Assembly: GCA_019307815.1 (NCBI GenBank)
Contig: JAFDIV010000016.1
Coordinates: forward strand, 1 to 64,000
DNA length: 64,000 nucleotides
Direction: 5' to 3'
Origin: Deltaproteobacteria bacterium
GTDB lineage: Bacteria; Desulfobacterota; DSM-4660; Desulfatiglandales; Desulfatiglandaceae
Numbering within the stretch: position 1 is the stretch's first letter; each line of letters begins with the position of its first letter. The notes under the pieces were generated by a model, which saw nothing but the letters and a program-made list of their open reading frames with translations, was not told the DNA's origin and did not search any database. This document shows, one piece after another, positions 1-64,000 of the stretch. The position numbers and the translations under genes were made by a program.

Positions 1-110
1 GGATAAAGAGGGACAGGGACTTTGAAAAGATAGTAGGCAAAGATGAAGAGACGTACTGGAGGGAGGTAAAGGAAAGGATAAGGCAAGGACATGTTGCGGA
101 GAAGTCCTGA
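1..110 (+). CDS. C-terminal end of an unidentified gene (partial)
   Basis: An open frame runs in from the left edge (codons in phase with base 3) and ends at the TGA at 108-110. It encodes a basic, charged tail ending in GHVAEKS. The stop overlaps the ATG of the next gene (TGATG at 108-112), so the two genes are translationally coupled and probably belong to one operon. About 36 residues are visible, too few to recognise a family. Confidence 0.5.
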   Translation, partial: IKRDRDFEKIVGKDEETYWREVKERIRQGHVAEKS

Positions 111-427
111 TGCTCACGATAAGGGTAAGGTATTGCGGCGGGTGCAACCCAGAGATCGATAGAAGCGGCTTGATCAGAAACCTGGAACAAGGCCTTAAAG
201 CCAAGGGGGCAGAAGTAGTATTTGTCAATTACAGAGAAGCCCATGGGGATCTTCTTATTCTTATCAACGGGTGCAGACACGCGTGTCTTGAAGAAGAGTA
301 CTCAAACCTGGAAGAAGGGGTTCCGGTTCTATCCGTTAAGGGAGAAATGGTGGGCAACCAGTATATGAAAGAGACGGATATTGTGCCGTTTCTGGTTCAG
401 AAAATTTTGGGCCTCCTTCGTGTCTAA
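110..427 (+). CDS. Small CGGC-motif protein of unknown function
   Basis: A 105-residue cytosolic protein with no signal peptide or membrane segment. It carries a Cys pair near the N-terminus (C9 and C12 in RYCGGCNP) and a second pair in NGCRHAC (C55 and C59), which could bind metal or form a redox disulfide. Small proteins opening with a YCGGCNP motif recur in anaerobes, but I know of no assigned function. It is coupled to the upstream gene by an ATG/TGA overlap and precedes the DUF362 gene by about 70 bases. The frame is well supported by the coupling; any function would be a guess. Confidence 0.7.
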   Translation: MLTIRVRYCGGCNPEIDRSGLIRNLEQGLKAKGAEVVFVNYREAHGDLLILINGCRHACLEEEYSNLEEGVPVLSVKGEMVGNQYMKETDIVPFLVQKILGLLRV

Positions 428-499
428 AATCGGTTTTTTTGCAGAGCAGGGGAACGGGACATCTCCGAAGAGGAATATTTGTTAAAGGGAGGAGTTGGG

Positions 500-1726
500 A
501 TGAAAAAAGCGAAGGTATCCATAATCAAGACAAAACAAAACCCTGGATATGCGGAAATTTATGAGGCCGTGAAAAGGGCCTTGGACTTGATAGATGGAAT
601 TGGAGACATCATAAAGTCGGGAGATTTGGTGCTTATTAATCCAAGCTGGGTGGCGCCTCCTGTAGAAAGGGAAGCAGGTTGTATCACTATTCCTGAAGTT
701 CCCCGTGCCATTGCAGATATTGTCAGGGACCTGGGGGCCCGTCCGGTTATTGCGGAGTCTTCGGCTGTGGGCGTGGATACTGAAAAGGTTATACAGACAT
801 CCGGATATAAGGACCTAAGGGAAATGGGCTACGAGGTGATCAACCTGAAAAAGACTCCCCACGTAGATATACCTACCGACAATGGAAAGATATTTGACAC
901 AGTTGAATGCTGGGAACTTGTGCAACAGGCCAACGTTATCATCAGCGTCCCGAAGCTAAAGACCCATGACCAGACCGAAATGACCTGTGCCATAAAGAAC
1001 CTCAAAGGCCTTTTGACAGACAAATGGAAACGACTTGAACACCAAGAAGGCTTGTTCGAGTCCGTGATAGATCTTCTGGGGGCCGTGAAGCCCAAACTTG
1101 CGGTGGTGGACGCCATTGTGTGCCAGGAAGGTGTAGGTCCGGTTTTTGGAAAACCTGTAGAAATGGATCTCATCGTGGCGGGAAAGGATCTGGTTGCCGT
1201 GGATTCTACTTGTGCCCAACTCATTGGATATGATCCTAGCGAGACCTTGCTAACAGTGAACGCGGCAGCCAGGGGTCTTGGAGTCATGGATCCTGGGCAA
1301 ATTGAAATTCTCGGTGAAACTCTGGATAGGGTCAAGCGCCGGTTCCTGCGAGCTATTGAGGACGACCCCGTCCAAGTAGAAGATTTCCAGTTGATTCATG
1401 GGGAGGTTACCTGTACTGGTTGCCGGAACACAGTGATGAGCGCACTTATTGATATGAGGAATGCAGGCCAACTTGAGTATCTTCATGGAATAACAGTCCT
1501 CACGGGCGGCGCCCCTTTTCCAGAGGGAGTACCCCTGGAAAACATCGTGACCGTGGGCAAATGCATGCCCAAGGAATGCCGAACCCAAAGGCATGTGAAG
1601 GGCTGTCCACCCAACAATGCCTATGTGGTAAAGGCAATTATAGGTGATAGAGCCGAGGTAAAACGAATGTATGCTGATGATACCCTGGAAAAGACTGACT
1701 CGGAGGCAGGGAAGCTAGGAAGCTAG
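500..1726 (+). CDS. DUF362 domain-containing protein
   Basis: About 408 residues. The central block with KLKTHDQTEMT followed by AIKNLKG is the hallmark of the DUF362 family, found in many anaerobes and often in Fe-S proteins of unknown function. The C-terminal part adds Cys motifs (CTGC, then CMPKEC and GCPPN) that could hold an Fe-S cluster or metal. I chose the ATG at 500 because GGGAGGAG lies just upstream at 488-495; a TTG at 479 in the same frame lacks a ribosome site. Its reaction cannot be predicted from sequence. It lies between the CGGC protein and the leucine-dehydrogenase-type gene. Confidence 0.85.
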   Translation: MKKAKVSIIKTKQNPGYAEIYEAVKRALDLIDGIGDIIKSGDLVLINPSWVAPPVEREAGCITIPEVPRAIADIVRDLGARPVIAESSAVGVDTEKVIQTSGYKDLREMGYEVINLKKTPHVDIPTDNGKIFDTVECWELVQQANVIISVPKLKTHDQTEMTCAIKNLKGLLTDKWKRLEHQEGLFESVIDLLGAVKPKLAVVDAIVCQEGVGPVFGKPVEMDLIVAGKDLVAVDSTCAQLIGYDPSETLLTVNAAARGLGVMDPGQIEILGETLDRVKRRFLRAIEDDPVQVEDFQLIHGEVTCTGCRNTVMSALIDMRNAGQLEYLHGITVLTGGAPFPEGVPLENIVTVGKCMPKECRTQRHVKGCPPNNAYVVKAIIGDRAEVKRMYADDTLEKTDSEAGKLGS

Positions 1727-1829
1727 GAGGCTGGGATAAAGGCGGATCAGGATTCAGGATCCAAGGAACAGAAAAAAGGAAAATTGGACACAAATCTGGG
1801 TGTAAAGTACTAAAAGGAGGTGCAACGTG

Positions 1830-2915
1830 ATGGAATCAATTTTTGAATATATGGAAAATTATGATTATGAAAATCTATTCCTCTGTCAAGACAAGGATCT
1901 GAATTTTAAGGCAATTATTGCTATTCATGATACCACCCTGGGTCCGGCCACAGGGGGATGCCGCATGTGGCAGTATGAAAGTGAAATGGATGCGATAGAA
2001 GATGCGCTACGCCTGGCAAGAGGCATGACCTATAAATATGCAGCTGCGGGAGTTAACCTGGGAGGCGGAAAGGCCGTTATCATCGGGGATCCAGGGCGAA
2101 AGGATCGAGAGCCCATATTCAGGCTTCTGGGCAAATTCATTGACCGGCTTGGAGGGCTCTATATCACAGGGGAAGACGTGGGGACAACATTAAAGGACAT
2201 GGAATACATACGTATGGAGACGCGGCATGTGGTCACCCTTCCCTCATATCTCGGCGGTGCAGGTGATATAGCCCCCATGACTGCCTTCGGGGTTATTCGG
2301 GCGATGCAGGCCTGCTGCAAGCGTGTCTATGGGCAAGACAGCCTGGAGGGAAAAGTAGTGGCAGTGCAAGGATTGGGGGCTGTGGGCCACAATATTGTAG
2401 GCCAGCTCCACGACCTTGGCGCCAAGCTGATTGTCAGTGATATTGACCCCAAAAAAGTTGAAAATATGACTGCCAGATATGGGGTTGAAAGTATAAGTCC
2501 CGAAAATATATATGATGTGGACTGCGATATCTTTTGCCCGTGTGCCTTGGGTGGAATCCTGAACGATAACACCCTGGACAGACTCAAGTGCAAGATTGTA
2601 TGTGGGGCTGCCAACAATCAGCTTAAGGAGGAACGCCATGGAGAATTGATCGAAGAAAAGGGAATGGTCTACGCGCCCGACTATATAGCCAATGCAGGGG
2701 GAACCATATTTGACACGGATAGGCTGGAATCGGGCAATGTAAATAATGAACGAGGCAAAGAGAAGGTCTCTCGAATTTATGAAAATATGGAAAAGGTCTT
2801 TGAAATAGCAGACAGAGATAATATCCCCACGTATCTTGCGGCAGATCGCGTGGCAGAGGAAAGGATTCGTCAGGTGGCACAGGTCAAACGATATAGGGTC
2901 GATCCAAGACTGTAG
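1830..2915 (+). CDS. Leucine dehydrogenase-type amino acid dehydrogenase (Glu/Leu/Phe/Val dehydrogenase family)
   Basis: About 361 residues, the usual length for leucine/valine/phenylalanine dehydrogenases, which reversibly deaminate an L-amino acid to its 2-oxo acid with NAD+. The N-terminal substrate domain has the conserved GPATGGCRM segment and the catalytic lysine in NLGGGKAVI. The C-terminal Rossmann domain has GLGAVG for NAD binding, followed by CGAANNQL and YIANAGG, both family signatures. An AGGAGG at 1815-1820 supports the ATG at 1830; a GTG three bases upstream is also possible. It sits just upstream of a branched-chain-amino-acid-type importer, which fits leucine/valine use, although the importer has its own candidate promoter. 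Confidence 0.9.
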   Translation: MESIFEYMENYDYENLFLCQDKDLNFKAIIAIHDTTLGPATGGCRMWQYESEMDAIEDALRLARGMTYKYAAAGVNLGGGKAVIIGDPGRKDREPIFRLLGKFIDRLGGLYITGEDVGTTLKDMEYIRMETRHVVTLPSYLGGAGDIAPMTAFGVIRAMQACCKRVYGQDSLEGKVVAVQGLGAVGHNIVGQLHDLGAKLIVSDIDPKKVENMTARYGVESISPENIYDVDCDIFCPCALGGILNDNTLDRLKCKIVCGAANNQLKEERHGELIEEKGMVYAPDYIANAGGTIFDTDRLESGNVNNERGKEKVSRIYENMEKVFEIADRDNIPTYLAADRVAEERIRQVAQVKRYRVDPRL

Positions 2916-2930
2916 TGATTAGAAAATCCT

Positions 2931-2969
2931 TGACAAGAGGCCCCAAAGAAGAATAATGGTTCTACCATT
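2931..2969 (+). promoter_or_regulatory. Candidate promoter with overlapping FadR-type operator before the first liv operon
   Basis: TTGACA at 2931-2936, a 17-base spacer and TAATGG at 2954-2959 form a candidate sigma-70 promoter. Overlapping its -10 region is a perfect 6+3+6 palindrome, AATGGT-TCT-ACCATT, at 2955-2969. This matches the TGGT-N3-ACCA core typical of FadR-subfamily GntR operators. Almost the same palindrome occurs before the second GntR gene (38731-38745). The -10 match is weak; the palindrome is exact. Confidence 0.6.
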
Positions 2970-3102
2970 CCGAACCAGGGGGTTACAAGGCCAGTAGTGA
3001 TTCATTGACTATTGCGTAGAATCTGATATAGAACTACATGATACGAATAAGAGGCTAACCCCCAATAAAAACGAGAAAATAAGGTTTCATAAGAAATTCG
3101 CA

Positions 3103-4023
3103 ATGACCCTCATTCAGGTAATCATCAACAGCATTATCAGGGCCTCTGAATTGTCCCTCTTAGCTCTGGGCCTGACCATCGTATATGACATACTGAAATT
3201 CGCAAATTTCGCCCACACCGAACTTGCGATGATAGGTGCTTATCTCGCCTTTTTGCTGAATGTTGGGTTGGGGATTTCCATAGTGCCCGCCGCTATCATT
3301 GCTTCCATCGCCACGGGCTTTCTCTCGATCCTGATCGACCGTGCTGTATTCAGACGAATGAGGGGCTCTATTGGTATCGTGGTTATGGTTACCTCCATGG
3401 GGGTAGGCATTGCCCTCAGGAACACCGTCAGGGCCATTTGGGGGCCTGATGCACGCAACTATGCGGTTCCACTTCAAAAACCCCTTATCACTCCGTGGTT
3501 CCGTATTACCCAGCTCCAGATCTGGATTATTATTGTCGGCGTGCTCGCCATGGTGGCCTTTTACATTCTTCTTCATTACACGACCTTAGGAAAGGCAATG
3601 CGGGCCTCGTCTGATGATCCCGATCTTGCACAAGCAAGCGGAATAGCCACGGAAAAGATCATTACTTATGTCTGGTTCATCGCCATCAGCTTCGCCTCTC
3701 TGGGAGGTATTCTTATAGGTATGGAAACCTATGTACAACCGTACATGGGTTTCGCGATCATAATTCCTGTGTTTTGTGCCGCCATTATGGGCGGCATAGG
3801 GAATCCTTACGGGGCCATGTTGGGTGCCCTGGTGCTGGGATTTGCAGAAAACTTCGGACTTTACATCAATTTCGGGAAAGTCCTAAATTTGGGCGGATTA
3901 CTTCCCTTTTCTAAAGACCTCTTCATTCCCACCGGTTACAAACCTGCCATCAGCTTTGTCATCCTCATCGTGGTACTTCTTGTCAGGCCCCGGGGTATCC
4001 TGGGTAAGAAGAAGGAGGGATAA
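3103..4023 (+). CDS. livH: Branched-chain amino acid-type ABC transporter permease LivH
   Basis: A 306-residue integral membrane protein with about eight hydrophobic segments, containing the LivH signatures LTIVYDILKFANFAH near the N-terminus and GGIGNPYGAMLGALVLGFAEN in the last third. It forms one half of the membrane channel of a high-affinity amino-acid importer. Its stop codon shares a base with the start of livM (TAATG at 4021-4025), so they are coupled. No strong ribosome site precedes the ATG at 3103. In this neighbourhood the cargo could be proline, hydroxyproline or a branched-chain amino acid; sequence alone does not decide. Confidence 0.92.
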   Translation: MTLIQVIINSIIRASELSLLALGLTIVYDILKFANFAHTELAMIGAYLAFLLNVGLGISIVPAAIIASIATGFLSILIDRAVFRRMRGSIGIVVMVTSMGVGIALRNTVRAIWGPDARNYAVPLQKPLITPWFRITQLQIWIIIVGVLAMVAFYILLHYTTLGKAMRASSDDPDLAQASGIATEKIITYVWFIAISFASLGGILIGMETYVQPYMGFAIIIPVFCAAIMGGIGNPYGAMLGALVLGFAENFGLYINFGKVLNLGGLLPFSKDLFIPTGYKPAISFVILIVVLLVRPRGILGKKKEG

Positions 4024-4940
4024 TGGGGTTTTTCAACTTTCTTATCTATCTGGCAATCATGATGGGAATATACGGCATCCTCAGCCTCAGTTTGAATTTG
4101 CAATACGGGTTCACTGGCCTGGCAAACTTTGGTCAGGTGGGATTTTTCTGCCTTGGGGCCTACATAACAACCATTATCACTCTGGCATTTGGTATGCCCT
4201 TTATTCTGGGACTCTTCGGCAGTATGGCGATAGCAGGGTTGTTCGGATATATTATAGCCATCCCCACGGCAGACCTTCGAGAAGATTACTGGGCTATTGT
4301 CACCTTGGCATCCGCAGAAATTGTCAGGATGTTTTTTCTAAACGAAGACTGGGTGGTTGGAGGAGGAGTTTACCGCGGAGGCGCCTTCGGCGTGGGGGGA
4401 ATACCCCAGCCTTTCAAATCACACTTCTCTGCGCAGGCCTACCCTTTCTTCTATTTTGCAATTGTTCTTGTTTGCCTGCTCGCTGCCTACCTGATTATCA
4501 ATAAACTGACCCGATCGCCATTCGGGAGGGTGTTGAAGAGTATCAGAGAGGGCGAGGACAGGCTTGCCCAGGCCATGGGAAAGGATGTGAAAGGGTTCCG
4601 CTTAAAAACCATGGCAGTGGGGGGCATGTTCGGGGGACTAGCAGGTTGCCTGTGGGCCCATTACTATGGGTTCATCAGTCCAAACCAATTTCTCCCACTT
4701 GAAACGTTTATCGTTTGGGCAATGGTGATTGTGGGAGGAAAGGGCAATAATAGAGGTTCGGTCTTCGGCGCGGTCATAATTATAATATTTTACCATTCCA
4801 CACGGTACCTTAAGGACTATATACCAATTGAAGAGGTTACCCTGGCCAGCCTCAGGATGGTGGCAATCGGGATCCTCATTGTAATCGTGATGTTGTTCAT
4901 GAAGGAAGGAATTATAAAAGAAAAGAAACCAATTTATTGA
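4023..4940 (+). CDS. livM: Branched-chain amino acid-type ABC transporter permease LivM
   Basis: A 305-residue polytopic membrane protein, second channel subunit of the first Liv system. It carries the LivM signatures SLSLNLQYGFTGLANFGQVGFF near the N-terminus and SPFGRVLKSIREGE (the cytoplasmic coupling loop), followed by WAMVIVGGKGN. The ATG overlaps the livH stop. A short insert, VVGGGVYRGGAFGVGG, around residues 113-128 is longer than in the second LivM of the window (13283-14203), which is the main visible difference between the paralogues. Confidence 0.92.
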   Translation: MGFFNFLIYLAIMMGIYGILSLSLNLQYGFTGLANFGQVGFFCLGAYITTIITLAFGMPFILGLFGSMAIAGLFGYIIAIPTADLREDYWAIVTLASAEIVRMFFLNEDWVVGGGVYRGGAFGVGGIPQPFKSHFSAQAYPFFYFAIVLVCLLAAYLIINKLTRSPFGRVLKSIREGEDRLAQAMGKDVKGFRLKTMAVGGMFGGLAGCLWAHYYGFISPNQFLPLETFIVWAMVIVGGKGNNRGSVFGAVIIIIFYHSTRYLKDYIPIEEVTLASLRMVAIGILIVIVMLFMKEGIIKEKKPIY

Positions 4941-4959
4941 ATGGTTCCAAATTCAGATC

Positions 4960-5751
4960 ATGTTAAGGGTAATAGACCTTTATAAAAGCTTTGGAGGCAT
5001 CCAGGCCCTAGCCGGGGTGAGCTTCGATGTGGAGAGGGGAAGCATTACCGGATTGATCGGGCCGAACGGCTCTGGAAAGAGCACATGCTTCAATGTCATA
5101 TCAGGCTTTTATGCCAAGGACAGCGGGGAGATATATTTTCAAGGAAAAAGAATCGAAAATTTAGAACCCTTTCAAATTGCGAGGCTTGGAATCGGCAGGA
5201 CCTTTCAGATCGCCGAGGCCCCAGAAAAGATGACGGTGATGGAAAACCTTTTGCTCGCCCCTAAGGCTCAAACAGGGGAAAGCATTTTCAATGTGTTTTT
5301 CAGATCCTCGAGGATAAAGCAGGAGACAGAGGAGCATCTGAAAAAGATTGTCAGCATATTGAAGCTTGTGCAATTGTATGACCTGAGAAATGAGTACGCA
5401 GGCAATCTTTCAGGAGGCCAAAGAAAACTTCTCTCTCTTGCAAGAATATTATTATTTGATCCATATTTGATCTTATTGGATGAACCAACAGCGGGCGTCA
5501 ATCCCACACTGATCAATGATCTTATGGTGGCCATAAAAAGGCTGAGGGACGAAAGAGGCAAGACCATTCTGCTGGTTGAACATAATATGAGGGTGATCAG
5601 CCGGATATGTGATAAGGTAATAGTGCTCGACTCCGGCATTAAAATAGCTGAGGGTACTCCAAGAGAAATACAAAACAACGAAAAGGTCCTGGAAGCATAT
5701 CTTTCGGGGAGTTCAAAGAAGCAGTTGTTTCATGAAGATACTGGAAGCTAA
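4960..5751 (+). CDS. livG: ABC transporter ATP-binding protein LivG
   Basis: A 263-residue ATPase with Walker A GPNGSGKST near residue 34, the ABC signature NLSGGQRK, Walker B LILLDEPTAG and a canonical H-loop VEHNM. The segment IGRTFQIAEAPEKMTV is typical of LivG. It energises the LivH/LivM channel together with LivF. It ends 20 bases inside the next gene (livF starts at 5732), an overlap that points to coupled translation. Its C-terminal tail beyond EAYLSG is a little longer than in the second LivG. Confidence 0.92.
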   Translation: MLRVIDLYKSFGGIQALAGVSFDVERGSITGLIGPNGSGKSTCFNVISGFYAKDSGEIYFQGKRIENLEPFQIARLGIGRTFQIAEAPEKMTVMENLLLAPKAQTGESIFNVFFRSSRIKQETEEHLKKIVSILKLVQLYDLRNEYAGNLSGGQRKLLSLARILLFDPYLILLDEPTAGVNPTLINDLMVAIKRLRDERGKTILLVEHNMRVISRICDKVIVLDSGIKIAEGTPREIQNNEKVLEAYLSGSSKKQLFHEDTGS

Positions 5752-6442
5752 AGATATCGTCGCGGGATACCGCAAGTCCCAGATACTCCACGGCGTCTCC
5801 ATTCATCTGGAGCGCAAGGAGGTTGTCACCATTATTGGACCTAATGGCGCCGGAAAATCCACGCTTTTAAAGGCCATTATGGGCTATATCTCAATATTTG
5901 GGGGAAAGGTTATTTGGAAAGGGGAAGACGTCACCTACTTGAAGCCATATGAAAAGGTCAAAAAGGGTTTCGGATATGTACCCCAACTCGGAAATGTTTT
6001 TCCTTCCTTGAGCGTATTGGAAAATCTACAAATGGGCGGGTTCACCCAGGACAAAAATACCATAAAGGAAAGGATGCAAAAGGCCTTCGAGCTATTTCCC
6101 ATACTCAAACAGAAGCTAAATGCAAAGGCCGGAACCCTCAGTGGTGGGCAGAGACAGATGCTAGGAATGGCCAGGGCCTTGATGACAAACCCTGAACTGC
6201 TTTTGCTGGACGAACCCTCGGCCGGCCTTTCCCCAAAGGCATCTGAAGAAGTATTCTTGACCATTGCCGACATGCATGACAGGCTGGAAAAATCTATCAT
6301 TATTATCGAGCAAGATGCCTATCAATCCCTAAGTATCTCTGACAGGGGATATGTGCTGGTGATGGGCAAAAACGAATTTGAGGATAAGGCCGAGCGCATT
6401 TTATCCAATCCAAAAATTAAAGAAGCCTATTTGGGAGGTTAA
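5732..6442 (+). CDS. livF: ABC transporter ATP-binding protein LivF
   Basis: A 236-residue ATPase with Walker A GPNGAGKST, signature TLSGGQRQM, Walker B LLLLDEPSAGLSP and the LivF-type H-loop in which the usual histidine is replaced by glutamine (IIEQDAY). The ending IKEAYLGG is also typical. It overlaps livG and is followed after a short gap by the binding-protein gene, giving the order H-M-G-F-binding protein for this first system. Confidence 0.92.
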   Translation: MKILEAKDIVAGYRKSQILHGVSIHLERKEVVTIIGPNGAGKSTLLKAIMGYISIFGGKVIWKGEDVTYLKPYEKVKKGFGYVPQLGNVFPSLSVLENLQMGGFTQDKNTIKERMQKAFELFPILKQKLNAKAGTLSGGQRQMLGMARALMTNPELLLLDEPSAGLSPKASEEVFLTIADMHDRLEKSIIIIEQDAYQSLSISDRGYVLVMGKNEFEDKAERILSNPKIKEAYLGG

Positions 6443-6524
6443 AAAAGAAAGGAGGTGAATGGTAGAGATCCTTCAACAGAGGGAGACTTATTCAGTAAAC
6501 ACTTTTGGCGAAAGGAGGCAGGAA

Positions 6525-7655
6525 ATGAAAAGACTCGCTTTTTCCGTAGCAGGAGTAGCCTTTCTGGTGGTTATGCTCATTATGGGTATGCCGTCTTTGT
6601 CCAAGGCGGTGGAACCGGTGGTTATTGGTTCAATAGGCCCCTTGACTGGAACCAATGCAATTCAGGGGCAAGACATGAAAAGAGGGGAACAACTGGCCCT
6701 GGATGAGATTAACGCGGCTGGAGGAATTTACGGCCGTCCCTTAAAAATCCTGTGGGAAGATACGGAATCAAGTGCCAAGGGCGGCATGGCGGCCGTGCAC
6801 AAACTGGTGGAAATAAACAAGGTCCACTTGATTTTGGGGGCATATTCAAGTGGGGTGAGTTTGCCTACTGGTCAATGGACCAATTCAAAAAAGGTCATCC
6901 AGATCGCCGAGGCTTCCACATCGCCGAAATTGAGAGACATTGGCCCGTATTTTTTCAATGTCATAGGTCTGGACGAAGTTATGGGGACAAAGCTGGCTCA
7001 ATTTGCCCTTGAGAGCGGGGCCCAAACATTCGCCTCCATTACGGTCAACAACCCCTTTGGTATCGGCATTGAGATCTGGACCAAGAAGACCGTTGAGAGG
7101 GCTGGAAAGAAATGGGTGGAAGCGGTCCGCTACGACGAGAAGAAATCTGATTACCGGGCGGAATTGCAAAGGGTGTTTGCAAAAAACCCTGATGTGGTCT
7201 TCTTTACTGCATATGGAACGGAAAGCAAGCTGATACTTAAACAAGCCTATGAAATGGGTCTGAAACCCCGTTTGGGCTGGTATGCTGATTACATGACAAT
7301 GTGGAGCAATGAAGTCATCCCGGAGACTGCCGAAGGGATAAAAGGCCTAGTTATTGGACCTAGCGGCGGAATTCGTTACAAGGAATATCATGCAAATTAT
7401 AAGAAACGATTTGGTAAAAATGCCAAACAGACTGCATTCGGCGCTTATGCGTATGATGCTACATGGCTTGCAGCCCTTGCGCTGAACATGGCAGGTGCCA
7501 CCAATACGGATGCAATAGCACAGGCTCTTTACGCTGTCAGCAAGATTTACAAAGGGGTCACCGGTGACAAGACATTTGACAAGGATGGGATGCAGGTCAC
7601 GGATTACTATCAGAGGATGGTTTACAAGAACGGAAAGCTGGTTCCATATAAATAG
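6525..7655 (+). CDS. Liv-type periplasmic substrate-binding protein
   Basis: About 376 residues, a class I periplasmic binding protein (Peripla_BP_6 family) that captures the amino acid and delivers it to the LivHM channel. The start at 6525 is preceded by AAAGGAGG at 6511-6518 and begins a clear signal peptide (MKRLAFSVAG, then a hydrophobic stretch, cleavage probably after LSKA). An in-frame ATG at 6459 would add 22 non-signal residues and is less likely. The mature protein has the family motifs PLTGTNAIQGQD and ALDEINAAGGIYGRP. The ligand cannot be read from sequence. A hairpin terminator follows. Confidence 0.9.
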   Translation: MKRLAFSVAGVAFLVVMLIMGMPSLSKAVEPVVIGSIGPLTGTNAIQGQDMKRGEQLALDEINAAGGIYGRPLKILWEDTESSAKGGMAAVHKLVEINKVHLILGAYSSGVSLPTGQWTNSKKVIQIAEASTSPKLRDIGPYFFNVIGLDEVMGTKLAQFALESGAQTFASITVNNPFGIGIEIWTKKTVERAGKKWVEAVRYDEKKSDYRAELQRVFAKNPDVVFFTAYGTESKLILKQAYEMGLKPRLGWYADYMTMWSNEVIPETAEGIKGLVIGPSGGIRYKEYHANYKKRFGKNAKQTAFGAYAYDATWLAALALNMAGATNTDAIAQALYAVSKIYKGVTGDKTFDKDGMQVTDYYQRMVYKNGKLVPYK

Positions 7656-7676
7656 GATCCATTCAGGGATTCCGGG

Positions 7677-7718
7677 ACACCCCTGTCCGCCTATGTGCGG
7701 GCAGGGGTGTTTTTTTTT
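7677..7718 (+). terminator. Rho-independent terminator of the first liv operon
   Basis: A 14-base arm (ACACCCCTGTCCGC, 7677-7690) pairs perfectly with GCGGGCAGGGGTGT (actual copy at 7697-7710, one base offset in the middle) around a short loop, followed by eight T residues. It lies 21 bases after the binding-protein stop codon and closes the operon. Confidence 0.9.
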
Positions 7719-7830
7719 GCCCAAGACTGACCCTGAGCTCACCTTCCTTTGGTGTTCTGCTTGGTCGCGGCCAACTTCTGACTGGGTATTGCTAGATTCA
7801 GGAAAAGACCGGGAACTCACAACTTTTTTC

Positions 7831-7867
7831 TTGACAATCCTTGGGTAACAGGTAAACTGGTATGACC
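7831..7867 (+). promoter_or_regulatory. Candidate promoter and half-conserved operator before the first GntR gene
   Basis: The 320-base stretch 7656-7975 holds the terminator and this promoter and no other gene that I can support. TTGACA at 7831-7836, a 16-base spacer and TAAACT at 7853-7858 make a good sigma-70 promoter. GGT-ATG-ACC at 7859-7867, directly after the -10, keeps the GGT-N3-ACC core of the AATGGT-N3-ACCATT palindromes found at 2955 and 38731, though its outer bases do not pair. It could be an autoregulatory site of the GntR protein encoded next. Confidence 0.5.
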
Positions 7868-7975
7868 TTCAGCAGTTATGAACAGCTTTAGTATGGATCT
7901 TGATAACCTGTCTTCAATTAGGTGTATGGTAGAGGATCCAGAGTTCAAAATGACACATCAAAACGGGAGTCAACA

Positions 7976-8710
7976 GTGAAAAAGGATATCATTAAACGGA
8001 ATACTACGGCTGAGCTCGTGATAGAAAAGATTCTGAACATGATAAAGGATGGGGATTTGTCAGTGGGAGATAGGCTACCGCCTGCACAGAAGCTCCAACA
8101 GATATTCGGGGTCGGCCGCTCATCCATTCGTGAGGCCGTGAGAGGATTGAGTGTCTTGGGTTACCTTGAAATCCTCCCGGGAAAAGGAACTTTTGTCAAG
8201 AAAACTGGCCTGCCTATTGGCTTGTCTGATAAAGGTCTCAAGGAGATTTTGGAGTCAGAACCCATATTTGACATTATGGAGGCCCGGGATTGTCTGGAAT
8301 CTAAGAGCGCACAACTGGCAGCGGAAAGGGCGGACCCGGTTCAGATAGAAAAAATGAAAAAGGCTATAACAAGAATGCAGGAGCCCAATGCAAGTCTGGA
8401 GGCCATAAGCCGGGCTGACCTGGAATTTCACCTTCTCCTTGCAGAGGCCTCGGGAAACGACGTCATTCATGAGATAATGAAGCTTCTGATCCAGAAGATG
8501 GAGGTTTTTGCTGACAAGTTTTGGGCGACCCTTCCCTCGGCACGTGACCGAGCAATCTCCACGGCCAACCAAGTCATAACATACGTTTCCAAAGGAGACG
8601 GTCGCAGGGCTGCGGAGAGCATAAAGGATCATCTGGAGCTAGTGACCGATCAGCTCAAGGCCGTCATATCGGAAAGCGCCTTTGAATCCGAAAAAGAACA
8701 TTTGAAGTAG
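7976..8710 (+). CDS. GntR-family (FadR subfamily) transcriptional regulator
   Basis: About 244 residues. The N-terminal winged helix-turn-helix is clear (LPPAQKLQQIFGVGRSSIREAV, wing GKGTFVK), and the C-terminal half is an all-helical FCD effector domain, typical of FadR-type regulators that bind small carboxylic acids. I prefer the GTG at 7976, with GGGAG at 7965-7969; the frame stays open upstream to a GTG at 7922, which would add 18 poorly conserved residues. The AOR gene begins 12 bases after its stop, so regulator, AOR and MoaD-like gene probably form one operon. The inducer is unknown; an intermediate of the hydroxyproline pathway is a reasonable guess. Confidence 0.88.
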   Translation: MKKDIIKRNTTAELVIEKILNMIKDGDLSVGDRLPPAQKLQQIFGVGRSSIREAVRGLSVLGYLEILPGKGTFVKKTGLPIGLSDKGLKEILESEPIFDIMEARDCLESKSAQLAAERADPVQIEKMKKAITRMQEPNASLEAISRADLEFHLLLAEASGNDVIHEIMKLLIQKMEVFADKFWATLPSARDRAISTANQVITYVSKGDGRRAAESIKDHLELVTDQLKAVISESAFESEKEHLK

Positions 8711-8722
8711 GGGTGAAATCTG

Positions 8723-10567
8723 ATGAGAAGAGGTCACTGGCAAAGACAGCTAAGGGTAGATCTGACAGAGAGAAAAATCTCGGTCGAATCTATCGAGGAG
8801 GAGGATCTTAGGCGATTTGTGGGGGGAGCGGGGCTTGCCTCAAAAATATTGTTGGATGAGGTGCCCGGAAAAATTGATCCTTACGGCCCTGATAATATTG
8901 CCGTTTTCGCCACGGGGCCCTTTCAAGGACCGGCCATACCAGGTGGTGCTAAGTTCAGTATTGCGGGGATTTCACCCGTAACAGGCACCTTCGGCGATAC
9001 AGCTGCTGGTGCTGATTGGGGGCCTTCCTTAAAGGATGCGGGCTATGACATTCTCGTAATTAAGGGCGCTTCCGAAAAACCGGTGTATCTCCACATTGTT
9101 GACGACGACATTCAAATCAAGGATGCGTCAAATTTGTGGGGAAAGGACAGCTACGAGACCATTGATGCGATTCATCATGAGACCGGTGACAAGAAGTTGA
9201 GTATTGCCTCCATAGGACCGGCAGGCGAAAAACAGGTAGCCATTGCCTGTGTTGTGGTGGACAAACACAGTTTTGCAGGACGATGCGGCCTAGGGGCCGT
9301 CATGGGGTCCAAAGGCCTAAAGGCGATCGCGGTCAGAGGAACTCAAAAGGCCAAATTACATGACCCAAATAAAACAGGATCGCTCATCAGGCAGTATCAG
9401 CAACGGATTCTGAAGGAGGTAAATGAGAACGGATTTAGGGAACACGGAACTCCGGGCTTGTGTGAAACCGCCGAAAGCCTTGGGGACATGCCGATTAAGT
9501 ACTGGCAGGGCGATGTCTGGCCCGAAGGAGCCAAGAGGCTGGGCGCACCCAACTCCACAAGAGTGTTAAACGCCACCCCCTACCCTTGCAAATTTTGCCC
9601 AATAGGGTGTCATCGCAAGATTACCGTAAAAGACCCTCCAGGATATGCTGTTGAAGGGGTGGGCCCTGAATATGAAACATACGGCATGATGGGCACTAAT
9701 CTACTCATCGATGATCCCAAAGTGGTCGCCAAGGCCAATGACATGGCCAACCGTTTGGGACTCGATACGATCTCAGCAGGAGCCATGGTCGGATTTGCAA
9801 TCGAGTGTTTTGAAAGAGGCTGGCTCACAACCAAAGATACTGACGGTCTGGAGCTGAAATGGGGAGACACTGAAGTTCTGTTTTCATTGTTGGACCAAAT
9901 TGGCAACAAAAAGGGCTTTGGGTCCATATTTTCAGCCGGGACATTAAAAGCTGCCCAGAAGATTGGCGGCGAGGCAGTAGATATAGTAGTGCACTGTAAG
10001 GGATTGGATTTCCCAGCCCACGATGCCCGTTCTTGCATCTCTCTAGCTCCCACCTATGCTACTGGTACACGCGGGGCCTGTCACTTCAGGGGAGCATGTG
10101 AGGATGTGGAAATGGGTGGCTTCTTCATACCCGAGATCGGCATCACGGAAGGCGTTGTAAAATTTTTCGAGAGCGAAAATCAAAGCATGGTGTCGGCCAG
10201 GTGTCAGGACTATTTCGCCCTTCTCAACTCCCTGGTCCTATGTGCCTTTATGACCGATGGTGGTGGTATGTCGTTTACAGAAATCAAAGACCTTTTCAAT
10301 GCGGTTACCGGATGGGAGTATTCCATTCAGGATCTGATGGATGCGGGTGAGCGGATCTTTACTGTTCAGCGTCTTATCAATATCCGGGACGGTTACAATG
10401 CAAAATCAGATATTTTGCCGAAAAAGATGTTCCAGCCGGCCAAAGAGGGATTCAGAGCAGGTAAGGTGCCACCGTTTAAGAAACTAATGGAAGACTATTA
10501 CACCCTCCGGGGTTGGAATGACAAAGGCGAACCAACCGCGACCACTTTGGATAGGTTAGGGCTATAA
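8723..10567 (+). CDS. Aldehyde:ferredoxin oxidoreductase family protein (first copy)
   Basis: A 614-residue member of the tungsten (or molybdenum)-pterin AOR family, cytosolic enzymes that oxidise aldehydes to carboxylic acids and pass electrons to ferredoxin. The N-terminal pterin-binding domain (RFVGGAGLASKIL, then FATGPFQGPAIPGG) is typical. The [4Fe-4S] motif is C289-x2-C292-x3-C296 (CKFCPIGC), with a further Cys in the C-terminal part (LVLCAFM). Length matches the family. It follows a GntR regulator by 12 bases and is followed by a MoaD-like gene. Its substrate is unknown; given the hydroxyproline genes just downstream, alpha-ketoglutarate semialdehyde is a candidate (inference). Confidence 0.92.
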   Translation: MRRGHWQRQLRVDLTERKISVESIEEEDLRRFVGGAGLASKILLDEVPGKIDPYGPDNIAVFATGPFQGPAIPGGAKFSIAGISPVTGTFGDTAAGADWGPSLKDAGYDILVIKGASEKPVYLHIVDDDIQIKDASNLWGKDSYETIDAIHHETGDKKLSIASIGPAGEKQVAIACVVVDKHSFAGRCGLGAVMGSKGLKAIAVRGTQKAKLHDPNKTGSLIRQYQQRILKEVNENGFREHGTPGLCETAESLGDMPIKYWQGDVWPEGAKRLGAPNSTRVLNATPYPCKFCPIGCHRKITVKDPPGYAVEGVGPEYETYGMMGTNLLIDDPKVVAKANDMANRLGLDTISAGAMVGFAIECFERGWLTTKDTDGLELKWGDTEVLFSLLDQIGNKKGFGSIFSAGTLKAAQKIGGEAVDIVVHCKGLDFPAHDARSCISLAPTYATGTRGACHFRGACEDVEMGGFFIPEIGITEGVVKFFESENQSMVSARCQDYFALLNSLVLCAFMTDGGGMSFTEIKDLFNAVTGWEYSIQDLMDAGERIFTVQRLINIRDGYNAKSDILPKKMFQPAKEGFRAGKVPPFKKLMEDYYTLRGWNDKGEPTATTLDRLGL

Positions 10568-10681
10568 TCTTTTGGTTATGCAGTGCCAAATAGGATTCTA
10601 GATGTAGTGGCTGAAACTCTGCTCCCGAACAGTATTCTTTTCCTTCCCGGAACGGGAAAATCGATCTTATAAGTACTTTTC

Positions 10682-10915
10682 ATGGAAGTCAGTGTAAAGC
10701 TCATATCCATCTTCACCAAATACGGGAAGAATCTTGATAATGGAACAGTGATATTGAAAGAGGGTGACACAGTAGCGACTCTTGCGCAGAGGTTAGGACT
10801 GCCTATGAAATATGTAAGACTTGTCTTTGTTAACGGAAAACAGGTGGGCTTGGACTATACTCTATCCCAGGGCGATAGCGTTTTTTTCCTCCCCCCTGCT
10901 CTGGGGGGAGGATAG
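10682..10915 (+). CDS. MoaD/ThiS-family sulfur carrier protein
   Basis: A 77-residue ubiquitin-like beta-grasp protein ending in the required Gly-Gly (PPALGGG). MoaD-type carriers are adenylylated and thiocarboxylated at this tail and donate sulfur during molybdopterin synthesis. It lies 114 bases after the AOR gene, so a dedicated role in building the pterin cofactor of that AOR is likely. A second AOR/carrier pair exists at 32212-34550. No good Shine-Dalgarno sequence precedes the ATG. The gap 10568-10681 holds only a short hairpin (TTCCCG-GAA-CGGGAA). Confidence 0.8.
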   Translation: MEVSVKLISIFTKYGKNLDNGTVILKEGDTVATLAQRLGLPMKYVRLVFVNGKQVGLDYTLSQGDSVFFLPPALGGG

Positions 10916-11073
10916 CTATCATTGGGGCCTAAACACGGCTTTGAGGTTTATCTGAACCGAGAAAGCCATTCAAGAAAGGGGGTGAACAGGGGAATCGTTG
11001 AAAAAGATAGCCGGTCATATTGTGAGACACCCAATAGTTTATGCATTCAATCAATTCAGAGGAGGGTCCAAAG

Positions 11074-12207
11074 ATGAGAAAACTTGCCTTCATGATAACA
11101 ATTGCAGTGTTGCTGTGCCTTGTCATCGGCCTTAATATCCCCGATGCCAAAGAGCCCGTCAAAATCGGTATCCTGTGCCCCATCACAGGAACACAGGCAG
11201 TTATGTCCGAAGATTTGCTTACGGGATTTAAGCTGGCCCAGGAAGAGATTAACGCCGCTGGCGGCATACTCGGGAGGCCCGTAAAATTGATTGTTGAGGA
11301 CACCGAGACCCGTCCGGCAGCCGGTATGGATGCGGCACGAAAGCTTATAGAGGTTGATAAGGTCAAGATTATTTCCGGCGGTTTCTCGAGCGGGGTGGCC
11401 CTGCCCATTGCAAAGTACTGCCAGCAACACAAAATATTAGCCGTCTTCCAGCCTCCCACATCCCCACTTTTTCGCCATGTAGGTTCTTATATTTTCCTCA
11501 CAAACGTACTGGACAATTACAAGGGCAAGGTGATCGCCGATTTCGCGGTGGAGGATTCGGGAAAGACCAGATTCGCAACCATGTTTATGAACAACGCTTT
11601 CGGCAAGGCGTTGATGGATGAGACCTTGAAAAACTTGAAAAAGCATGGGGTACAGGTTGTAACCAAGGTTGTTTATGAATTGAACAAGGTTGATTACAAG
11701 GCCGAACTTCAGAGGCTCTTCTCAAAAAAACCGGAGGTAGTCATAGCCACATTTTATGCCAAAGAGGGCCTGGTCACTGCGAAGCAGGCATATGAAATGG
11801 GGCTGCTGAATGTGAACCAAGTGCCCTGGTATGTTCCTGAAATGACATCTAGCTTTGCGAGTGCTATTAAGGAAATCCCTCAGGTTCTTGAAGGTATAAA
11901 GGGGCTCAACCCACTTCAACCCGGCGCCTTGTTTATGGAAAAGTTCAAGAAGAAAATGGGGCGCGAGCCTATAACGGCCTATGCCGCAATGAACTATGAT
12001 GCATTGATCATGATTGCCATGGCTGCCAATTTTGCCCATTCAACAGACCCGACAAAAGTAAGAGATGCGCTCTGGAAGATTGACGACTGGTACAGAGGGC
12101 AGTCTACCGGAGGCGACAAACGATTTGACAAAGACGGTATGCAGGGCTATGGAAAGTACGCTAAGGTCATAATCAAAAACGGCAAAATAGTACCTTATAA
12201 GAAATAG
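11074..12207 (+). CDS. Liv-type periplasmic substrate-binding protein (second system)
   Basis: About 377 residues, Peripla_BP_6 family, paralogous to the protein at 6525-7655. An AGAGGAGG stretch about 8 bases upstream supports the ATG at 11074, which starts a signal peptide (MRKLAFMITIAVLLCLVIGL). The upstream in-frame ATG at 11041 would add 11 polar residues before the signal and is unlikely. Family motifs CPITGTQAVMSED and AQEEINAAGGILGRP are present. It is the first gene of the second Liv system (order: binding protein-H-M-G-F, unlike the first system). A hairpin separates it from livH, which would let the binding protein be made in excess. Confidence 0.9.
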   Translation: MRKLAFMITIAVLLCLVIGLNIPDAKEPVKIGILCPITGTQAVMSEDLLTGFKLAQEEINAAGGILGRPVKLIVEDTETRPAAGMDAARKLIEVDKVKIISGGFSSGVALPIAKYCQQHKILAVFQPPTSPLFRHVGSYIFLTNVLDNYKGKVIADFAVEDSGKTRFATMFMNNAFGKALMDETLKNLKKHGVQVVTKVVYELNKVDYKAELQRLFSKKPEVVIATFYAKEGLVTAKQAYEMGLLNVNQVPWYVPEMTSSFASAIKEIPQVLEGIKGLNPLQPGALFMEKFKKKMGREPITAYAAMNYDALIMIAMAANFAHSTDPTKVRDALWKIDDWYRGQSTGGDKRFDKDGMQGYGKYAKVIIKNGKIVPYKK

Positions 12208-12264
12208 AAACCATGGATTGGTGAACCTGGGTTGCTACACCCACTAACTGCTCGTATGGATACA

Positions 12265-12307
12265 TAAAATTCCCACCGGCTTGGCATTTAGGCTGGTGGG
12301 AATTTTA
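12265..12307 (+). terminator. Hairpin terminator between the second binding-protein gene and livH
   Basis: TAAAATTCCCACC (12265-12277) pairs perfectly with GGTGGGAATTTTA (12295-12307), 13 base pairs with a 17-base loop. The arms supply A and T tracts on both sides, so it could act in both directions. In a liv-type operon such a hairpin commonly gives partial termination or mRNA protection after the binding-protein gene. Confidence 0.8.
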
Positions 12308-12357
12308 CATAGCCTAAGTGGATTATTACAGTCAAAAGACCGACAGGTTGGGGCATT

Positions 12358-13272
12358 ATGGAAATTTCACAAATTATTGTAAACAGCCTCATTAGGGCCT
12401 CCGAATTAAGTCTGCTAGCCATAGGACTTACTATGGTCTTCGATATACTTAAATTTGCCAATTTTGCTCACGCGGACTACGCGGTTTTGGGAAGCTTTCT
12501 TACGTACTCATTCAATCAAGGTTTAGGAATACCATTATTGGTTGCGATAGTTATAGCCGCTATTCTCACGGGAGTATTTGGAATCGGAATAGATAAGATA
12601 CTGTTCAAAAGGTTAAGAACAATGGGCGTCCAGCCCGTGTCTCTAATGATTGTCTCCATGGGAGTGGCAATTGCTCTGCGAAATATCTTACGTTTAATAT
12701 GGTCAAGCAGGACAAAGACGTACCATATCGCCATTAAACAACCTTTTGAGATACTGGGGGCCAGAATTACTGCGCTACAATTGGAGATAATCTTTGCAGG
12801 CTTGCTTTCAATGGTCGCTTTTCATCTCCTACTCCATAGGACAACGTTTGGGAAGGCATTGCGGGCGATATCTGATAATAGGGCACTTGCGAGTGCCTGT
12901 GCCATTGATTCTGAAAAGATGATTAAGTGGATGTGGTTTATTGCCTCCGCATACGGAGTTATAGGCGGTACGATGATAGCAATGGAGCATGTACTGTACC
13001 CGAGGCTTGGTTTCGACATTCTAATCCCCATTTTTTGCGCTGCAATTTTGGGAGGAATAGGCAATCCTTACGGAGCCATGTTAGGTGCCTTGATCCTCGC
13101 CTTTGCCGAAAATATAGCCCTGGCCCTTGATCTAAAATGGTTATTGAACCTCGGCGGTTTGTTTCACTTTGAATCTATTCAGCTAAACACAGGCTACAAA
13201 CCTGCAGTGAGTTTTGTCATACTTATATTCGTGTTACTCTTGAAACCAACTGGTATCTTGAGAAAGGAATAA
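12358..13272 (+). CDS. livH: Branched-chain amino acid-type ABC transporter permease LivH (second system)
   Basis: A 304-residue polytopic membrane protein with LivH signatures LTMVFDILKFANFAHADY and GGIGNPYGAMLGALILAFAEN. It is clearly paralogous to the protein at 3103-4023. It is followed 10 bases later by livM. The second system from here to 15706 looks somewhat more AT-rich in third codon positions than its neighbours by eye, which might mean a different origin; I have not computed this. Confidence 0.92.
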   Translation: MEISQIIVNSLIRASELSLLAIGLTMVFDILKFANFAHADYAVLGSFLTYSFNQGLGIPLLVAIVIAAILTGVFGIGIDKILFKRLRTMGVQPVSLMIVSMGVAIALRNILRLIWSSRTKTYHIAIKQPFEILGARITALQLEIIFAGLLSMVAFHLLLHRTTFGKALRAISDNRALASACAIDSEKMIKWMWFIASAYGVIGGTMIAMEHVLYPRLGFDILIPIFCAAILGGIGNPYGAMLGALILAFAENIALALDLKWLLNLGGLFHFESIQLNTGYKPAVSFVILIFVLLLKPTGILRKE

Positions 13273-13282
13273 AAGGAATAAT

Positions 13283-14203
13283 ATGACAATAGTAAATTTT
13301 ATAATTTACTTTATGATAATGGTGGGCATCTACGCTTTATTGTCCATGAGTCTCAACTTCCAGGTGGGCTATGCTGGTCTAATAAATTTTGGCCAGGTCG
13401 TCTTTTTCTGCATAGGTGCATACACCTCATCTCTATTGGCAACGAAGACAGGCCTGCCACTGCTGTTCTGCTTTTTATCAGCAATGATTGTGAGCGGTTT
13501 TTTTGGTTATGTGATGAGCATACCCACTAAATCCCTAAAATCTGACTACTGGGCAATTGCGACACTGGCAGCTGCAGAAGTAATACGACTGGTGGCTTTA
13601 AATGAAGGGTGGCTAACAGGTGGGCCATTCGGGGTTATGAGCATTCCACAGCCTCTTCAATCGCTATTTTCAATGGAAAATTACCCACTTTTCTATCTAC
13701 TTCTTGTGGCTATGTGCGTCGTGGGGGTTTACTTCTGTCTCACTTTGATTACAGACTCTCCATTCGGTAGAGATCTTAAGGCAATTAGGGAAGAAGAGGA
13801 CTTATGTCTCAGTCTAGGCAAAAATACCCGAGCACTCAAATTGCAAGCTATGATAGTTGCCGGGATGGTCGGGGGGCTGGCCGGAGCCCTATTTGCTCAC
13901 TACATAACGTACATTTCTCCTGAAAATTTTTGGCCAATTGAGACATTTTTGATGTGGGCAATGATTATTGTAGGAGGCAGAGGAAACCATGCTGGAGCCA
14001 TTCTTGGCGCTGCATTAATACAACTATTTAATGTCTCTACGAGATTCATTGGCGCATACGTGGCATTGGGCTCTGACTCCATGGCATCCTTGCGCATGAT
14101 TATTATTGGCCTTCTCATAATTATTTTTGTTTCATACCGGCCAGAAGGGCTCATAAAGGAAAAGAAAAAGGTTTATCACCTAAGAACCAGCCAAGAGGAG
14201 TAG
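13283..14203 (+). CDS. livM: Branched-chain amino acid-type ABC transporter permease LivM (second system)
   Basis: A 306-residue polytopic permease with LivM signatures SMSLNFQVGYAGLINFGQVVFF and DSPFGRDLKAIREEED, followed by WAMIIVGGRGNHAG. It lacks the glycine-rich insert seen in the first LivM (WLTGGPFGVM instead). It lies 10 bases after livH and 8 bases before livG, within one operon. Confidence 0.92.
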   Translation: MTIVNFIIYFMIMVGIYALLSMSLNFQVGYAGLINFGQVVFFCIGAYTSSLLATKTGLPLLFCFLSAMIVSGFFGYVMSIPTKSLKSDYWAIATLAAAEVIRLVALNEGWLTGGPFGVMSIPQPLQSLFSMENYPLFYLLLVAMCVVGVYFCLTLITDSPFGRDLKAIREEEDLCLSLGKNTRALKLQAMIVAGMVGGLAGALFAHYITYISPENFWPIETFLMWAMIIVGGRGNHAGAILGAALIQLFNVSTRFIGAYVALGSDSMASLRMIIIGLLIIIFVSYRPEGLIKEKKKVYHLRTSQEE

Positions 14204-14211
14204 CCATTCCT

Positions 14212-14967
14212 ATGCTAAAAGTAAAAAACCTGCAAAAGAATTTCGGAAACCTTCGGGCATTGGATAACGTTTCTCTTGAGGTGGAAGGCAACTCAGTCGT
14301 AGGCTTGATAGGGCCTAACGGTTCAGGTAAAAGCACCTTATTTAATGTGGTATCAGGCTTTTATGAGAAGGACAGGGGTGAAATATATTTCAAGGGGGAG
14401 AGAATAGACGGATTGACACCTGACGCGATTGCCAAGAAAGGCCTGTGCCGAACCTTCCAGATTGCCAAGGCCCCCGAGAAACTTACAGTCCTGGAAAATA
14501 TGCTCCTAGCTGCTGAGAAGCAGGTAGGAGAAAACCCGTTTGCTGCTCTATTCGCCCGTAGGCGAATCAATCCAGTCGAAAAGAAAAATGTGGAAAGGGC
14601 GATTGAGCTACTCGAAATCTTGCAACTGATTGATTTAAAAAATGAGTATGCAGGAGACCTGTCTGGGGGGCAGAAAAAACTCCTCTCGCTAGGAAGGATC
14701 TTTATGCGAAACCCAGATATGATTCTTTTGGATGAGCCTACTGCAGGAGTCAATCCGACATTAACCATGCAACTTATTAAGGTGATACGAGAACTCCAAA
14801 AGAAGGAACATAAATCGGTTCTCATTATTGAGCACAGCATGAAGGTCATAAGCAGTATTTGCGATAAGGTCTTTGTTTTGAATTTTGGTCAAGTAATAGC
14901 AGAGGGGACCCCCGATGAAATTCAGCAAAACGACAAAGTGCTTGACGCTTACCTAGGATGTGCCTAA
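14212..14967 (+). CDS. livG: ABC transporter ATP-binding protein LivG (second system)
   Basis: A 251-residue ATPase with Walker A GPNGSGKST, the LivG segment CRTFQIAKAPEKLTV, signature DLSGGQKK, Walker B MILLDEPTAG and H-loop IEHSM. It pairs with LivF encoded next to power the second importer. Confidence 0.92.
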   Translation: MLKVKNLQKNFGNLRALDNVSLEVEGNSVVGLIGPNGSGKSTLFNVVSGFYEKDRGEIYFKGERIDGLTPDAIAKKGLCRTFQIAKAPEKLTVLENMLLAAEKQVGENPFAALFARRRINPVEKKNVERAIELLEILQLIDLKNEYAGDLSGGQKKLLSLGRIFMRNPDMILLDEPTAGVNPTLTMQLIKVIRELQKKEHKSVLIIEHSMKVISSICDKVFVLNFGQVIAEGTPDEIQQNDKVLDAYLGCA

Positions 14968-14998
14968 CCAGGTTTTATTGCTAGGAGGTTTAAGGCCT

Positions 14999-15706
14999 AT
15001 GGCTTTATTGGAAGTAAGTGATGTAGTATCAGGTTACGGCAAAACGGATATTCTTCACGGTGTCTCTATAAGTGTAGAAAAAGATGAAATAGTCACGATA
15101 ATCGGGCCGAACGGTGCAGGGAAATCAACACTGTTCAAGACAATAATGGGATATCTTTTGCCCCGGGCTGGGAAAATAACTTTTTTGGGCGAAGATGTAA
15201 CAAAGCTACCACCTAACAAGAAGGTAGAAAAGGGTATTGCTTATGTTCCACAGTTGGAAAACGTTTTCCCTTCCCTAACAATCCAGGAAAATCTGGAGAT
15301 GGGAGGGTATTCTAAAGACAAAGACAAGCAAAGAAAAGGAATAGAACGAGCATTCGAAACTTTTCCCATACTCGCAAGCAGGAGAATGCAACGGGCGAAA
15401 TCCCTGAGCGGTGGGGAGAGGCAAATGCTTGCCATGAGTATCGCGCTCATGACAGAGCCCGCCCTCCTTCTGTTGGACGAACCGTCTGCAGGCCTCTCAC
15501 CCAAGGTTACCGAAGAAGTCTTCAATCAAATCAACCGGCTCCATGATAAAGGAATAGCCATCCTGATTATTGAACAAGATGCGCATAGATCCCTGAAAAT
15601 ATCTGACAGGGGTTATGTTCTCGCTATGGGACAAAACTATTTTGACGGACCCGCAGATTCAATACTAAATGACGAAAAAATACGAGAGGCCTTTTTGGGC
15701 GGATGA
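14999..15706 (+). CDS. livF: ABC transporter ATP-binding protein LivF (second system)
   Basis: About 235 residues with Walker A GPNGAGKST, signature SLSGGERQM, Walker B LLLLDEPSAGLSP, the LivF-type glutamine H-loop (IIEQDAH) and the usual REAFLGG ending. I chose the ATG at 14999, preceded by AGGAGG at 14983-14988; an upstream in-frame GTG at 14960 overlapping livG would add 13 residues with no family match. It is the last gene of the second Liv system. The racemase-family gene starts 66 bases later without an evident terminator, so transcription may continue into the hydroxyproline genes. Confidence 0.92.
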   Translation: MALLEVSDVVSGYGKTDILHGVSISVEKDEIVTIIGPNGAGKSTLFKTIMGYLLPRAGKITFLGEDVTKLPPNKKVEKGIAYVPQLENVFPSLTIQENLEMGGYSKDKDKQRKGIERAFETFPILASRRMQRAKSLSGGERQMLAMSIALMTEPALLLLDEPSAGLSPKVTEEVFNQINRLHDKGIAILIIEQDAHRSLKISDRGYVLAMGQNYFDGPADSILNDEKIREAFLGG

Positions 15707-15772
15707 TTGTTTTTTCCCGTCATAATAGGCTGCCTATTCTTCTACTCCTTAGATATGGGCACGGAATAAGTC

Positions 15773-16819
15773 ATGAGATTTGACAGACTATTGACAACCA
15801 TAGATGCTCATGCAGAAGGCAACCCTGAGCGGGTGGTACTAAGTGGAATACCTTACATTCCCGGCAGCACCATGTTGGAGAAATCCAAGTATGTTCGCAG
15901 CAATTTAGACTATCTTCGCACATTCCTGGTCCATGAGCCCAGGGGACACAGCAATATGTACGCTGCCCTTGTTGTGCCACCCTGTGATCGAAGGGCCGAT
16001 TTTGGGGTGATATACATGGAACCAGGAGGATATGTTACCATGTGCGGGCACGGAACCATTGCAGTGTGCACTGTTCTTATTGAGACAGGCGTCATTCAAC
16101 CAGTGGAGCCGGAAACCGAAATTGTGCTGGACACCCCTGCAGGACTTATTCAGGCAAGGGTGGAAGTAAAGGGAGGAAAGGCAGTATCTGTTACGATCCA
16201 AAATGTCCCTTCGTTCCTTTATATGAAAGATGTTATTGTAGAAGTAGACGAAATCGGCAAGGTAAAAACTGATATAGCCTATGGAGGTAATTTTTATGCC
16301 ATTCTGGAGGCTCAAAGTGTTGGTCTGGAGATTAGATCTGATCAGGTGCACAAAATAATAGCATTCGGGACCAAAATATGGCGTGCAGTCAATGAAGAAA
16401 TTGAGATTCATCATCCAGAAAAGCCAGAAATAGATTGTGTTAACTATGTAGAATTTTCTGCTCCGGCGACGAATCCAAAGGCAAATATGAAGAACGCGGT
16501 GGTTGTGCCACCTGGAGGCATAGATCGTTCTCCCTGTGGAACAGGAACAAGTGCAAAAATGGCCATACTCCATGCAAAAGGAGAACTTGCTTTGGGAGAG
16601 GAATTCGTCCACGAAAGCATTATTGGAAGCTTATTCTACGGCAAACTCACAAGAGAGACGCAAGTTGGCGGTTATCAGGCGGTCGTGCCTACCATACGAG
16701 GAAGTGCCTATATAACGGGCATCCACCAATTTGTTGTTGACCCTGAGGATCCATTTCCCAAGGGGTTCCAGCTCGGAAAGGCTGAAAAGCTTTATGGCTT
16801 TGAATTTAGAACCGGATAA
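15773..16819 (+). CDS. Proline racemase family protein, probable 4-hydroxyproline 2-epimerase (first copy)
   Basis: A 348-residue cytosolic enzyme of the proline racemase/hydroxyproline epimerase family. These cofactor-free enzymes invert the alpha carbon of an imino acid with two cysteines acting as acid and base. Both are present: C91 in MCGHGT and C255 in DRSPCGTGT. The double cysteine argues against trans-3-hydroxy-L-proline dehydratase, where the second is usually threonine. The next gene is a DHDPS-family protein, and a flavin dehydrogenase follows, which is the classic L-hydroxyproline degradation set, so L-4-hydroxyproline to cis-4-hydroxy-D-proline is the likely reaction. Proline racemase is the alternative. 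Confidence 0.88.
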   Translation: MRFDRLLTTIDAHAEGNPERVVLSGIPYIPGSTMLEKSKYVRSNLDYLRTFLVHEPRGHSNMYAALVVPPCDRRADFGVIYMEPGGYVTMCGHGTIAVCTVLIETGVIQPVEPETEIVLDTPAGLIQARVEVKGGKAVSVTIQNVPSFLYMKDVIVEVDEIGKVKTDIAYGGNFYAILEAQSVGLEIRSDQVHKIIAFGTKIWRAVNEEIEIHHPEKPEIDCVNYVEFSAPATNPKANMKNAVVVPPGGIDRSPCGTGTSAKMAILHAKGELALGEEFVHESIIGSLFYGKLTRETQVGGYQAVVPTIRGSAYITGIHQFVVDPEDPFPKGFQLGKAEKLYGFEFRTG

Positions 16820-16866
16820 ATCCAGAGAAAAGTGATACTAATTATAATAAAAGGAGGAGTAGCACC

Positions 16867-17739
16867 TTGAAAGAACTTAAAGGAATTTGTGTTGCCTTGT
16901 GCACCCCATTTACCCAGGACGGGGAAAAGGTGGATGAAACAGCATTAAGAGACCATATAGATTCTATGCTGGAAGCCGGGATTCATATTATCCTGGTATG
17001 TGGGGGTACAGGCGAGTTCGCCTATTTAAGACCCGAGGAGAGGAAAAAAATAACGGAAATTGCCTCAAAACATATTGATGGCAGAGCAGGGTTCATGGTG
17101 CAGACGTCTGCCATCAATACGGCCGACGCCATAGAATACGCACGGCATGCAGAAGGAGAAGGCGCAGATTGTCTCCTTATTCTGCCCCCTTATTTTGAAG
17201 GCCCCGATAATGAAGGGGTCTACTATCACTACGAGAAAATTTCTGAAGCCATTAACATTCCCATTATGGTTTACAATATCCCGGTCCATTCCGGTATTGA
17301 CATAACTCCCTCCTTTTTCAAGCGGCTCATGGAAATAGACAATGTAAAATACATTAAAGATAGCACCGGTGATATTATCCGGATACAGGAATTGCTCGCA
17401 ATAGGGGCAAGAGTATTCAATGGGGGGGATCCCATTGCATTTTTCAGCCTCCTGGCGGGATGTCCCGGGTGTGTATGGGGGGCACCCAACGCCATGCCGA
17501 GGGAAGCTGTCGATCTTTATAACTATGTGACCTCGGGAAAGCTTGAGAAGGCAAGGGAGCTTTGGAAGCGCATGTTTCCGGCCAACCTGTTTTTCTGGAC
17601 CCACGTGTACAATGCATCGGTTAAGGCAGCCACAAATCTATCAGGGAGGAAAGTGGGACCATGCCGTAAACCTGTTCTGCCTTTGACGGAAAAAGAGATG
17701 ATTGATCTTAAAAAGGCCCTTCAACCTTTGGGGATTTAG
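16867..17739 (+). CDS. DHDPS/N-acetylneuraminate lyase family protein, probable pyrroline-4-hydroxy-2-carboxylate deaminase (first copy)
   Basis: A 290-residue TIM-barrel Schiff-base enzyme. The catalytic lysine is K164 (YIKDSTGD), the assisting tyrosine Y136 (YNIP), and the substrate loop GGTGEF lies at 46-51. Members of this family convert delta1-pyrroline-4-hydroxy-2-carboxylate to alpha-ketoglutarate semialdehyde and ammonia in hydroxyproline catabolism. The position between two hydroxyproline epimerase-like genes supports that role over lysine synthesis or sialic acid cleavage. It starts with TTG, supported by AAAGGAGGAG about 8 bases upstream. Confidence 0.82.
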   Translation: MKELKGICVALCTPFTQDGEKVDETALRDHIDSMLEAGIHIILVCGGTGEFAYLRPEERKKITEIASKHIDGRAGFMVQTSAINTADAIEYARHAEGEGADCLLILPPYFEGPDNEGVYYHYEKISEAINIPIMVYNIPVHSGIDITPSFFKRLMEIDNVKYIKDSTGDIIRIQELLAIGARVFNGGDPIAFFSLLAGCPGCVWGAPNAMPREAVDLYNYVTSGKLEKARELWKRMFPANLFFWTHVYNASVKAATNLSGRKVGPCRKPVLPLTEKEMIDLKKALQPLGI

Positions 17740-17814
17740 GCTGATATTGAGGGCCTTGACTTCCTGTGAACACTTTGCCCTTGTTAAAATCCAAATACGA
17801 GGGGGTGGCTTCAA

Positions 17815-18822
17815 ATGAAGATAAACCGAGTATTTTCAACAATTGACACGCACACGGGAGGAGAGCCCACCAGAACCATTATAGGCGGGCTTCCTTACAT
17901 TCCTGGCAAGACCATTGTAGAAAAAATGCATTATTTGAAAGAAAACATGGATTGGATACGGACATCACTCATGTTCGAACCCAGAGGACACAGTGTGATG
18001 TCAGGCGTTATTTTAACAGAGCCAACACATCCAGAAGCTGATATCGGTGTTATCTTTATTGAAACCGGCGGTTATTTGCCCATGTGCGGGCATGACACTA
18101 TCGGGGTCAGTACGGCACTGGTTGAGACAGGCATGATAACAGTAGAAGAGCCCTTCACATATATAACCTTGGATACGCCTGCCGGACTTACGCGCGTCAA
18201 GGTACACGTGGAAAACGGTAAGGCCAGGTCGGTAACCTTTAGAAATATTCCGTCCTTTGTTTTTGCCAAAGATGTCGAAGTTTATGTGCCGGGATTTGGA
18301 AAGATCAAGATGGACGTGTCATACGGCGGAAACGTTTACGCCATACTTCCCGCAGATGCTGTGGAGCTGGAAATTCTCCCGGAAAACGCAAGCGAAATAA
18401 TCCAAAAGGGAAGAATGGTCAGGGATGCGGTGAATAGCCAGGTGAGAATCCAACACCCGGAAAAACCCTTCGTAAATGAATGCACCCATGTTCAATTTTA
18501 CGGAAAGCCCAGCGCGCCGGATGCCGACCTGAAGAACACGGTCTTCTTTGCGGACAGCGGAATTGATCGTTCTCCTTGCGGTACTGGAACCTCTGCAAAG
18601 GTAGCGACCTTATATGCAAAGGGAGAACTCAAATTGAACGAGGAATTTGTCCACGAAAGTATCATAGGAAGCATTTTTGTGGCGCGGGCGGTCGAGGAAG
18701 CCAAGGTGGGCCCTTATGAGGCAATTGTTCCGGAAGTAACAGGAAGCGCCTATGTCACGGGAATGAGCCAGTTCGTTATAGATCCCGATGACCCCCACAG
18801 AAATGGCTTCCTCTTGAGTTGA
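17815..18822 (+). CDS. Proline racemase family protein, probable 4-hydroxyproline 2-epimerase (second copy)
   Basis: A 335-residue paralogue of the protein at 15773-16819. Both catalytic cysteines are at the same residue numbers (C91 in MCGHDT and C255 in DRSPCGTGT), so both copies should be active racemases or epimerases. Differences cluster around the substrate loop (THTGGEPTR here, AHAEGNPER there), which could separate L-proline from hydroxyproline, or different hydroxyproline isomers. GAGGGGG about 9 bases upstream supports the start. It is followed 15 bases later by a second DHDPS-family gene, repeating the first pair. Confidence 0.88.
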   Translation: MKINRVFSTIDTHTGGEPTRTIIGGLPYIPGKTIVEKMHYLKENMDWIRTSLMFEPRGHSVMSGVILTEPTHPEADIGVIFIETGGYLPMCGHDTIGVSTALVETGMITVEEPFTYITLDTPAGLTRVKVHVENGKARSVTFRNIPSFVFAKDVEVYVPGFGKIKMDVSYGGNVYAILPADAVELEILPENASEIIQKGRMVRDAVNSQVRIQHPEKPFVNECTHVQFYGKPSAPDADLKNTVFFADSGIDRSPCGTGTSAKVATLYAKGELKLNEEFVHESIIGSIFVARAVEEAKVGPYEAIVPEVTGSAYVTGMSQFVIDPDDPHRNGFLLS

Positions 18823-18837
18823 AAGGAGAGCATTAAT

Positions 18838-19719
18838 ATGAATAAATTGAAAGGCGTATTTACAGTAATGGTTACCCCCTTTGACCCTGAAGGAAAGATA
18901 GACGAGCAGGGACTTCGGGCAAACATTGACTGGTACATACAAGAAGGGATACATGGTGTCATCTGCCTGGGAAGCACCGGCGAATTTACCAGCCTCTCCC
19001 CAGAAGAGCGAAGGAAGGTTATTGACCTCACAATGGATCAAGTTAATGGACGGGTTCCGGTGATAGCAGGCACGGCTGCCAATGCGACTCACGAGGCGGT
19101 TCAAATGACTCAATACGCACAAGAAGCGGGGGCAAATGCTGCCATAATAGTTACCCCATTTTACGGAATGCCCACGCAGGAAGACCTTTTTGACCACTAT
19201 AAGTCAATATCGGAACGCGTCACCATCCCTATTATGCTTTATAACAATCCCTGGTACTCGGGTGTGGATATGTTGCCCTCCACTGTCGAAAAACTGGCAA
19301 GGTATGATAATATCCTGTACATCAAAGAAAGCACGGGGGACATTAAGAGAATACATGAAATAATGCGCCGCTGCGGCAACAGGATAGATGTCTGGTGTGG
19401 TTGTGATGATTTGGTCTATGAAAGCCTGTTGTTGGGGTGCGGTGGTTGGGTGGCCCCGATCGCGAATTTCTTGCCCAAGAAATCCGTGGAATTGTTCAAC
19501 TTGGTTGAGAGCGGTGCATTTAAAGAGGCGAGGGAGCTTTTTTTTAGGATGCTCCCTCTGCTGAGCTATCTGGAAGAAGGACAACTCGTTTCAAAGGTAA
19601 AGGAAGCCATGAACCAGATCGGCCTTGCCGGCGGACATCCGAGAAAGCCGTTTCTCCCTATTAATGACCAACAAAAGGGCCTATTAAAAGAAATGTTAGC
19701 GGATTTTGGTCTCATTTGA
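18838..19719 (+). CDS. DHDPS/N-acetylneuraminate lyase family protein (second copy)
   Basis: A 293-residue Schiff-base TIM-barrel protein with K163 (YIKESTGD), Y135 (YNNP) and substrate loop GSTGEF. It is paired with the second epimerase copy and is a probable pyrroline-4-hydroxy-2-carboxylate deaminase. The two DHDPS-type proteins are clearly paralogous yet differ through most of the barrel (for example HSGID against YSGVD after the tyrosine motif), so different substrates are possible. AAAGGAGAG precedes the ATG at a normal distance. Confidence 0.8.
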   Translation: MNKLKGVFTVMVTPFDPEGKIDEQGLRANIDWYIQEGIHGVICLGSTGEFTSLSPEERRKVIDLTMDQVNGRVPVIAGTAANATHEAVQMTQYAQEAGANAAIIVTPFYGMPTQEDLFDHYKSISERVTIPIMLYNNPWYSGVDMLPSTVEKLARYDNILYIKESTGDIKRIHEIMRRCGNRIDVWCGCDDLVYESLLLGCGGWVAPIANFLPKKSVELFNLVESGAFKEARELFFRMLPLLSYLEEGQLVSKVKEAMNQIGLAGGHPRKPFLPINDQQKGLLKEMLADFGLI

Positions 19720-19798
19720 TCTGGCTCAGTCGCCAAACTGGTCTCTACCTTAAGATCGATCTGCCTATGACGCCAAATGATCACTTTCGGGACAGACA

Positions 19799-21016
19799 AT
19801 GACCGGTAAAAAAACTGCTGAAGTGGTTGTCATCGGTGGCGGAGTAGTGGGATCTGCGGTCACCTATTTCCTGGCCCGGAACAATCTTGACGTTATTCTC
19901 CTGGAAAAAGGGGCCATTGCTTCGGGAACATCCGGCAGATGCGAGGGCGATGTCCTGGTCTGCGATAAGGAGCCCGGCTTCGATTGCAGATTGGCAAAAC
20001 TCAGCCTGGACCTATTCCCCCAAATAGCAAGCGAACTGGATTATGATATCGGCTGGACCCAAAAAGGCAGTCTACTTGCCATTGAGAACGAAGAAGAAAT
20101 GGAAGCAGCAAGGAAATTCTGCATGCAATTGGCCGCCGAGGGGCTCCCTGTAAGAATTCTAGACCGTAACGAAGTTCTGGAAATCGAACCGAATCTGGCG
20201 AAGGATATCGTGGGTGGTTTGGAAACGGGTTGTGACGGATCGCTTTATCCAATGGGATTAGCATACGGACTCCTCTCTGATGCAAAAAAAAGGGGGGCTC
20301 AGATCCTTACCCACAATCCTGTCGTGGACATAAAAAGAGACAGTAACGGAAATATCCAAAAGGTGATTGCTCGCAATGGTGACATTATCACTCGACGGGT
20401 TGTCAACGCCGCAGGTGTCTGGGCCCCGGCAATCGGGAAGATGGTAGGCCTGAATATCCCCATAAAACCTAGGCAGGGTCAGATGTTAGTCTCGGAGCGT
20501 ACTTTCCCGGTGGCCCGTCGAAAAGTCATGGAATTTGGCTACATGATGGCAAAATTCGGGGGCGGGTCCTATGCACGAAGGGTCTCACCTGAAATGGAAG
20601 AATTTGGAATAGCCCTGGTTTTTGAACCAACTGAGGCCCAAAATTTCTTGATAGGGAGCAGCCGCCGATTTGTTGGAATGGATACTTCATGTGACATAAG
20701 AGTGTTGCGAGCGATTGCCGAAAGGGCCATTCGTTTTTTTCCTGCCATTAGAGACATAAATATTATCAGGAGTTATGCCGGGCTCAGGCCTTATACCCCA
20801 GACCATCTCCCCATCATATCAAAAACGGAGGTGCCTGGATTTTACGTGGTAGCAGGCCACGAGGGAGATGGCATAGGGCTATCCCTTATCACTGGAAAGT
20901 TGATCACACAGATGATTTGCGGCGAACCTCTTGACATAAACACGGACCCATTAAGACTGAGCCGTTTTCAAGAGGGAGAAAATGTCCTCCGAAAAGAGAC
21001 GAAACCGACATCCTAA
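19799..21016 (+). CDS. FAD-dependent oxidoreductase (DAO/HcnC-like), probable D-hydroxyproline dehydrogenase subunit
   Basis: A 405-residue DAO-fold flavoprotein with an N-terminal FAD motif (VVIGGGVVGSA) and C-terminal SYAGLRPYTPDHLPI and GHEGDGIGLS segments that close the flavin site, as in D-amino acid/D-hydroxyproline and sarcosine dehydrogenases. The next two genes encode the small [2Fe-2S] and NAD/FAD-type subunits of the HcnABC-like complex. In hydroxyproline pathways such heterotrimers oxidise cis-4-hydroxy-D-proline to delta1-pyrroline-4-hydroxy-2-carboxylate, the substrate of the DHDPS-type enzymes upstream. It overlaps the next gene by 35 bases. The electron acceptor is unknown. 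Confidence 0.85.
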   Translation: MTGKKTAEVVVIGGGVVGSAVTYFLARNNLDVILLEKGAIASGTSGRCEGDVLVCDKEPGFDCRLAKLSLDLFPQIASELDYDIGWTQKGSLLAIENEEEMEAARKFCMQLAAEGLPVRILDRNEVLEIEPNLAKDIVGGLETGCDGSLYPMGLAYGLLSDAKKRGAQILTHNPVVDIKRDSNGNIQKVIARNGDIITRRVVNAAGVWAPAIGKMVGLNIPIKPRQGQMLVSERTFPVARRKVMEFGYMMAKFGGGSYARRVSPEMEEFGIALVFEPTEAQNFLIGSSRRFVGMDTSCDIRVLRAIAERAIRFFPAIRDINIIRSYAGLRPYTPDHLPIISKTEVPGFYVVAGHEGDGIGLSLITGKLITQMICGEPLDINTDPLRLSRFQEGENVLRKETKPTS

Positions 21017-21296
21017 AGCGGAACAGAACCATACCTTTCAAATTGAGGTGGATGGCAAGAAGATTGTGGCTCGTGCCGGACAGACGATTGCCGAGGCTAT
21101 ACTGGACAATGGCTTGAAGGTGTTTCGTAGGACTAGGAACGGCGCCCCTAGGAGTTTTTATTGTGGTATGGGTGTCTGCTACGAGTGTCGAATGATCGTA
21201 AACGGCGCCCCTAATGTGCGTACATGTATGACACCTGCAACGCCAGGGTGCAAGGTGGTCAGTCAGGATGAGTCACTCATGAAGGTGGAGTGGTGA
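20982..21296 (+). CDS. [2Fe-2S] subunit of the HcnABC-like dehydrogenase
   Basis: A 104-residue protein with a single ferredoxin-like [2Fe-2S] domain of the sarcosine oxidase alpha/HcnA type: C61-x4-C66-x2-C69 and C82 (CGMGVCYEC, then RTCMTP). It starts inside the preceding gene and overlaps the next by 7 bases, so all three are translated as a unit. It should carry electrons between the FAD of the DAO-type subunit and the large flavoprotein encoded next. Confidence 0.85.
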   Translation: MSSEKRRNRHPKAEQNHTFQIEVDGKKIVARAGQTIAEAILDNGLKVFRRTRNGAPRSFYCGMGVCYECRMIVNGAPNVRTCMTPATPGCKVVSQDESLMKVEW

Positions 21297-22690
21297 AAGA
21301 GTTTGACCTAGCCATAATTGGAGCTGGCCCGGCAGGAATCTCGGCGGCGGTGGAAGCGGCTACCATGGGTGCCTCTGTGGCCCTTATTGACGAAAACTCG
21401 CTGCCAGGTGGGAAGGTGTTCGCGCACACGGATAACCATCTGGACCCATTCGAGAGGGGGATTAGATCTCAACTACTTCACCACCTGGAAAAGGTGGCAC
21501 ACAAGGTAGCTGTTTTCCTGGAAACAGAGGTGTGGAACATCCTGGACCAGTGGATTGTGAGCCTTTACCAAAGAGGATTATCTGGGAGCGGACTGACAGA
21601 CATAAAGGCCAGAAAGCTGATCATCTCGATAGGGGCCCTAGAGCGGATATTGCCCTTTCCGGGATGGACGCTTCCCGGGGTCTTTTCAGCGGGGGGGCTG
21701 AATAGGCTTGCCAAAATGGGTATTGTACCCGGCAAAAGGATTTTGATCGCCGGATCCGGACCTTTGCAAATCGTCCTGGCCCACAACCTGCTCAATGCAG
21801 GAGCATCAATCATAGGCATCGTCAACGTCACCTCCCCTCGACGCATTTCAGCGAGGGGTCTGGAGCTGATCTCGGCCGTCAATCGGTTGGTGTTGAAATC
21901 CGGTTTGAATTATCTGATCAATATTAAGAGGCACAAGATACCGATTTATTTCTCTCACGCCATTTCAAGGGCATACGGGATCAATGAGGTTGAGGGAGCG
22001 ACGATAGTACGGGTTGATAAATCCCATAGGCCGATTAGGGGAACGGAAAAACAAATCACCACGGATTGCATTGGATATGGCTTTGGCCTTATTCCCTCTG
22101 TCGATATAACCAGGCTTTGTGGATGCGATCATGTTTTTGATGAAGAGCTAGCCTACTGGAGACCTAAGCTAAACGAAAGGATGGAGACCTCGAAACCGGG
22201 AATATTTGTGGCAGGGGATTGCCTCACTGTCAAAGGCTATCTAGCGGCCATTGAGGAAGGGAAAACAGCAGCAACGGAGGCCTGCATCCAACTCGGCTTT
22301 ACCAACAGAAAGCATTCAGGTGCATCACTGGCTGTTTCGGCGAAAAGGTTGAAACGCTTTAAGCGATTTGCTCGAGCCATAGAAGCTGTCTCAAGGCCGC
22401 ACTCCGGCCTTCTTGATATCATATCCGACGATACCGTGGTCTGTCGATGTGAAGAGGTAACATTAAGGGACATCCGGTCCGCCGTGGCCGAAGGTGCCAG
22501 GGACGTAAACGATATCAAGAGAAGGACACGTCTGGGGATGGGGCACTGCCAGGGCCGCTTTTGTGGACAGGTCATAAACGAATTGATTTGGAAACTGACC
22601 GGAAATATCGGAAAAAGAGAAATGTTTACCCCTAGAATACCTGCAAGACCAATTCCGTTCGGAATCCTTGCAGGGGAATGTGGAAGTTAA
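21290..22690 (+). CDS. NAD/FAD-binding subunit of the HcnABC-like dehydrogenase with C-terminal BFD-type [2Fe-2S] domain
   Basis: A 466-residue flavoprotein with an N-terminal dinucleotide motif ([15 protein letters not shown]), a second one near residue 155 ([12 protein letters not shown]) and a C-terminal bacterioferredoxin-type cluster domain (VCRCEEVT, then GHCQGRFCG). It is the HcnB-like subunit of the heterotrimer. The start is GTG at 21290 or 21293, overlapping the [2Fe-2S] gene. A fused homologue with extra ferredoxin clusters is encoded at 35876-37966, so the region holds two such dehydrogenases. Confidence 0.85.
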
Positions 22691-22691
22691 G

Positions 22692-24386
22692 ATGACTTAT
22701 CGATCGAAACGCAACAGCTACTTCTCCGGCCCGAACGCTGCTCACCGCCGGGCCATTTACAAGGGATGCGGATATGACGATGTTGATCTTTCGTCTCCAT
22801 TAATCGGCGTTGTCAATACTTGCGGTGACGCCGCTCTTGGGCATGCACACCTTGATAAGTTGGCCGAACACGTTAAGGCGGGCATATGGCAGGCAGGAGG
22901 TACTCCCGTTGAATTCAGAACAATCTCCACTTGTGGCGAGATCCCCGTGGGCACTCCTTACTTCCGGTATGAGTTGGTCATAAGGGATGTCATTGCCTCC
23001 AGCGTGGAAGTTGTGGCAAACGAGCACCTTTTTGACGGCCTGGTTCTATTGGCCTCGTGTGACAGTATCATTCCGGGTGTAATTATCGGAGCCCTCAGAA
23101 CCGGACTCCCCACCATCTTTGTCTCAGGTGGACCTCAACTTCCTGGTATGTTCGAGGGCAAGAAGGTCGTGATGTCACAATTGGGTCAAGAGGTTTTTGG
23201 TTCTCATGATAATGAAGAAGGTGTCCTGGAAAGGTTGAAGGCATTTGAAAACTCGGTTTGTCCCGGACCTGGCGCGTGTTCCTTGATGGGCACTGCCAAT
23301 ACCATGCAGATAATCACCGAAGCAATCGGCCTGGCACTGCCTGGATCATCCACCGTGCCTGCGGTCTATGCCCAAAAATCACGCATTGCCAAGAGGGCCG
23401 GTAGAAGGATAGTTGATATGGTCAGGGAAGACCTCTCGCCCTCAAAGATATTAACCCGAGAAAGTCTGTTGAACGGGGTCATGGTGGAGCTGGCCATTGC
23501 CGGATCGACCAATGCGGTACTACACCTAATCAGCATCGCAAGGGAAATGGGAGTCGATTTGAGCCTGAGGGACTTCGATACTCTTTCCAGGAAGATTCCG
23601 GTGATCTCCAAGGTCATCCCCACAGGAAAGGCCACAGTAGTGGATTTTCATAATGCAGGAGGTGTACCTGCTTTGATGGGCGAGCTTTCAACAATGCTTC
23701 ATTTGGATGCTATGACCGTCTCTGGGAGAAAAGTGGGAGAAATCATTTCCGGCTTGAGATCCTTGGACCAAGAAGTTATCACACCAATTACAGACCCGGT
23801 CTTTAGGAGCGGAGGTCTGGCCGTCCTTTCCGGAACCCTGGCACCTTCGGGTGCCATATGCCGCATTACAACCATCCCGCCCACCAAAATGCATCATGAG
23901 GGACCGGCCCGTGTTTTCCATTCGGATGAGGATGCCTACCAAGCTGTGGTCTCGGAGCGAATAAAGCCTGGAGACGTTATTGTAATACGTTACGAAGGTC
24001 CCACTGGAGCTCCCGGGATGAAAGAGATGATGATGACCACCGATGCCCTTGTGGGCATGGGAAAGGCAGATGACGTTTTTGTGGTTACCGACGGAAGGTT
24101 TTCGGGTTTTACCGAGGGTTGCTCCATAGGTCATGTGGCCCCTGAAGCGGCTGTGGGAGGCCCGATAGCAATTGTGGAAAACGGTGACCGAATAGTGATA
24201 GATATCCTCTCTAGAAAATTGGATATAGATATCCCCGAGCAAGAAGTTTCAAGAAGGCTGGCGGCCTGGTCCCCGCCCCTGCCAAAGGCAAAACGAGGCA
24301 TTCTCGCCATCTATGCCAAGACAGCTCTGCAGGCCCATGAGGGCGCAATGATCGACGATCGGCTCCATGAGCCCCGGCGTGTATAG
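22692..24386 (+). CDS. IlvD/Edd family dehydratase
   Basis: About 564 residues. Family signatures are present: [22 protein letters not shown] and [16 protein letters not shown], giving probable Fe-S ligands C44, C123 and C196, and the C-terminal TDGRFSG. These enzymes dehydrate 2,3-dihydroxy acids or sugar acids to 2-oxo acids using an Fe-S cluster. It follows the HcnB-like gene directly. Its role in a hydroxyproline cluster is unclear: it might be a leftover biosynthetic ilvD, a sugar-acid dehydratase or an unrecognised step. I prefer the ATG at 22692 over the TTG at 22668. It is convergent with the aconitase X genes, 14 bases apart. Confidence 0.85.
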
Positions 24387-24400
24387 TTTTCCGTTGGGAT

Positions 24401-24823
24401 TCAATCCTCCAAGATTATGTATCCTTCTGTTGCGTTTACGGTGGCAGGCTTGCCTGTTTCCAGCAAGGTAAACGACTCTTCATCAAGGGTAACGATTGGA
24501 ATCTCCTTTTCATAAAAGTGCTTGCTGACTACTGGGCCGGTAGCGAGAATCGGTTCGGTCCGCACGTTTACAATCGCAGCAGGAGCTTTATTAGCGCGCA
24601 CCAGTTCCAGCATAATCAGCGACCCCGTACTAGAGCCCTTTCCGAAGGGAAACGCCAGCACCCTACTGCTCACTGACTGTCCGAAGAGGTCATGATGCGG
24701 ATCAATTACCCGGCCGGTTTTGGGATCCACACCCCCCCAAAAGCTGATGGGATGAGGCGAAGCCAAGACTATCCCCCTTGCAACTCCCCTCACGACACAC
24801 CTGGCTTTCAGTTTCCTGCCCAT
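24401..24823 (-). CDS. Aconitase X small (swivelling) subunit
   Basis: A 140-residue DUF126/AcnX swivelling domain protein, with the family segments PISFWGGVDPKTG, HHDLFGQSV and FPFGKGSSTGS. The serine-rich GKGSST loop contributes to the active site formed with the large subunit. It overlaps the end of the large-subunit gene by 16 bases, so the two are made together as a split AcnX enzyme. Bacterial AcnX proteins have been characterised as cis-3-hydroxy-L-proline dehydratases; in archaea AcnX is a phosphomevalonate dehydratase. Confidence 0.85.
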   Translation of the reverse strand: MGRKLKARCVVRGVARGIVLASPHPISFWGGVDPKTGRVIDPHHDLFGQSVSSRVLAFPFGKGSSTGSLIMLELVRANKAPAAIVNVRTEPILATGPVVSKHFYEKEIPIVTLDEESFTLLETGKPATVNATEGYIILED

Positions 24824-26070
24824 GGCGATTTTCTCCGTTGGATCTTACCGGTGACAGCACTCTCAACGCAATCCTCAAGACTACCGAAGATTACAGGCAG
24901 ACCTGTCTGAGAATAGCAGTAATTGGCAAATTTGGCGGAATCGGTCATGGCGGCTGAAAAATTCCATGATTTACGCGGATATTGTAAGGGACAACCGTCC
25001 GTGAATACGCTTATCCCCGCATCAGTCAACTGCTTCAGGATGCTGTTTTCTTTTATCCAGGCATAAACCGTTCTGCTTGTAAACACCCAAAATGCAACCG
25101 ATTGATGAACCCTTTTCCCTTCCACAAGACGCAACAATTGAGTGAATTCCGCAGGTGAATAATGGGGGCAGCCGACCGTGATCCAATCGATATTGTCGTC
25201 TTTTGCACTTTGAAGACGCTGTTCATGGTCCGCAACCATCTTTGGTGTAATCTGTAGGACCCTTTTCGGCCGGTCTCCTTGAAAACACATTTCCACGTCC
25301 TGGGCCTCGGGAGTTATCCCTACCAGATGGCAAAGTGCCACGGCGCCTGAGGATGCTGCACCTGCCAAGAACCCCTTCAAATTGTCGAATGTCACGGCGG
25401 AAGGAATACCCGAGACGGCCGCCACTTGGTCTGAGGCAATCTCACCCACCACGCATCCCAGCAGTGGATATAAGGCCTCGTTTTCAAACATGGGGGTCGT
25501 GAATCCTTTGAGTTCGATAAGCAGCTTGGCCTTTCTGTTCCTCTTGAGATGAAGACCGAATTTGGGCACTTTTCCGATAATGGCCGCGCAGATATCCATA
25601 AGGTCGGCATAGCGGTTGGTCCTTGCCCCGATCACCGAATTGGCAAAGGCGATGGCATTGGATTCCCCCCACGCGATTTGTTCTCCAAAACGCGGGACAA
25701 TGCCTTGTTGATAGGGTGCACAAGTCCACGTAGGAGTAGCTTGCATTGTCAAATATGCACTTGCCAGACGTTGGTGTTTGATAAGTTCTTCGGGTGGCAC
25801 TCTTAACTCTTTCCAGCGGATGAGATCAATGGCACTGGGATTGAGTGACGTAGGGACAGCCGCTTTCGCGCCCAAACTTGCCATTTTTTCAGCGAACTGA
25901 AGACCTGCATCCACCATATATAGGGTCGCGTCAATGTGCACTTGCGATACGGGCATAAGGGTCTCGGCTCCATAAAGTTTCCCCAGGTCTACCAAGATCG
26001 ATAAAGCCAAGCGAGCGGCTTCGCCTTTATCCCCATCAAGAATGCGTTTTTCTTCATCCGTCAAATACAC
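24808..26070 (-). CDS. Aconitase X catalytic subunit, probable cis-3-hydroxy-L-proline dehydratase
   Basis: About 420 residues of DUF521/AcnX. The family opening YLTDEEKRILDG, GAETLMPVSQVHID, and the internal GESNAIAFANSVIGARTNR are all recognisable. AcnX is a distant aconitase relative that dehydrates cis-3-hydroxy-L-proline to delta1-pyrroline-2-carboxylate. I place the start at a GTG (26070) just before YLTDEEK because this is where homology begins and a GGGGAAAGG stretch precedes it. The frame is open to a TTG at 26160 inside the SDR gene, but that extension has no ribosome site. The product would be reduced to L-proline by an OCD-family enzyme such as that at 40211-41173. Confidence 0.82.
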   Translation of the reverse strand: MYLTDEEKRILDGDKGEAARLALSILVDLGKLYGAETLMPVSQVHIDATLYMVDAGLQFAEKMASLGAKAAVPTSLNPSAIDLIRWKELRVPPEELIKHQRLASAYLTMQATPTWTCAPYQQGIVPRFGEQIAWGESNAIAFANSVIGARTNRYADLMDICAAIIGKVPKFGLHLKRNRKAKLLIELKGFTTPMFENEALYPLLGCVVGEIASDQVAAVSGIPSAVTFDNLKGFLAGAASSGAVALCHLVGITPEAQDVEMCFQGDRPKRVLQITPKMVADHEQRLQSAKDDNIDWITVGCPHYSPAEFTQLLRLVEGKRVHQSVAFWVFTSRTVYAWIKENSILKQLTDAGISVFTDGCPLQYPRKSWNFSAAMTDSAKFANYCYSQTGLPVIFGSLEDCVESAVTGKIQRRKSPWAGN

Positions 26071-26143
26071 GTAAGACCTTTCCCCATTTTCTTCATTGAA
26101 TGATATCGTAGTTGGGGCCTTGTCTGTGTCTGTGGTGGCCCTG

Positions 26144-26935
26144 CTACGTGCACATGGCAAGCCGGTGAACCAGATGAAACATGGAAATTCTTGAGCCTCC
26201 GTCTATGGTCATTTCTTCTCCTGTAATGTAGCCGGCATCCTCTGAGGCCAGGAATACGGCTGCAGCCGCAATCTCTTCCGGCTTGCCATGCCTTTCCACG
26301 GGTATTGCTCGATTACGGGCCTCTAACAGCTCTTGGCTCGAATACGCTTTCCGCTGTAAGGGCGTCATCACCGGGCCGGGACTGATGGCATTAACTCGAA
26401 TATTATACTTGGCCCACTCAATAGCCAGCAGCTTCGTCAATCCAATCACTGCGGCCTTGCTGGGGGTATAGGCTCCTCCGTTGACCTCGGGCAGGTGTGC
26501 AGATATGGAAGCAATGTTGATGATCGCTCCACCGGATTTACTCTTGATCATGTGCTTGCCCACAGCCTGACAGCAAAGGAAAACTGATTTGAGATTGACC
26601 GCCATAACACGATCCCAGTCCTCCTCCCTCACCTCCTCAATCGGGCTGGCAATAAATATGCCCGCGTTGTTGACAAGGATATCGATCTTATGAAAAGCCT
26701 TCAGCGCCCTTTCAACAAGTTGATCCACTTCTTCACCACAGGAAACGTCAGCCTGGACGACCAAGACTCGTCGCCCCATTTTCTCAATCTTGCGGGCAAC
26801 GCTGCGGGCTCCGTCGGCATCCTGATTGTAATTGACAACCAAGTCAGCACCCGCCCTTGCCATACTCAAAGCAATAGCACCCCCGATTCCCCTGCTTGCC
26901 CCAGTAACAATAGCCACCTTCTTCTTTAGTTTCAT
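26144..26935 (-). CDS. Short-chain dehydrogenase/reductase (SDR)
   Basis: A 263-residue classical SDR with the NAD(P) motif TGASRGIG, the NNAG motif and the catalytic Y-x3-K (YTPSKAAV), ending with ITGEEMTIDGG. It lies between the glycyl radical enzyme and AcnX on the same strand (20 bases from the former), so a role in handling a ring or keto intermediate of imino acid breakdown is likely. SDR sequence does not reveal the substrate. The last dozen residues (FHLVHRLAMCT) lie beyond the usual end of the family. Confidence 0.85.
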   Translation of the reverse strand: MKLKKKVAIVTGASRGIGGAIALSMARAGADLVVNYNQDADGARSVARKIEKMGRRVLVVQADVSCGEEVDQLVERALKAFHKIDILVNNAGIFIASPIEEVREEDWDRVMAVNLKSVFLCCQAVGKHMIKSKSGGAIINIASISAHLPEVNGGAYTPSKAAVIGLTKLLAIEWAKYNIRVNAISPGPVMTPLQRKAYSSQELLEARNRAIPVERHGKPEEIAAAAVFLASEDAGYITGEEMTIDGGSRISMFHLVHRLAMCT

Positions 26936-26954
26936 ATCTTCCCGTGTATTAATA

Positions 26955-29315
26955 TCAAAACCCTTGATGCTCTGTCCTGCTGATGATCTCTTCTTGATGA
27001 TCAGTATCCAAATCCACGAAATAGTCGCTATACCCCGCCACCCGTACTAGCAAATCCCGGTATTCTTCTGGATGCGCTTGGGCATCCCGCAAAGTCTTTG
27101 TATCGACAATGTTAAACTGAACATGATGGCCGTTTAGGTTGAAATAGGTCCTGATAAGCTGCACCAACTTGTCGAGATCCTCCTCCTTCTCCAAGACGCT
27201 CGGAAGAAACCGCAGGTTCAGAAGGGTTCCTCCTGATCTGACTTGATCCATTTTGCCCAAAGACTTTATCACTGCCGTGGGCCCATTGCGATCAGCCCCC
27301 TGAGAAGGCGAAGTACCGTCAGATATGGGCAGCCCGGCTGGCCTCCCGTTGGCCGAGGCTCCGAGTTTCTTACCAAAATAGATATGGCATGTTGTGGAAA
27401 GCATGTTCAGGTGATACCGACCGTTCTTGGTATTGGGTTTTCCGTCTATCGCCTCAAATAATGAATCATACACCCTCTGCATTATACGATCGGCCCGGTC
27501 ATCATCGTTTCCAAAAAAAGGGGTCTTGTTCTTCAGTCTAAGCCTGAGAGCTTCTTCACCTTCAAAATTGCTGGAAAGTGCTTTCAAGAGATGATCCATG
27601 CTCACAGTCTTCTGTTCGAACACGTGCTTCTTAATGGCCGAAAAGCTGTCGGTTACCGTTCCTATACCACAACATTGTATGTAATTGGTGTTGTACCTTG
27701 GGCCTCCGTCATAATAGTCCTTGCCCTTTGCGATACAATCGGCGATCACCACCGAAAGGAAGGGGGCAGGAACGTTTTCAGCATATACCCTCTCAATATA
27801 GTTGTTTACACGAATCTTCAGATCCACTACATATTCAAGCTGTTTTTCAAAGGCAGAGTAAAGCTCATCAAAGGTATTAAATGACCGGGAATCGCCGGTC
27901 TCTATACCCACCATTTCCCCTGTAAGAGGATCAACCCCATTGTTCAAGGTAATCTCTAATATTTTTGGCACATTGAGATACCCAGTGAGAATATAGGCCT
28001 CTTTCCCGAATGCGCCGGTTTCAATGCATCCGCTGCAACCCCCTTCACGGGCATCTTCCACCGTTTTTCCAGCCCGTAGTTGCTCCAATACCACTTCATC
28101 GGCATTGAACACCGAAGGATAACCGTAGCCCTTTCTGATAACTCGGCAGGCAGCCTTCAGGAACTGATTCGGGGTCTTCCTACTTATCTGCACATTGCTT
28201 TGGGGTTGGAGTAGGTGCAACTCATCAATAACCTCGAGAATAAGATAGGAAAGCTCATTTACGGCATCAGAGCCGTCACGGGAGAGGCCCCCCAGATTGA
28301 TATTTGTGAAATCATTATACGTACCGCTCTCCTCAGCAGTTACTCCCACCTTTGGGGGAGCTGGATGGTTATTTACCTTTATCCAGAAACAGCTAATCAG
28401 CTCCTTGGCCTTGTCTCTGTCGATAGATCCATCTTTCAAGCCTTTCTCGTAAAACGGATAGAGATGCTGATCCAGGTGCCCGGGATTCATTGCATCCCAT
28501 CCGTTAAGTTCCGTAATGGTGCCGAGATGAACAAACCAATACATTTGGAGGGCCTCCCAGAAATCCCTTGGCGCATTAGCAGGGACACGCCAGCAGTTTG
28601 CAGCTATCCGCTTCAGCTCCATTTTTCGCACAGGGTCTTCTTCTAAGGCAGCCAGCTTTTCTGCTAGGTCAGCGTGCCGTTGTGCAAATATTATAGCCGC
28701 GTCGCAGGCGATATCCATGGCCCTCAGCTCTTCCGCCTTATTATATGCCTCCGGATCTTTCAAATAGTCCAGAGAGGAGATGCTTTCCGCGATTTCTCTT
28801 TTAAAATCAAGCATGCCTTTCTTGTATATCGTGCCGTCAAGGGTAGTATGCCCTGGGGCTCGTTGCTCCATGAACTCTGTAAATAGGCCCGCCCTGTACG
28901 CAGACTTCCATGCCTCAGGAACATGATCAAAAATACGGTCACGTATAGACCTGCCCTTCCAGTAGGGAATGACTTTTTCCTCATAGGTTTTTATGTCTTC
29001 CTCCGAGATCTTATATCTGGTCATGGCCCTACTGTTCAGAATTCTGAGGTCCTTGGCTGTATGGCACGTAAGCTCCGGAAATGTTGGAACAGCCTTGGGA
29101 AAAGGCCCACGTTCTCCAACGATCAACTCATCCTTTCCAATATAGATAGTTTTGTGCTCACAAAGATACTTGAAGTTAAGAGCACGAAGAACAGGAGTTG
29201 AATATTTGCCAATGTTCCTTTTGTAAAACTCAGTCACCAAGAGTGCTCGTTCAATGGATATGCACGGTTCGGCCTCCAAACTTGCCTTCCTCAATCTTTC
29301 TATTCTAGCATTCAA
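26955..29315 (-). CDS. hypD: Glycyl radical enzyme, probable trans-4-hydroxy-L-proline dehydratase (HypD)
   Basis: A 786-residue pyruvate-formate-lyase family protein. The thiyl radical Cys is C430 and the general base E432 (GGCSGCIETG); the radical glycine is G761 (RVAGYSDYF). Residues I recall as active-site positions of the Clostridioides difficile HypD (H160, D278, S334, F340, C434, E436, Y450, T645, G765) all fall on identical residues here with a constant shift of four: H156, D274, S330, F336, C430, E432, Y446, T641, G761. That agreement makes this the radical dehydratase that converts trans-4-hydroxy-L-proline to delta1-pyrroline-5-carboxylate, and not a choline, glycerol or propanediol enzyme. 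It lies 5 bases after its activase gene. The name hypD is shared with an unrelated hydrogenase maturation gene. Confidence 0.9.
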   Translation of the reverse strand: MNARIERLRKASLEAEPCISIERALLVTEFYKRNIGKYSTPVLRALNFKYLCEHKTIYIGKDELIVGERGPFPKAVPTFPELTCHTAKDLRILNSRAMTRYKISEEDIKTYEEKVIPYWKGRSIRDRIFDHVPEAWKSAYRAGLFTEFMEQRAPGHTTLDGTIYKKGMLDFKREIAESISSLDYLKDPEAYNKAEELRAMDIACDAAIIFAQRHADLAEKLAALEEDPVRKMELKRIAANCWRVPANAPRDFWEALQMYWFVHLGTITELNGWDAMNPGHLDQHLYPFYEKGLKDGSIDRDKAKELISCFWIKVNNHPAPPKVGVTAEESGTYNDFTNINLGGLSRDGSDAVNELSYLILEVIDELHLLQPQSNVQISRKTPNQFLKAACRVIRKGYGYPSVFNADEVVLEQLRAGKTVEDAREGGCSGCIETGAFGKEAYILTGYLNVPKILEITLNNGVDPLTGEMVGIETGDSRSFNTFDELYSAFEKQLEYVVDLKIRVNNYIERVYAENVPAPFLSVVIADCIAKGKDYYDGGPRYNTNYIQCCGIGTVTDSFSAIKKHVFEQKTVSMDHLLKALSSNFEGEEALRLRLKNKTPFFGNDDDRADRIMQRVYDSLFEAIDGKPNTKNGRYHLNMLSTTCHIYFGKKLGASANGRPAGLPISDGTSPSQGADRNGPTAVIKSLGKMDQVRSGGTLLNLRFLPSVLEKEEDLDKLVQLIRTYFNLNGHHVQFNIVDTKTLRDAQAHPEEYRDLLVRVAGYSDYFVDLDTDHQEEIISRTEHQGF

Positions 29316-29320
29316 GTTAG

Positions 29321-30232
29321 TTACCCTCCTATTTTTATTGGCAATCCTGTCTTTGCCAATCTCTCCGATATGGCCTTGACATGAGATTCGCTGGGAACAT
29401 CAGACCTTGAGAAATGATATTTCATGCCTAGTTTGTTGTATTTATTTCGGCCAGTATCGTGGTATGGTAAAACATGAACATCACAAATATTGGGGAGCTC
29501 TTGGATAAGGGTCGCTATCTGTTCGATATTCTCTTCATCATCATTAATACCGGGAATCAGTGGAATGCGAATCGAGATATTTGTCCCTTCTCCTGCAAGA
29601 TGAATAAGGTTTGAAAGGATTTTTTCATTCGAAACCCCAGTAAACTCTCTGTGTTTTTCGGGATCCATTAACTTGATATCAAAAAGAAAGAGGTCTGTTT
29701 TTTCTGCCACAGCCATGAGTGTATCCAGATCAGCATAACCCGAAGTATCCACAGCGCGATGAATTTCCTTTTCTCCGCAGGCCTCAAGGAGATGAATAAG
29801 AAATTCAGCCTGCATCAAAGGTTCACCGCCCGAAAAGGTTACCCCACCCCCTGAGGTATCAAAAAATGGTACGTCCTTTTCGATCTCCTCCAATATATGG
29901 GAGGTACTTTCAATCTTCCCTATGAACTCCCGCGCCTCGGCAGGGCACACCTTTGCGCAGGTACCGCACTCCTTGCAAAGAGAAGGCGCTGACACGAACC
30001 CTTCGGGCGTAGGTGTAATGGCACCATTTGGGCAAGCAGCCATGCACTCCCCACATCCAATACACAAGTCTTTGCGGTAAATCAAGTGCGGCTTAGTGGA
30101 AATCCCCTCGGGGTTGTGGCACCACCGACAGGACAAAGGACACCCCTTCAGAAAAACAGTTGTTCTGATTCCAGGGCCATCGTGAATAGCATATTTCTTA
30201 ATATCGAAAATGAGTCCTTTATCGCCACACAT
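29321..30232 (-). CDS. hypE: Glycyl radical enzyme-activating protein (radical SAM), HypE-type
   Basis: A 303-residue radical SAM protein. The SAM cluster motif is C31-x3-C35-x2-C38 (CPLSCRWC), followed by two ferredoxin-type clusters (CIGCGECMAACP and CKECGTCAKVCP), the layout of activases for dehydratase-type glycyl radical enzymes. FSGGEP and other SAM-binding segments follow. It installs the radical on the glycine of the enzyme encoded 5 bases downstream. The operon appears to start here, after the terminator of the upstream ProRS-like gene. Both proteins require anaerobic conditions. Confidence 0.92.
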   Translation of the reverse strand: MCGDKGLIFDIKKYAIHDGPGIRTTVFLKGCPLSCRWCHNPEGISTKPHLIYRKDLCIGCGECMAACPNGAITPTPEGFVSAPSLCKECGTCAKVCPAEAREFIGKIESTSHILEEIEKDVPFFDTSGGGVTFSGGEPLMQAEFLIHLLEACGEKEIHRAVDTSGYADLDTLMAVAEKTDLFLFDIKLMDPEKHREFTGVSNEKILSNLIHLAGEGTNISIRIPLIPGINDDEENIEQIATLIQELPNICDVHVLPYHDTGRNKYNKLGMKYHFSRSDVPSESHVKAISERLAKTGLPIKIGG

Positions 30233-30275
30233 ACATGAGGAGCCTTGTCACCTCTAGCTTATAATTACACATTAT

Positions 30276-30305
30276 ATTTTACACCATCTCAATAATTGGA
30301 CCAAT
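30276..30305 (-). promoter_or_regulatory. Candidate promoter and palindromic operator of the hypE-hypD operon
   Basis: On the minus strand, TTGGTC (complement of 30299-30304), a 17-base spacer and TAAAAT (complement of 30276-30281) form a plausible sigma-70 promoter. A perfect palindrome, ATTGG-N-CCAAT, at 30295-30305 covers its -35 element and is a candidate repressor site. It differs from the AATGGT-N3-ACCATT sites, so a different regulator is likely. Confidence 0.45.
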
Positions 30306-30318
30306 AAAAACTACTAAT

Positions 30319-30368
30319 GAAAAGGCCGGCTCATCCTACTGGCAGTCATAATACATTCATGAGCCAGC
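30319..30368 (-). terminator. Rho-independent terminator of the ProRS-like gene
   Basis: Read on the minus strand, an 11-base arm (GGCTGGCTCAT, complement of 30359-30368 region) pairs with ATGAGCCGGCC (complement of 30324-30334) with one wobble, across a 24-base loop, followed by TTTTC. It lies between the stop codon of the ProRS-like gene at 30393 and the hypE promoter, so the hypE operon is separately transcribed. Confidence 0.7.
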
Positions 30369-30392
30369 CAATTCCTTTAACAATACATGCAA

Positions 30393-32135
30393 CTATTGCG
30401 TGTAGTTTGTCTTCAGATCCAGATATCCAAGCTTTTTCAATAGTTCCTCGTACGTAATAAGTTCCTTCTCCTTGCTGCCTCGGAGTTTTACTTCTATTCT
30501 CCGCTCACTTAGTGTGCGCTTGCTGATGGTCAAACGTACTGGCATACCTAAAAGGTCTGCATCATCGAATTTTTCTCCTGCTCGCACATCCCTGTCATCA
30601 AATAGGACTTCTACGTTTGCGTCAAGAAGCTTCCGATACAAGCCTTCCGCCTCCTCCCTTACGTGCTCGTCCTCAAGGTTCAATGCGATCAAATGAACTT
30701 GGAAGGGGGCCACTGGTATAGGCCAGATGATCCCAAACTCATCATGGCTTTGTTCGACAATACTGGCCATCATCCTACTTATCCCGATGGAGTAATATCC
30801 CATGACAAAAGGCCTGGGTTTTCCTTGACTATCAATGTAAGTCCAATTCTTTCGGCTTTCTTGCCCTGGCTTCTGGCCTAGCATCGCAAGCCGACCAACC
30901 GAAACACCCCTGGCTTGTCTCAATATGCCATTATCGCATCTTGGACAGAAATGCCCTTCCCTCGCCAGCTTGAAATCACCGAACAGAGGAAGGGGCAAAT
31001 CACGGCCGAAATTGACATTGATCATATGGTAATCCGTCCGATTAGCTCCGCACTCGAAATTGATACGGTTCTTGGTGTATTCATCTGCAAGAACGGTCAC
31101 CTCCTCGGGTAGGCCGATGGGGCCCGCGTACCCCACTTCCGCACCGGTCAATTCCTTTACAACCTCGGGGGAGGCAAGTGTCAGATCCCTACAGCCAAGG
31201 AATCTCTTCACCTTATTTTCGTTAACCTCACAATCCCCTCGCACCATGACCGCTACCACCCTATCGTCTGCCTGAAACAGCATGGTCTTGGTGGTCTTCC
31301 ATACCGGGATGTTAAGAAATTCGGCTAATGCTTCTACCCCTATCAGTCCTTTCCCGTAGACCTCTGTCATTTCCATGGGACTTTCACTAGGTTCTTGGGG
31401 GTAGAGTTTCAGGCGTGATTCTGCCTTTCCTTCTGTTGCTGCATAAGTACAGGCATCGCAGTAAAGAAATACATCTTCACCAGTATCGGTCAATATAATG
31501 AACTCATAACATCCTCTATCATCAACTAATCCCGCATCAGCTTCCACATATTTGTATTCGATGCCGATCCGGTTGAATATGTTCTCGTAGGCATCACGGA
31601 CCGCAAAATAAGAAACATTCGCTTCAGTTTCGTCTATATCAAAGCTGTATGCATCAGCGGAAATGAATTCTCTCGCCCTAATCAATCCAAAACGCGGCCG
31701 TTTATTGTCACAAAACTTTGTGCCAATCTGAAAGACCCTCTTTGGCAGTTGCTTGTATGAGGATATTTCTTTTCCGATAAGATCCGCGACCATATTCTGA
31801 TAAGGCCAGCCCAAGCAGAGTCTGCTTCCTCTGCAATCTCTGAATTCAAAGATCCCTTCTAGGGCATCATGCGAGCCAGGTGTTTCATCTTCAGTGAAGA
31901 AATACTTGGGCTGAAGGGCGGGCATTAACAATTCCTCAAACCCGGCCCTCACCATCTCTCCTCTAACAATCTGGGAGATCTTATTCAGAGAGCGTACGAG
32001 AAAGGGCATGTATGCGTATATGCCGGCAGATATTTGTTTGATGTACCCGCCACGGAGCATAAGTCGATATGACTCCATCTGTGCATCTTTTGGAACTTCT
32101 CTCAGAGTTTTTCCTGTGTGTTTCGATAGCCTCAT
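30393..32135 (-). CDS. Prolyl-tRNA synthetase paralogue with degenerate aminoacylation site
   Basis: A 580-residue protein with full-length bacterial ProRS architecture: class II catalytic core, INS editing domain (about 225-385), CxxC site (C397, C400), motif 3 and anticodon-binding domain (about 475-570). Key core positions differ from canonical ProRS. The proline-binding loop PTHEE is WPYQN (110-114). Motif 2 KFRDE is KFCDN, so the ATP-contacting arginine is C142. MKDAYSF is SADAYSF. The pocket segment HIFQLGTKYS is RLAMLGQKPG (415-424), and GCYGIGVSR is GYYSIGISR (Y447). The INS lysine (K283) and histidine (H370) and the anticodon domain are kept. It is therefore unlikely to be the housekeeping ProRS. 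A trans-editing or non-tRNA ligase role linked to hydroxyproline is possible. No clear ribosome site precedes the ATG. Confidence 0.85.
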   Translation of the reverse strand: MRLSKHTGKTLREVPKDAQMESYRLMLRGGYIKQISAGIYAYMPFLVRSLNKISQIVRGEMVRAGFEELLMPALQPKYFFTEDETPGSHDALEGIFEFRDCRGSRLCLGWPYQNMVADLIGKEISSYKQLPKRVFQIGTKFCDNKRPRFGLIRAREFISADAYSFDIDETEANVSYFAVRDAYENIFNRIGIEYKYVEADAGLVDDRGCYEFIILTDTGEDVFLYCDACTYAATEGKAESRLKLYPQEPSESPMEMTEVYGKGLIGVEALAEFLNIPVWKTTKTMLFQADDRVVAVMVRGDCEVNENKVKRFLGCRDLTLASPEVVKELTGAEVGYAGPIGLPEEVTVLADEYTKNRINFECGANRTDYHMINVNFGRDLPLPLFGDFKLAREGHFCPRCDNGILRQARGVSVGRLAMLGQKPGQESRKNWTYIDSQGKPRPFVMGYYSIGISRMMASIVEQSHDEFGIIWPIPVAPFQVHLIALNLEDEHVREEAEGLYRKLLDANVEVLFDDRDVRAGEKFDDADLLGMPVRLTISKRTLSERRIEVKLRGSKEKELITYEELLKKLGYLDLKTNYTQ

Positions 32136-32211
32136 AGCTATGAATTAAGGACGTTATTTCTGGTCAGAATAGTAGTAGCTGCGGGCGACGTACCTGTTCT
32201 TATACTCCTCA

Positions 32212-32409
32212 TCACCCACCTGCAACCATTGGTATCAGGATCACTTCGGCATTGTCAGGAATAAGGGTGGACTCGAATTTGGGCCTTGAAATGAGCCGGC
32301 CGTTAAGCCGAACCACTGCATATGTATGGCCATCTTCCCTTTCTGCAAGTAGGGAGGCAATGGTCATTCCTTCATACCAAGGAACCTGCTCGTCACCAAC
32401 CTTTATCAC
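32212..32409 (-). CDS. ThiS/MoaD-family sulfur carrier protein (second copy)
   Basis: A 65-residue beta-grasp sulfur carrier ending in Gly-Gly (MVAGG), the site of thiocarboxylation. It starts with a GTG that overlaps the AOR stop codon (GTGA), so it is translationally coupled to the second AOR gene, and a role in pterin cofactor supply for that AOR is more likely than thiamine synthesis. It parallels the AOR/MoaD-like pair at 8723-10915, although the order and spacing differ. Confidence 0.78.
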   Translation of the reverse strand: MIKVGDEQVPWYEGMTIASLLAEREDGHTYAVVRLNGRLISRPKFESTLIPDNAEVILIPMVAGG

Positions 32410-34550
32410 GACTCCACGCCGTTTGCCCTCAGTACTTCCAGGACTTCTGGAAAGTCAATACCCAGTCGTTTCACTGTCTTTAGGGTGGGAATCCCATCCT
32501 TGGTCCATCCGCGCCTTTCATAGACCGCATCTTTAAGGCGCTCATATTGTTCTTCCCTGAACTTGCGAAGGATGGCCAACTTTTCGGCGGTTTCTTTGCC
32601 GGTAATATCAACACCGTACTTCTCAACAAGCTGCTTATCATATCTATCCTGCCGTGATTCGTATTCTTCAACAGTTACCGGTCCCATGGCCCTATAAGGG
32701 ACAGAATCGTGTTCTCTCCGGCCGTAGCCCATCCTGAGGTTGAAGATCCGCTGGAAATTGTACACGGCCTCACTCATTCTTATAAGATCATCAGGGGTCA
32801 CGTTCCTCCCGGTAACAGCACGAAAGTAATCCGCATACCACTGCACATGCTTCATGACCTTGGCAGGCTCAGGAGTTTCCTTGTTGTCCTCGGGGACAAT
32901 GTCGTTCCAAGGCAGTTTGCACAGGCCACAGAGGCCGAACCAGGTGCGGAACATGGGGAACCAGTGAAGGGCCTCTGCCTTTTGTTCAAATGTTGGCATA
33001 TAGTTATGTACCATATCCAGGAAAATGAGCCAGGCCTCGTCATGCTGGGGGCCCTTGAGGGCAAGGCCGTATCCACCCTGCTGGGCCAGGGATTCCTTTG
33101 TCATGTATTCTGAAAATTCCAGGCCCTTGGATTCCATCCCAATATCATTCATGACGTTCGGATCCGCACCATATTCCTTTTCAAAGATTTCCTTCATCCT
33201 TCGCACACCTTGGCCCACAATGGCACCAAAACCTTCGCCTCTGGCCATCTGGTGTAATAATTCTAGTGCGCTGAGCCGGTTCCCAAAGCTTAGATCCATA
33301 CCGCCGGTGTGCTCTTTGGTGATCAGGCCCAGTTCAAAACATTCCATGGCAAAGGCAATGGAGGTTCCCACGGAGATGGTGTCCAGGCCATAGGCATCGC
33401 AGTAAAAGTTCATCTCAAGGATGGTAAAAGGATCGAATACCCCGATATTGGAACCGCAGCCTGCGATGGTTTCATATTCAGGGCCGTCCACAAACACCTT
33501 TTGTCCCTTATAAGGGCCGGTCATGGGCACGAAGTCTTTGACCCCGTGGGCGCATGCCACGGCACATCCCTTCCAGCAGCCGTCAAATCCTGGATCAAAC
33601 AGGTGCTGATACACCTCCCGCCCAATGTTATTTGCGCCGGGGTGCTGGCCGTAGCGGAAGTTATGGGTAGGCAATAGATCAAAGTCATTCATGATGGGCA
33701 CCAGGTGGGTGGTCCCAATTCTTGCCATTTCATTCTGTTTGGGATCCAGCTCCCTTATCTCTCGAGAATAGGCCTTGGAAACAGCCTTCAGCGCCTCCTT
33801 ATCAGCCGGATGGTTGGTATCCAAGGTGACCGACGAGTCCCAGCGAGCCACGATTGCCTTTATTCCCTTATCTGCAAAGACAGTCCCGATTCCACCCCGT
33901 CCGGCCTGTTTGTACCTCACCCTCTTGCGCTTCACATCATACCATGTGAAATTCAGGCACCCGATCAAGGTATGCCTTGCCCCAGGGCCGGTAGATACGA
34001 CCGAAATATCCTGCTTCTTCCCATCGGCAAAAAAATCCGTGAGTACCGCCGATAGGCTGTAAGAATCATCCGGAAGCCCGGGTATCTCAAGGATCTGTAT
34101 CTTTTGCTCAATGCCGTCAATCAAAATTACCGTGTCTCCAAGGCCCTTTCCCACCACCTCCAGGGCATCAAATCCCGAAAACTTCAGATAGGGGCCGAAG
34201 TAACCGCCCACATTGGAATCCATGACCGACCCTGTGGTGGGAGAGATGGTGGTGACAATGCTTTTCCCTGATCCTGGAAAGGTAGGGGTCCCTCCCAAAG
34301 GACCCGAGGCAATGCAAATGGCATTTTCAGGGTCATTCCATTTGGTCTTGCCCCTCACTGCATTCCACAGAAGCCAAAGGTCAAAGCCCTTCCCTCCCAC
34401 AAAGACCTCTTTCATCTTTTCAGATACTGGTTTAATGGAAATATCCTGTCTAGAAAGATCGATACAGAGAGTCTGATTAGCATATCCCCGCTCAATCTCA
34501 GGGCGTTTATATGTAGTGGTCTTGATTTCTTTAGTATTGAGTTCAACCAT
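32406..34550 (-). CDS. Aldehyde:ferredoxin oxidoreductase family protein (second copy)
   Basis: A 714-residue AOR family protein, about 100 residues longer than the first copy. The pterin domain (VFVGGKGFDLWLL, then ASGPLGGTPTFPGSG) and a cluster motif spaced C325-x3-C329-x3-C333 (CWKGCAVAC) are clear, with a C-terminal cysteine pair (LCGLCKLPWN). This spacing and length mark a different AOR subgroup from the first copy, so a different aldehyde or even a non-aldehyde substrate is possible. AGGAGG lies about 8 bases upstream of the ATG. The 178-base gap 34551-34728 before it holds its candidate leader and a weak hairpin (GTTCC-N8-GGAAC) after the preceding gene. Confidence 0.9.
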   Translation of the reverse strand: MVELNTKEIKTTTYKRPEIERGYANQTLCIDLSRQDISIKPVSEKMKEVFVGGKGFDLWLLWNAVRGKTKWNDPENAICIASGPLGGTPTFPGSGKSIVTTISPTTGSVMDSNVGGYFGPYLKFSGFDALEVVGKGLGDTVILIDGIEQKIQILEIPGLPDDSYSLSAVLTDFFADGKKQDISVVSTGPGARHTLIGCLNFTWYDVKRKRVRYKQAGRGGIGTVFADKGIKAIVARWDSSVTLDTNHPADKEALKAVSKAYSREIRELDPKQNEMARIGTTHLVPIMNDFDLLPTHNFRYGQHPGANNIGREVYQHLFDPGFDGCWKGCAVACAHGVKDFVPMTGPYKGQKVFVDGPEYETIAGCGSNIGVFDPFTILEMNFYCDAYGLDTISVGTSIAFAMECFELGLITKEHTGGMDLSFGNRLSALELLHQMARGEGFGAIVGQGVRRMKEIFEKEYGADPNVMNDIGMESKGLEFSEYMTKESLAQQGGYGLALKGPQHDEAWLIFLDMVHNYMPTFEQKAEALHWFPMFRTWFGLCGLCKLPWNDIVPEDNKETPEPAKVMKHVQWYADYFRAVTGRNVTPDDLIRMSEAVYNFQRIFNLRMGYGRREHDSVPYRAMGPVTVEEYESRQDRYDKQLVEKYGVDITGKETAEKLAILRKFREEQYERLKDAVYERRGWTKDGIPTLKTVKRLGIDFPEVLEVLRANGVES

Positions 34551-34728
34551 TTTCCTATCCTCCTAGTTCAACATGCTCTCAACGAATTTGGATCCACAAA
34601 TATAGTTTTCTTTCTCCCGCAAGGCTATACTATAATATTATCCCGAGGAATTATTCGAAGGAACATTAAATCTGTGGGCGTTTACGACCAAGAGATTTCT
34701 CGTTCCGCTACAGTGGAACCCGAAATGA

Positions 34729-35883
34729 CTATTTCAACGCCTCCTGCCCTCCAAACTCTCTGTAAGGAGAAAACTCTTCCAGAATGAGGGAATCATTTTC
34801 CGTGGTCTCATGGGTTATCATCCTGGCGACCACCTCGCCGATGCCCGGCCCCAGCATAAACCCCTGACCGCACATACCCGTTGCATGGATAAGGCCCTCA
34901 AGATCCCTGTTCCAACCAACAATAGGGGAACCGTCAGGGGTCATGGGATACAGTCCCCGCCACATTCGCCGAACCCGGAGGTTTTTGAGCCTCGGCAAAA
35001 GCGCCACCATCCTGGCACTCACCTGGGGAAGGAACACGGAGGTCTCCCTCTTGTCGGTCCCTAGGATGGGGGGATCCGGGGTTATGCAAAAAACCACCTG
35101 GCCCCGCTTGTTCTGGTAAAAATAGTAATTCTTGGATCCAGGGCCAGGCCTCAGGTCCACCACCATGCAGCCGAAGAAACTCCTCACCGGCTCGGTGATG
35201 GCCGCCTCATGGGAATCAGGATAAACAGGGATATCAATTCCTACTGTGCCACACAATGGCCTTGAAAAGGGCCCCGCTGCATCCACCACCACGGGCGCAC
35301 GGTAGGTCTTGTTTCTTGTTATGACGCCGATTACCTTGCCTTTTTCAGATACTATGGTCTCAACCTGTTCCTGGAAATGGAATTCCACTCCCCTTGAAAG
35401 GGCCCTGTGATAGAATGCATTGATGGCCAGAAGGGGGGAAGCAGAGCCATCCTCTGGCGAAAATGTTCCGCCCCGGAGCCCCTCTTCATTGATTCCTGGC
35501 AACACCTCCTTGATCTTCTCCGGGCCCACATAGTCGATGTTTAAACCGTATTCCTTTTGGATGGGGAGAATGCCTTTCAGGATATCCTCCTCTTCCTTTC
35601 TATATACTGGAAACAGGTATCCTCCCTGTAGCCACTCAATGTCCTCCCCAGTCTCCTTTTCCCAGGTGGAGAAGATTTCCAGGGATCGCAAGGCCGTAAG
35701 TATCTTCCCTGGAGATGAATGGGTTGCCCTGATTCCGCCGATAGCGTGTTTATTTTCGCCTTGGCCCGGAGATGCATTCTTGTCAATGACCAGTGTCTTG
35801 ATCCCTTTTTCAGCTAAGGCCATGGCAGTGGGCACGCCAATTGAGCCTGCTCCGACTATAATTGCATCATAGTTGTTATTCAT
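34729..35883 (-). CDS. FAD-dependent oxidoreductase, DAO family (HcnC/sarcosine oxidase beta-like)
   Basis: About 384 residues. It has the N-terminal FAD motif IIVGAGSIGVPTAMAL and the C-terminal MTPDGSPIVGW and GMCGQGFMLGPG segments of DAO-type dehydrogenases. I chose the ATG at 35883, which overlaps the stop of the upstream fused flavoprotein and has GGAG 9 bases before it. With that partner it should form a two-protein imino/amino acid dehydrogenase, a second version of the three-subunit complex at 19799-22690. The substrate could be a D-hydroxyproline, D-proline or sarcosine-like N-substituted amino acid. Confidence 0.85.
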   Translation of the reverse strand: MNNNYDAIIVGAGSIGVPTAMALAEKGIKTLVIDKNASPGQGENKHAIGGIRATHSSPGKILTALRSLEIFSTWEKETGEDIEWLQGGYLFPVYRKEEEDILKGILPIQKEYGLNIDYVGPEKIKEVLPGINEEGLRGGTFSPEDGSASPLLAINAFYHRALSRGVEFHFQEQVETIVSEKGKVIGVITRNKTYRAPVVVDAAGPFSRPLCGTVGIDIPVYPDSHEAAITEPVRSFFGCMVVDLRPGPGSKNYYFYQNKRGQVVFCITPDPPILGTDKRETSVFLPQVSARMVALLPRLKNLRVRRMWRGLYPMTPDGSPIVGWNRDLEGLIHATGMCGQGFMLGPGIGEVVARMITHETTENDSLILEEFSPYREFGGQEALK

Positions 35884-37966
35884 CAGAATCATCTCCAAAT
35901 ACACCCCCAAATGTTCCTAAGGGGACTTCTACAAAAAGTGGGCGGTCCACCAGGTCTGTAACCTGCTCAATATCAATGCCTTCTTCCTTGAACAACCGCG
36001 AGATTATGGGCCTGCACGTCTTTGAACCACAGGCACCCATGCCAGCCCGGGTGATGGCCTTAAGATGGTTCATATCCCTGACCCCATTTCTGATGGCATT
36101 GCGGATTTCTCCGGCAGTAACCCGCTCGCACCTACAGACAATCGCCTCATCCGGAGGAGGGGCCTCTCCATAAACCATTGAGGGCCTGACTTCCTCTCCC
36201 TGGACACGAATTCCTATGGCCTTTGGGGCCTTGTCCGCCTCCATTTCAATCTGTATCAGAAGGGTGCCCGGGAATTTCTTCTTGAGGGAAAGGATCTTTT
36301 TCACAGGATAACTGCCAAGCACATTTCCATCGTCATCCGTGACTTGGATCTCCTGTCCAACCTCCACTGTTTTACGCCCGATCTCATAGGGGAGGGTGAC
36401 TGTTGGGTGTTGGGGGTCCTTATTATAATCCACAAGCGTAATGGCCAGGCCCGGGCAAACGGCCACACAGGACATGCAACCCTTGCAGAGAGATACATCT
36501 GTTATATAAGGCAGTCCCGTGATTCTATCACCTTCGGTTCGGATGGCATGTTCTGGGCACACAGAAATACAGGGGTTGCATGCTATTTCCTGATAGCAAT
36601 GGAAAACAGGCATAACCTCGCCGGCCTTATCCGGGGGCGTTTTAATTGAAATGGCTCCGGGCTTGGACTTCAGTACAGCAGCCTTTTTCTCCCATTCTTT
36701 TGGAATAACCTCCTGGTATCGACCCAGGGATTTTGCTATCTTGAGCCCTTCTATCTTTCCGGTAAACATGGCGGCAGACGCCTCTGCGATCTCCTGCGCA
36801 TCTCCTGCCACATAGGCATCCATGCCCCATTCCTTGGCCTTAAGATAGAATTCATTGACCTCTGCCAGACCTACAGCTATCAGCACCGTATCCACCTCAA
36901 AGGTCTTGTACGAGCCAGGGACAATGTTCCCGTGCGTGTCCAGTTCCGCAATGGTAACCGATTCCACATGGTCTTTTCCCTGGGCGGAAACAACCGTATG
37001 ACTGGTGAATATGGGAACACCCAGCCGTTTCAACTTGTCCGCGTGTACCTTATACCCGCCAATCTGGGGAAGGGCCTCGGCAAGACCCACCACCTGGATC
37101 CCTGCCTGGATGGCATGATATGCGGCAATAAGCCCCACGTTTCCGCCCCCGACAATAAAGACCTTGTCAGAGGTCTTCACCAGATCCCGATTGACCAGGG
37201 TCTGAAATGCCCCCGCACCAAAGATACCTGGCAGCGTATTGCCAGGGAAAGAAAGCATCCTTTCCCTCGCCCCTGTGGCAACCAGAAGCCTCTTTGGCCT
37301 TATTTTGCGGTAGATTCTTCCGGTCACAGCACCCACAATCCCGTCTGAAAACACGCCCACCGCAGTGGTGTTCAGCCAGGTCCGGACACATGGAAACTCG
37401 GCAACCTCCTCGGCCAGAAGCGATGCGATTTCAAACCCCCGAGTGCCTGCATGGGAATCTTCTACAGAGCCAAAGAACTTATGGGTCTGAAGCACCAGCT
37501 TTCCCCCCACCCTGTCCTTGTCGTCAATGATGAGGGTATCTATTCCCAACTTTCCCAACTCAACAGCCGCAGACAGACCCGCAGGTCCAGCGCCTATGAT
37601 CAGGACATCCACCTCGGTTACAGGAATCGGACGGGGTTTCACAGGGTCATCATCTGCAGGGAGTTCAGGAATTCCCTCAACACTTTCAATCACCATTCCG
37701 GGGCTTAGGGGGGTCATGCATGCCTTGACCGGGACCTTATCTGCAATTACCAGACACTGGGAACATTGGCCATTGGCACAAAAGAGGCCCTGGGGGCTCC
37801 CGTCTTTGGGATGATGTCCGAATATATGAATATTGTTTGCAAAAAGGGCTGATGAAATAGTCTCGCCTTTAAGCCCTTTTAATCTTTTCCCATTCCAAAA
37901 AAAGTGGACCTCCTCTTTCTCAGGAATATCCAGAATGGGATGTTCTCTGATCCTTCTGTCAGTCAT
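35876..37966 (-). CDS. Fused HcnA/HcnB-like flavoprotein with added ferredoxin and BFD domains
   Basis: A 696-residue multi-cluster protein. In order: a [2Fe-2S] domain (C63, C68, C71, C83), an FAD motif GAGPAG near residue 127, a second dinucleotide motif GGGNVG near 273, two [4Fe-4S] ferredoxin motifs (CNPCISVCP and CKGCMSCVAVCP, about 460-510) and a C-terminal BFD-type [2Fe-2S] domain (CRCERV, then CGSKTC). This joins the A and B subunits of HcnABC-like dehydrogenases and adds an 8-iron ferredoxin, suggesting ferredoxin rather than a quinone as electron acceptor (inference). Its start overlaps the GntR stop; its stop overlaps the DAO-type gene. Confidence 0.88.
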   Translation of the reverse strand: MTDRRIREHPILDIPEKEEVHFFWNGKRLKGLKGETISSALFANNIHIFGHHPKDGSPQGLFCANGQCSQCLVIADKVPVKACMTPLSPGMVIESVEGIPELPADDDPVKPRPIPVTEVDVLIIGAGPAGLSAAVELGKLGIDTLIIDDKDRVGGKLVLQTHKFFGSVEDSHAGTRGFEIASLLAEEVAEFPCVRTWLNTTAVGVFSDGIVGAVTGRIYRKIRPKRLLVATGARERMLSFPGNTLPGIFGAGAFQTLVNRDLVKTSDKVFIVGGGNVGLIAAYHAIQAGIQVVGLAEALPQIGGYKVHADKLKRLGVPIFTSHTVVSAQGKDHVESVTIAELDTHGNIVPGSYKTFEVDTVLIAVGLAEVNEFYLKAKEWGMDAYVAGDAQEIAEASAAMFTGKIEGLKIAKSLGRYQEVIPKEWEKKAAVLKSKPGAISIKTPPDKAGEVMPVFHCYQEIACNPCISVCPEHAIRTEGDRITGLPYITDVSLCKGCMSCVAVCPGLAITLVDYNKDPQHPTVTLPYEIGRKTVEVGQEIQVTDDDGNVLGSYPVKKILSLKKKFPGTLLIQIEMEADKAPKAIGIRVQGEEVRPSMVYGEAPPPDEAIVCRCERVTAGEIRNAIRNGVRDMNHLKAITRAGMGACGSKTCRPIISRLFKEEGIDIEQVTDLVDRPLFVEVPLGTFGGVFGDDSDE

Positions 37967-38681
37967 TTCTACCTTCCCTTTTTTTCATATATACACTGAA
38001 TCGTACTACGTGTTTTCTTGCCAGAGACCGGGCCTTTTCCGGCAGGCCCTGCTTGACTGCCGCCACGATCTCCTGCAGGTCATTATAGTTTTCCTTGAGC
38101 CTTCTATCCTCCATATCCAACAGTGTCTCGTAATAGGGAATGATATTCTCTTGGACTATTCGCTCAACTGATTCGTAAACAGGGTTTCCGGCTATCTGGG
38201 CCAAGGTCAAATGGATATCCCTGTCGGCCTCAAGAAATTGCTTGGCGTACTTAGGGCCTTTCTCCACATACCCCAGCGCCTTTTGTAAAAGATCTTCCAG
38301 AACACTGATGTCATGGGAATCGGCCCTTTGCGCAGCAAGGGCTGCTATGTCTCCCTCCACTCCTTCCCGAAATTCTGCCAGGTGGGTAAGGGAAACCTTT
38401 TGGTGGCGGATCAAAAGGGCAAGGGTCTCGGTCACCTTATCTACAGAAGCGGTTCTTACCATAGCCCCACCGCCAACACCAAGCTTTATTTCTATGAGCC
38501 CCTTCTGCTCCAGAACCCGGAGTGCCTCCCTGATCGTGCCTCTGCTCACCTGAAAGAGATCCTGCAACTCACGTTCAGAAGGCAGGAAATCCCCTTCTTT
38601 CAGATCCCCTGAAAGGATGTGGTCCTGGATCTGCTCAACCACATCCTGGAAGACCCTACTACGTTTTGCAGGTTTAAACAT
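37959..38681 (-). CDS. GntR-family (FadR subfamily) transcriptional regulator (second copy)
   Basis: A 240-residue regulator with a winged helix-turn-helix (LPSERELQDLFQVSRGTIREAL) and a C-terminal FCD domain. It is the first gene of an operon with the fused flavoprotein and the DAO-type dehydrogenase, overlapping the former by 8 bases. A palindrome AATGGT-CTA-ACCATT lies 50 bases upstream in its promoter region, a likely autoregulatory operator. Only a weak ribosome site precedes the ATG. Confidence 0.88.
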   Translation of the reverse strand: MFKPAKRSRVFQDVVEQIQDHILSGDLKEGDFLPSERELQDLFQVSRGTIREALRVLEQKGLIEIKLGVGGGAMVRTASVDKVTETLALLIRHQKVSLTHLAEFREGVEGDIAALAAQRADSHDISVLEDLLQKALGYVEKGPKYAKQFLEADRDIHLTLAQIAGNPVYESVERIVQENIIPYYETLLDMEDRRLKENYNDLQEIVAAVKQGLPEKARSLARKHVVRFSVYMKKREGRND

Positions 38682-38730
38682 TGTTGCAACTCGGAAGAAT
38701 TTTACCTAGCAGCCACCCCTTAGCGGTTGT

Positions 38731-38762
38731 AATGGTCTAACCATTTTATATTACCCTGTCAA
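38731..38762 (-). promoter_or_regulatory. FadR-type operator and promoter of the second GntR gene
   Basis: A perfect palindrome AATGGT-CTA-ACCATT lies at 38731-38745. On the minus strand TTGACA (complement of 38757-38762) is followed after 17 bases by TAGACC, which the palindrome covers. It shares both six-base arms with the site at 2955-2969; only the central triplet differs. The location in a divergent intergenic region means it may also influence the aminotransferase gene. Confidence 0.65.
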
Positions 38763-38782
38763 GTTCAATTGGAAAAATTTAG

Positions 38783-38811
38783 TTGCATAGAATGCAAAGC
38801 ATCGTTACTAT
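38783..38811 (+). promoter_or_regulatory. Candidate promoter of the class III aminotransferase gene
   Basis: TTGCAT at 38783-38788, a 17-base spacer and TACTAT at 38806-38811 make a plausible sigma-70 promoter, 65 bases before the ATG. GAGGGGG supplies the ribosome site before 38876. Confidence 0.5.
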
Positions 38812-38875
38812 TCCGATCAAACATAATTCTATATCACAATAGGGCAAAAAATTTCAAACACTATGAGGGGGACCT

Positions 38876-40210
38876 ATGGAACCACAAGTGCCGCAAATAC
38901 GCACCGATTTACCAGGTCCAAATGCTTCCAAGCTCATAAAGTTGGACGGAACATTTGTATCCCCTTCCTACACCAGAACCTACCCCCTTGTGGCAGAAAA
39001 GGGGAGTGGCCTCTGGGTCGAAGATGTGGACGGGAATTCTTTCCTTGACTTCACCTCTGGCATCGCCGTCTGCTCCACGGGGCACTGCCACCCCGAGGTG
39101 GTCGAGGCTATCCAACGCCAAGCAGAAAAACTTCTTCACATGTCCGGGACAGATTTCTACTACACGGCCCAGATAGAGCTTGCAGAAAAACTCGCCCTTC
39201 TGGCACCAGGGAATGACGGCAAAAGGGTGTATTTTGGAAATTCCGGTGCTGAGGCTGTTGAAGCGGCCTTGAAGCTCGCCCGCTGGTACACAAAGCGGGA
39301 GTTGAATATAGCGTTTTTCGGAGCCTTTCATGGGCGCACCATGGGAGCCCTATCCCTCACAGCCAGCAAGGCCATCCAAAAGAAGCACTACAATCCCTTG
39401 GTTCCAGGCATCACCCACATACCGTACGCCTACTGCTATCGATGCTCCTATAATTTAAAGTACCCAGGCTGTGGCCTTGAATGCGTGCGGTGGGTTGAAG
39501 ACACCCTTTTCAGGACTACTATACCCCCAGAAGAGGTAGCTGCCATCTTTGTGGAACCCATACAGGGAGAAGGCGGCTATATTGTGCCGCCGCCAGAGTT
39601 TCATAAGGAGCTATACAATACAGCCAAGAAATACGGCATCCTGTATATCGCAGATGAAGTCCAATCGGGAATGGGTCGTACCGGGAAAATGTTTGCCATG
39701 GAACACTTCAACGTGGACCCTGACATGATGACCCTTGCAAAGGGTATTGCCTCGGGCCTGCCTCTTGGGGCGCTTGTCGCCAAATCTGACATCATGGAAT
39801 GGGAAGCAGGATCTCATGCCTCCACATTCGGAGGAAATCCGATCTCGTGCCAGGCCGCAATGAAAACCATAGAACTGCTGGAAAACGGTCTTGTGGAAAA
39901 CGCCGCCACTCAGGGAGAGTATCTTATTAACGGCCTTAAGGAAGTCCAAAAGGAGTGCGAATGTATAGGTGATGTGCGTGGGAAGGGTCTGATGGTGGCT
40001 GTTGAGCTTGTTAAAGATCGCGAAACCAAAGAACCTGCCAGGGAATGGAAAAACGACATTATTCTTGCAGCATTTAGAAGGGGCCTTTTGCTACTGGGCT
40101 GCGGCGAAAACAGCATCAGATTCTGCCCAGCCTTAATTGTTACCTCACATGAAATCGACACATGCTTATCTATATTTCGTGAAGCAGTAAAAGAAGTGGT
40201 AGGAGAGTAA
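38876..40210 (+). CDS. Class III PLP-dependent aminotransferase (acetylornithine/4-aminobutyrate type)
   Basis: A 444-residue fold-type I aminotransferase. The cofactor pocket GNSGAEAVEAALKLAR, the aspartate of ADEVQSGMGRTG and the PLP lysine in TLAKGIASGLPLGA are clear. A cysteine-rich stretch (YCYRCSYNLKYPGC, near residue 190) is typical of the archaeal-like GABA/ornithine-aminotransferase and amino-acid-racemase branch of the family. In context, 5-aminovalerate, 4-aminobutyrate, ornithine or a proline-derived amino acid are plausible substrates. Its stop codon is directly adjacent to the stop of the convergent OCD-family gene (40210/40211). Confidence 0.88.
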   Translation: MEPQVPQIRTDLPGPNASKLIKLDGTFVSPSYTRTYPLVAEKGSGLWVEDVDGNSFLDFTSGIAVCSTGHCHPEVVEAIQRQAEKLLHMSGTDFYYTAQIELAEKLALLAPGNDGKRVYFGNSGAEAVEAALKLARWYTKRELNIAFFGAFHGRTMGALSLTASKAIQKKHYNPLVPGITHIPYAYCYRCSYNLKYPGCGLECVRWVEDTLFRTTIPPEEVAAIFVEPIQGEGGYIVPPPEFHKELYNTAKKYGILYIADEVQSGMGRTGKMFAMEHFNVDPDMMTLAKGIASGLPLGALVAKSDIMEWEAGSHASTFGGNPISCQAAMKTIELLENGLVENAATQGEYLINGLKEVQKECECIGDVRGKGLMVAVELVKDRETKEPAREWKNDIILAAFRRGLLLLGCGENSIRFCPALIVTSHEIDTCLSIFREAVKEVVGE

Positions 40211-41173
40211 TCAGGACAGTTCCACTATGGTTCCAAGCCCCATCTCTTCAGCCTTTTTTAGAACGGCTCCTGCGGCAGCCGCGTCTTGGGCTGCTAGACC
40301 CACGGACTTGAAAAAGGTTATCTCTTCCTGATCTTGTCGGCCCGGACGCTTTCCAGTTATTACCTCACCCAATTCTGCATCAATATGGGCCTTGGATCTT
40401 ATGATATCACCAGCTTCTGCCATACAGGCCTCTCTGGAATCCACAAAAACTCTTGCCCTCTTAATGGTATTTTCATCAATTTCCTGCATGTCTGGGGCAA
40501 AGGATCCTACTCCGGTCACATGGGCTCCGGGCTTTAGTTCATTTCCATCAAAAAGTGGGGTTTTGCTGGTAGTTGCTGCAATCACAATGTCAGCCTTTTG
40601 GACGGCCTCTTGGGGCGAAGAAGGGATACTCACGGCCGGGGCATTCGGCCAGGATCGGATTTCCTCGGCCAGACTTTTCGCCTTTTCTTCCACCAAGTCT
40701 ATAATAAAAATTTCCTCTATGGAGCGAACAGCCATAACCGCACGTACCTGCGATCGCCCCTGGACGCCGGCCCCAAAGAGCACTACCCTCTTCGCATCCC
40801 GCCTGGAAAGCAAGTCAGCGGCAAGGCCGCCTGCCGCTCCGGTACGGATCGCGGTCAAGGTTTCTCCATCCATGAAGGCCAGGGGCCTTCCCGTATCAGG
40901 GTCGAGAACAGTGACAACCGCGGCAACAGTGGGCAAGCCGATCTCTGGGTTTTTTCCATACACCGACACGATCTTAATGGCCAGGTTTCTACTGTCTTGA
41001 AGATAGGCGGGCATAAGGAGAGTTACACCTTTTTCCGTGGCCAATCTTGTCCGGAGTGGTACTATGGCCTTACCCGCGGAAAATTGCCCAAACGTGGACC
41101 TCATGGCCTGAATAGCTTCTGACATAGGCAGGGCTGCGTTCACATCAGCAGCAGAGAGAATCCTTATTCTCAT
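40211..41173 (-). CDS. Ornithine cyclodeaminase/mu-crystallin family protein, candidate pyrroline-2-carboxylate reductase
   Basis: About 320 residues. The NAD(P) motif VVLFGAGVQGRSQVRAV, the upstream TAIRTGAAGG and the downstream GSFAPDMQEID are family signatures. Members include ornithine cyclodeaminase, alanine dehydrogenase and delta1-pyrroline-2-carboxylate/piperideine-2-carboxylate reductases. AcnX-type cis-3-hydroxyproline dehydratase makes pyrroline-2-carboxylate, and reductases of this family convert it to L-proline, so the AcnX genes at 24401-26070 favour that role. Ornithine cyclodeaminase is the alternative. I placed the start at the ATG at 41173; a TTG five codons upstream is also open. 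It follows a zinc-ribbon gene. Confidence 0.82.
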   Translation of the reverse strand: MRIRILSAADVNAALPMSEAIQAMRSTFGQFSAGKAIVPLRTRLATEKGVTLLMPAYLQDSRNLAIKIVSVYGKNPEIGLPTVAAVVTVLDPDTGRPLAFMDGETLTAIRTGAAGGLAADLLSRRDAKRVVLFGAGVQGRSQVRAVMAVRSIEEIFIIDLVEEKAKSLAEEIRSWPNAPAVSIPSSPQEAVQKADIVIAATTSKTPLFDGNELKPGAHVTGVGSFAPDMQEIDENTIKRARVFVDSREACMAEAGDIIRSKAHIDAELGEVITGKRPGRQDQEEITFFKSVGLAAQDAAAAGAVLKKAEEMGLGTIVELS

Positions 41174-41194
41174 ACTATTAGCCCACAATAGACA

Positions 41195-41716
41195 TTAGGT
41201 CTTATCTTCATCTATCTCTTCCAGCTCCAGCTCGAAATCAAATTCTCCCAAATCTTCCTTCTTTTCCTCACCTGCCTTGCCTACCTCTTGTGTGACCATT
41301 TCAGCCGTATCCAGATCCAGGGCTTCACCCTCATCTTGAGTCCCAATCCCGGAAAGCTCCCCACCCAGATCATGTTCGGCCAATCCCTTCAATTCTTCCT
41401 TTTCAAGGTCAAATCCTACTACATCTTCCTCTCCCATGGCCGACCCTTCTGTCTTCAGTTCTATTTCTACTTCCTCTGGTTCGGTTATGGAAACCTCGGG
41501 GAGGTGTTCGAGCTTAAGCGTATCAGCCATACCGCCCACGTGGAGGCCAAGCTGGCTATCACCCGCCTCACCAGTGAGTGCGGCCAAGAGGGCCGGGGGA
41601 TCTGGCATGAATGGGGGGAGATTCAATTTCTTCTGTTCCCCGGAAATGTCCTTATTGCATTTTGGGCAGGCCATATTGTAATCGAAACTGATGTATCCAC
41701 ACTTTGGGCATCTCAT
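41195..41716 (-). CDS. Zinc-ribbon protein with long acidic tail, unknown function
   Basis: A 173-residue protein. The N-terminal 20 residues form a zinc ribbon (C3-x2-C6 and C17-x2-C20 in RCPKCG and ACPKC). The rest is low in hydrophobic residues and very rich in Glu and Asp, probably disordered or a docking tail. A good GGAGAG ribosome site precedes the ATG. It ends shortly before the OCD-family gene on the same strand, so the two are probably cotranscribed; what connects them is not apparent. Similar zinc-ribbon proteins in deltaproteobacteria have no assigned function. Confidence 0.75.
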   Translation of the reverse strand: MRCPKCGYISFDYNMACPKCNKDISGEQKKLNLPPFMPDPPALLAALTGEAGDSQLGLHVGGMADTLKLEHLPEVSITEPEEVEIELKTEGSAMGEEDVVGFDLEKEELKGLAEHDLGGELSGIGTQDEGEALDLDTAEMVTQEVGKAGEEKKEDLGEFDFELELEEIDEDKT

Positions 41717-41885
41717 TTTTCTCTCCTGTAATATGGGTTGTTGCTCAGAAGGTTATTAGAAAATCTCTTATTTTTCAAGCCAATATCATATTATGACATT
41801 GAGCCTCGGGATTATAGTATAGCTTATATATCCTTAATCGTCTTTTTTTTAATATGAGATAAATACCTCTCATACGGCCCCATTT

Positions 41886-42650
41886 TTAGGCCATGGTCCC
41901 GCCGTCCACAGTGATTACTTCCCCTGTAACAAAATCCCCCAATTCAGAGGCCAGAAACAACACTGCACCAACCACATCGGATGGCTCTGCGATCCTTCCC
42001 ATGGGTATGGTCTTGGTGATCTCCCTTAGCATGTCTTCATTGCCCCAAAAAGGCTGGCTGAATTTTGTTCTTACCATACATGGTGCGACTGCATTTACGT
42101 TGATCCTGTCCTTGGCCAATTCCACGGCCATGACCTTAGTAAGCATCTCCACGCCCGCCTTTGCCACACAGTAGATGCCCATCCCGGGGGCTGCCTTTCG
42201 CGCAGCAATAGAACTAATATTAATGATCTTCCCCCCACCGCTGTTGCGCATCAATCCGACTGCTGCTTTAGACACAAGAAATGTGCCCTTCAGATTAACT
42301 TCAATGATCTTGTCCCACAGGACCTCATCAGCATCAGCCACAGAAGGCGTCAATAGGTTCATCCCAACATTATTCACCAAGATATCTAATCTGCCAAAAC
42401 GCTCCTCAATTTCATGAAAAAGGGCAGAGACCTGCTCTGCCTTGGCCACGTGAGACACATGAGTCAGGACTTCCAGGCCTGTCTTGGAAAATTCCTCTCT
42501 CGCCTTGTCTAGGTTCTCTTGCTTCCTGCCGCAGATGACAACCTGGCTACCTCGCCTTGCCAGATTCAACGCAATATTCTTGCCAATACCCCTGCTTCCC
42601 CCCGTAACCAACGCCACCTTGGAAGAAAAATCAAGATCATTGTCCCTCAT
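41886..42650 (-). CDS. Short-chain dehydrogenase/reductase (SDR)
   Basis: A 254-residue classical SDR: NAD(P) motif TGGSRGIGKN, NNVGMN in place of the usual NNAG, catalytic serine in ISSIAARK, Y-x3-K in YCVAKAG, and the C-terminal VTGEVITVDGG. It resembles FabG/glucose dehydrogenase-like enzymes; the substrate is unknown. AGGAGG lies about 6 bases upstream of the ATG. It stands alone, between a zinc-ribbon gene (169 bases away) and a divergent flavoprotein gene. Confidence 0.85.
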   Translation of the reverse strand: MRDNDLDFSSKVALVTGGSRGIGKNIALNLARRGSQVVICGRKQENLDKAREEFSKTGLEVLTHVSHVAKAEQVSALFHEIEERFGRLDILVNNVGMNLLTPSVADADEVLWDKIIEVNLKGTFLVSKAAVGLMRNSGGGKIINISSIAARKAAPGMGIYCVAKAGVEMLTKVMAVELAKDRINVNAVAPCMVRTKFSQPFWGNEDMLREITKTIPMGRIAEPSDVVGAVLFLASELGDFVTGEVITVDGGTMA

Positions 42651-42983
42651 ATTGGCCTCCTGTTTCCAGATTTGCCTTACCTGTCTATTTCCAGATCCCT
42701 CAATTAGCAGTTGTCAATAACTCTACTGTCGTGTATAAGACCAATTGAACTACCCCGCCGCAAGCACCGGGGTTAGGTCCGAGTCAACCTTATTGGTACG
42801 CAGCAAGCTGGGGGAATTAAACCCTAAAATGGTTAAATACCCAACCAGCTACAGCAAAACATAAAGGCCTAAGCAAGTGGTGAGTTTATTCAATTGTCAA
42901 ACCATGAGAGGTTTTTACCACTTACTACTTAACCATTCAACCATTTAACTGAGGTTTCACAAGAGGAGGCAATAGGAGTCAGT
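42651..42983. other. Intergenic region with degenerate hairpin repeats
   Basis: These 333 bases between two divergent genes hold no gene that I can support. They contain a hairpin ACCCCG-N10-CGGGGT (42752-42773) and, about 30 bases on, CAGCAAGCTG followed by GGGGAATTAAACCC (42801-42824). Both look like decayed copies of the CCCCGC-type hairpin at 62367-62390. A third inverted repeat, AAACC-N6-GGTTT, lies near 42900. A good ribosome site (AGAGGAGG) precedes the gene at 42984. Confidence 0.55.
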
Positions 42984-44324
42984 ATGAAATTTTTGATCAT
43001 AGGTGGAGATGCCGCTGGAATGAGTGCTGCCAGTCGGGCAAAGAGAAGAAGCCCTGACCTTGAAGTCATCGTGCTAGAGCAAACCATGGATGTATCCTAC
43101 AGTGCATGCGGAATGCCGTATAACCTTGCAGACCCTGACCGGCCTATGGACGACTTGGTTGTCCGGCCTGCCCACGTTTTCCGAGAAAAACAAAACATCG
43201 ACTTGCGGACCGGCCATAGGGCAGAACAGATAGACCGTAACTCCAAGAAGGTAAAAGGCACAAAAAGCGATGGCACGAAGTTCGAGCTCCCCTATGACAA
43301 ACTCCTCATTGCCACAGGCGCATCCCCCATCAAGCCGCCTATTGAAGGGATCCACAGTCCCGGTGTGATGTGCCTAAAACTCCTTGAAGACGGCCGCCGC
43401 ATCAAGTCTTTTGTCAAAGAAAATGGTGTATCGCGCGCGGTGATCATCGGTATGGGCTATATTGCCCTGGAGATGAGTGAGGCCCTCAGAGCGCGGGATA
43501 TCGAGGTTTCCATGGTGAAACCTCGACCTGTATTGCTTCCTTGGATGCATCCAGAGCTCTCGGCAGTGGTAAAAGAAGAGCTGGAACGACATGGCGTTTC
43601 GTTGTATCCCGGACACAGCATCCAGAAAATCGAAAGCTCCGACAGGGCCCTTAGAGTTATTTGTGATGATCTTGCTTTGGAAGGGCAAATGGTTCTGGTG
43701 GCTGTAGGTGTAAAGCCCAACAGTGAGCTAGCTGAAGAAGCAGACCTTTCCTTAGGGCCTTCACGCGCCATTGCAGTGGACAGACAACTGCGCACTTCTG
43801 ACCCGGATATCTACGCTGCGGGCGATTGTGCAGACGCCTTTCATGTGGTCACGGGAGAGCGTACCTGGGTACCCTTGGCCCTCCGGGCCAATAGGGCTGG
43901 CTGGGCCGTGGCCGACAATGTACTGGGCAAGGGTGTAGAATTGGATGGGATCGCCGGCACTGCTGTTTTTAAGGTATTTGATCTTCAGGTGGCGCGAACA
44001 GGCCTAAATGCGAAAGAAGCTGAGACGGCAGGCTTTGATCCAGCCCAAGTAGTGATCAAAAGCCGGAGCCGAGCACATGCCCACCCCGGCTCCTCCCCGA
44101 TTTTAGTGAACATGGTCTCTGACAGAAAGTCAGGCCGACTTCTGGGGGTTCAGATGGTGGGCAAGGAAGGGGTCGCCCATCGTATCAATGCTGCAGCAGT
44201 TGCACTCCATGCCAAAATGACCGTGGCCGATTTTGTCCAATGCGACTTGGCCTATGCACCTCCTTTCAGCCCTGTATGGGACCCGCTTCTGACAGCCGCC
44301 AATCAATTAATAAAACAAATGTAG
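42984..44324 (+). CDS. CoA-disulfide reductase/NADH oxidase-type flavoprotein
   Basis: A 446-residue pyridine nucleotide-disulfide oxidoreductase. The N-terminal FAD motif (IIGGDAAGMSAASRA) and the single redox-active cysteine C42 (YSACGMPY) define the CoA-disulfide reductase, NADH oxidase and NAD(P)H polysulfide reductase branch. A second dinucleotide motif IIGMGYIALEMSE and the FAD segment AAGDCAD follow. It could reduce CoA disulfides, polysulfide or oxygen using NAD(P)H. No rhodanese domain is fused. It is monocistronic, with AGAGGAGG upstream. Confidence 0.88.
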   Translation: MKFLIIGGDAAGMSAASRAKRRSPDLEVIVLEQTMDVSYSACGMPYNLADPDRPMDDLVVRPAHVFREKQNIDLRTGHRAEQIDRNSKKVKGTKSDGTKFELPYDKLLIATGASPIKPPIEGIHSPGVMCLKLLEDGRRIKSFVKENGVSRAVIIGMGYIALEMSEALRARDIEVSMVKPRPVLLPWMHPELSAVVKEELERHGVSLYPGHSIQKIESSDRALRVICDDLALEGQMVLVAVGVKPNSELAEEADLSLGPSRAIAVDRQLRTSDPDIYAAGDCADAFHVVTGERTWVPLALRANRAGWAVADNVLGKGVELDGIAGTAVFKVFDLQVARTGLNAKEAETAGFDPAQVVIKSRSRAHAHPGSSPILVNMVSDRKSGRLLGVQMVGKEGVAHRINAAAVALHAKMTVADFVQCDLAYAPPFSPVWDPLLTAANQLIKQM

Positions 44325-44342
44325 GCACACGGCCTTTCCCTT

Positions 44343-45137
44343 TCATGGTGCCTGTCTCGTCATCTCCCTTGCCAACAGTGCTGCGCCCAAGGCCCCCACT
44401 ACCTGGGGCTCTTGGGGAATATTCAATTTGGTTTTAAATAGCCTTTCCAGTACAGCCACCATTCCCTTGTTTTTTGCCACTCCGCCTGTAAACGTAATCT
44501 CACGGCGTATCCTCAAGCGTTTTGTCATCCTAAAGATCCGTCTGGCAATGGACTCATGGACACCTCGAATAATATCCTTCTTTTCAAGGCCGTCTGCAAT
44601 CAGTGAAATAACCTCAGACTCGGCAAAGACCGTGCACATACTGCTGATGGAAACCCCACGCTTCGCCTCCACCGAAAGATCCCCAAGCTGTGACAGTTCC
44701 GTCTCCAAGGCGTCAGCCATCACCTCTAGAAAGCGGCCAGTTCCCGCAGCACACCTGTCATTCATCACAAAATCAGTAACCTCCCCCCTACTATTAAGGG
44801 TAATCACCTTGCTGTCCTGGCCCCCTATGTCCACCACTGTACGGGTTTTAGGGAAAAGATAGTGCGCCCCTCTGGCATGACAGGTAATCTCTGTCACCTC
44901 CCTATGGGCAAAAGGGACCCTTAGCCTTCCATAACCGGTTGCAACGATATGCCGTACATCACTCCTGGATCTTTCCGCTTTGTCCAAGGCTTCTTGCAAG
45001 CAGGACTCGGCAGCCCTTAAGGGATTGGCTCCTGTCCTTCGTATGGCATAGGCTACGATACCACCATCAGACAAGAGCACGGCCTCGGCCGAAAGTGAAC
45101 CCACATCAATTCCTGCGTCTATTTTATTGTGCTGCAT
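44343..45137 (-). CDS. 2-Hydroxyacyl-CoA dehydratase activase (BadF/BcrA family ATPase)
   Basis: About 264 residues, ASKHA ATPase fold with the phosphate motif GIDVGSLSAEAV and DIGGQDSKV. The two cysteines that bridge the subunit-shared [4Fe-4S] cluster are present (NDRCAAGTG and SSMCTVFAESE). It uses ATP to inject a low-potential electron into the dehydratase encoded upstream. I chose the ATG at 45137, two bases after the stop of the dehydratase gene; the frame is open further upstream without support. Confidence 0.9.
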   Translation of the reverse strand: MQHNKIDAGIDVGSLSAEAVLLSDGGIVAYAIRRTGANPLRAAESCLQEALDKAERSRSDVRHIVATGYGRLRVPFAHREVTEITCHARGAHYLFPKTRTVVDIGGQDSKVITLNSRGEVTDFVMNDRCAAGTGRFLEVMADALETELSQLGDLSVEAKRGVSISSMCTVFAESEVISLIADGLEKKDIIRGVHESIARRIFRMTKRLRIRREITFTGGVAKNKGMVAVLERLFKTKLNIPQEPQVVGALGAALLAREMTRQAP

Positions 45138-45138
45138 T

Positions 45139-46401
45139 CTATCCCAGCATCTCCACAAAGGCCTGAAGCCTGGTCCTCGTTTGGCCCGGAAAATAGTTAT
45201 CAGGGTCTGCACCGTCTCCGTAAAGGATCATATATGGAACCCCTTGATCCTTTAGAAAATCCCCAATAATACTAGCACCTCCACAGCTCTGCCTGCAGCC
45301 CCAATGGGAAAAATGGATAACCCCATTGACTCGGTAATTGTTCACCATCTCCTTGACCGCACCAAGTCTCCTTTCCAAGGGCCCGGCCCATACATTGGAA
45401 AGGATCTTGTGGGCCAGTGAATCCAAAGGTTTCGTGGGATCAAAGGGAGGCCAGTACATATAGTTTGCCTCCTCAAAGCACACAGACACCCCCTGAGAGG
45501 ACAGGAATTGAAAGATATCGTTTTGATAGTAGGGACGTATATGGTGAAGCCACAAAACGCGATACCGTTCATTATCCAAATACCCCCTCTTCTTGGCAAC
45601 CCTGTCTTCCAGCTCCCGTGCAAGTATTGCAGAAAACCGTACTCCCCATGTAGAACCAGGTGAACAAAATCCCATTCCAGCCAAGTAGCTCAGGCCTTCA
45701 CTACCGGGAAACGGGGCAGGTATCGCCATCCTCAACCTATTGATCCTTACCATATACTTCCTCATGGTATTGGACAGGCCCACCACTTTGCACAGCTCTT
45801 CTTCAGATAAAGACACCGCCATCAGATCTACCATGTGAGCCAAGAGGTAACGCAACTGATCTGTAACATATCCGTGCGCCTCCGGCCCAGTGTCATAAGG
45901 GGGGTCCAGCAACAGGTGAGAACAGGCGTACCTCTGGGAGAGATAAGAAAAAAACTTGTTGGCCCCGTCGCACAGGTGACTTGAGGAAACAATCAAATCT
46001 GGCCGCGGTAGATACCCTTCTACTGCCAAGCCAAGGGCGCATCTATAAAAAGAACAGACATCAGTGGACATCATGGAATTGCCAATGGAAATGAAAGGAG
46101 GGGCCCAGCCAAGATAGGAAACCAATGCGGCAATGATTTCGGGTAAGATGGGGATAGCTCCCACAGCATAGGCCAGCTCTACAGGGGTAAAGGCACTCAT
46201 CCAGATAACCTTTTTTCTCTTGGAGCAAGCACTGCGCATCATCCAAATGAGATATCTGACCCAGATCTTATAAGCCCTGCTCTGCTCACGCAGATTTACG
46301 ATTTCCATGAGTGGGGCGAGGGACCAATAGGTCAAGGGATTGCGGACCACCCTTTTCAACGCCCTGTGTGAGATCTTTTCCTCTTCCCCTATCGTGGCCA
46401 T
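45139..46401 (-). CDS. 2-Hydroxyacyl-CoA dehydratase family subunit (HgdB-like)
   Basis: About 420 residues of the HgdB/FldC family of Fe-S dehydratase subunits, which dehydrate (R)-2-hydroxyacyl-CoA to enoyl-CoA after activation. Recognisable segments include SAFTPVELAYAVGAIP near the N-terminus, a cysteine in DVCSFYRCALG and the C-terminal HFSHWGCRQSCGG. The ATG at 46401 fits the family start; the frame is open to 46524 within the upstream gene but without a ribosome site. It lies between its partner subunit and the activase. Confidence 0.85.
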   Translation of the reverse strand: MATIGEEEKISHRALKRVVRNPLTYWSLAPLMEIVNLREQSRAYKIWVRYLIWMMRSACSKRKKVIWMSAFTPVELAYAVGAIPILPEIIAALVSYLGWAPPFISIGNSMMSTDVCSFYRCALGLAVEGYLPRPDLIVSSSHLCDGANKFFSYLSQRYACSHLLLDPPYDTGPEAHGYVTDQLRYLLAHMVDLMAVSLSEEELCKVVGLSNTMRKYMVRINRLRMAIPAPFPGSEGLSYLAGMGFCSPGSTWGVRFSAILARELEDRVAKKRGYLDNERYRVLWLHHIRPYYQNDIFQFLSSQGVSVCFEEANYMYWPPFDPTKPLDSLAHKILSNVWAGPLERRLGAVKEMVNNYRVNGVIHFSHWGCRQSCGGASIIGDFLKDQGVPYMILYGDGADPDNYFPGQTRTRLQAFVEMLG

Positions 46402-46420
46402 TTTCTGTGCCCTGCCATTG

Positions 46421-47539
46421 CTATCCAAAATTGGCCAACATCTCCAGAAAGGCCTGCACCCGTGTCCGTATTCCTCCCCCCAGACGCCCTCGGTACTCCC
46501 CTTCCAAAAACAGGATCGGGACATCTCTTTTTTGAAGTTTCTCCTTCAGTGCAGGAAATTCATATAGATAAGGATCACAGAACTTCAAAGCCCCATAGAT
46601 AAGCCCCTGGGCCCTTGTCTTTTCCACCTGCCTTAATAGAAATTTCGCCCGTGTGGCAGTATCCTTCATCCGGGCACAAGGGATCTTGCCAAGGTAGCTC
46701 TCGCTTAAGGCGTTGAGGATGTCCCCATCCAAGGGCACTTCTTGAACCATTCTTTCTGCCAGGCAACAGTCCACCCCTACTATGGTCCCGCCTAGCTCTT
46801 CTATAAGCTCAATAATCGAAGTACCATCTAAGATGGACCCAGTGACCAATACCCTGGGAGAAAACAGCTCCTTTTGTGTGCATTGCCCGGTTATCCTTAC
46901 AATCTCCTCCAAGGCATCATTAAAAAGCCGCCTGGGACCCTCCCATTCTTTCGAGAACAGGGCAAGCAGGGCGCTGTAACGAAGTCCAGGAACCCCCTGG
47001 ATATGATTCATTATCAATCTTTGATAAAGACGCCGCGTCCGATTTATCTCCTCTGTGGCTTGACGCAAAGAGTCCTCTGTAATCTCTGCTTTAAAATACT
47101 CTTCCAGAGCCCTGACAAAGGCCTGTAACCTGCCCCGAAAATAGGCAATTGCATTAGGGCTCCGTGTTCTGGGAACATCCAAAATAAAGGCAAAACCAGG
47201 GGGCATATAATGGCACCAGGCATCATAGAGCCTCCTCATCCCATCACAGGTATTCGCAACAATAATTCCAGACAATCCCTTGTATTCCCCGTCCATTGCC
47301 TTTCCCAAGCAGGCTCTCACATAGGGGCAAAAGTTGGGATCAAGGTATGCATCGGCCTTTTCCGAGGAGGGTTCTGGAAGGATTCGGGCCGGCGTAAGTC
47401 CTGCTGCCTCCACAATTTCAATAGGGATGTAAGTGCAGGTCCAGCCCACTGAAGCCACGGACTCGGCTCTACCGCCCTGTCTTCCTAGCTGGTCTAAGAT
47501 ATGTCGGATCACTTTCACAAAGGGGGCTGCTCTAGGCAA
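46421..47539 (-). CDS. 2-Hydroxyacyl-CoA dehydratase family subunit (HgdA/FldB-like)
   Basis: A 372-residue partner subunit with GWTCTYIPIEIVEAAGL near the N-terminus, FCPYVRACLG and NTCDGMRRLYDAW, placing [4Fe-4S] ligands in the usual positions. With the following subunit and the activase it makes a complete three-gene 2-hydroxyacyl-CoA dehydratase. The start is uncertain: TTG at 47539 lies only 3 bases after the stop of the receiver-PFK gene, and a GTG at 47518 is an alternative. Substrate (2-hydroxyglutaryl-, phenyllactyl-, lactyl- or isocaproyl-CoA type) cannot be told. Confidence 0.83.
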   Translation of the reverse strand: MPRAAPFVKVIRHILDQLGRQGGRAESVASVGWTCTYIPIEIVEAAGLTPARILPEPSSEKADAYLDPNFCPYVRACLGKAMDGEYKGLSGIIVANTCDGMRRLYDAWCHYMPPGFAFILDVPRTRSPNAIAYFRGRLQAFVRALEEYFKAEITEDSLRQATEEINRTRRLYQRLIMNHIQGVPGLRYSALLALFSKEWEGPRRLFNDALEEIVRITGQCTQKELFSPRVLVTGSILDGTSIIELIEELGGTIVGVDCCLAERMVQEVPLDGDILNALSESYLGKIPCARMKDTATRAKFLLRQVEKTRAQGLIYGALKFCDPYLYEFPALKEKLQKRDVPILFLEGEYRGRLGGGIRTRVQAFLEMLANFG

Positions 47540-47542
47540 ATA

Positions 47543-49030
47543 TTATCCCATTCCGTTCGTCCCTGTTAGCCTGTCAGACAAGACCAAGAGATCTTCCTCC
47601 ACCATATTGTCGGTATGGATTTCATTAAATGGAATGGCAAACTCCCGACCTGATCTTACAGCAGGCATCAACCTGGACGTTCCAGCCTTGAGGTATTGTG
47701 CCACATTGTATGCCATCCTTTGGGCCAGGGTGATATCCTGATTGTTAGGAGCCGCGCCCCTTATATCCCGGGAAAAGGGCTCGCAAATGACTCTCTGCTT
47801 GATTTCAATCCCGGTGGCCAGCAGTTCATGATAGAAATACTCGGCAGCATTCAGATCAAGACCCTTTGCCTCTCTTTCCTCTTTCTTGTAGCCCTCGGCC
47901 ACTACAATCACACACTCTTCCCGTTTGTTCAGGGCCTCAACCACCTTCTTGTGGTCGATCACACTATTGGGCAAGACGGCCAGGTGGGCCCTGGCCCCCA
48001 AACAGGAATGTAAGGCATGAAATCCACTCCTGGCTCCCATCATCTCCAAAATGTACGTTCGCTTGTGGGTTCTGGCATCTGCCATGTAACACCGAATCTT
48101 TTCAGAGCCCATCTCAATTCCTGTATGTTGTCCAATACACTCTGTGCCTGCGATGTCGCTGTCAATGGTGACAGGGATAAAAAAGACCTGAATAGAGGTA
48201 GGAAGCAAGTTACATAGGGCCTCGACACCCTTGAATGTGCCGTTTCCACCTATGGCAATAATGGCCCTTACCTTCCTGCGCTTGATGGTTTCGGCGGCCT
48301 TTTTTTGCACACTCTTTTTCACAAAATCCCTGTATCGCTCACTTCGAAGCTGGGCGCCTCTGGATTCGGAAAGGGGGGCTGCATGGAATACCCCTGGTAT
48401 ATGGTCTAGTTTCTTGAAAAGGTCTGGATCATAGACAAGCCGTACAAAATCATCGTCACTGCCCGTAACCAGAGATTTAAAGCCCTCTCGTGTGGCATAG
48501 GTTTCCCGGCCCATGGCCTCCAAATGATAGGTGATAAAGGCAGTCACAGGATTATACCCTGGCGCACAACCTCCGTCCTGAATAAGCAGCACGTCGATCT
48601 CCTCGAACATGCGTCTCTTTTCAAGGTCTGCCCTCTTTATATGGGAGGTAATCCTCTGGCCCACCTTTACTCGGGCAATGAGTTCGTCTGGATCAACAGG
48701 TTTGGTCAGATAGTCGTCTGCGCCTTCGCTTATGCACCGAATCTTGTCTTCCTTGGCCTCCCGTGCACTTACAATGATCACATAGATATCAGACAAATCG
48801 GATTCTGGATCTGCCTTGATAAATCGGCAAAGTTCCCGGCCATCCATCCGTGGCATCTCCAGATCACAGACCACAATGTCTGGAGGGGATTTCTTGATCA
48901 TCTCCATTGCCTCTGCGCCGTCGCAGGCCTCTTTGACCAAAAGGCCCGGCACGCTCCGCAATATCTTGGTATAAAGTTTGCGCGTAGAGGCCTCATCCTC
49001 CACCACCAGGATCCTGTATTTGTCCGTCAT
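47543..49030 (-). CDS. Response-regulator receiver fused to a phosphofructokinase-like domain
   Basis: A 495-residue two-domain protein. Residues 5-125 are a CheY-like receiver with the acidic pair E11/D12, phosphoacceptor D56 (VVCDLEMP), S88 and K110-P111. Residues 145-485 match the ATP/PPi 6-phosphofructokinase fold: GGCAPGYN near 153, GGNGT at 261-265 (canonical GGDGS), TIDSD at 288-292 (canonical TIDND, keeping the catalytic aspartate) and MGARSG at 331-336. No helix-turn-helix is present. Phosphorelay control of a sugar-phosphate kinase would be a novel link; loss of kinase activity and use as a sensor is an alternative. A good AGGAGGG precedes the ATG. It leads the dehydratase operon. 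Confidence 0.85.
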   Translation of the reverse strand: MTDKYRILVVEDEASTRKLYTKILRSVPGLLVKEACDGAEAMEMIKKSPPDIVVCDLEMPRMDGRELCRFIKADPESDLSDIYVIIVSAREAKEDKIRCISEGADDYLTKPVDPDELIARVKVGQRITSHIKRADLEKRRMFEEIDVLLIQDGGCAPGYNPVTAFITYHLEAMGRETYATREGFKSLVTGSDDDFVRLVYDPDLFKKLDHIPGVFHAAPLSESRGAQLRSERYRDFVKKSVQKKAAETIKRRKVRAIIAIGGNGTFKGVEALCNLLPTSIQVFFIPVTIDSDIAGTECIGQHTGIEMGSEKIRCYMADARTHKRTYILEMMGARSGFHALHSCLGARAHLAVLPNSVIDHKKVVEALNKREECVIVVAEGYKKEEREAKGLDLNAAEYFYHELLATGIEIKQRVICEPFSRDIRGAAPNNQDITLAQRMAYNVAQYLKAGTSRLMPAVRSGREFAIPFNEIHTDNMVEEDLLVLSDRLTGTNGMG

Positions 49031-49416
49031 AATCCCTCCTAATCTCAGACGCTCATACCCCTAATTTCTAGGCACCCATAAGTCTATATCGCCAGATTTG
49101 GGCTTCTACCTTAAACCGCAATTGACGCCCTGTCATCTTAAGGACAAGTCTTCTGACCTCCAGTAATATAAGATCTCTTGTTAGCTCTGATCAATTATCC
49201 CAAGTCAGGTGGATGACCCCCTGCACTTGCCAACCTAAAATACCACTATCCAGAGTCTGTTTAAACAAAAAAATTCAGAAATTCCAATAAGCTGACATCA
49301 TTCCGATTAAACTTGACCCTTCCCTTTTTTTGTGATAGGGAGGGCGTGCTTGTAATGTCAAAAGCGCGCTTGGCCCCTAAGCGCAAATTCCAAAAAAATA
49401 AAGGAGGTTGCAGCAA
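49031..49416. other. Divergent intergenic region upstream of formate-THF ligase
   Basis: A 386-base gap with no supportable gene. For the plus strand, TTGACC near 49315 followed by TAGGGA after about 17 bases is a weak candidate promoter, embedded in an imperfect inverted repeat (CCCTTCCCT and AGGGAGGG). AAGGAGG at 49401-49407 is the ribosome site of the ligase. For the minus strand, TAGGAGGG precedes the receiver-PFK gene. Confidence 0.5.
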
Positions 49417-51180
49417 ATGGCTTATGACGCAGTAAAGATGAAAGACTGGCAGATTTCAGAGGCTGCCGAGAAGAACATGCCTACATTTGAAGAGTGGCAG
49501 GAAAGACTTGGGCTCCAGAAGGATGAGGTCATTCCTTATGGCAGACTTTGCAAATTGGATTTCATGAAAATTATTGAAAGACTCAAGGACAAGCCAGACG
49601 GCAAATATATTGAAGTGACCGCCATCACACCCACCCCTCTCGGAGAAGGGAAAAGTACCACTTCAGTGGGCCTAATGGAAGGTATGGGAAAACTCGGGCT
49701 GAACGTTGGCGGTGCCCTCAGGCAACCCTCTGGTGGACCTACCATGAATATCAAAGGGACTGCAGCAGGAGGCGGAAACGCCCTTCTCATCCCCATGACT
49801 GAGTTTTCTATGGGCCTTACCGGTGACATCAACGATATTATGAACGCCCACAACCTGGCCATGGTGGCCCTCACAGCCCGCATGCAGCACGAGCGAAATT
49901 ATACTGACGAGCAACTTCAGAGGCTCACCGGCATGAGGCGTCTGAATATAGACCCAACCCGTGTTGAATTCGGTTGGATCATTGACTTCTGCGCCCAGGC
50001 CCTTCGTAACATCATTATTGGCATAGGTGGCCGTTATGACGGATTCACTATGCAGTCCAAGTTCGGAATCGCCGTGTCATCAGAACTTATGGCAATACTC
50101 TCTATTGTTACAGACCTGGCCGACCTTCGTAAGAGACTAGGCGAAATCACCCTGGCATTTGACAAAACCGGCAATGCTGTTTACACCAAGGATCTGGAAG
50201 TGGACGGTGCCATGACCGCCTGGATGCGCAACACCATTAATCCTACTTTGATGTGTACTGTGGAGTATCAGCCTTGCATGGTGCACGCTGGGCCTTTCGC
50301 CAATATTGCAGTTGGCCAGTCATCCATAATTGCCGACAGGATCGGCCTCAAGATGTTTGATTACCATATAACCGAGAGCGGTTTTGGTGCAGATATTGGA
50401 TTTGAGAAATTCTGGAACGTTAAGTGCCGTTACAGTGGCCTGAAACCACACGTTTCCGTTCTGACCACCACCATTAGGGCCCTTAAGATGCACGGGGGCG
50501 GGCCAAAGGTGGTAGCGGGTCTGCCACTGGATGAATCATACACCAAAGAAAACCTTGAATTACTGGAAAAGGGAATCCCGAACATGGTGCACCATATCAA
50601 TACCATACGTAAAGCAGGAATCAATCCTGTGGTTTGCATTAATGCCTTCCATACGGATACCAAAGATGAAATTGCCATGGTCCGGAAGTATGCAGAAGAG
50701 GCTAGTGCACGATGTGCTGTGTCGACCCACTGGGCGGACGGCGGTGACGGGGCCATTGAATTCGCTGAGGCCGTGAAAGAGGCCTGTGAGGAAGAGAATG
50801 AATTCAAGTTCCTCTATCCGCTGGAGATGAAGCTAAGGGACCGTGTGGAAATCATCGCCAAGGAAGTTTACGGGGCCGATGGTGTAACCTGGACGCCAGA
50901 GGCGGAGGCAAAGGCCAAGATGCTTGAGTCGGATCCCAAATACGACGATTTCGCCACCATGATGGTAAAGACTCATCTCAGCCTCAGCCATGATCCAGCC
51001 CTCAAGGGTGTCCCGAAAGGCTGGACATTGCCCATCCGGGATGTGTTGATTTACTCTGGCGCCAAGTTCCTTTGCCCATGCGCCGGAACCATTAGCCTGA
51101 TGCCCGGTACCAGCTCCAATCCTGCATTCAGGCGTGTTGATGTGGATGTAAAGACCGGTAAGGTGATGGGACTGTTCTAA
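49417..51180 (+). CDS. fhs: Formate--tetrahydrofolate ligase
   Basis: A 587-residue enzyme, normal length for the family. The phosphate-binding loop [11 protein letters not shown], the folate segment [29 protein letters not shown] and [10 protein letters not shown] near the C-terminus are diagnostic. It makes 10-formyl-tetrahydrofolate from formate, THF and ATP and works in the methyl branch of the Wood-Ljungdahl pathway or in one-carbon assimilation. The ATG at 49417 lies 9 bases after AAGGAGG; the TTG at 49408 abuts it and is too close to be used. It is monocistronic, closed by a terminator. Confidence 0.97.
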
Positions 51181-51212
51181 TAGAACCTTAACAGCAAGGA
51201 AATACAAAAGAG

Positions 51213-51240
51213 AAGGGCCCCAAAGGGGGCCCTTTTCTTA
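51213..51240 (+). terminator. Rho-independent terminator of fhs
   Basis: AAGGGCCCC, an AAA loop and GGGGGCCCTT form a GC-rich stem followed by TTCTTA. It lies 33 bases after the fhs stop and, since the next gene is convergent, probably serves only fhs efficiently. Confidence 0.88.
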
Positions 51241-51270
51241 TTCCCGGTGCAATCGGTAGCTGGAATCGGT

Positions 51271-51975
51271 TCACTTTTCACTGTGTTGTGCGTTCAGGGA
51301 AATGCCACGGTGGGTAGAGGCTTCAATGGTGGTCAAAAGGTATATACCGTCCTCCTCTATAACCTTTAGGCCATAAAAGCGGATGGTTTCCGTCATGGGC
51401 CGGCCGAGCAAAAAGTCCAGGTCTGCTGGGTCAAGCTTCAATCTTTCCACTACAAGGAAGCGGAGTTTGTGGTCATATCGGAGAAGCCCTATGACTTTTT
51501 CCACTGCTTTCTCTCCCTCAGCCTCTATCTTACGGATCCATTTTTCAAGCTCCTCATAAGAACACCGCCTCTCCTGCTCCTCCAAAAGCCTCAAAAGGGA
51601 AGGATCTTTGAGTACATCCCTTCTACTCAATTTGGGGGTACGGTAGAGGCGAAAAAATTCACTGTTGTCCTGGCAAAACAAGGCCACACATTGTGCTGGC
51701 CTGTATGGATAAATGGTACAGGCCCTGTTAACCGGGTCATAAAAGATACACCCTCCCTTTTCCCCTTTCTCACGCACCTTTATCATCTCTTCGGGGACCT
51801 TTCGGAGCCTTTGTTCTATATTGTCCCACACATACTCGCCTTTGCGGATGGTATAAAGGAAGGATGTATCAATCTGCCGTTTTTTGACCAAGGTAAGATC
51901 TTTTTTGTGGAGGGTGGGAGATGAACTGATGCAACACCTCCCACATCGTTTGCATGTAAGTCGATCTCTACTCAT
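51271..51975 (-). CDS. YkgJ-family cysteine cluster protein
   Basis: A 234-residue protein opening with C8-x2-C11-x2-C14-C15 (CKRCGRCC), followed by GCIFYD and CTIYPYRPAQC, the YkgJ/Fe-S cluster-binding family pattern. Function in the family is poorly known; metal or Fe-S cluster binding is likely. It starts 8 bases after the end of the PhoU-like gene, on the same strand, so the phosphate permease, PhoU-like and YkgJ genes may form one transcript. Confidence 0.85.
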   Translation of the reverse strand: MSRDRLTCKRCGRCCISSSPTLHKKDLTLVKKRQIDTSFLYTIRKGEYVWDNIEQRLRKVPEEMIKVREKGEKGGCIFYDPVNRACTIYPYRPAQCVALFCQDNSEFFRLYRTPKLSRRDVLKDPSLLRLLEEQERRCSYEELEKWIRKIEAEGEKAVEKVIGLLRYDHKLRFLVVERLKLDPADLDFLLGRPMTETIRFYGLKVIEEDGIYLLTTIEASTHRGISLNAQHSEK

Positions 51976-51982
51976 CCTTTAT

Positions 51983-52648
51983 TCATCTAGCGATCATGGC
52001 TCTCATTCGATCCGAGGCATTCTCTGCATGATCCGCTATGCTACCCACAATTTCAGCAAGCCGGATCAGATGAAAAACGGCAAGTGTTTCTTTTATGTTC
52101 ATAAATATCTTTTGCTTCAATTCCCTTTCCAAAATATCCGCCTCTTTTTCGTGTTGGCGTATATCTCGTATCAAGCTCTTCATTTTTGCACGTTGCTTTT
52201 CACTACCGCTCCGAAAGTAATCTGTGGCCATTCTCACCAAGTCTGAAAGCTTTTCGATAGGGGGAATCACGGCGTCAACCAGTGCCATAAACTCCTCAAC
52301 GATTTCACTGGGGACACTGCTGGGTCTGAAGGAAAGCCAAAACAGGGCCTCTTCCACCTCGTCCAAGACCTTGTCCTGTTCCCTCAAGTATTGGAAAAAC
52401 TCAAACTTATCCACTGGCATGAGAATGCCTCTGGGCAAATGATTTCTAATATTTCGTTTAATGGCATCTGCCTCGCTTTCAAGGCGGGCCACTTCATCAG
52501 TCAACGTCTCAAACTCGGCACAGTGATCCTTGATATGGCACTCTGCAGCCCTCTTGAACATTTGTGCGCATTCCCTCACCTTGTCCGCATGGCGTTGCAG
52601 ATTCTGGAAAGGAGACCGATAAAAAATCGAGCTAAGTAAAAAACGCAT
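51983..52648 (-). CDS. PhoU-like DUF47 (TIGR00153) family protein
   Basis: A 221-residue all-helical protein with two PhoU-like three-helix halves, including RNHLPRGILMPVDKFEFFQYLREQD, characteristic of DUF47 proteins that accompany Pit-type phosphate permeases and are thought to regulate them. It follows the permease gene by about 50 bases, the expected arrangement. Conserved acidic residues (E, D in the helices) probably hold metal clusters as in PhoU. Confidence 0.88.
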   Translation of the reverse strand: MRFLLSSIFYRSPFQNLQRHADKVRECAQMFKRAAECHIKDHCAEFETLTDEVARLESEADAIKRNIRNHLPRGILMPVDKFEFFQYLREQDKVLDEVEEALFWLSFRPSSVPSEIVEEFMALVDAVIPPIEKLSDLVRMATDYFRSGSEKQRAKMKSLIRDIRQHEKEADILERELKQKIFMNIKETLAVFHLIRLAEIVGSIADHAENASDRMRAMIAR

Positions 52649-52701
52649 GATTTTCCCCCGTTTTTGGTTCCCGTTACCCCCTCTTGGAAAGGATCGCCAC
52701 G

Positions 52702-53955
52702 TTATGAAACGGGCAACAACGTTAAAAGCCTATAGATTATCATGCACAACACGACCGTAAAAGGCAATGTAATAATCCAAGAATAGGTAATATTCCTCAA
52801 AACGCGCAAATCCACTGATCCCATACCTCTCATGAATCCCACACCCACCACCGAGCCCACCAGCACATGGGTAGTGGAGATAGGAAGTCCCAGTCTTGAA
52901 CACACAAGAATCGTTGTTGCAGCTCCAAACTCCGCACTGAATCCACGCAAGGGATTTATCTCTGTTATGTTCTTTCCTATGGTCTGCATGACCCTTGTCC
53001 CGAACACAAAAAGCCCCCCTCCCACTGCAATACCACCTATCAAAAGCATCCACAGAGGAACTTCAACCCTCAATGCTACTGCCTTTGTCTTGACTACAGA
53101 GAAGATGGCGGCTAGCGGTCCCACTGCATTGGCCACATCATTCGCACCGTGGGCAAATGCCACATAAAAGGCTGTAACTACCTGAAGCTGGGAGAAAAAG
53201 CGATCCACAGGGGAAGAACCCTTTACCCCAAAAATTAGCCGAGAACTCGGCCGCATCTGCCATCGAATCCATTTCCTGCCCAGAATTCCCGCCACTGCGG
53301 CAACGGGTATAGAGAGCAAAATTGTTTGGATAAAGCCTACGTGGAGATGAAGGTTCTTCAATCCTTTGAAGATGAAAGAAAGAATCAGCACAATCACTAC
53401 CAGGAATATGAGATATGGGGCATACCGTTCAGAAGCCTTTATGGGGTCTTTTGCCCGCATAATCCCTTTTTCCAGGATATAATACATGAGGCCCCCTATG
53501 ATGGCGCCTGCTACCGGAGAAACAATCCAGCTGGTGGCTATGGAAATCACCTTGCCCCAGGTGATGGCCCCTGCGCCCACGCTCAAGATTCCAAAGCCTA
53601 CGACAGCCCCCACTATGGAATGGGTGGTAGATACCGGCAATGCCAGATATGTGGCAACATTAACCCATATACCAGCTGACAAGAGAGAGGCGAACATTCC
53701 TATCATCAAATCATTGGGGGAACTGGCGAATAACGAGGGATCAATCAATCCCTTGCTTATGGTGTTGGTCACATAGCCACCTGCCAGAACCGCCCCAGCT
53801 GCATTAGCAATTACAGAAAGAACAACGGCCTTGTTTAGGGTAAGGGCACCGGACCCCACAGAGGTGCCCATGGCATTGGCTAGATCGTTAGAGCCGATGT
53901 TTGCGGCCATATATAGTCCAACGAGCGTGGCAATACCCAAAATCAGGATTTCCAT
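52702..53955 (-). CDS. pit: Inorganic phosphate transporter, Pit family
   Basis: A 417-residue membrane protein with about ten hydrophobic segments and the two family repeats: GSNDLANAMGTSVGSGAL near the N-terminus and AHGANDVANAVGPLAAI in the second half, plus paired PVSTTHSIVGAVVG and PISTTHVLVGSVVG. Pit proteins co-transport metal-phosphate complexes with protons or sodium. It is first in a unit with the PhoU-like regulator. Confidence 0.92.
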   Translation of the reverse strand: MEILILGIATLVGLYMAANIGSNDLANAMGTSVGSGALTLNKAVVLSVIANAAGAVLAGGYVTNTISKGLIDPSLFASSPNDLMIGMFASLLSAGIWVNVATYLALPVSTTHSIVGAVVGFGILSVGAGAITWGKVISIATSWIVSPVAGAIIGGLMYYILEKGIMRAKDPIKASERYAPYLIFLVVIVLILSFIFKGLKNLHLHVGFIQTILLSIPVAAVAGILGRKWIRWQMRPSSRLIFGVKGSSPVDRFFSQLQVVTAFYVAFAHGANDVANAVGPLAAIFSVVKTKAVALRVEVPLWMLLIGGIAVGGGLFVFGTRVMQTIGKNITEINPLRGFSAEFGAATTILVCSRLGLPISTTHVLVGSVVGVGFMRGMGSVDLRVLRNITYSWIITLPFTVVLCMIIYRLLTLLPVS

Positions 53956-54389
53956 GTCAGCAACCTTGCTTTCAGAATCACAATTCGAGAGTCATAGACG
54001 GATAACTTGTAAGGAAATAGCTTCCTGCCATATTGGTCTCTTTTTACAAGGACACCCCCTCTGTTTTTCGTGGGCACTCTATTATAACGAGAACGGTTTT
54101 TCAAGGACCTTTTCTCTCTTCAATGATAGTTTATAACTTACTGATACATCGAGGCATATCGCCACCTCCAGATATGGGTAATCACAGCCGCAGATATCCT
54201 TTAGTGCTCTGAAGGGTCTAGCGGAAAACAAAAGGCGCGAAGAATCTTGAGCATATTGGCTCAATACTCAACGCGCCAAAAATACACGAAACGTTAAATT
54301 TCAAAATCCAGATGTGCCTTCAATGCCTAATATCAGCGCACTGATTGGATATTGGTCATTTGATATTTGGCATTTTTTACGGACATTCG
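53956..54389. other. Intergenic region with phosphate-permease leader and thiolase terminator
   Basis: A 434-base gap without a supportable gene; the short frames in it lack ribosome sites and family features. On the minus strand a strong TATAAT (complement of 54081-54086) could be the -10 of the pit promoter, with no matching -35 at normal distance. CTTGTAA and TTACAAG arms near 54008-54055 could form a leader hairpin. The terminator described next lies at its far end. Confidence 0.5.
54322..54374 (-). terminator. Probable terminator after the thiolase gene
   Basis: AATGCCTAATATCA (54322-54335) and TGATATTTGGCATT (54361-54374) form a 14-base stem with one mismatch and a 25-base loop. It lies just beyond the thiolase stop codon at 54390. 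The AT-rich stem and lack of a long T tract on the minus strand make it a weak terminator at best, and it may be a dispersed palindrome. Confidence 0.45.
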
Positions 54390-55595
54390 TTAACTTACCT
54401 TGATGATAATAGCTCCTCCAGTGTCGCCTGCTGCACAGCCTGTCCAGAGGAAATAACCTCCTCCCTTCATGACCGTTTCTTCAATGCCTTCGATAATGAG
54501 CCGTCCTGCAGTAGGACCTTGGGGATGCCCATAAATCAAAGAGGAGCCATAATTATTAAAGGCGGGATTCTCTCCGCTCATGGGATCGACCCCCATCTGC
54601 TGGCCAAAATACAAGTCATTAACCACAAAGGGATTATGTGTCTTTATTACCTTAATATCCCCAATGGTTAATCCGGCCCTTTCCAGCGCCATCTTTGAGG
54701 CCGGCACTGGGGCCGCAGCCATAAACCCAGGCTTTGTTCTTGAATAACCATATGAGATAATCTGAATCTTTACAGAGGGATCCGCACTCAGTTCCTTTGC
54801 CCTCTCTTCAGTGGCCACTATTACAGCACAATTTCCATCCGCAGGAAACGTCTGTGCACCGAACGATAGGATACCCCCAGGTATAACGGGCTTCAAGGCC
54901 GCAAGACCTTCTTCAGTGCAAGGGATAATGCCTTCGTCTTGTTCCACCAGTTTTTTCTTTTTCTTGGTAACTGTGGCCTCTGCTGGGAACATGTACCTCT
55001 TTTGGAACTCCCTGTCGTTGGCCAGTGAATCCAAATATTGCTCATACCGTCTCAAGGTAAGCTCATCGCACTGCTCTTTTGTGAAACCACCCTCTTTGCC
55101 CACGTTCTCAGCCGTCTCTATCATCTTGAGACCGACGTTGGGGTCAGAATTAAAGTTGTCCATTAACCAGTTTTCCGAAATAACTTCTCCTCCTGGCCCC
55201 AGGGGGTTAGGCCAAACAGTGTGGGGACCGTTGGAACACCTGTCGGTCATAAGGGTGTAACAGTTCTTATACAATCCTGTCTCCACACCAACTGCTGCCT
55301 GAAATATGCATGTAGTAGAAGTCGTACATGCTTGGCTCAGAGTGACGGCAGGGATACCACCAGCTCCCATCATAGCTGCTGCCCAAGGTCCAGCATAAAA
55401 CTGATGATGCTGCCCTATTGTCATGCCAAGGATCAAATAATCAAATATCTTTGGGTCCCAGTTTTTTTCTGCCAACCATCGTCTTGAGGTGTTTGCCCCC
55501 AGTACAATGGCGTTATCATTGGCCAAACTTCCCTGCCAGCGACAGAAAGGGGTCGAATAGTAACCCTTGTACGGAATAAAAGCCTTACTCAACAT
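54390..55595 (-). CDS. Thiolase family protein (acetyl-CoA acetyltransferase-like)
   Basis: A 401-residue thiolase. The nucleophilic cysteine is C90 (SQACTTST), the conserved His lies in YGHPQGPTAGR and the second cysteine in WTGCAAGDTGGA. It would cleave or form a beta-ketoacyl-CoA. The active-site surroundings diverge from standard FadA/AtoB types, so the chain-length class is open. It is the last gene of an operon with an acyl-CoA ligase, a dehydratase and its activase, consistent with stepwise breakdown of a 2-hydroxy acid. TAGGAGGG precedes the start. Confidence 0.88.
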   Translation of the reverse strand: MLSKAFIPYKGYYSTPFCRWQGSLANDNAIVLGANTSRRWLAEKNWDPKIFDYLILGMTIGQHHQFYAGPWAAAMMGAGGIPAVTLSQACTTSTTCIFQAAVGVETGLYKNCYTLMTDRCSNGPHTVWPNPLGPGGEVISENWLMDNFNSDPNVGLKMIETAENVGKEGGFTKEQCDELTLRRYEQYLDSLANDREFQKRYMFPAEATVTKKKKKLVEQDEGIIPCTEEGLAALKPVIPGGILSFGAQTFPADGNCAVIVATEERAKELSADPSVKIQIISYGYSRTKPGFMAAAPVPASKMALERAGLTIGDIKVIKTHNPFVVNDLYFGQQMGVDPMSGENPAFNNYGSSLIYGHPQGPTAGRLIIEGIEETVMKGGGYFLWTGCAAGDTGGAIIIKVS

Positions 55596-55669
55596 GCTGA
55601 TTCCCTCCTATTTTTTCGTATTTTTTGCGCTCCGCTCCGGTTCCAAAATATATTGCTCAGTCTATCATG

Positions 55670-57253
55670 CTACTGAGCCTCACTCCACTTGCCATATCGT
55701 TCTCTGAGTATTCTGTGGAGGATTTTCCCTGTTGGTGTCCGAGGCATTTCCTCGTCTTTTATAAAATCTATGCTCTTCGGCCTTTTATATCCTGCCAGCT
55801 TGCCCTTGGTCCAGTCCAAAATTTCCTTTTCCAGTTCCTTGCTCGGTTCATACCCATCATGCAGCACTACAACGGCCTTGACCGCCTCACCCCACTTCTC
55901 ATCAGGGACACCTATTACGGCAATATCCTTAACGGCCTCGTGGGCTCCGACCACACTCTCCACCTCCGAAGGATAAACATTCTCACCCCCGGTTATGATC
56001 ATATTGGCCTTGCGGTCCACCAGCACATAGTATCCGTCCTCATCCCTCCTTACCATGTCTCCCGCTGAAGACCACTCCCCAAAAAATGCCTCTTTGGTCT
56101 TTTCAGGTTCTTTAAGGTACTCCTTAAAGAGCATTGGTGTCCTGTAAAAGAGTTCCCCCACTTCCCCATCAGGGACCTCATTCCTGTCTTCATCCAAAAT
56201 CTTGATCCTGTCAGTGCCAAAAATTTCTTTGCCGATGGAGCCCAATTTCTTGAATTGGTCCTCAGGTCGCAATAGTGTAACAAGGCCTCCCTCGGTGCTC
56301 CCATAGGCCTCCCACAATTCGGCATTCTTGAAATAGTCCATAATCGCTATCTTTAAATCCTTTCTTGCAGGTGCCGAAGAAATAAGCAACTGGCGAATAG
56401 ATGACACATCATATTTGCTCTTTACCTCTTCGGGCAATGCAAGCATCATGATGTAATGGGTGGGAACAAGGGAAGTGAAGGTGATCTTATACTTTTCGAT
56501 AGTCCTAAGTAAGTCTTCTGGATCAAAGCTGATCATATTGTATACAAATACGGGTGCGGTAACCAATGTATAGGGAAATGAGTAGAAAATAGAATTGACG
56601 TGACACATGGGCATAACCAGCATCACCTTGTCAGTGGGACGCACCCCCATGTTCACGTTGTTCAAAAAGTACTGGGCTATATAACTCTCATGTGTTCTCA
56701 CGACACCCTTTGGCCGTCCCGTTGTACCAGAGGTATACATAATTGTCCATGTGTCAGCACCGTCTACCATTATATCCGGCTCATCAGGAGAAGACTTCTG
56801 CAGCAACTCTTCATAGCCAATATAGCCTTCAGGAACAGGCCCGTCTCCTAGGTAGATATATGCGTCCTTGGGCACAGGCAGTTTATCCTTGATACTGTTG
56901 ATCAAGTCCACAAATGGCGCCTCCACAATAAAGCCCTTGCATTCGGAATGATTTACAATATATTCGATCTCCGGCCCAGCCAATCTGAACATAACGGGAA
57001 CAACAATCTGCCCTCCTTTCCCGCAGGCCGCATATATATCCATCCATTCCCCGCGATTGTACGCAATAACCGCAAAGGTATCTTGGTATCCAATTCCGAG
57101 ATCCCTGAGACCATTGGCCAGACGACAGGATCTTTCGTTCCATTGCTTAAAATTGTACTCCCTAAACTTATCTTGCCATCCAAGCTTTTCAGGATAGTTG
57201 ATGGCATTCATTTTCAAAACTGTTCCCACATGCATCCACCTGCTTTTCAACAT
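55670..57253 (-). CDS. AMP-forming acyl-CoA synthetase
   Basis: A 527-residue ANL-superfamily ligase with the P-loop-like TIMYTSGTTGRPKG, the A5 motif YGSTEGG, A7/A8 segments SAGDMVRRDEDGYYVLVDRK and the C-terminal catalytic lysine in PRTPTGKILHR. It activates a carboxylic acid to its CoA thioester. In this operon it probably activates the 2-hydroxy acid, or another acid, that feeds the dehydratase. AAAGGGAGGG precedes the ATG. Confidence 0.9.
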   Translation of the reverse strand: MLKSRWMHVGTVLKMNAINYPEKLGWQDKFREYNFKQWNERSCRLANGLRDLGIGYQDTFAVIAYNRGEWMDIYAACGKGGQIVVPVMFRLAGPEIEYIVNHSECKGFIVEAPFVDLINSIKDKLPVPKDAYIYLGDGPVPEGYIGYEELLQKSSPDEPDIMVDGADTWTIMYTSGTTGRPKGVVRTHESYIAQYFLNNVNMGVRPTDKVMLVMPMCHVNSIFYSFPYTLVTAPVFVYNMISFDPEDLLRTIEKYKITFTSLVPTHYIMMLALPEEVKSKYDVSSIRQLLISSAPARKDLKIAIMDYFKNAELWEAYGSTEGGLVTLLRPEDQFKKLGSIGKEIFGTDRIKILDEDRNEVPDGEVGELFYRTPMLFKEYLKEPEKTKEAFFGEWSSAGDMVRRDEDGYYVLVDRKANMIITGGENVYPSEVESVVGAHEAVKDIAVIGVPDEKWGEAVKAVVVLHDGYEPSKELEKEILDWTKGKLAGYKRPKSIDFIKDEEMPRTPTGKILHRILRERYGKWSEAQ

Positions 57254-57305
57254 TTTAAAGCCCTCCCTTTATCCTGACAATTTAGCTTTTTGAAACGGGT
57301 CCTAA

Positions 57306-58097
57306 TCATTTCTCTGAAGCAGCTGCCGCGTCCATTGCGTACAGTGCCGCTCCTACCGCGCCTGTCAATTGTGGGCGCTCTGGTACCATAACCTCTAACC
57401 CTGTCCTCTCTCTCACCATTTCCACGAGGTAAGGATTATGTTCAACAACTCCCCCGGTCATAACCACCCTGTCAGTCAAGCTGTCCATTTCAAGGACTCT
57501 CTTTATAACAGAGAGGAATAGGCCCTTGACAATATCAGGAACCTTCTTCCCTTGCCTAATTTTCTCCAAGACCTCCGTAGCTGAAAAAACGGTGCAATAA
57601 CTTCCGAGTTCTACCAAATTCTCAGACTGTCTAGCCAGTTCGTCCATTTCTTCAAGGGGGATATCCAGCCGCATGGACATCTCTTCCAAGAACGCCCCTG
57701 TGCCAGCGGCACACTTACGATTCATTTTAAAACTGAGGCGGTGTCCCGCTTCATCAAGCTTGATTATTTTGTTGTCCTGCCCTCCAATGTCAATAATAGT
57801 GATGGCCATGGGAAAATAGTGAAATGCCCCTTTGGCATGGCAGCCTATTTCAGTTTTTGTGAATTCGCTAAAAGGAACATTTTTCCTCCCATACCCGGTT
57901 GATACGCAGAAACCTATATCTTCACGGGAAAGGCCTGCCATTTTCAAGGCCTCATCCAGCGCCAATTCTGCCGTTTTTTCAAAATCTGTTCCCGACTTCC
58001 TCACAGAGTGACCAATTATCTCTTTGTTTTTGTCAAGAACGGCCACTTTCGTTCGGGAAGCCCCAACATCTACTCCCACAAACACAGGTTCAGACAT
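57306..58097 (-). CDS. 2-Hydroxyacyl-CoA dehydratase activase (BadF/BcrA family ATPase, second copy)
   Basis: A 263-residue ATPase with VGVDVGASRTKVAVLD and DIGGQDNKI phosphate motifs and the two cluster cysteines (NRKCAAGTG and GSYCTVFSATE). It activates the dehydratase subunit encoded directly upstream. The ATG at 58097 overlaps the stop of that gene; GTG one codon upstream is also possible. Confidence 0.9.
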   Translation of the reverse strand: MSEPVFVGVDVGASRTKVAVLDKNKEIIGHSVRKSGTDFEKTAELALDEALKMAGLSREDIGFCVSTGYGRKNVPFSEFTKTEIGCHAKGAFHYFPMAITIIDIGGQDNKIIKLDEAGHRLSFKMNRKCAAGTGAFLEEMSMRLDIPLEEMDELARQSENLVELGSYCTVFSATEVLEKIRQGKKVPDIVKGLFLSVIKRVLEMDSLTDRVVMTGGVVEHNPYLVEMVRERTGLEVMVPERPQLTGAVGAALYAMDAAAASEK

Positions 58098-59338
58098 CAC
58101 TCTTCTTCCAACTGCTCAATAAAGGCCTCAATATTGGTCTTGGCCTGTTCCTCCGAATAACATCTAAGGTCATTCAAGTCCCCGTTTATGGTGAGGGTGG
58201 GAATGCCAAGCTTTTTGCTCAGCCTCTCCGGCATACCATAACGGTTGTTGGAGTTGTTAGGACAGGTCTTGGCGTCATGAAATATGATGCCGTGGAGCTT
58301 AAAAAATTCAAAACAGCTCTTTATGTACTCTTCTTTGTAAGCCTCATCCCTTACTATAAACAATTCAGTATAGGCCCTTGCCATACTCTCAAAGGGCTCA
58401 TCAGGATCAAGCTGATCAAATATCCAACTGTTGCAATAGGTGGAAGCCACAATGCAGGTCTGCAAGGAGGCAAACAGCTCCGATAGGGATCGCAATTTAC
58501 CCCAAATCGGCATGCCCTCCCAATAGAGGCGGTATCTTTCCCCTTCCACTGCAGCAGTACCGTCTTTAACTCTTTGGGTCAACTCCTCCAAAAGCAATTC
58601 ATAGTAATCCACAGCCTCCTTTGTGCCTCGGGCCACCACCGCAGGCCCCATATGGATGGTGGCATCGAAAAAGGTCCAGGGAGATGGTATGGCGGCTGCT
58701 GCCTCAAGGCATCTCCGCCATAGTATAGAACACTGCCTTGATAGCGCTACAGCCTCCTTGAACCGATCCATATCAAATTTTTCTCCAGTTACCTCCTCCA
58801 GAGGGGGGATCAAGTCCTCAATCTGCTTGGCTATATCCTTTATCTGATAGTCGCGAATCCTTCCGATATCCCGATGTGTATGAATCCCCACAACTGGCAC
58901 TCCAAATTCCCTACCATACCACGTAAACCAGTCTTGCACGTCCCGACATTGGTTAGTGTTAAACACCAGCACATCCGGTCTGGGCACAGACTCTATGTTA
59001 TACGCCTTGGTAAGAGGGGTCTTCTTTTGTAAATAAGAGCCGATGTCACTTGTGAGGTAGGAACAGATGTCGGGTGAGTAACCAATGGCATTGGCATACG
59101 GAATCAGCTCGGTGGCCATTCGTGTAGCGCCTAGCATAGCGCCATGGTTTTCCGGGAAATAGACCAGAAATCCCATTCCCCTAAGCAGTTCAGCCGGACC
59201 TACGCTGGTGCACCAGGCCACCTTTTTTGAGCCTGTCCTGGCTGCCTCATCTAGTTCATAGAAGTGATTCGCCATTATCTTCTTGAGCGTTTTGGTGGCC
59301 GCGATCTCTTTTCTTAAGCTTTCTTTTATGGCAAGCAT
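58097..59338 (-). CDS. 2-Hydroxyacyl-CoA dehydratase/benzoyl-CoA reductase family subunit (second system)
   Basis: A 413-residue family member resembling BcrB/HgdB: WCTSVGPAELLRGMGFLVYFPENHGA, YSPDICSYLTSDIGSY and NTNQCRDVQDW place the expected [4Fe-4S] cysteines, with CPNNSNNRYG near the C-terminus. Unlike the first system, only one dehydratase-type subunit gene is present; the partner may be elsewhere or the enzyme may be a homodimer. It is translationally coupled to the activase. Confidence 0.85.
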   Translation of the reverse strand: MLAIKESLRKEIAATKTLKKIMANHFYELDEAARTGSKKVAWCTSVGPAELLRGMGFLVYFPENHGAMLGATRMATELIPYANAIGYSPDICSYLTSDIGSYLQKKTPLTKAYNIESVPRPDVLVFNTNQCRDVQDWFTWYGREFGVPVVGIHTHRDIGRIRDYQIKDIAKQIEDLIPPLEEVTGEKFDMDRFKEAVALSRQCSILWRRCLEAAAAIPSPWTFFDATIHMGPAVVARGTKEAVDYYELLLEELTQRVKDGTAAVEGERYRLYWEGMPIWGKLRSLSELFASLQTCIVASTYCNSWIFDQLDPDEPFESMARAYTELFIVRDEAYKEEYIKSCFEFFKLHGIIFHDAKTCPNNSNNRYGMPERLSKKLGIPTLTINGDLNDLRCYSEEQAKTNIEAFIEQLEEE

Positions 59339-59450
59339 AAAAACTCCATTTATTGAATTTGTCGCCCTCTTTCACCAACCTGCCTCGGGTAATTCATATT
59401 TTCCTTTGTCCTCCTATTCAAGAACATCCTGTTCCGCTACCACAAGGTAT

Positions 59451-62054
59451 TTATCCCATGGCCTGGGCCACAATTTCGGTAATATCCATGATCTTGATTT
59501 TGCCCCGTTCCTGTTTGGGAATAGCCTTTGCGCCCTTGCGCAAATTATCCTTACACGCGGCACAACTGGATACGATCACCTCTGCCCCAACCGCCAGAGC
59601 ATCGCGAACCCTTTCCGCGGCCATCTGCACGGCCAGATCCGGGTCATTGGCCTGAACGCCCCCGCCTCCACCGCAACAGCGGGCCTGAAGCCTGTTCCTG
59701 GCCATTTCCACAAACTCCACACCTGGAATAGCCTTTATGATATCCCGAGGCTCTTCAAATATCTTAAATGTCCTACCCAAGTCGCACGGGTCATGGTATG
59801 TCACCTTTTTCGGAAATTCCTTATTAAACTTTATTCGCCCCTCTTTTATCAGCTTATCAAAATAGTGGACTGTATGGTAGACCTCCATCCCCAGATCTCC
59901 CACCTTGGGGTATATCTTCTTGAAGGTCTTGTAACACCCGGCACATGGAGTGACCAATTCCTTTGCACCGGTGGCCTTCAAGGCTTGCATGATCTTTTCT
60001 GCATGAGGTTCGAATTCCTCCGAGCCCATGAGAAAAAGAGGAAAGCCGCAGCACTGCTCTTCCATAGCCAGTGTGGTATAATCCACTTTAGTCTCATCAA
60101 GGGGCTTAATCAGGCTCGGAACCATCTTCATATCCAGATAGCTGGGAACACATCCCATAAAAAGAAGGACCTCGGCCTGTGGTTTCAGCTCACCTTTCTT
60201 GGCCTTTTCCCTCAGGGCAGGCGGGTAAATATCGATCCTTGCCTCCTTTGGGCTGGCAAACACATTACCGGTCTTTAAAATATTTTCCCGCACACTCAAT
60301 ACCGGATCAGGCACATAGCCTGCCTCGTACAGTTTCCTCCTCACACCTTCCACGATCTCGTCCACCTTGATCTGGGCAGGACAGAAATAGGTACAGGCCT
60401 GACATGTGGTACAGGTATAAAATGCCTGGGCGAGTTCCTGAGAGGGTTCAATGGATCCGTTAAGAAAATAGAAGGCCAGTGCATTGCGGCCCCTGGCATT
60501 TCGTGATTCCCTTTGAGTCACGCTGAAGGTGGGGCAGCCTAGACGGCAAAACCCGCAGTGGATACAAGCAAGCACCTCGTTATCCACTTCTTCGCCATAA
60601 GAACGCACGCCCTCGGGATGCTCAAGCAAGGGTTGAAAGGCAAAGTAATCATAGATATCTGCCTTTCTGTCCGTTTCTTCCAGTCCCATCTTTCCAGGAT
60701 TCAATATATTTTCCGGATCCAGGGCCTTTTTGATCTTTCTCATGACCTCAATGGAGTGGCCCAACTGCCTTTCCAGGTGAGGAACCCGTGTAAGCCCAGT
60801 GCCATGCTCTGCACTAAGGGTCCCTTTCATTTCCATGGCAGTATCCACTAGTTCTTCCACAGCAGGCTTGAGCCTATCCCAATCGTCTCGACTTCGCATA
60901 TCCGAGACAAATGTGGTATGGACATTTCCATCCCCCACGTGGCCGAAGGTGGCGATGATCACATTATATTTTTCAGCAATTTGTTGTGCACGGCGAATGG
61001 TCTCGGGGATCTTTGTGGAGGGGACTCCCAGGTCCTCTGCAATGGGCACCAATCGATTGCCCGGCTTTATCCTGGAAAGGGTTGGAACAAGCCCACCACG
61101 GGCCCGCATCATCTCTTCGCGCTTTTCCGGGTCATCAGACCATTCAAATTCCTGCACACCATACCTTTTGCAGATCTCTTCAATCCTTTCCATATCCCGG
61201 ACCACCACCTCTTTTGGTCCGTCGGCCTCCATGATAAGCATGGCCTCTATCTTACTCACATCCCTCTGGAGGGCCTTTTCCACCACCTTCAGGCTGAACT
61301 TGTCCAAAATTTCACAGCCCGCCAGCTTGATTCCTGAAGTGGTCACCTCAGTAACCGCGTCCCCGGCCGCACTGAGATCCTCAAATATGGCAAGGGCCAA
61401 GGCCCCGTACTCTGGTTTAGGCTCCAGTTTCACAATGATCTCGGTAATAATCCCTAGGGTTCCCTCGGCTGTGCAAAACAGATGGGTCAAATCATAGCCC
61501 AACGAACTCTTAGGAGCCCTGGTTCCTGTGTAGATAACGGTCCCGTCAGCCAAAACCACCGTAAGGCCCTTGATGTAGTCCCGGGTAGTTCCGTATTTTA
61601 CTGCCCGATGGCCGCTGGCATTGGTGGAAACCATACCACCAATGCTGGCAATGGCCTCACTGCCTGGGTTCGGAGGAAACATGAGGCCATCCTTTGCCAG
61701 GATATTATTGAGCTGCATACAGACCACGCCGGGTTCGACCCGGGCATAAAAATCCTTCTTGTTGATCTCAAGGATGTTATTCATCTGATGTAGATCCAGA
61801 ACCAGTCCCCCACGTATAGGCAAGACCGCCCCTGTCACACTGGTACCTGTCCCTCTGGGCGTGACCGGTATCTTTTCCCTGTGTGCTATCTTCATAATAG
61901 CTGAGACCTGCTCCGTGGTTCGGGCAAAAATTACTGCGTCCGGGATCCCTTGATGCACAGACATGTCCCTTGAATAACAGAGACATTCCACCCGGTCTCC
62001 AAATACGTTCTCAGGCCCAACAATTTCAGCGATTTCCGCGAGTATCTTTTCCAT
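59451..62054 (-). CDS. GlcD-GlcF fusion: FAD-linked 2-hydroxy acid dehydrogenase with Fe-S and CCG domains
   Basis: About 867 residues. The N-terminal half is a PCMH-type FAD domain (VTPRGTGTSVTGAVLP, then NASGHRAVKYGTTRDY) plus FAD-oxidase C domain with FGHVGDGNVH. It continues into two [4Fe-4S] motifs (CIHCGFCRLGCP and CTTCQACTYFCP) and two CCG domains (QCCGFPLF and RCCGGGGG). Such proteins oxidise D-2-hydroxy acids (lactate, glycolate, 2-hydroxyglutarate) and pass electrons to ETF, quinone or ferredoxin. It heads the second dehydratase operon, so a 2-hydroxy acid is the common substrate. GGGAGG lies 7 bases before the ATG at 62054. Confidence 0.92.
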   Translation of the reverse strand: MEKILAEIAEIVGPENVFGDRVECLCYSRDMSVHQGIPDAVIFARTTEQVSAIMKIAHREKIPVTPRGTGTSVTGAVLPIRGGLVLDLHQMNNILEINKKDFYARVEPGVVCMQLNNILAKDGLMFPPNPGSEAIASIGGMVSTNASGHRAVKYGTTRDYIKGLTVVLADGTVIYTGTRAPKSSLGYDLTHLFCTAEGTLGIITEIIVKLEPKPEYGALALAIFEDLSAAGDAVTEVTTSGIKLAGCEILDKFSLKVVEKALQRDVSKIEAMLIMEADGPKEVVVRDMERIEEICKRYGVQEFEWSDDPEKREEMMRARGGLVPTLSRIKPGNRLVPIAEDLGVPSTKIPETIRRAQQIAEKYNVIIATFGHVGDGNVHTTFVSDMRSRDDWDRLKPAVEELVDTAMEMKGTLSAEHGTGLTRVPHLERQLGHSIEVMRKIKKALDPENILNPGKMGLEETDRKADIYDYFAFQPLLEHPEGVRSYGEEVDNEVLACIHCGFCRLGCPTFSVTQRESRNARGRNALAFYFLNGSIEPSQELAQAFYTCTTCQACTYFCPAQIKVDEIVEGVRRKLYEAGYVPDPVLSVRENILKTGNVFASPKEARIDIYPPALREKAKKGELKPQAEVLLFMGCVPSYLDMKMVPSLIKPLDETKVDYTTLAMEEQCCGFPLFLMGSEEFEPHAEKIMQALKATGAKELVTPCAGCYKTFKKIYPKVGDLGMEVYHTVHYFDKLIKEGRIKFNKEFPKKVTYHDPCDLGRTFKIFEEPRDIIKAIPGVEFVEMARNRLQARCCGGGGGVQANDPDLAVQMAAERVRDALAVGAEVIVSSCAACKDNLRKGAKAIPKQERGKIKIMDITEIVAQAMG

Positions 62055-62270
62055 CAGACAACCTCCCTCGCCCAATCCTAAAAGGACCTTCCCCCACAGA
62101 AGCCATTTACCGCAATATCATCGGCCAAGACCATACATGGGGGCCTTTGGATGTTACCATTTCGCGATCGTTATTTCGAGCTAATTTTTTAATCATTCTA
62201 GTGTCTAATTCCACGCAGCTTGCTCCGTGGCAATGAGATTGACCCGAACCGACAGGTAATCCGAGGACAA

Positions 62271-62364
62271 GGATTCAGGAGTCAGGATTCAGAAGAGAAA
62301 AATAAAGATTAGGTGAAAGCATTTTTCTTTGTTCTGACTCCTGGAATCTGTATTCTGAATTCTC
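62271..62364. repeat. Imperfect long palindrome (MITE-like or dispersed repeat)
   Basis: Arms 62271-62307 and 62328-62364 are roughly complementary over about 36 bases around a 20-base centre. The first arm repeats GGATTCAG twice (62271 and 62285), and the second holds CTGACTCCTGGAATC and TTCTGAATTC. GGATTCAGGA also occurs at about 1750 in another gap. There is no transposase gene; it could be a miniature element or a decayed palindromic repeat. Confidence 0.55.
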
Positions 62365-62366
62365 AA

Positions 62367-62390
62367 TACCCCGCTGTTTGCAGCGGGGTA
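62367..62390. repeat. Perfect CCCCGC hairpin
   Basis: TACCCCGCTG, loop TTTG and CAGCGGGGTA form a perfect 10-base-pair stem without a T tract. Degenerate versions occur at 42751-42775 and 42801-42824, so it is probably a dispersed hairpin repeat rather than a terminator. Confidence 0.65.
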
Positions 62391-62480
62391 ATCTATTGTG
62401 GCTACTATTTAGCTACAAAGTAACTATACAGGAAGGCTGGAAAAATTGTCAAGGCAAAATCAGTTAACGCCCATTTGCCC

Positions 62481-63854
62481 CTATCTTGAAAAGAGGCTCT
62501 TTATCTCAAACCGTTCCACCCACCTAAGGGATCTTCGGATCTGTGTCAGCCAGTTCGAGGTGTAGATATAATTGACCATAATACCACAGGACTCCCGTAG
62601 GCCTTTCGGGGAGGTATTGGCAAGGAAATTGATGTATTTCTCCGAGACAGTGGCTCCATTGCCTAGGTGGAAGCCTGCCACGGGATTTAGAGGCTTTCCT
62701 TTGAGGTTCTTTTCCTGCGTTATGTAGTGGTAGGCAATCTTTATCAAGGGGCTCTGCAGGTGTTTTACAAGCTTTTCGTCCTTAGTCCATTGGTCTCCTG
62801 AAAGGACCTTAATCAGCGCCTCACAAAAGCGTTCTGTGTCCTCTTTGGAAAACCCGCCAGCCTCCAAGATCTTGGCCCTGGACTTTTTGGAAAAATATGA
62901 AGGGATATCTTTCTGCTTCAAGAAGAAAGATTCATCATCTCCCTGAAGGATTGGCCGCAAATAACGATCCCAGAATCCAGGCAACGGGCTTAACGTGGCA
63001 AAATTCTTGATCCTCTCGTTTTCTCCGTGTAGGAAATCCACAACTCTTACTATCAACATCTTGCCCAACCCAAGCCCAGCAAGCCCGTTCTGGGTATTAT
63101 TTATGGAATAAAATATGGCGGTATCCACGTTTTTCCGCTTTCCTGCATCGTCTTTGGGCTCCACAATATCAGATATCCGTCTCACCAGCCCTTGTGCGAG
63201 GGCCACCTCAATGAACACGATCGGCTCCAAGGGAAGAAGGCGGTGATAAAGGGCAAAGCAACGCCGATCCCTGCCCAGCCTCTGGCCCATTTCCTCCAGG
63301 CTGGTCATAGGATGAACCATGTCCCGATCTTTTATGATTTCTATTTGCCTGTAAGGAGAATCCAGGGTGATTTCTTCCAAGTAGAGAAATCCTTCTTGAA
63401 AAAGCATCTCCAGCAAGATTGCCAGATCCGTATCCAATGCCGTGACATCCGCCTCTCCAGAGCGCCTTGAATTCATGAGGTCTTCACGGAAATCCAGGAG
63501 AAAGCGAATACCTCCCGGATTCCTGGCCACCTTTTGGAAAATGGCCAGTCTTGGAGATTGTACCCTTTTCCGAAGTCTCTGTAAGTGAAGTGCCCAAGGG
63601 GCACCTTCTTCATCCGTCTCCACCATTTCCTTTAAAAGTGGGATCAGATCCTCCTTCTGGATCTCTAACCTGTTGTTGAGTTCAGTAAAAAGAATCTCCT
63701 TCTCTTTTGGACCCAGATCACTATATTCCTGCTGAATCCGCTGGAATACAGGATCAAATGGCGTGTCCTCCTCACCCAGTTTCTTGAAATACTCAAATAA
63801 CCTTTTCACCGCCTTTGGTATCTTGACTGTCCCTGTATTCTTAGTCTCTGCCAT
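62481..63854 (-). CDS. Protein of unknown function
   Basis: About 457 residues, charged, without a signal peptide or membrane segment. I do not recognise a domain. The N-terminal third is rich in Glu, Lys and Leu and looks helical, and the middle has MVHPMTSLEEMGQRLGRDRRCFALYHR. The segments VFIEVALAQGLV, AIFYSINNTQNGLAGLGLGKMLIVRVVDFL and CGIMVNYIYTSN suggest an acyl-CoA decarboxylase-like enzyme core (the malonyl-CoA decarboxylase family has HPMxxxxDLxxRL and FYSIxNxQxGLxGxxLG segments), which is a tentative assignment. I chose the ATG at 63854, preceded by GGGAG; it starts 13 bases after uvrB. Confidence 0.65.
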   Translation of the reverse strand: MAETKNTGTVKIPKAVKRLFEYFKKLGEEDTPFDPVFQRIQQEYSDLGPKEKEILFTELNNRLEIQKEDLIPLLKEMVETDEEGAPWALHLQRLRKRVQSPRLAIFQKVARNPGGIRFLLDFREDLMNSRRSGEADVTALDTDLAILLEMLFQEGFLYLEEITLDSPYRQIEIIKDRDMVHPMTSLEEMGQRLGRDRRCFALYHRLLPLEPIVFIEVALAQGLVRRISDIVEPKDDAGKRKNVDTAIFYSINNTQNGLAGLGLGKMLIVRVVDFLHGENERIKNFATLSPLPGFWDRYLRPILQGDDESFFLKQKDIPSYFSKKSRAKILEAGGFSKEDTERFCEALIKVLSGDQWTKDEKLVKHLQSPLIKIAYHYITQEKNLKGKPLNPVAGFHLGNGATVSEKYINFLANTSPKGLRESCGIMVNYIYTSNWLTQIRRSLRWVERFEIKSLFSR

Positions 63855-63867
63855 GGTTATTTCTCCC

Positions 63868-64000
63868 TTATCCAAACGAAAGGAGTTCCAATTCCCTGGT
63901 TTCCAGTTCCCGAATCTGGTCCCTGATTCTGGCCGCCTCCTCAAAATCCAGCCTTGCCGCAGCATCCTTCATCTTGGCCGTTAGGCCCTTAATAATGTCC
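63868..64000 (-). CDS. uvrB: C-terminal end of UvrB (UVR domain), partial
   Basis: About 44 codons visible on the minus strand, ending at TAA (complement of 63868-63870). The translated end, with KMKDAAARLDFEEAARIRDQ, is a UVR domain, the C-terminal module by which UvrB contacts UvrC in nucleotide excision repair. Its terminal position, with only about 15 residues beyond it, fits UvrB; another UVR-domain protein is possible because the rest lies outside the window. Confidence 0.72.
   Translation of the reverse strand, partial: DIIKGLTAKMKDAAARLDFEEAARIRDQIRELETRELELLSFG

Follow-up and report, generated by a model that had tools for sequence, protein, structure and literature searches.

Why would a bacterium keep, among genes for hydroxyproline breakdown, a second prolyl-tRNA synthetase (ProRS) without the residues of a working aminoacylation site? 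The gene that raises this question lies in the window, by which we mean the whole stretch of 64,000 nucleotides analysed here; the source genome has 4.1 Mb and is 98% complete, with 5.3% contamination.

A ProRS body with an altered aminoacylation site

The paralogue is encoded by a full-length ORF with an ATG start, and its product of 580 aa scores above the cut-offs set for the two curated models of full-length bacterial ProRS (NF006625, 566.9 against 558; TIGR00409, 477.9 against 306.7), so that the full ProRS architecture recognised in the first-pass annotation stands. Three Pfam domains are found in it, the class II core, tRNA_edit (the INS domain) and HGTP_anticodon. The AlphaFold2 model, obtained from an input alignment of 32 sequences, has a pLDDT of 88.3 and a pTM of 0.87, and its best match in the PDB is the E. 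faecalis ProRS 2j3l (TM 0.87); the pLDDT is below 50 at residues 83-92 and 422-428, which by alignment flank the synthetic site, as well as in the C-terminal tail. The features of the gene are:

30393..32135, minus strand: ProRS paralogue (curated profiles, AlphaFold2 model, PDB match)
31794..31808, minus strand: W110PYQN in place of PTHEE, proline/ATP site (alignment)
31704..31715, minus strand: F141CDN in place of motif 2 FRDE, with Arg changed to C142 and Glu to N144 (alignment)
31641..31661, minus strand: SADAYSF (159-165) in place of MKDAYSF (alignment)
31500..31523, minus strand: DDRGCYEF (205-212) in place of canonical GGSxSHEF (alignment)
30864..30896, minus strand: GRLAMLGQKPG (414-424) in place of GHIFKLGTKYS (alignment)
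30783..30800, minus strand: GYYSIG (446-451) in place of GCYGIG, motif 3 region (alignment)
30960..31370, minus strand: core of the INS editing domain (residues 256-392), the most conserved part (PF04073, 91.9 bits)
31287..31289, minus strand: INS catalytic lysine K283, equivalent of E. coli K279, invariant in the alignment
31026..31028, minus strand: INS histidine H370, equivalent of E. coli H369, invariant in the alignment
30429..30710, minus strand: anticodon-binding domain (residues 476-569), conserved (PF03129)

In domain order, identity (about 35-39% to solved bacterial ProRS structures) and predicted fold, the protein is like the bacterial ProRS with INS (TIGR00409 / NF006625; E. faecalis 2J3L); unlike them, it has lost aminoacylation residues and has a second, intact proS alongside. 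Five of the substitutions had been named earlier, and all five are found at the aligned positions; the sixth, GGSxSHEF to DDRGCYEF, had been missed. The Arg of motif 3 (R454) is retained. The residues expected of a functional proline--tRNA ligase (the Arg and Glu of motif 2, PTHEE, GCYGIG and the residues of GTKYS) are not those found, and by these sequence tests the paralogue is not such an enzyme. It is also no chance product, because homologues of 60-65% identity with differing broken motifs are present in other genomes. Four cysteines, arranged as CDAC ... CPRC (C226, C229, C397 and C400), make a zinc-knuckle-like pair either side of INS; the pair is also seen in the canonical ProRS of relatives and is absent from the E. 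faecalis ProRS.

The search for a second, canonical proS, set earlier as a check, found one in the same genome (C57:29261-30919). It is 45% identical to the paralogue, its motifs are intact (PTHEE, FRDE, GHIFKLGTKYS and GCYGIG, as well as those of INS), and it clusters in the tree with the canonical copies of the same family.

Relatives of the paralogue and the hydroxyproline locus

The survey of homologues that the first-pass annotation had asked for, made by genome searches and one INS-alignment scan of 84,980 species genomes, yields a small clade with varied broken motifs, the neighbours of which we compared. Besides the copy in the window, seven have a broken core, and these are found in Desulfobacterota, Acidobacteriota and one planctomycete. 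The motifs in the clade are:

G028, broken copy: RTYTP / FHDE / AHYTFG
G002, broken copy: LPYED / FRDH / GSYSLG
Acidobacteriota, broken copies (three close, and a fourth in G468): GDPAAA or GPQDGL, motif 3 Arg lost
G070 (Sedimentisphaerales), broken copy: GDCTGA / FSDK
G062, partly degraded copy: PAHEEV, GGYSID
G060, G061, two Dadabacteria, two Phycisphaerae and others: main motifs intact

In G002, which belongs to the same genus, an aldehyde ferredoxin oxidoreductase (AOR) gene precedes the paralogue (L006), as in the window; the window locus is thus no binning accident of one genome. The gene is rare, since the pattern FECGANxT was matched in the window alone among 395 genomes of the phylum, a sample that omitted G002, G028 and G060. 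In the full-length tree all broken copies form one clade (100/98), a grouping that may result from long-branch attraction. Broken and intact copies of Desulfobacterota fall into one group in the INS-only tree (86/93), and a single clade of broken copies is not rejected by the AU test (p 0.39), so that synthesis may have been lost either once or twice.

The varied motifs bear on whether the active site has been rebuilt, making the paralogue a ligase for another imino acid or acceptor. A new specificity should conserve its new site, but the replacements vary by lineage (WPYQN, RTYTP, LPYED, GDPAAA, GPQDGL, GDCTGA); the Arg of motif 2 has become C, H or S in three copies and, by alignment, Q in a fourth, the Glu of motif 2 is also lost, as is the Arg of motif 3 in the Acidobacteriota, and the active-site loops 83-92 and 422-428 are modelled at a pLDDT below 50. 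Although the fold is predicted to be intact, purifying selection still acts on the core (dN/dS about 0.25) and G060 and G061 retain most catalytic motifs, we regard such a ligase, one of the functions put forward in the first-pass annotation, as quite unlikely, the active site having been lost differently in each lineage and not rebuilt consistently.

A sister paralogue, represented by L005/L093 in G060 and L035 in G061, keeps PTHEE, FRDE and GCY, with GYIT for GHIF and CHDF for SHEF; it may be a second ProRS that is active and discriminates proline analogues differently. The genomes of L041 (G066) and L037 (G062) pair an archaeal-type proS with a bacterial-type member of the clade. In the two Dadabacteria with intact-motif copies, neither a HypD match nor a second bacterial-type ProRS was found.

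The nearest neighbours of the paralogue in the window are:

26955..29315, minus strand: HypD, trans-4-hydroxy-L-proline dehydratase (NF043068, 1240 bits, cut-off 1100)
29321..30232, minus strand: HypD activase, radical SAM (best match NF043069, 384 bits, cut-off 425)
32212..32409, minus strand: sulfur-carrier-like ORF of 65 aa, GG-ending, adjoining the AOR gene
32406..34550, minus strand: AOR-like gene

These coordinates agree with the earlier placement of the paralogue between an AOR/sulfur-carrier pair and the HypD operon, HypD being above its cut-off. Proline racemase-family, DapA-family, AcnX (cis-3-hydroxyproline dehydratase-like) and ornithine cyclodeaminase-like genes surround it. Nearly the whole stretch from 3103 to 41188 resembles one hydroxyproline catabolism island, with two complete branched-chain-type ABC transporters, two proline racemase-family and two DapA-family genes, AcnX, HypD, two FAD oxidoreductase sets and an ornithine cyclodeaminase-like gene. 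At 44343-47539 and 57306-59338 are two gene sets that by eye resemble 2-hydroxyacyl-CoA dehydratase components with their activators; a response regulator fused to a phosphofructokinase-like domain (47543-49030) adjoins one of them.

Paralogue and HypD share one 19-kb contig in G060. In G061 the paralogue lies beside racemase, DapA-family and cyclodeaminase genes, in G062 beside a cyclodeaminase gene only, and in G028, the fourth paralogue carrier, the HypD activase adjoins it at the contig end. HypD is above the cut-off in three of the 61 relatives, each of which also carries the paralogue (Fisher p 1e-4, which ignores relatedness, paralogue and HypD being linked in Desulfobacterota), and in 25 of 149 Acidobacteriota, among them all four carriers (p 6e-4, again ignoring relatedness, three of the four being closely related). 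The two genes are on different contigs in the Acidobacteriota and are not adjacent in the planctomycete. Each genome that carries a broken copy also has HypD or, where the contig ends, the HypD activase at least; HypD is found in G070 and in a Phycisphaerae genome (G068) whose second ProRS has intact motifs. The exceptions to this link are G061 (2 Mb of sequence), G062 (a partial match of 670 bits) and G066, which has an intact-motif copy and an archaeal-type proS and is without HypD. Moreover, the main motifs are intact in G060, though its copy lies in the same kind of hydroxyproline locus; the association with hydroxyproline thus does not require the loss of synthesis.

The adjacent catabolic genes of the Desulfobacterota would also suit a regulator or sensor, the latter being another function put forward in the first-pass annotation; HisZ-like or GCN2-like, it would bind a proline analogue or tRNA-Pro, charged or not, and, perhaps as a heterodimer, control the locus or the housekeeping ProRS; dead synthetase paralogues with roles in regulation are known (HisZ; PMC9437257). 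This is unlikely, however: within the stretches read, no regulatory or catabolic gene is a neighbour common to the Acidobacteriota copies, the three close ones lying in one conserved block in which no hydroxyproline genes were recognised and the distant one having little of its neighbourhood in common with them. Nor would a sensor explain why the hydrolytic Lys, Gly and His of INS are invariant and why constraint is strongest in INS. Rfam and tRNA scans of the window returned nothing, so that no riboswitch, T-box or companion tRNA backs a sensor or a pair like that of ProRSx (see below), and promoter and terminator scans gave no more matches than shuffles.

Selection on the editing and anticodon-binding domains

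The catalytic Lys, the Gly loop and the His of INS are present in the paralogue, and K283 and H370, counterparts of the key residues of E. coli INS (K279 and H369), are invariant in all 32 aligned sequences. The INS lysine and histidine are thus intact, as they had appeared to be in the first-pass annotation, and so is the anticodon-binding domain, which is conserved to the level of active relatives. The eight broken copies keep a fraction of 0.52 and 0.39 of the canonical-fixed columns in the two halves of the core, 0.77 in INS and 0.81 in the anticodon domain; in intact-motif relatives the corresponding values are 0.89, 0.88, 0.77 and 0.83. Since the fraction is reduced in the core of the broken copies and not in INS or the anticodon domain, constraint has been lost only in the core. 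Mean pairwise identity is 34% in the core and 68% in INS among broken copies, against 67% and 49% among canonical ProRS. The dN/dS of three Acidobacteriota pairs, drawn from three genomes only, is lower in INS (0.09-0.13) than in the N-terminal core (0.23-0.27), with the anticodon domain at 0.14-0.31; in five canonical pairs INS has the higher value of the two, at 0.11-0.22 against 0.014-0.064 for the N-terminal core. Selection on the broken copies is therefore reversed with respect to canonical ProRS, with a relaxed core and a tight INS. Pairs from the window lineage, too diverged for dS, show the same contrast by identity (INS 80-83%, core 47-62%).

With dN/dS below 1 in every domain, a sign of purifying selection, the paralogue is no pseudogene. 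A redundant, horizontally acquired second ProRS in the course of becoming one would account for the sporadic occurrence (1 of 395 in the sample described above) and for the several degrees of decay that coexist, but is very improbable, as the frames are full-length, dN/dS is well below 1 throughout, and INS and the anticodon domain are undiminished despite great divergence.

The INS type of the clade is marked by W279, T282, C302 (an invariant His in canonical ProRS) and E361-C362, and is common to broken copies and intact-motif relatives, including the two Dadabacteria with no HypD match; thus, nothing in INS points specifically to hydroxyproline. Comparison of broken copies with intact-motif relatives found no hydroxyproline-specific INS residue, and only three INS columns split the two groups, with no clear specificity signal. 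The Patescibacteria-type ProRS (L047-L055) share an NFECGAN-type INS in which RGGY replaces RGDH, another INS subtype.

A proposed editing function and its significance

The sequence evidence suggests that the paralogue is probably an editing-only ProRS, and we infer that it would bind tRNA-Pro through its anticodon-binding domain and deacylate mischarged tRNA in trans. Its own synthesis of Pro-tRNA would be lost or negligible; the anticodon-binding domain, on the retained ProRS scaffold, would bind tRNA-Pro, the 3' end of which would be presented to INS, and INS would hydrolyse the mischarged aminoacyl-tRNA-Pro produced by the separate canonical ProRS. By itself, the INS domain of E. coli ProRS is not specific for tRNA-Pro; it relies on the anticodon-binding domain, the acceptor stem hardly mattering (PMC3973320; PMC11295145). 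An editing-only enzyme must therefore keep INS, the anticodon domain and the scaffold that joins them, and may dispense with the synthetic site; the pattern of retention expected is the one observed. E. coli INS is reportedly active even when separated from the rest of the synthetase. The stand-alone editing factor proposed in the first-pass annotation is thus favoured by the second proS, the retention of INS and anticodon domain, the domain-specific selection and the link to HypD, which extends to genomes where the two genes are unlinked.

As to the amino acid removed by editing, we infer, with some reserve, that hydroxyprolyl-tRNA-Pro is the most likely single substrate. Retention in hydroxyproline-fermenting anaerobes would follow from high free hydroxyproline, chargeable by the canonical ProRS. 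Hydroxyproline is mischarged onto tRNA-Pro in E. coli, according to work cited in PMC7595273, and the known editing sieve of canonical ProRS discriminates solely against substrates smaller than proline (PMC7934785), so that a hydroxyproline-rich organism has a gap to fill. Slightly more tentatively still, the paralogue may represent a dedicated hydroxyproline quality control, arisen once or twice in hydroxyproline fermenters of three phyla, in which INS clears hydroxyprolyl-tRNA-Pro. Against hydroxyproline as the substrate, INS does not normally admit substrates as large as proline or larger.

An editing-only enzyme may instead act on Ala-tRNA-Pro (or on the Cys, 2-aminobutyrate or azetidine carboxylate products), the link to HypD then reflecting an amino-acid-fermenting lifestyle; this overlaps with the explanation preferred here and differs in the substrate alone. 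The equivalents of known Ala-specific INS residues are kept, intact-motif relatives, two of which gave no HypD match, have the same INS type, and in G062, whose ProRS is of the archaeal type without INS, editing of Ala in trans would be useful. However, the canonical ProRS of G000, G069, G070 and G071 have complete INS motifs, so that extra Ala editing seems redundant there, and broken copies and HypD co-occur beyond linkage. We consider Ala-tRNA-Pro or another analogue the main alternative, though a rather unlikely substrate, and hydroxyprolyl-tRNA-Pro the better candidate.

The paralogue may work like a trans-editing factor while being built, to judge from its sequence, as a whole ProRS. By analogy, its closest functional parallel is ThrRS-ed of crenarchaea. 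ThrRS-ed works apart from the synthesising enzyme and, to our knowledge, has no link to a catabolic locus. In the paralogue too, editing and anticodon domains are under selection, synthesis appears lost and a separate enzyme synthesises, in another synthetase family. Both have an editing and an anticodon-binding domain (for ThrRS-ed, PMC11295145), but ThrRS-ed belongs to the threonine system and its synthetase domain is absent, whereas that of the paralogue is retained but decayed. With the INS-superfamily trans-editors the paralogue shares the INS fold, the catalytic Lys and the pocket residues, as well as the proposed deacylation in trans; these are single-domain proteins (PMC11295145), unlike the paralogue, which has a whole ProRS body of 580 aa with its own anticodon-binding domain. 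Streptomyces ProRSx, the only ProRS paralogue in a review of synthetase duplication, is likewise a second ProRS beside the housekeeping one, but is active and paired with a tRNA-Pro bearing an Ala anticodon (PMC9437257), whereas the window has no tRNA gene and the active site of the paralogue is lost. In the literature searched, which left most subscription journals outside, we found neither a description of a ProRS paralogue in a hydroxyproline locus nor one of an editor for Hyp-tRNA.

As the paralogue exceeds the curated cut-offs for 'proline--tRNA ligase', it would be misannotated as such. Collagen-derived hydroxyproline is an abundant food for anaerobes, and how those that eat it exclude it from their proteins becomes directly testable with one gene. 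If the proposal is true, INS would have a specificity for a substrate larger than proline, undescribed in the same literature, and the paralogue would give ProRS a counterpart to ThrRS-ed and add a new architecture to the INS editing family.
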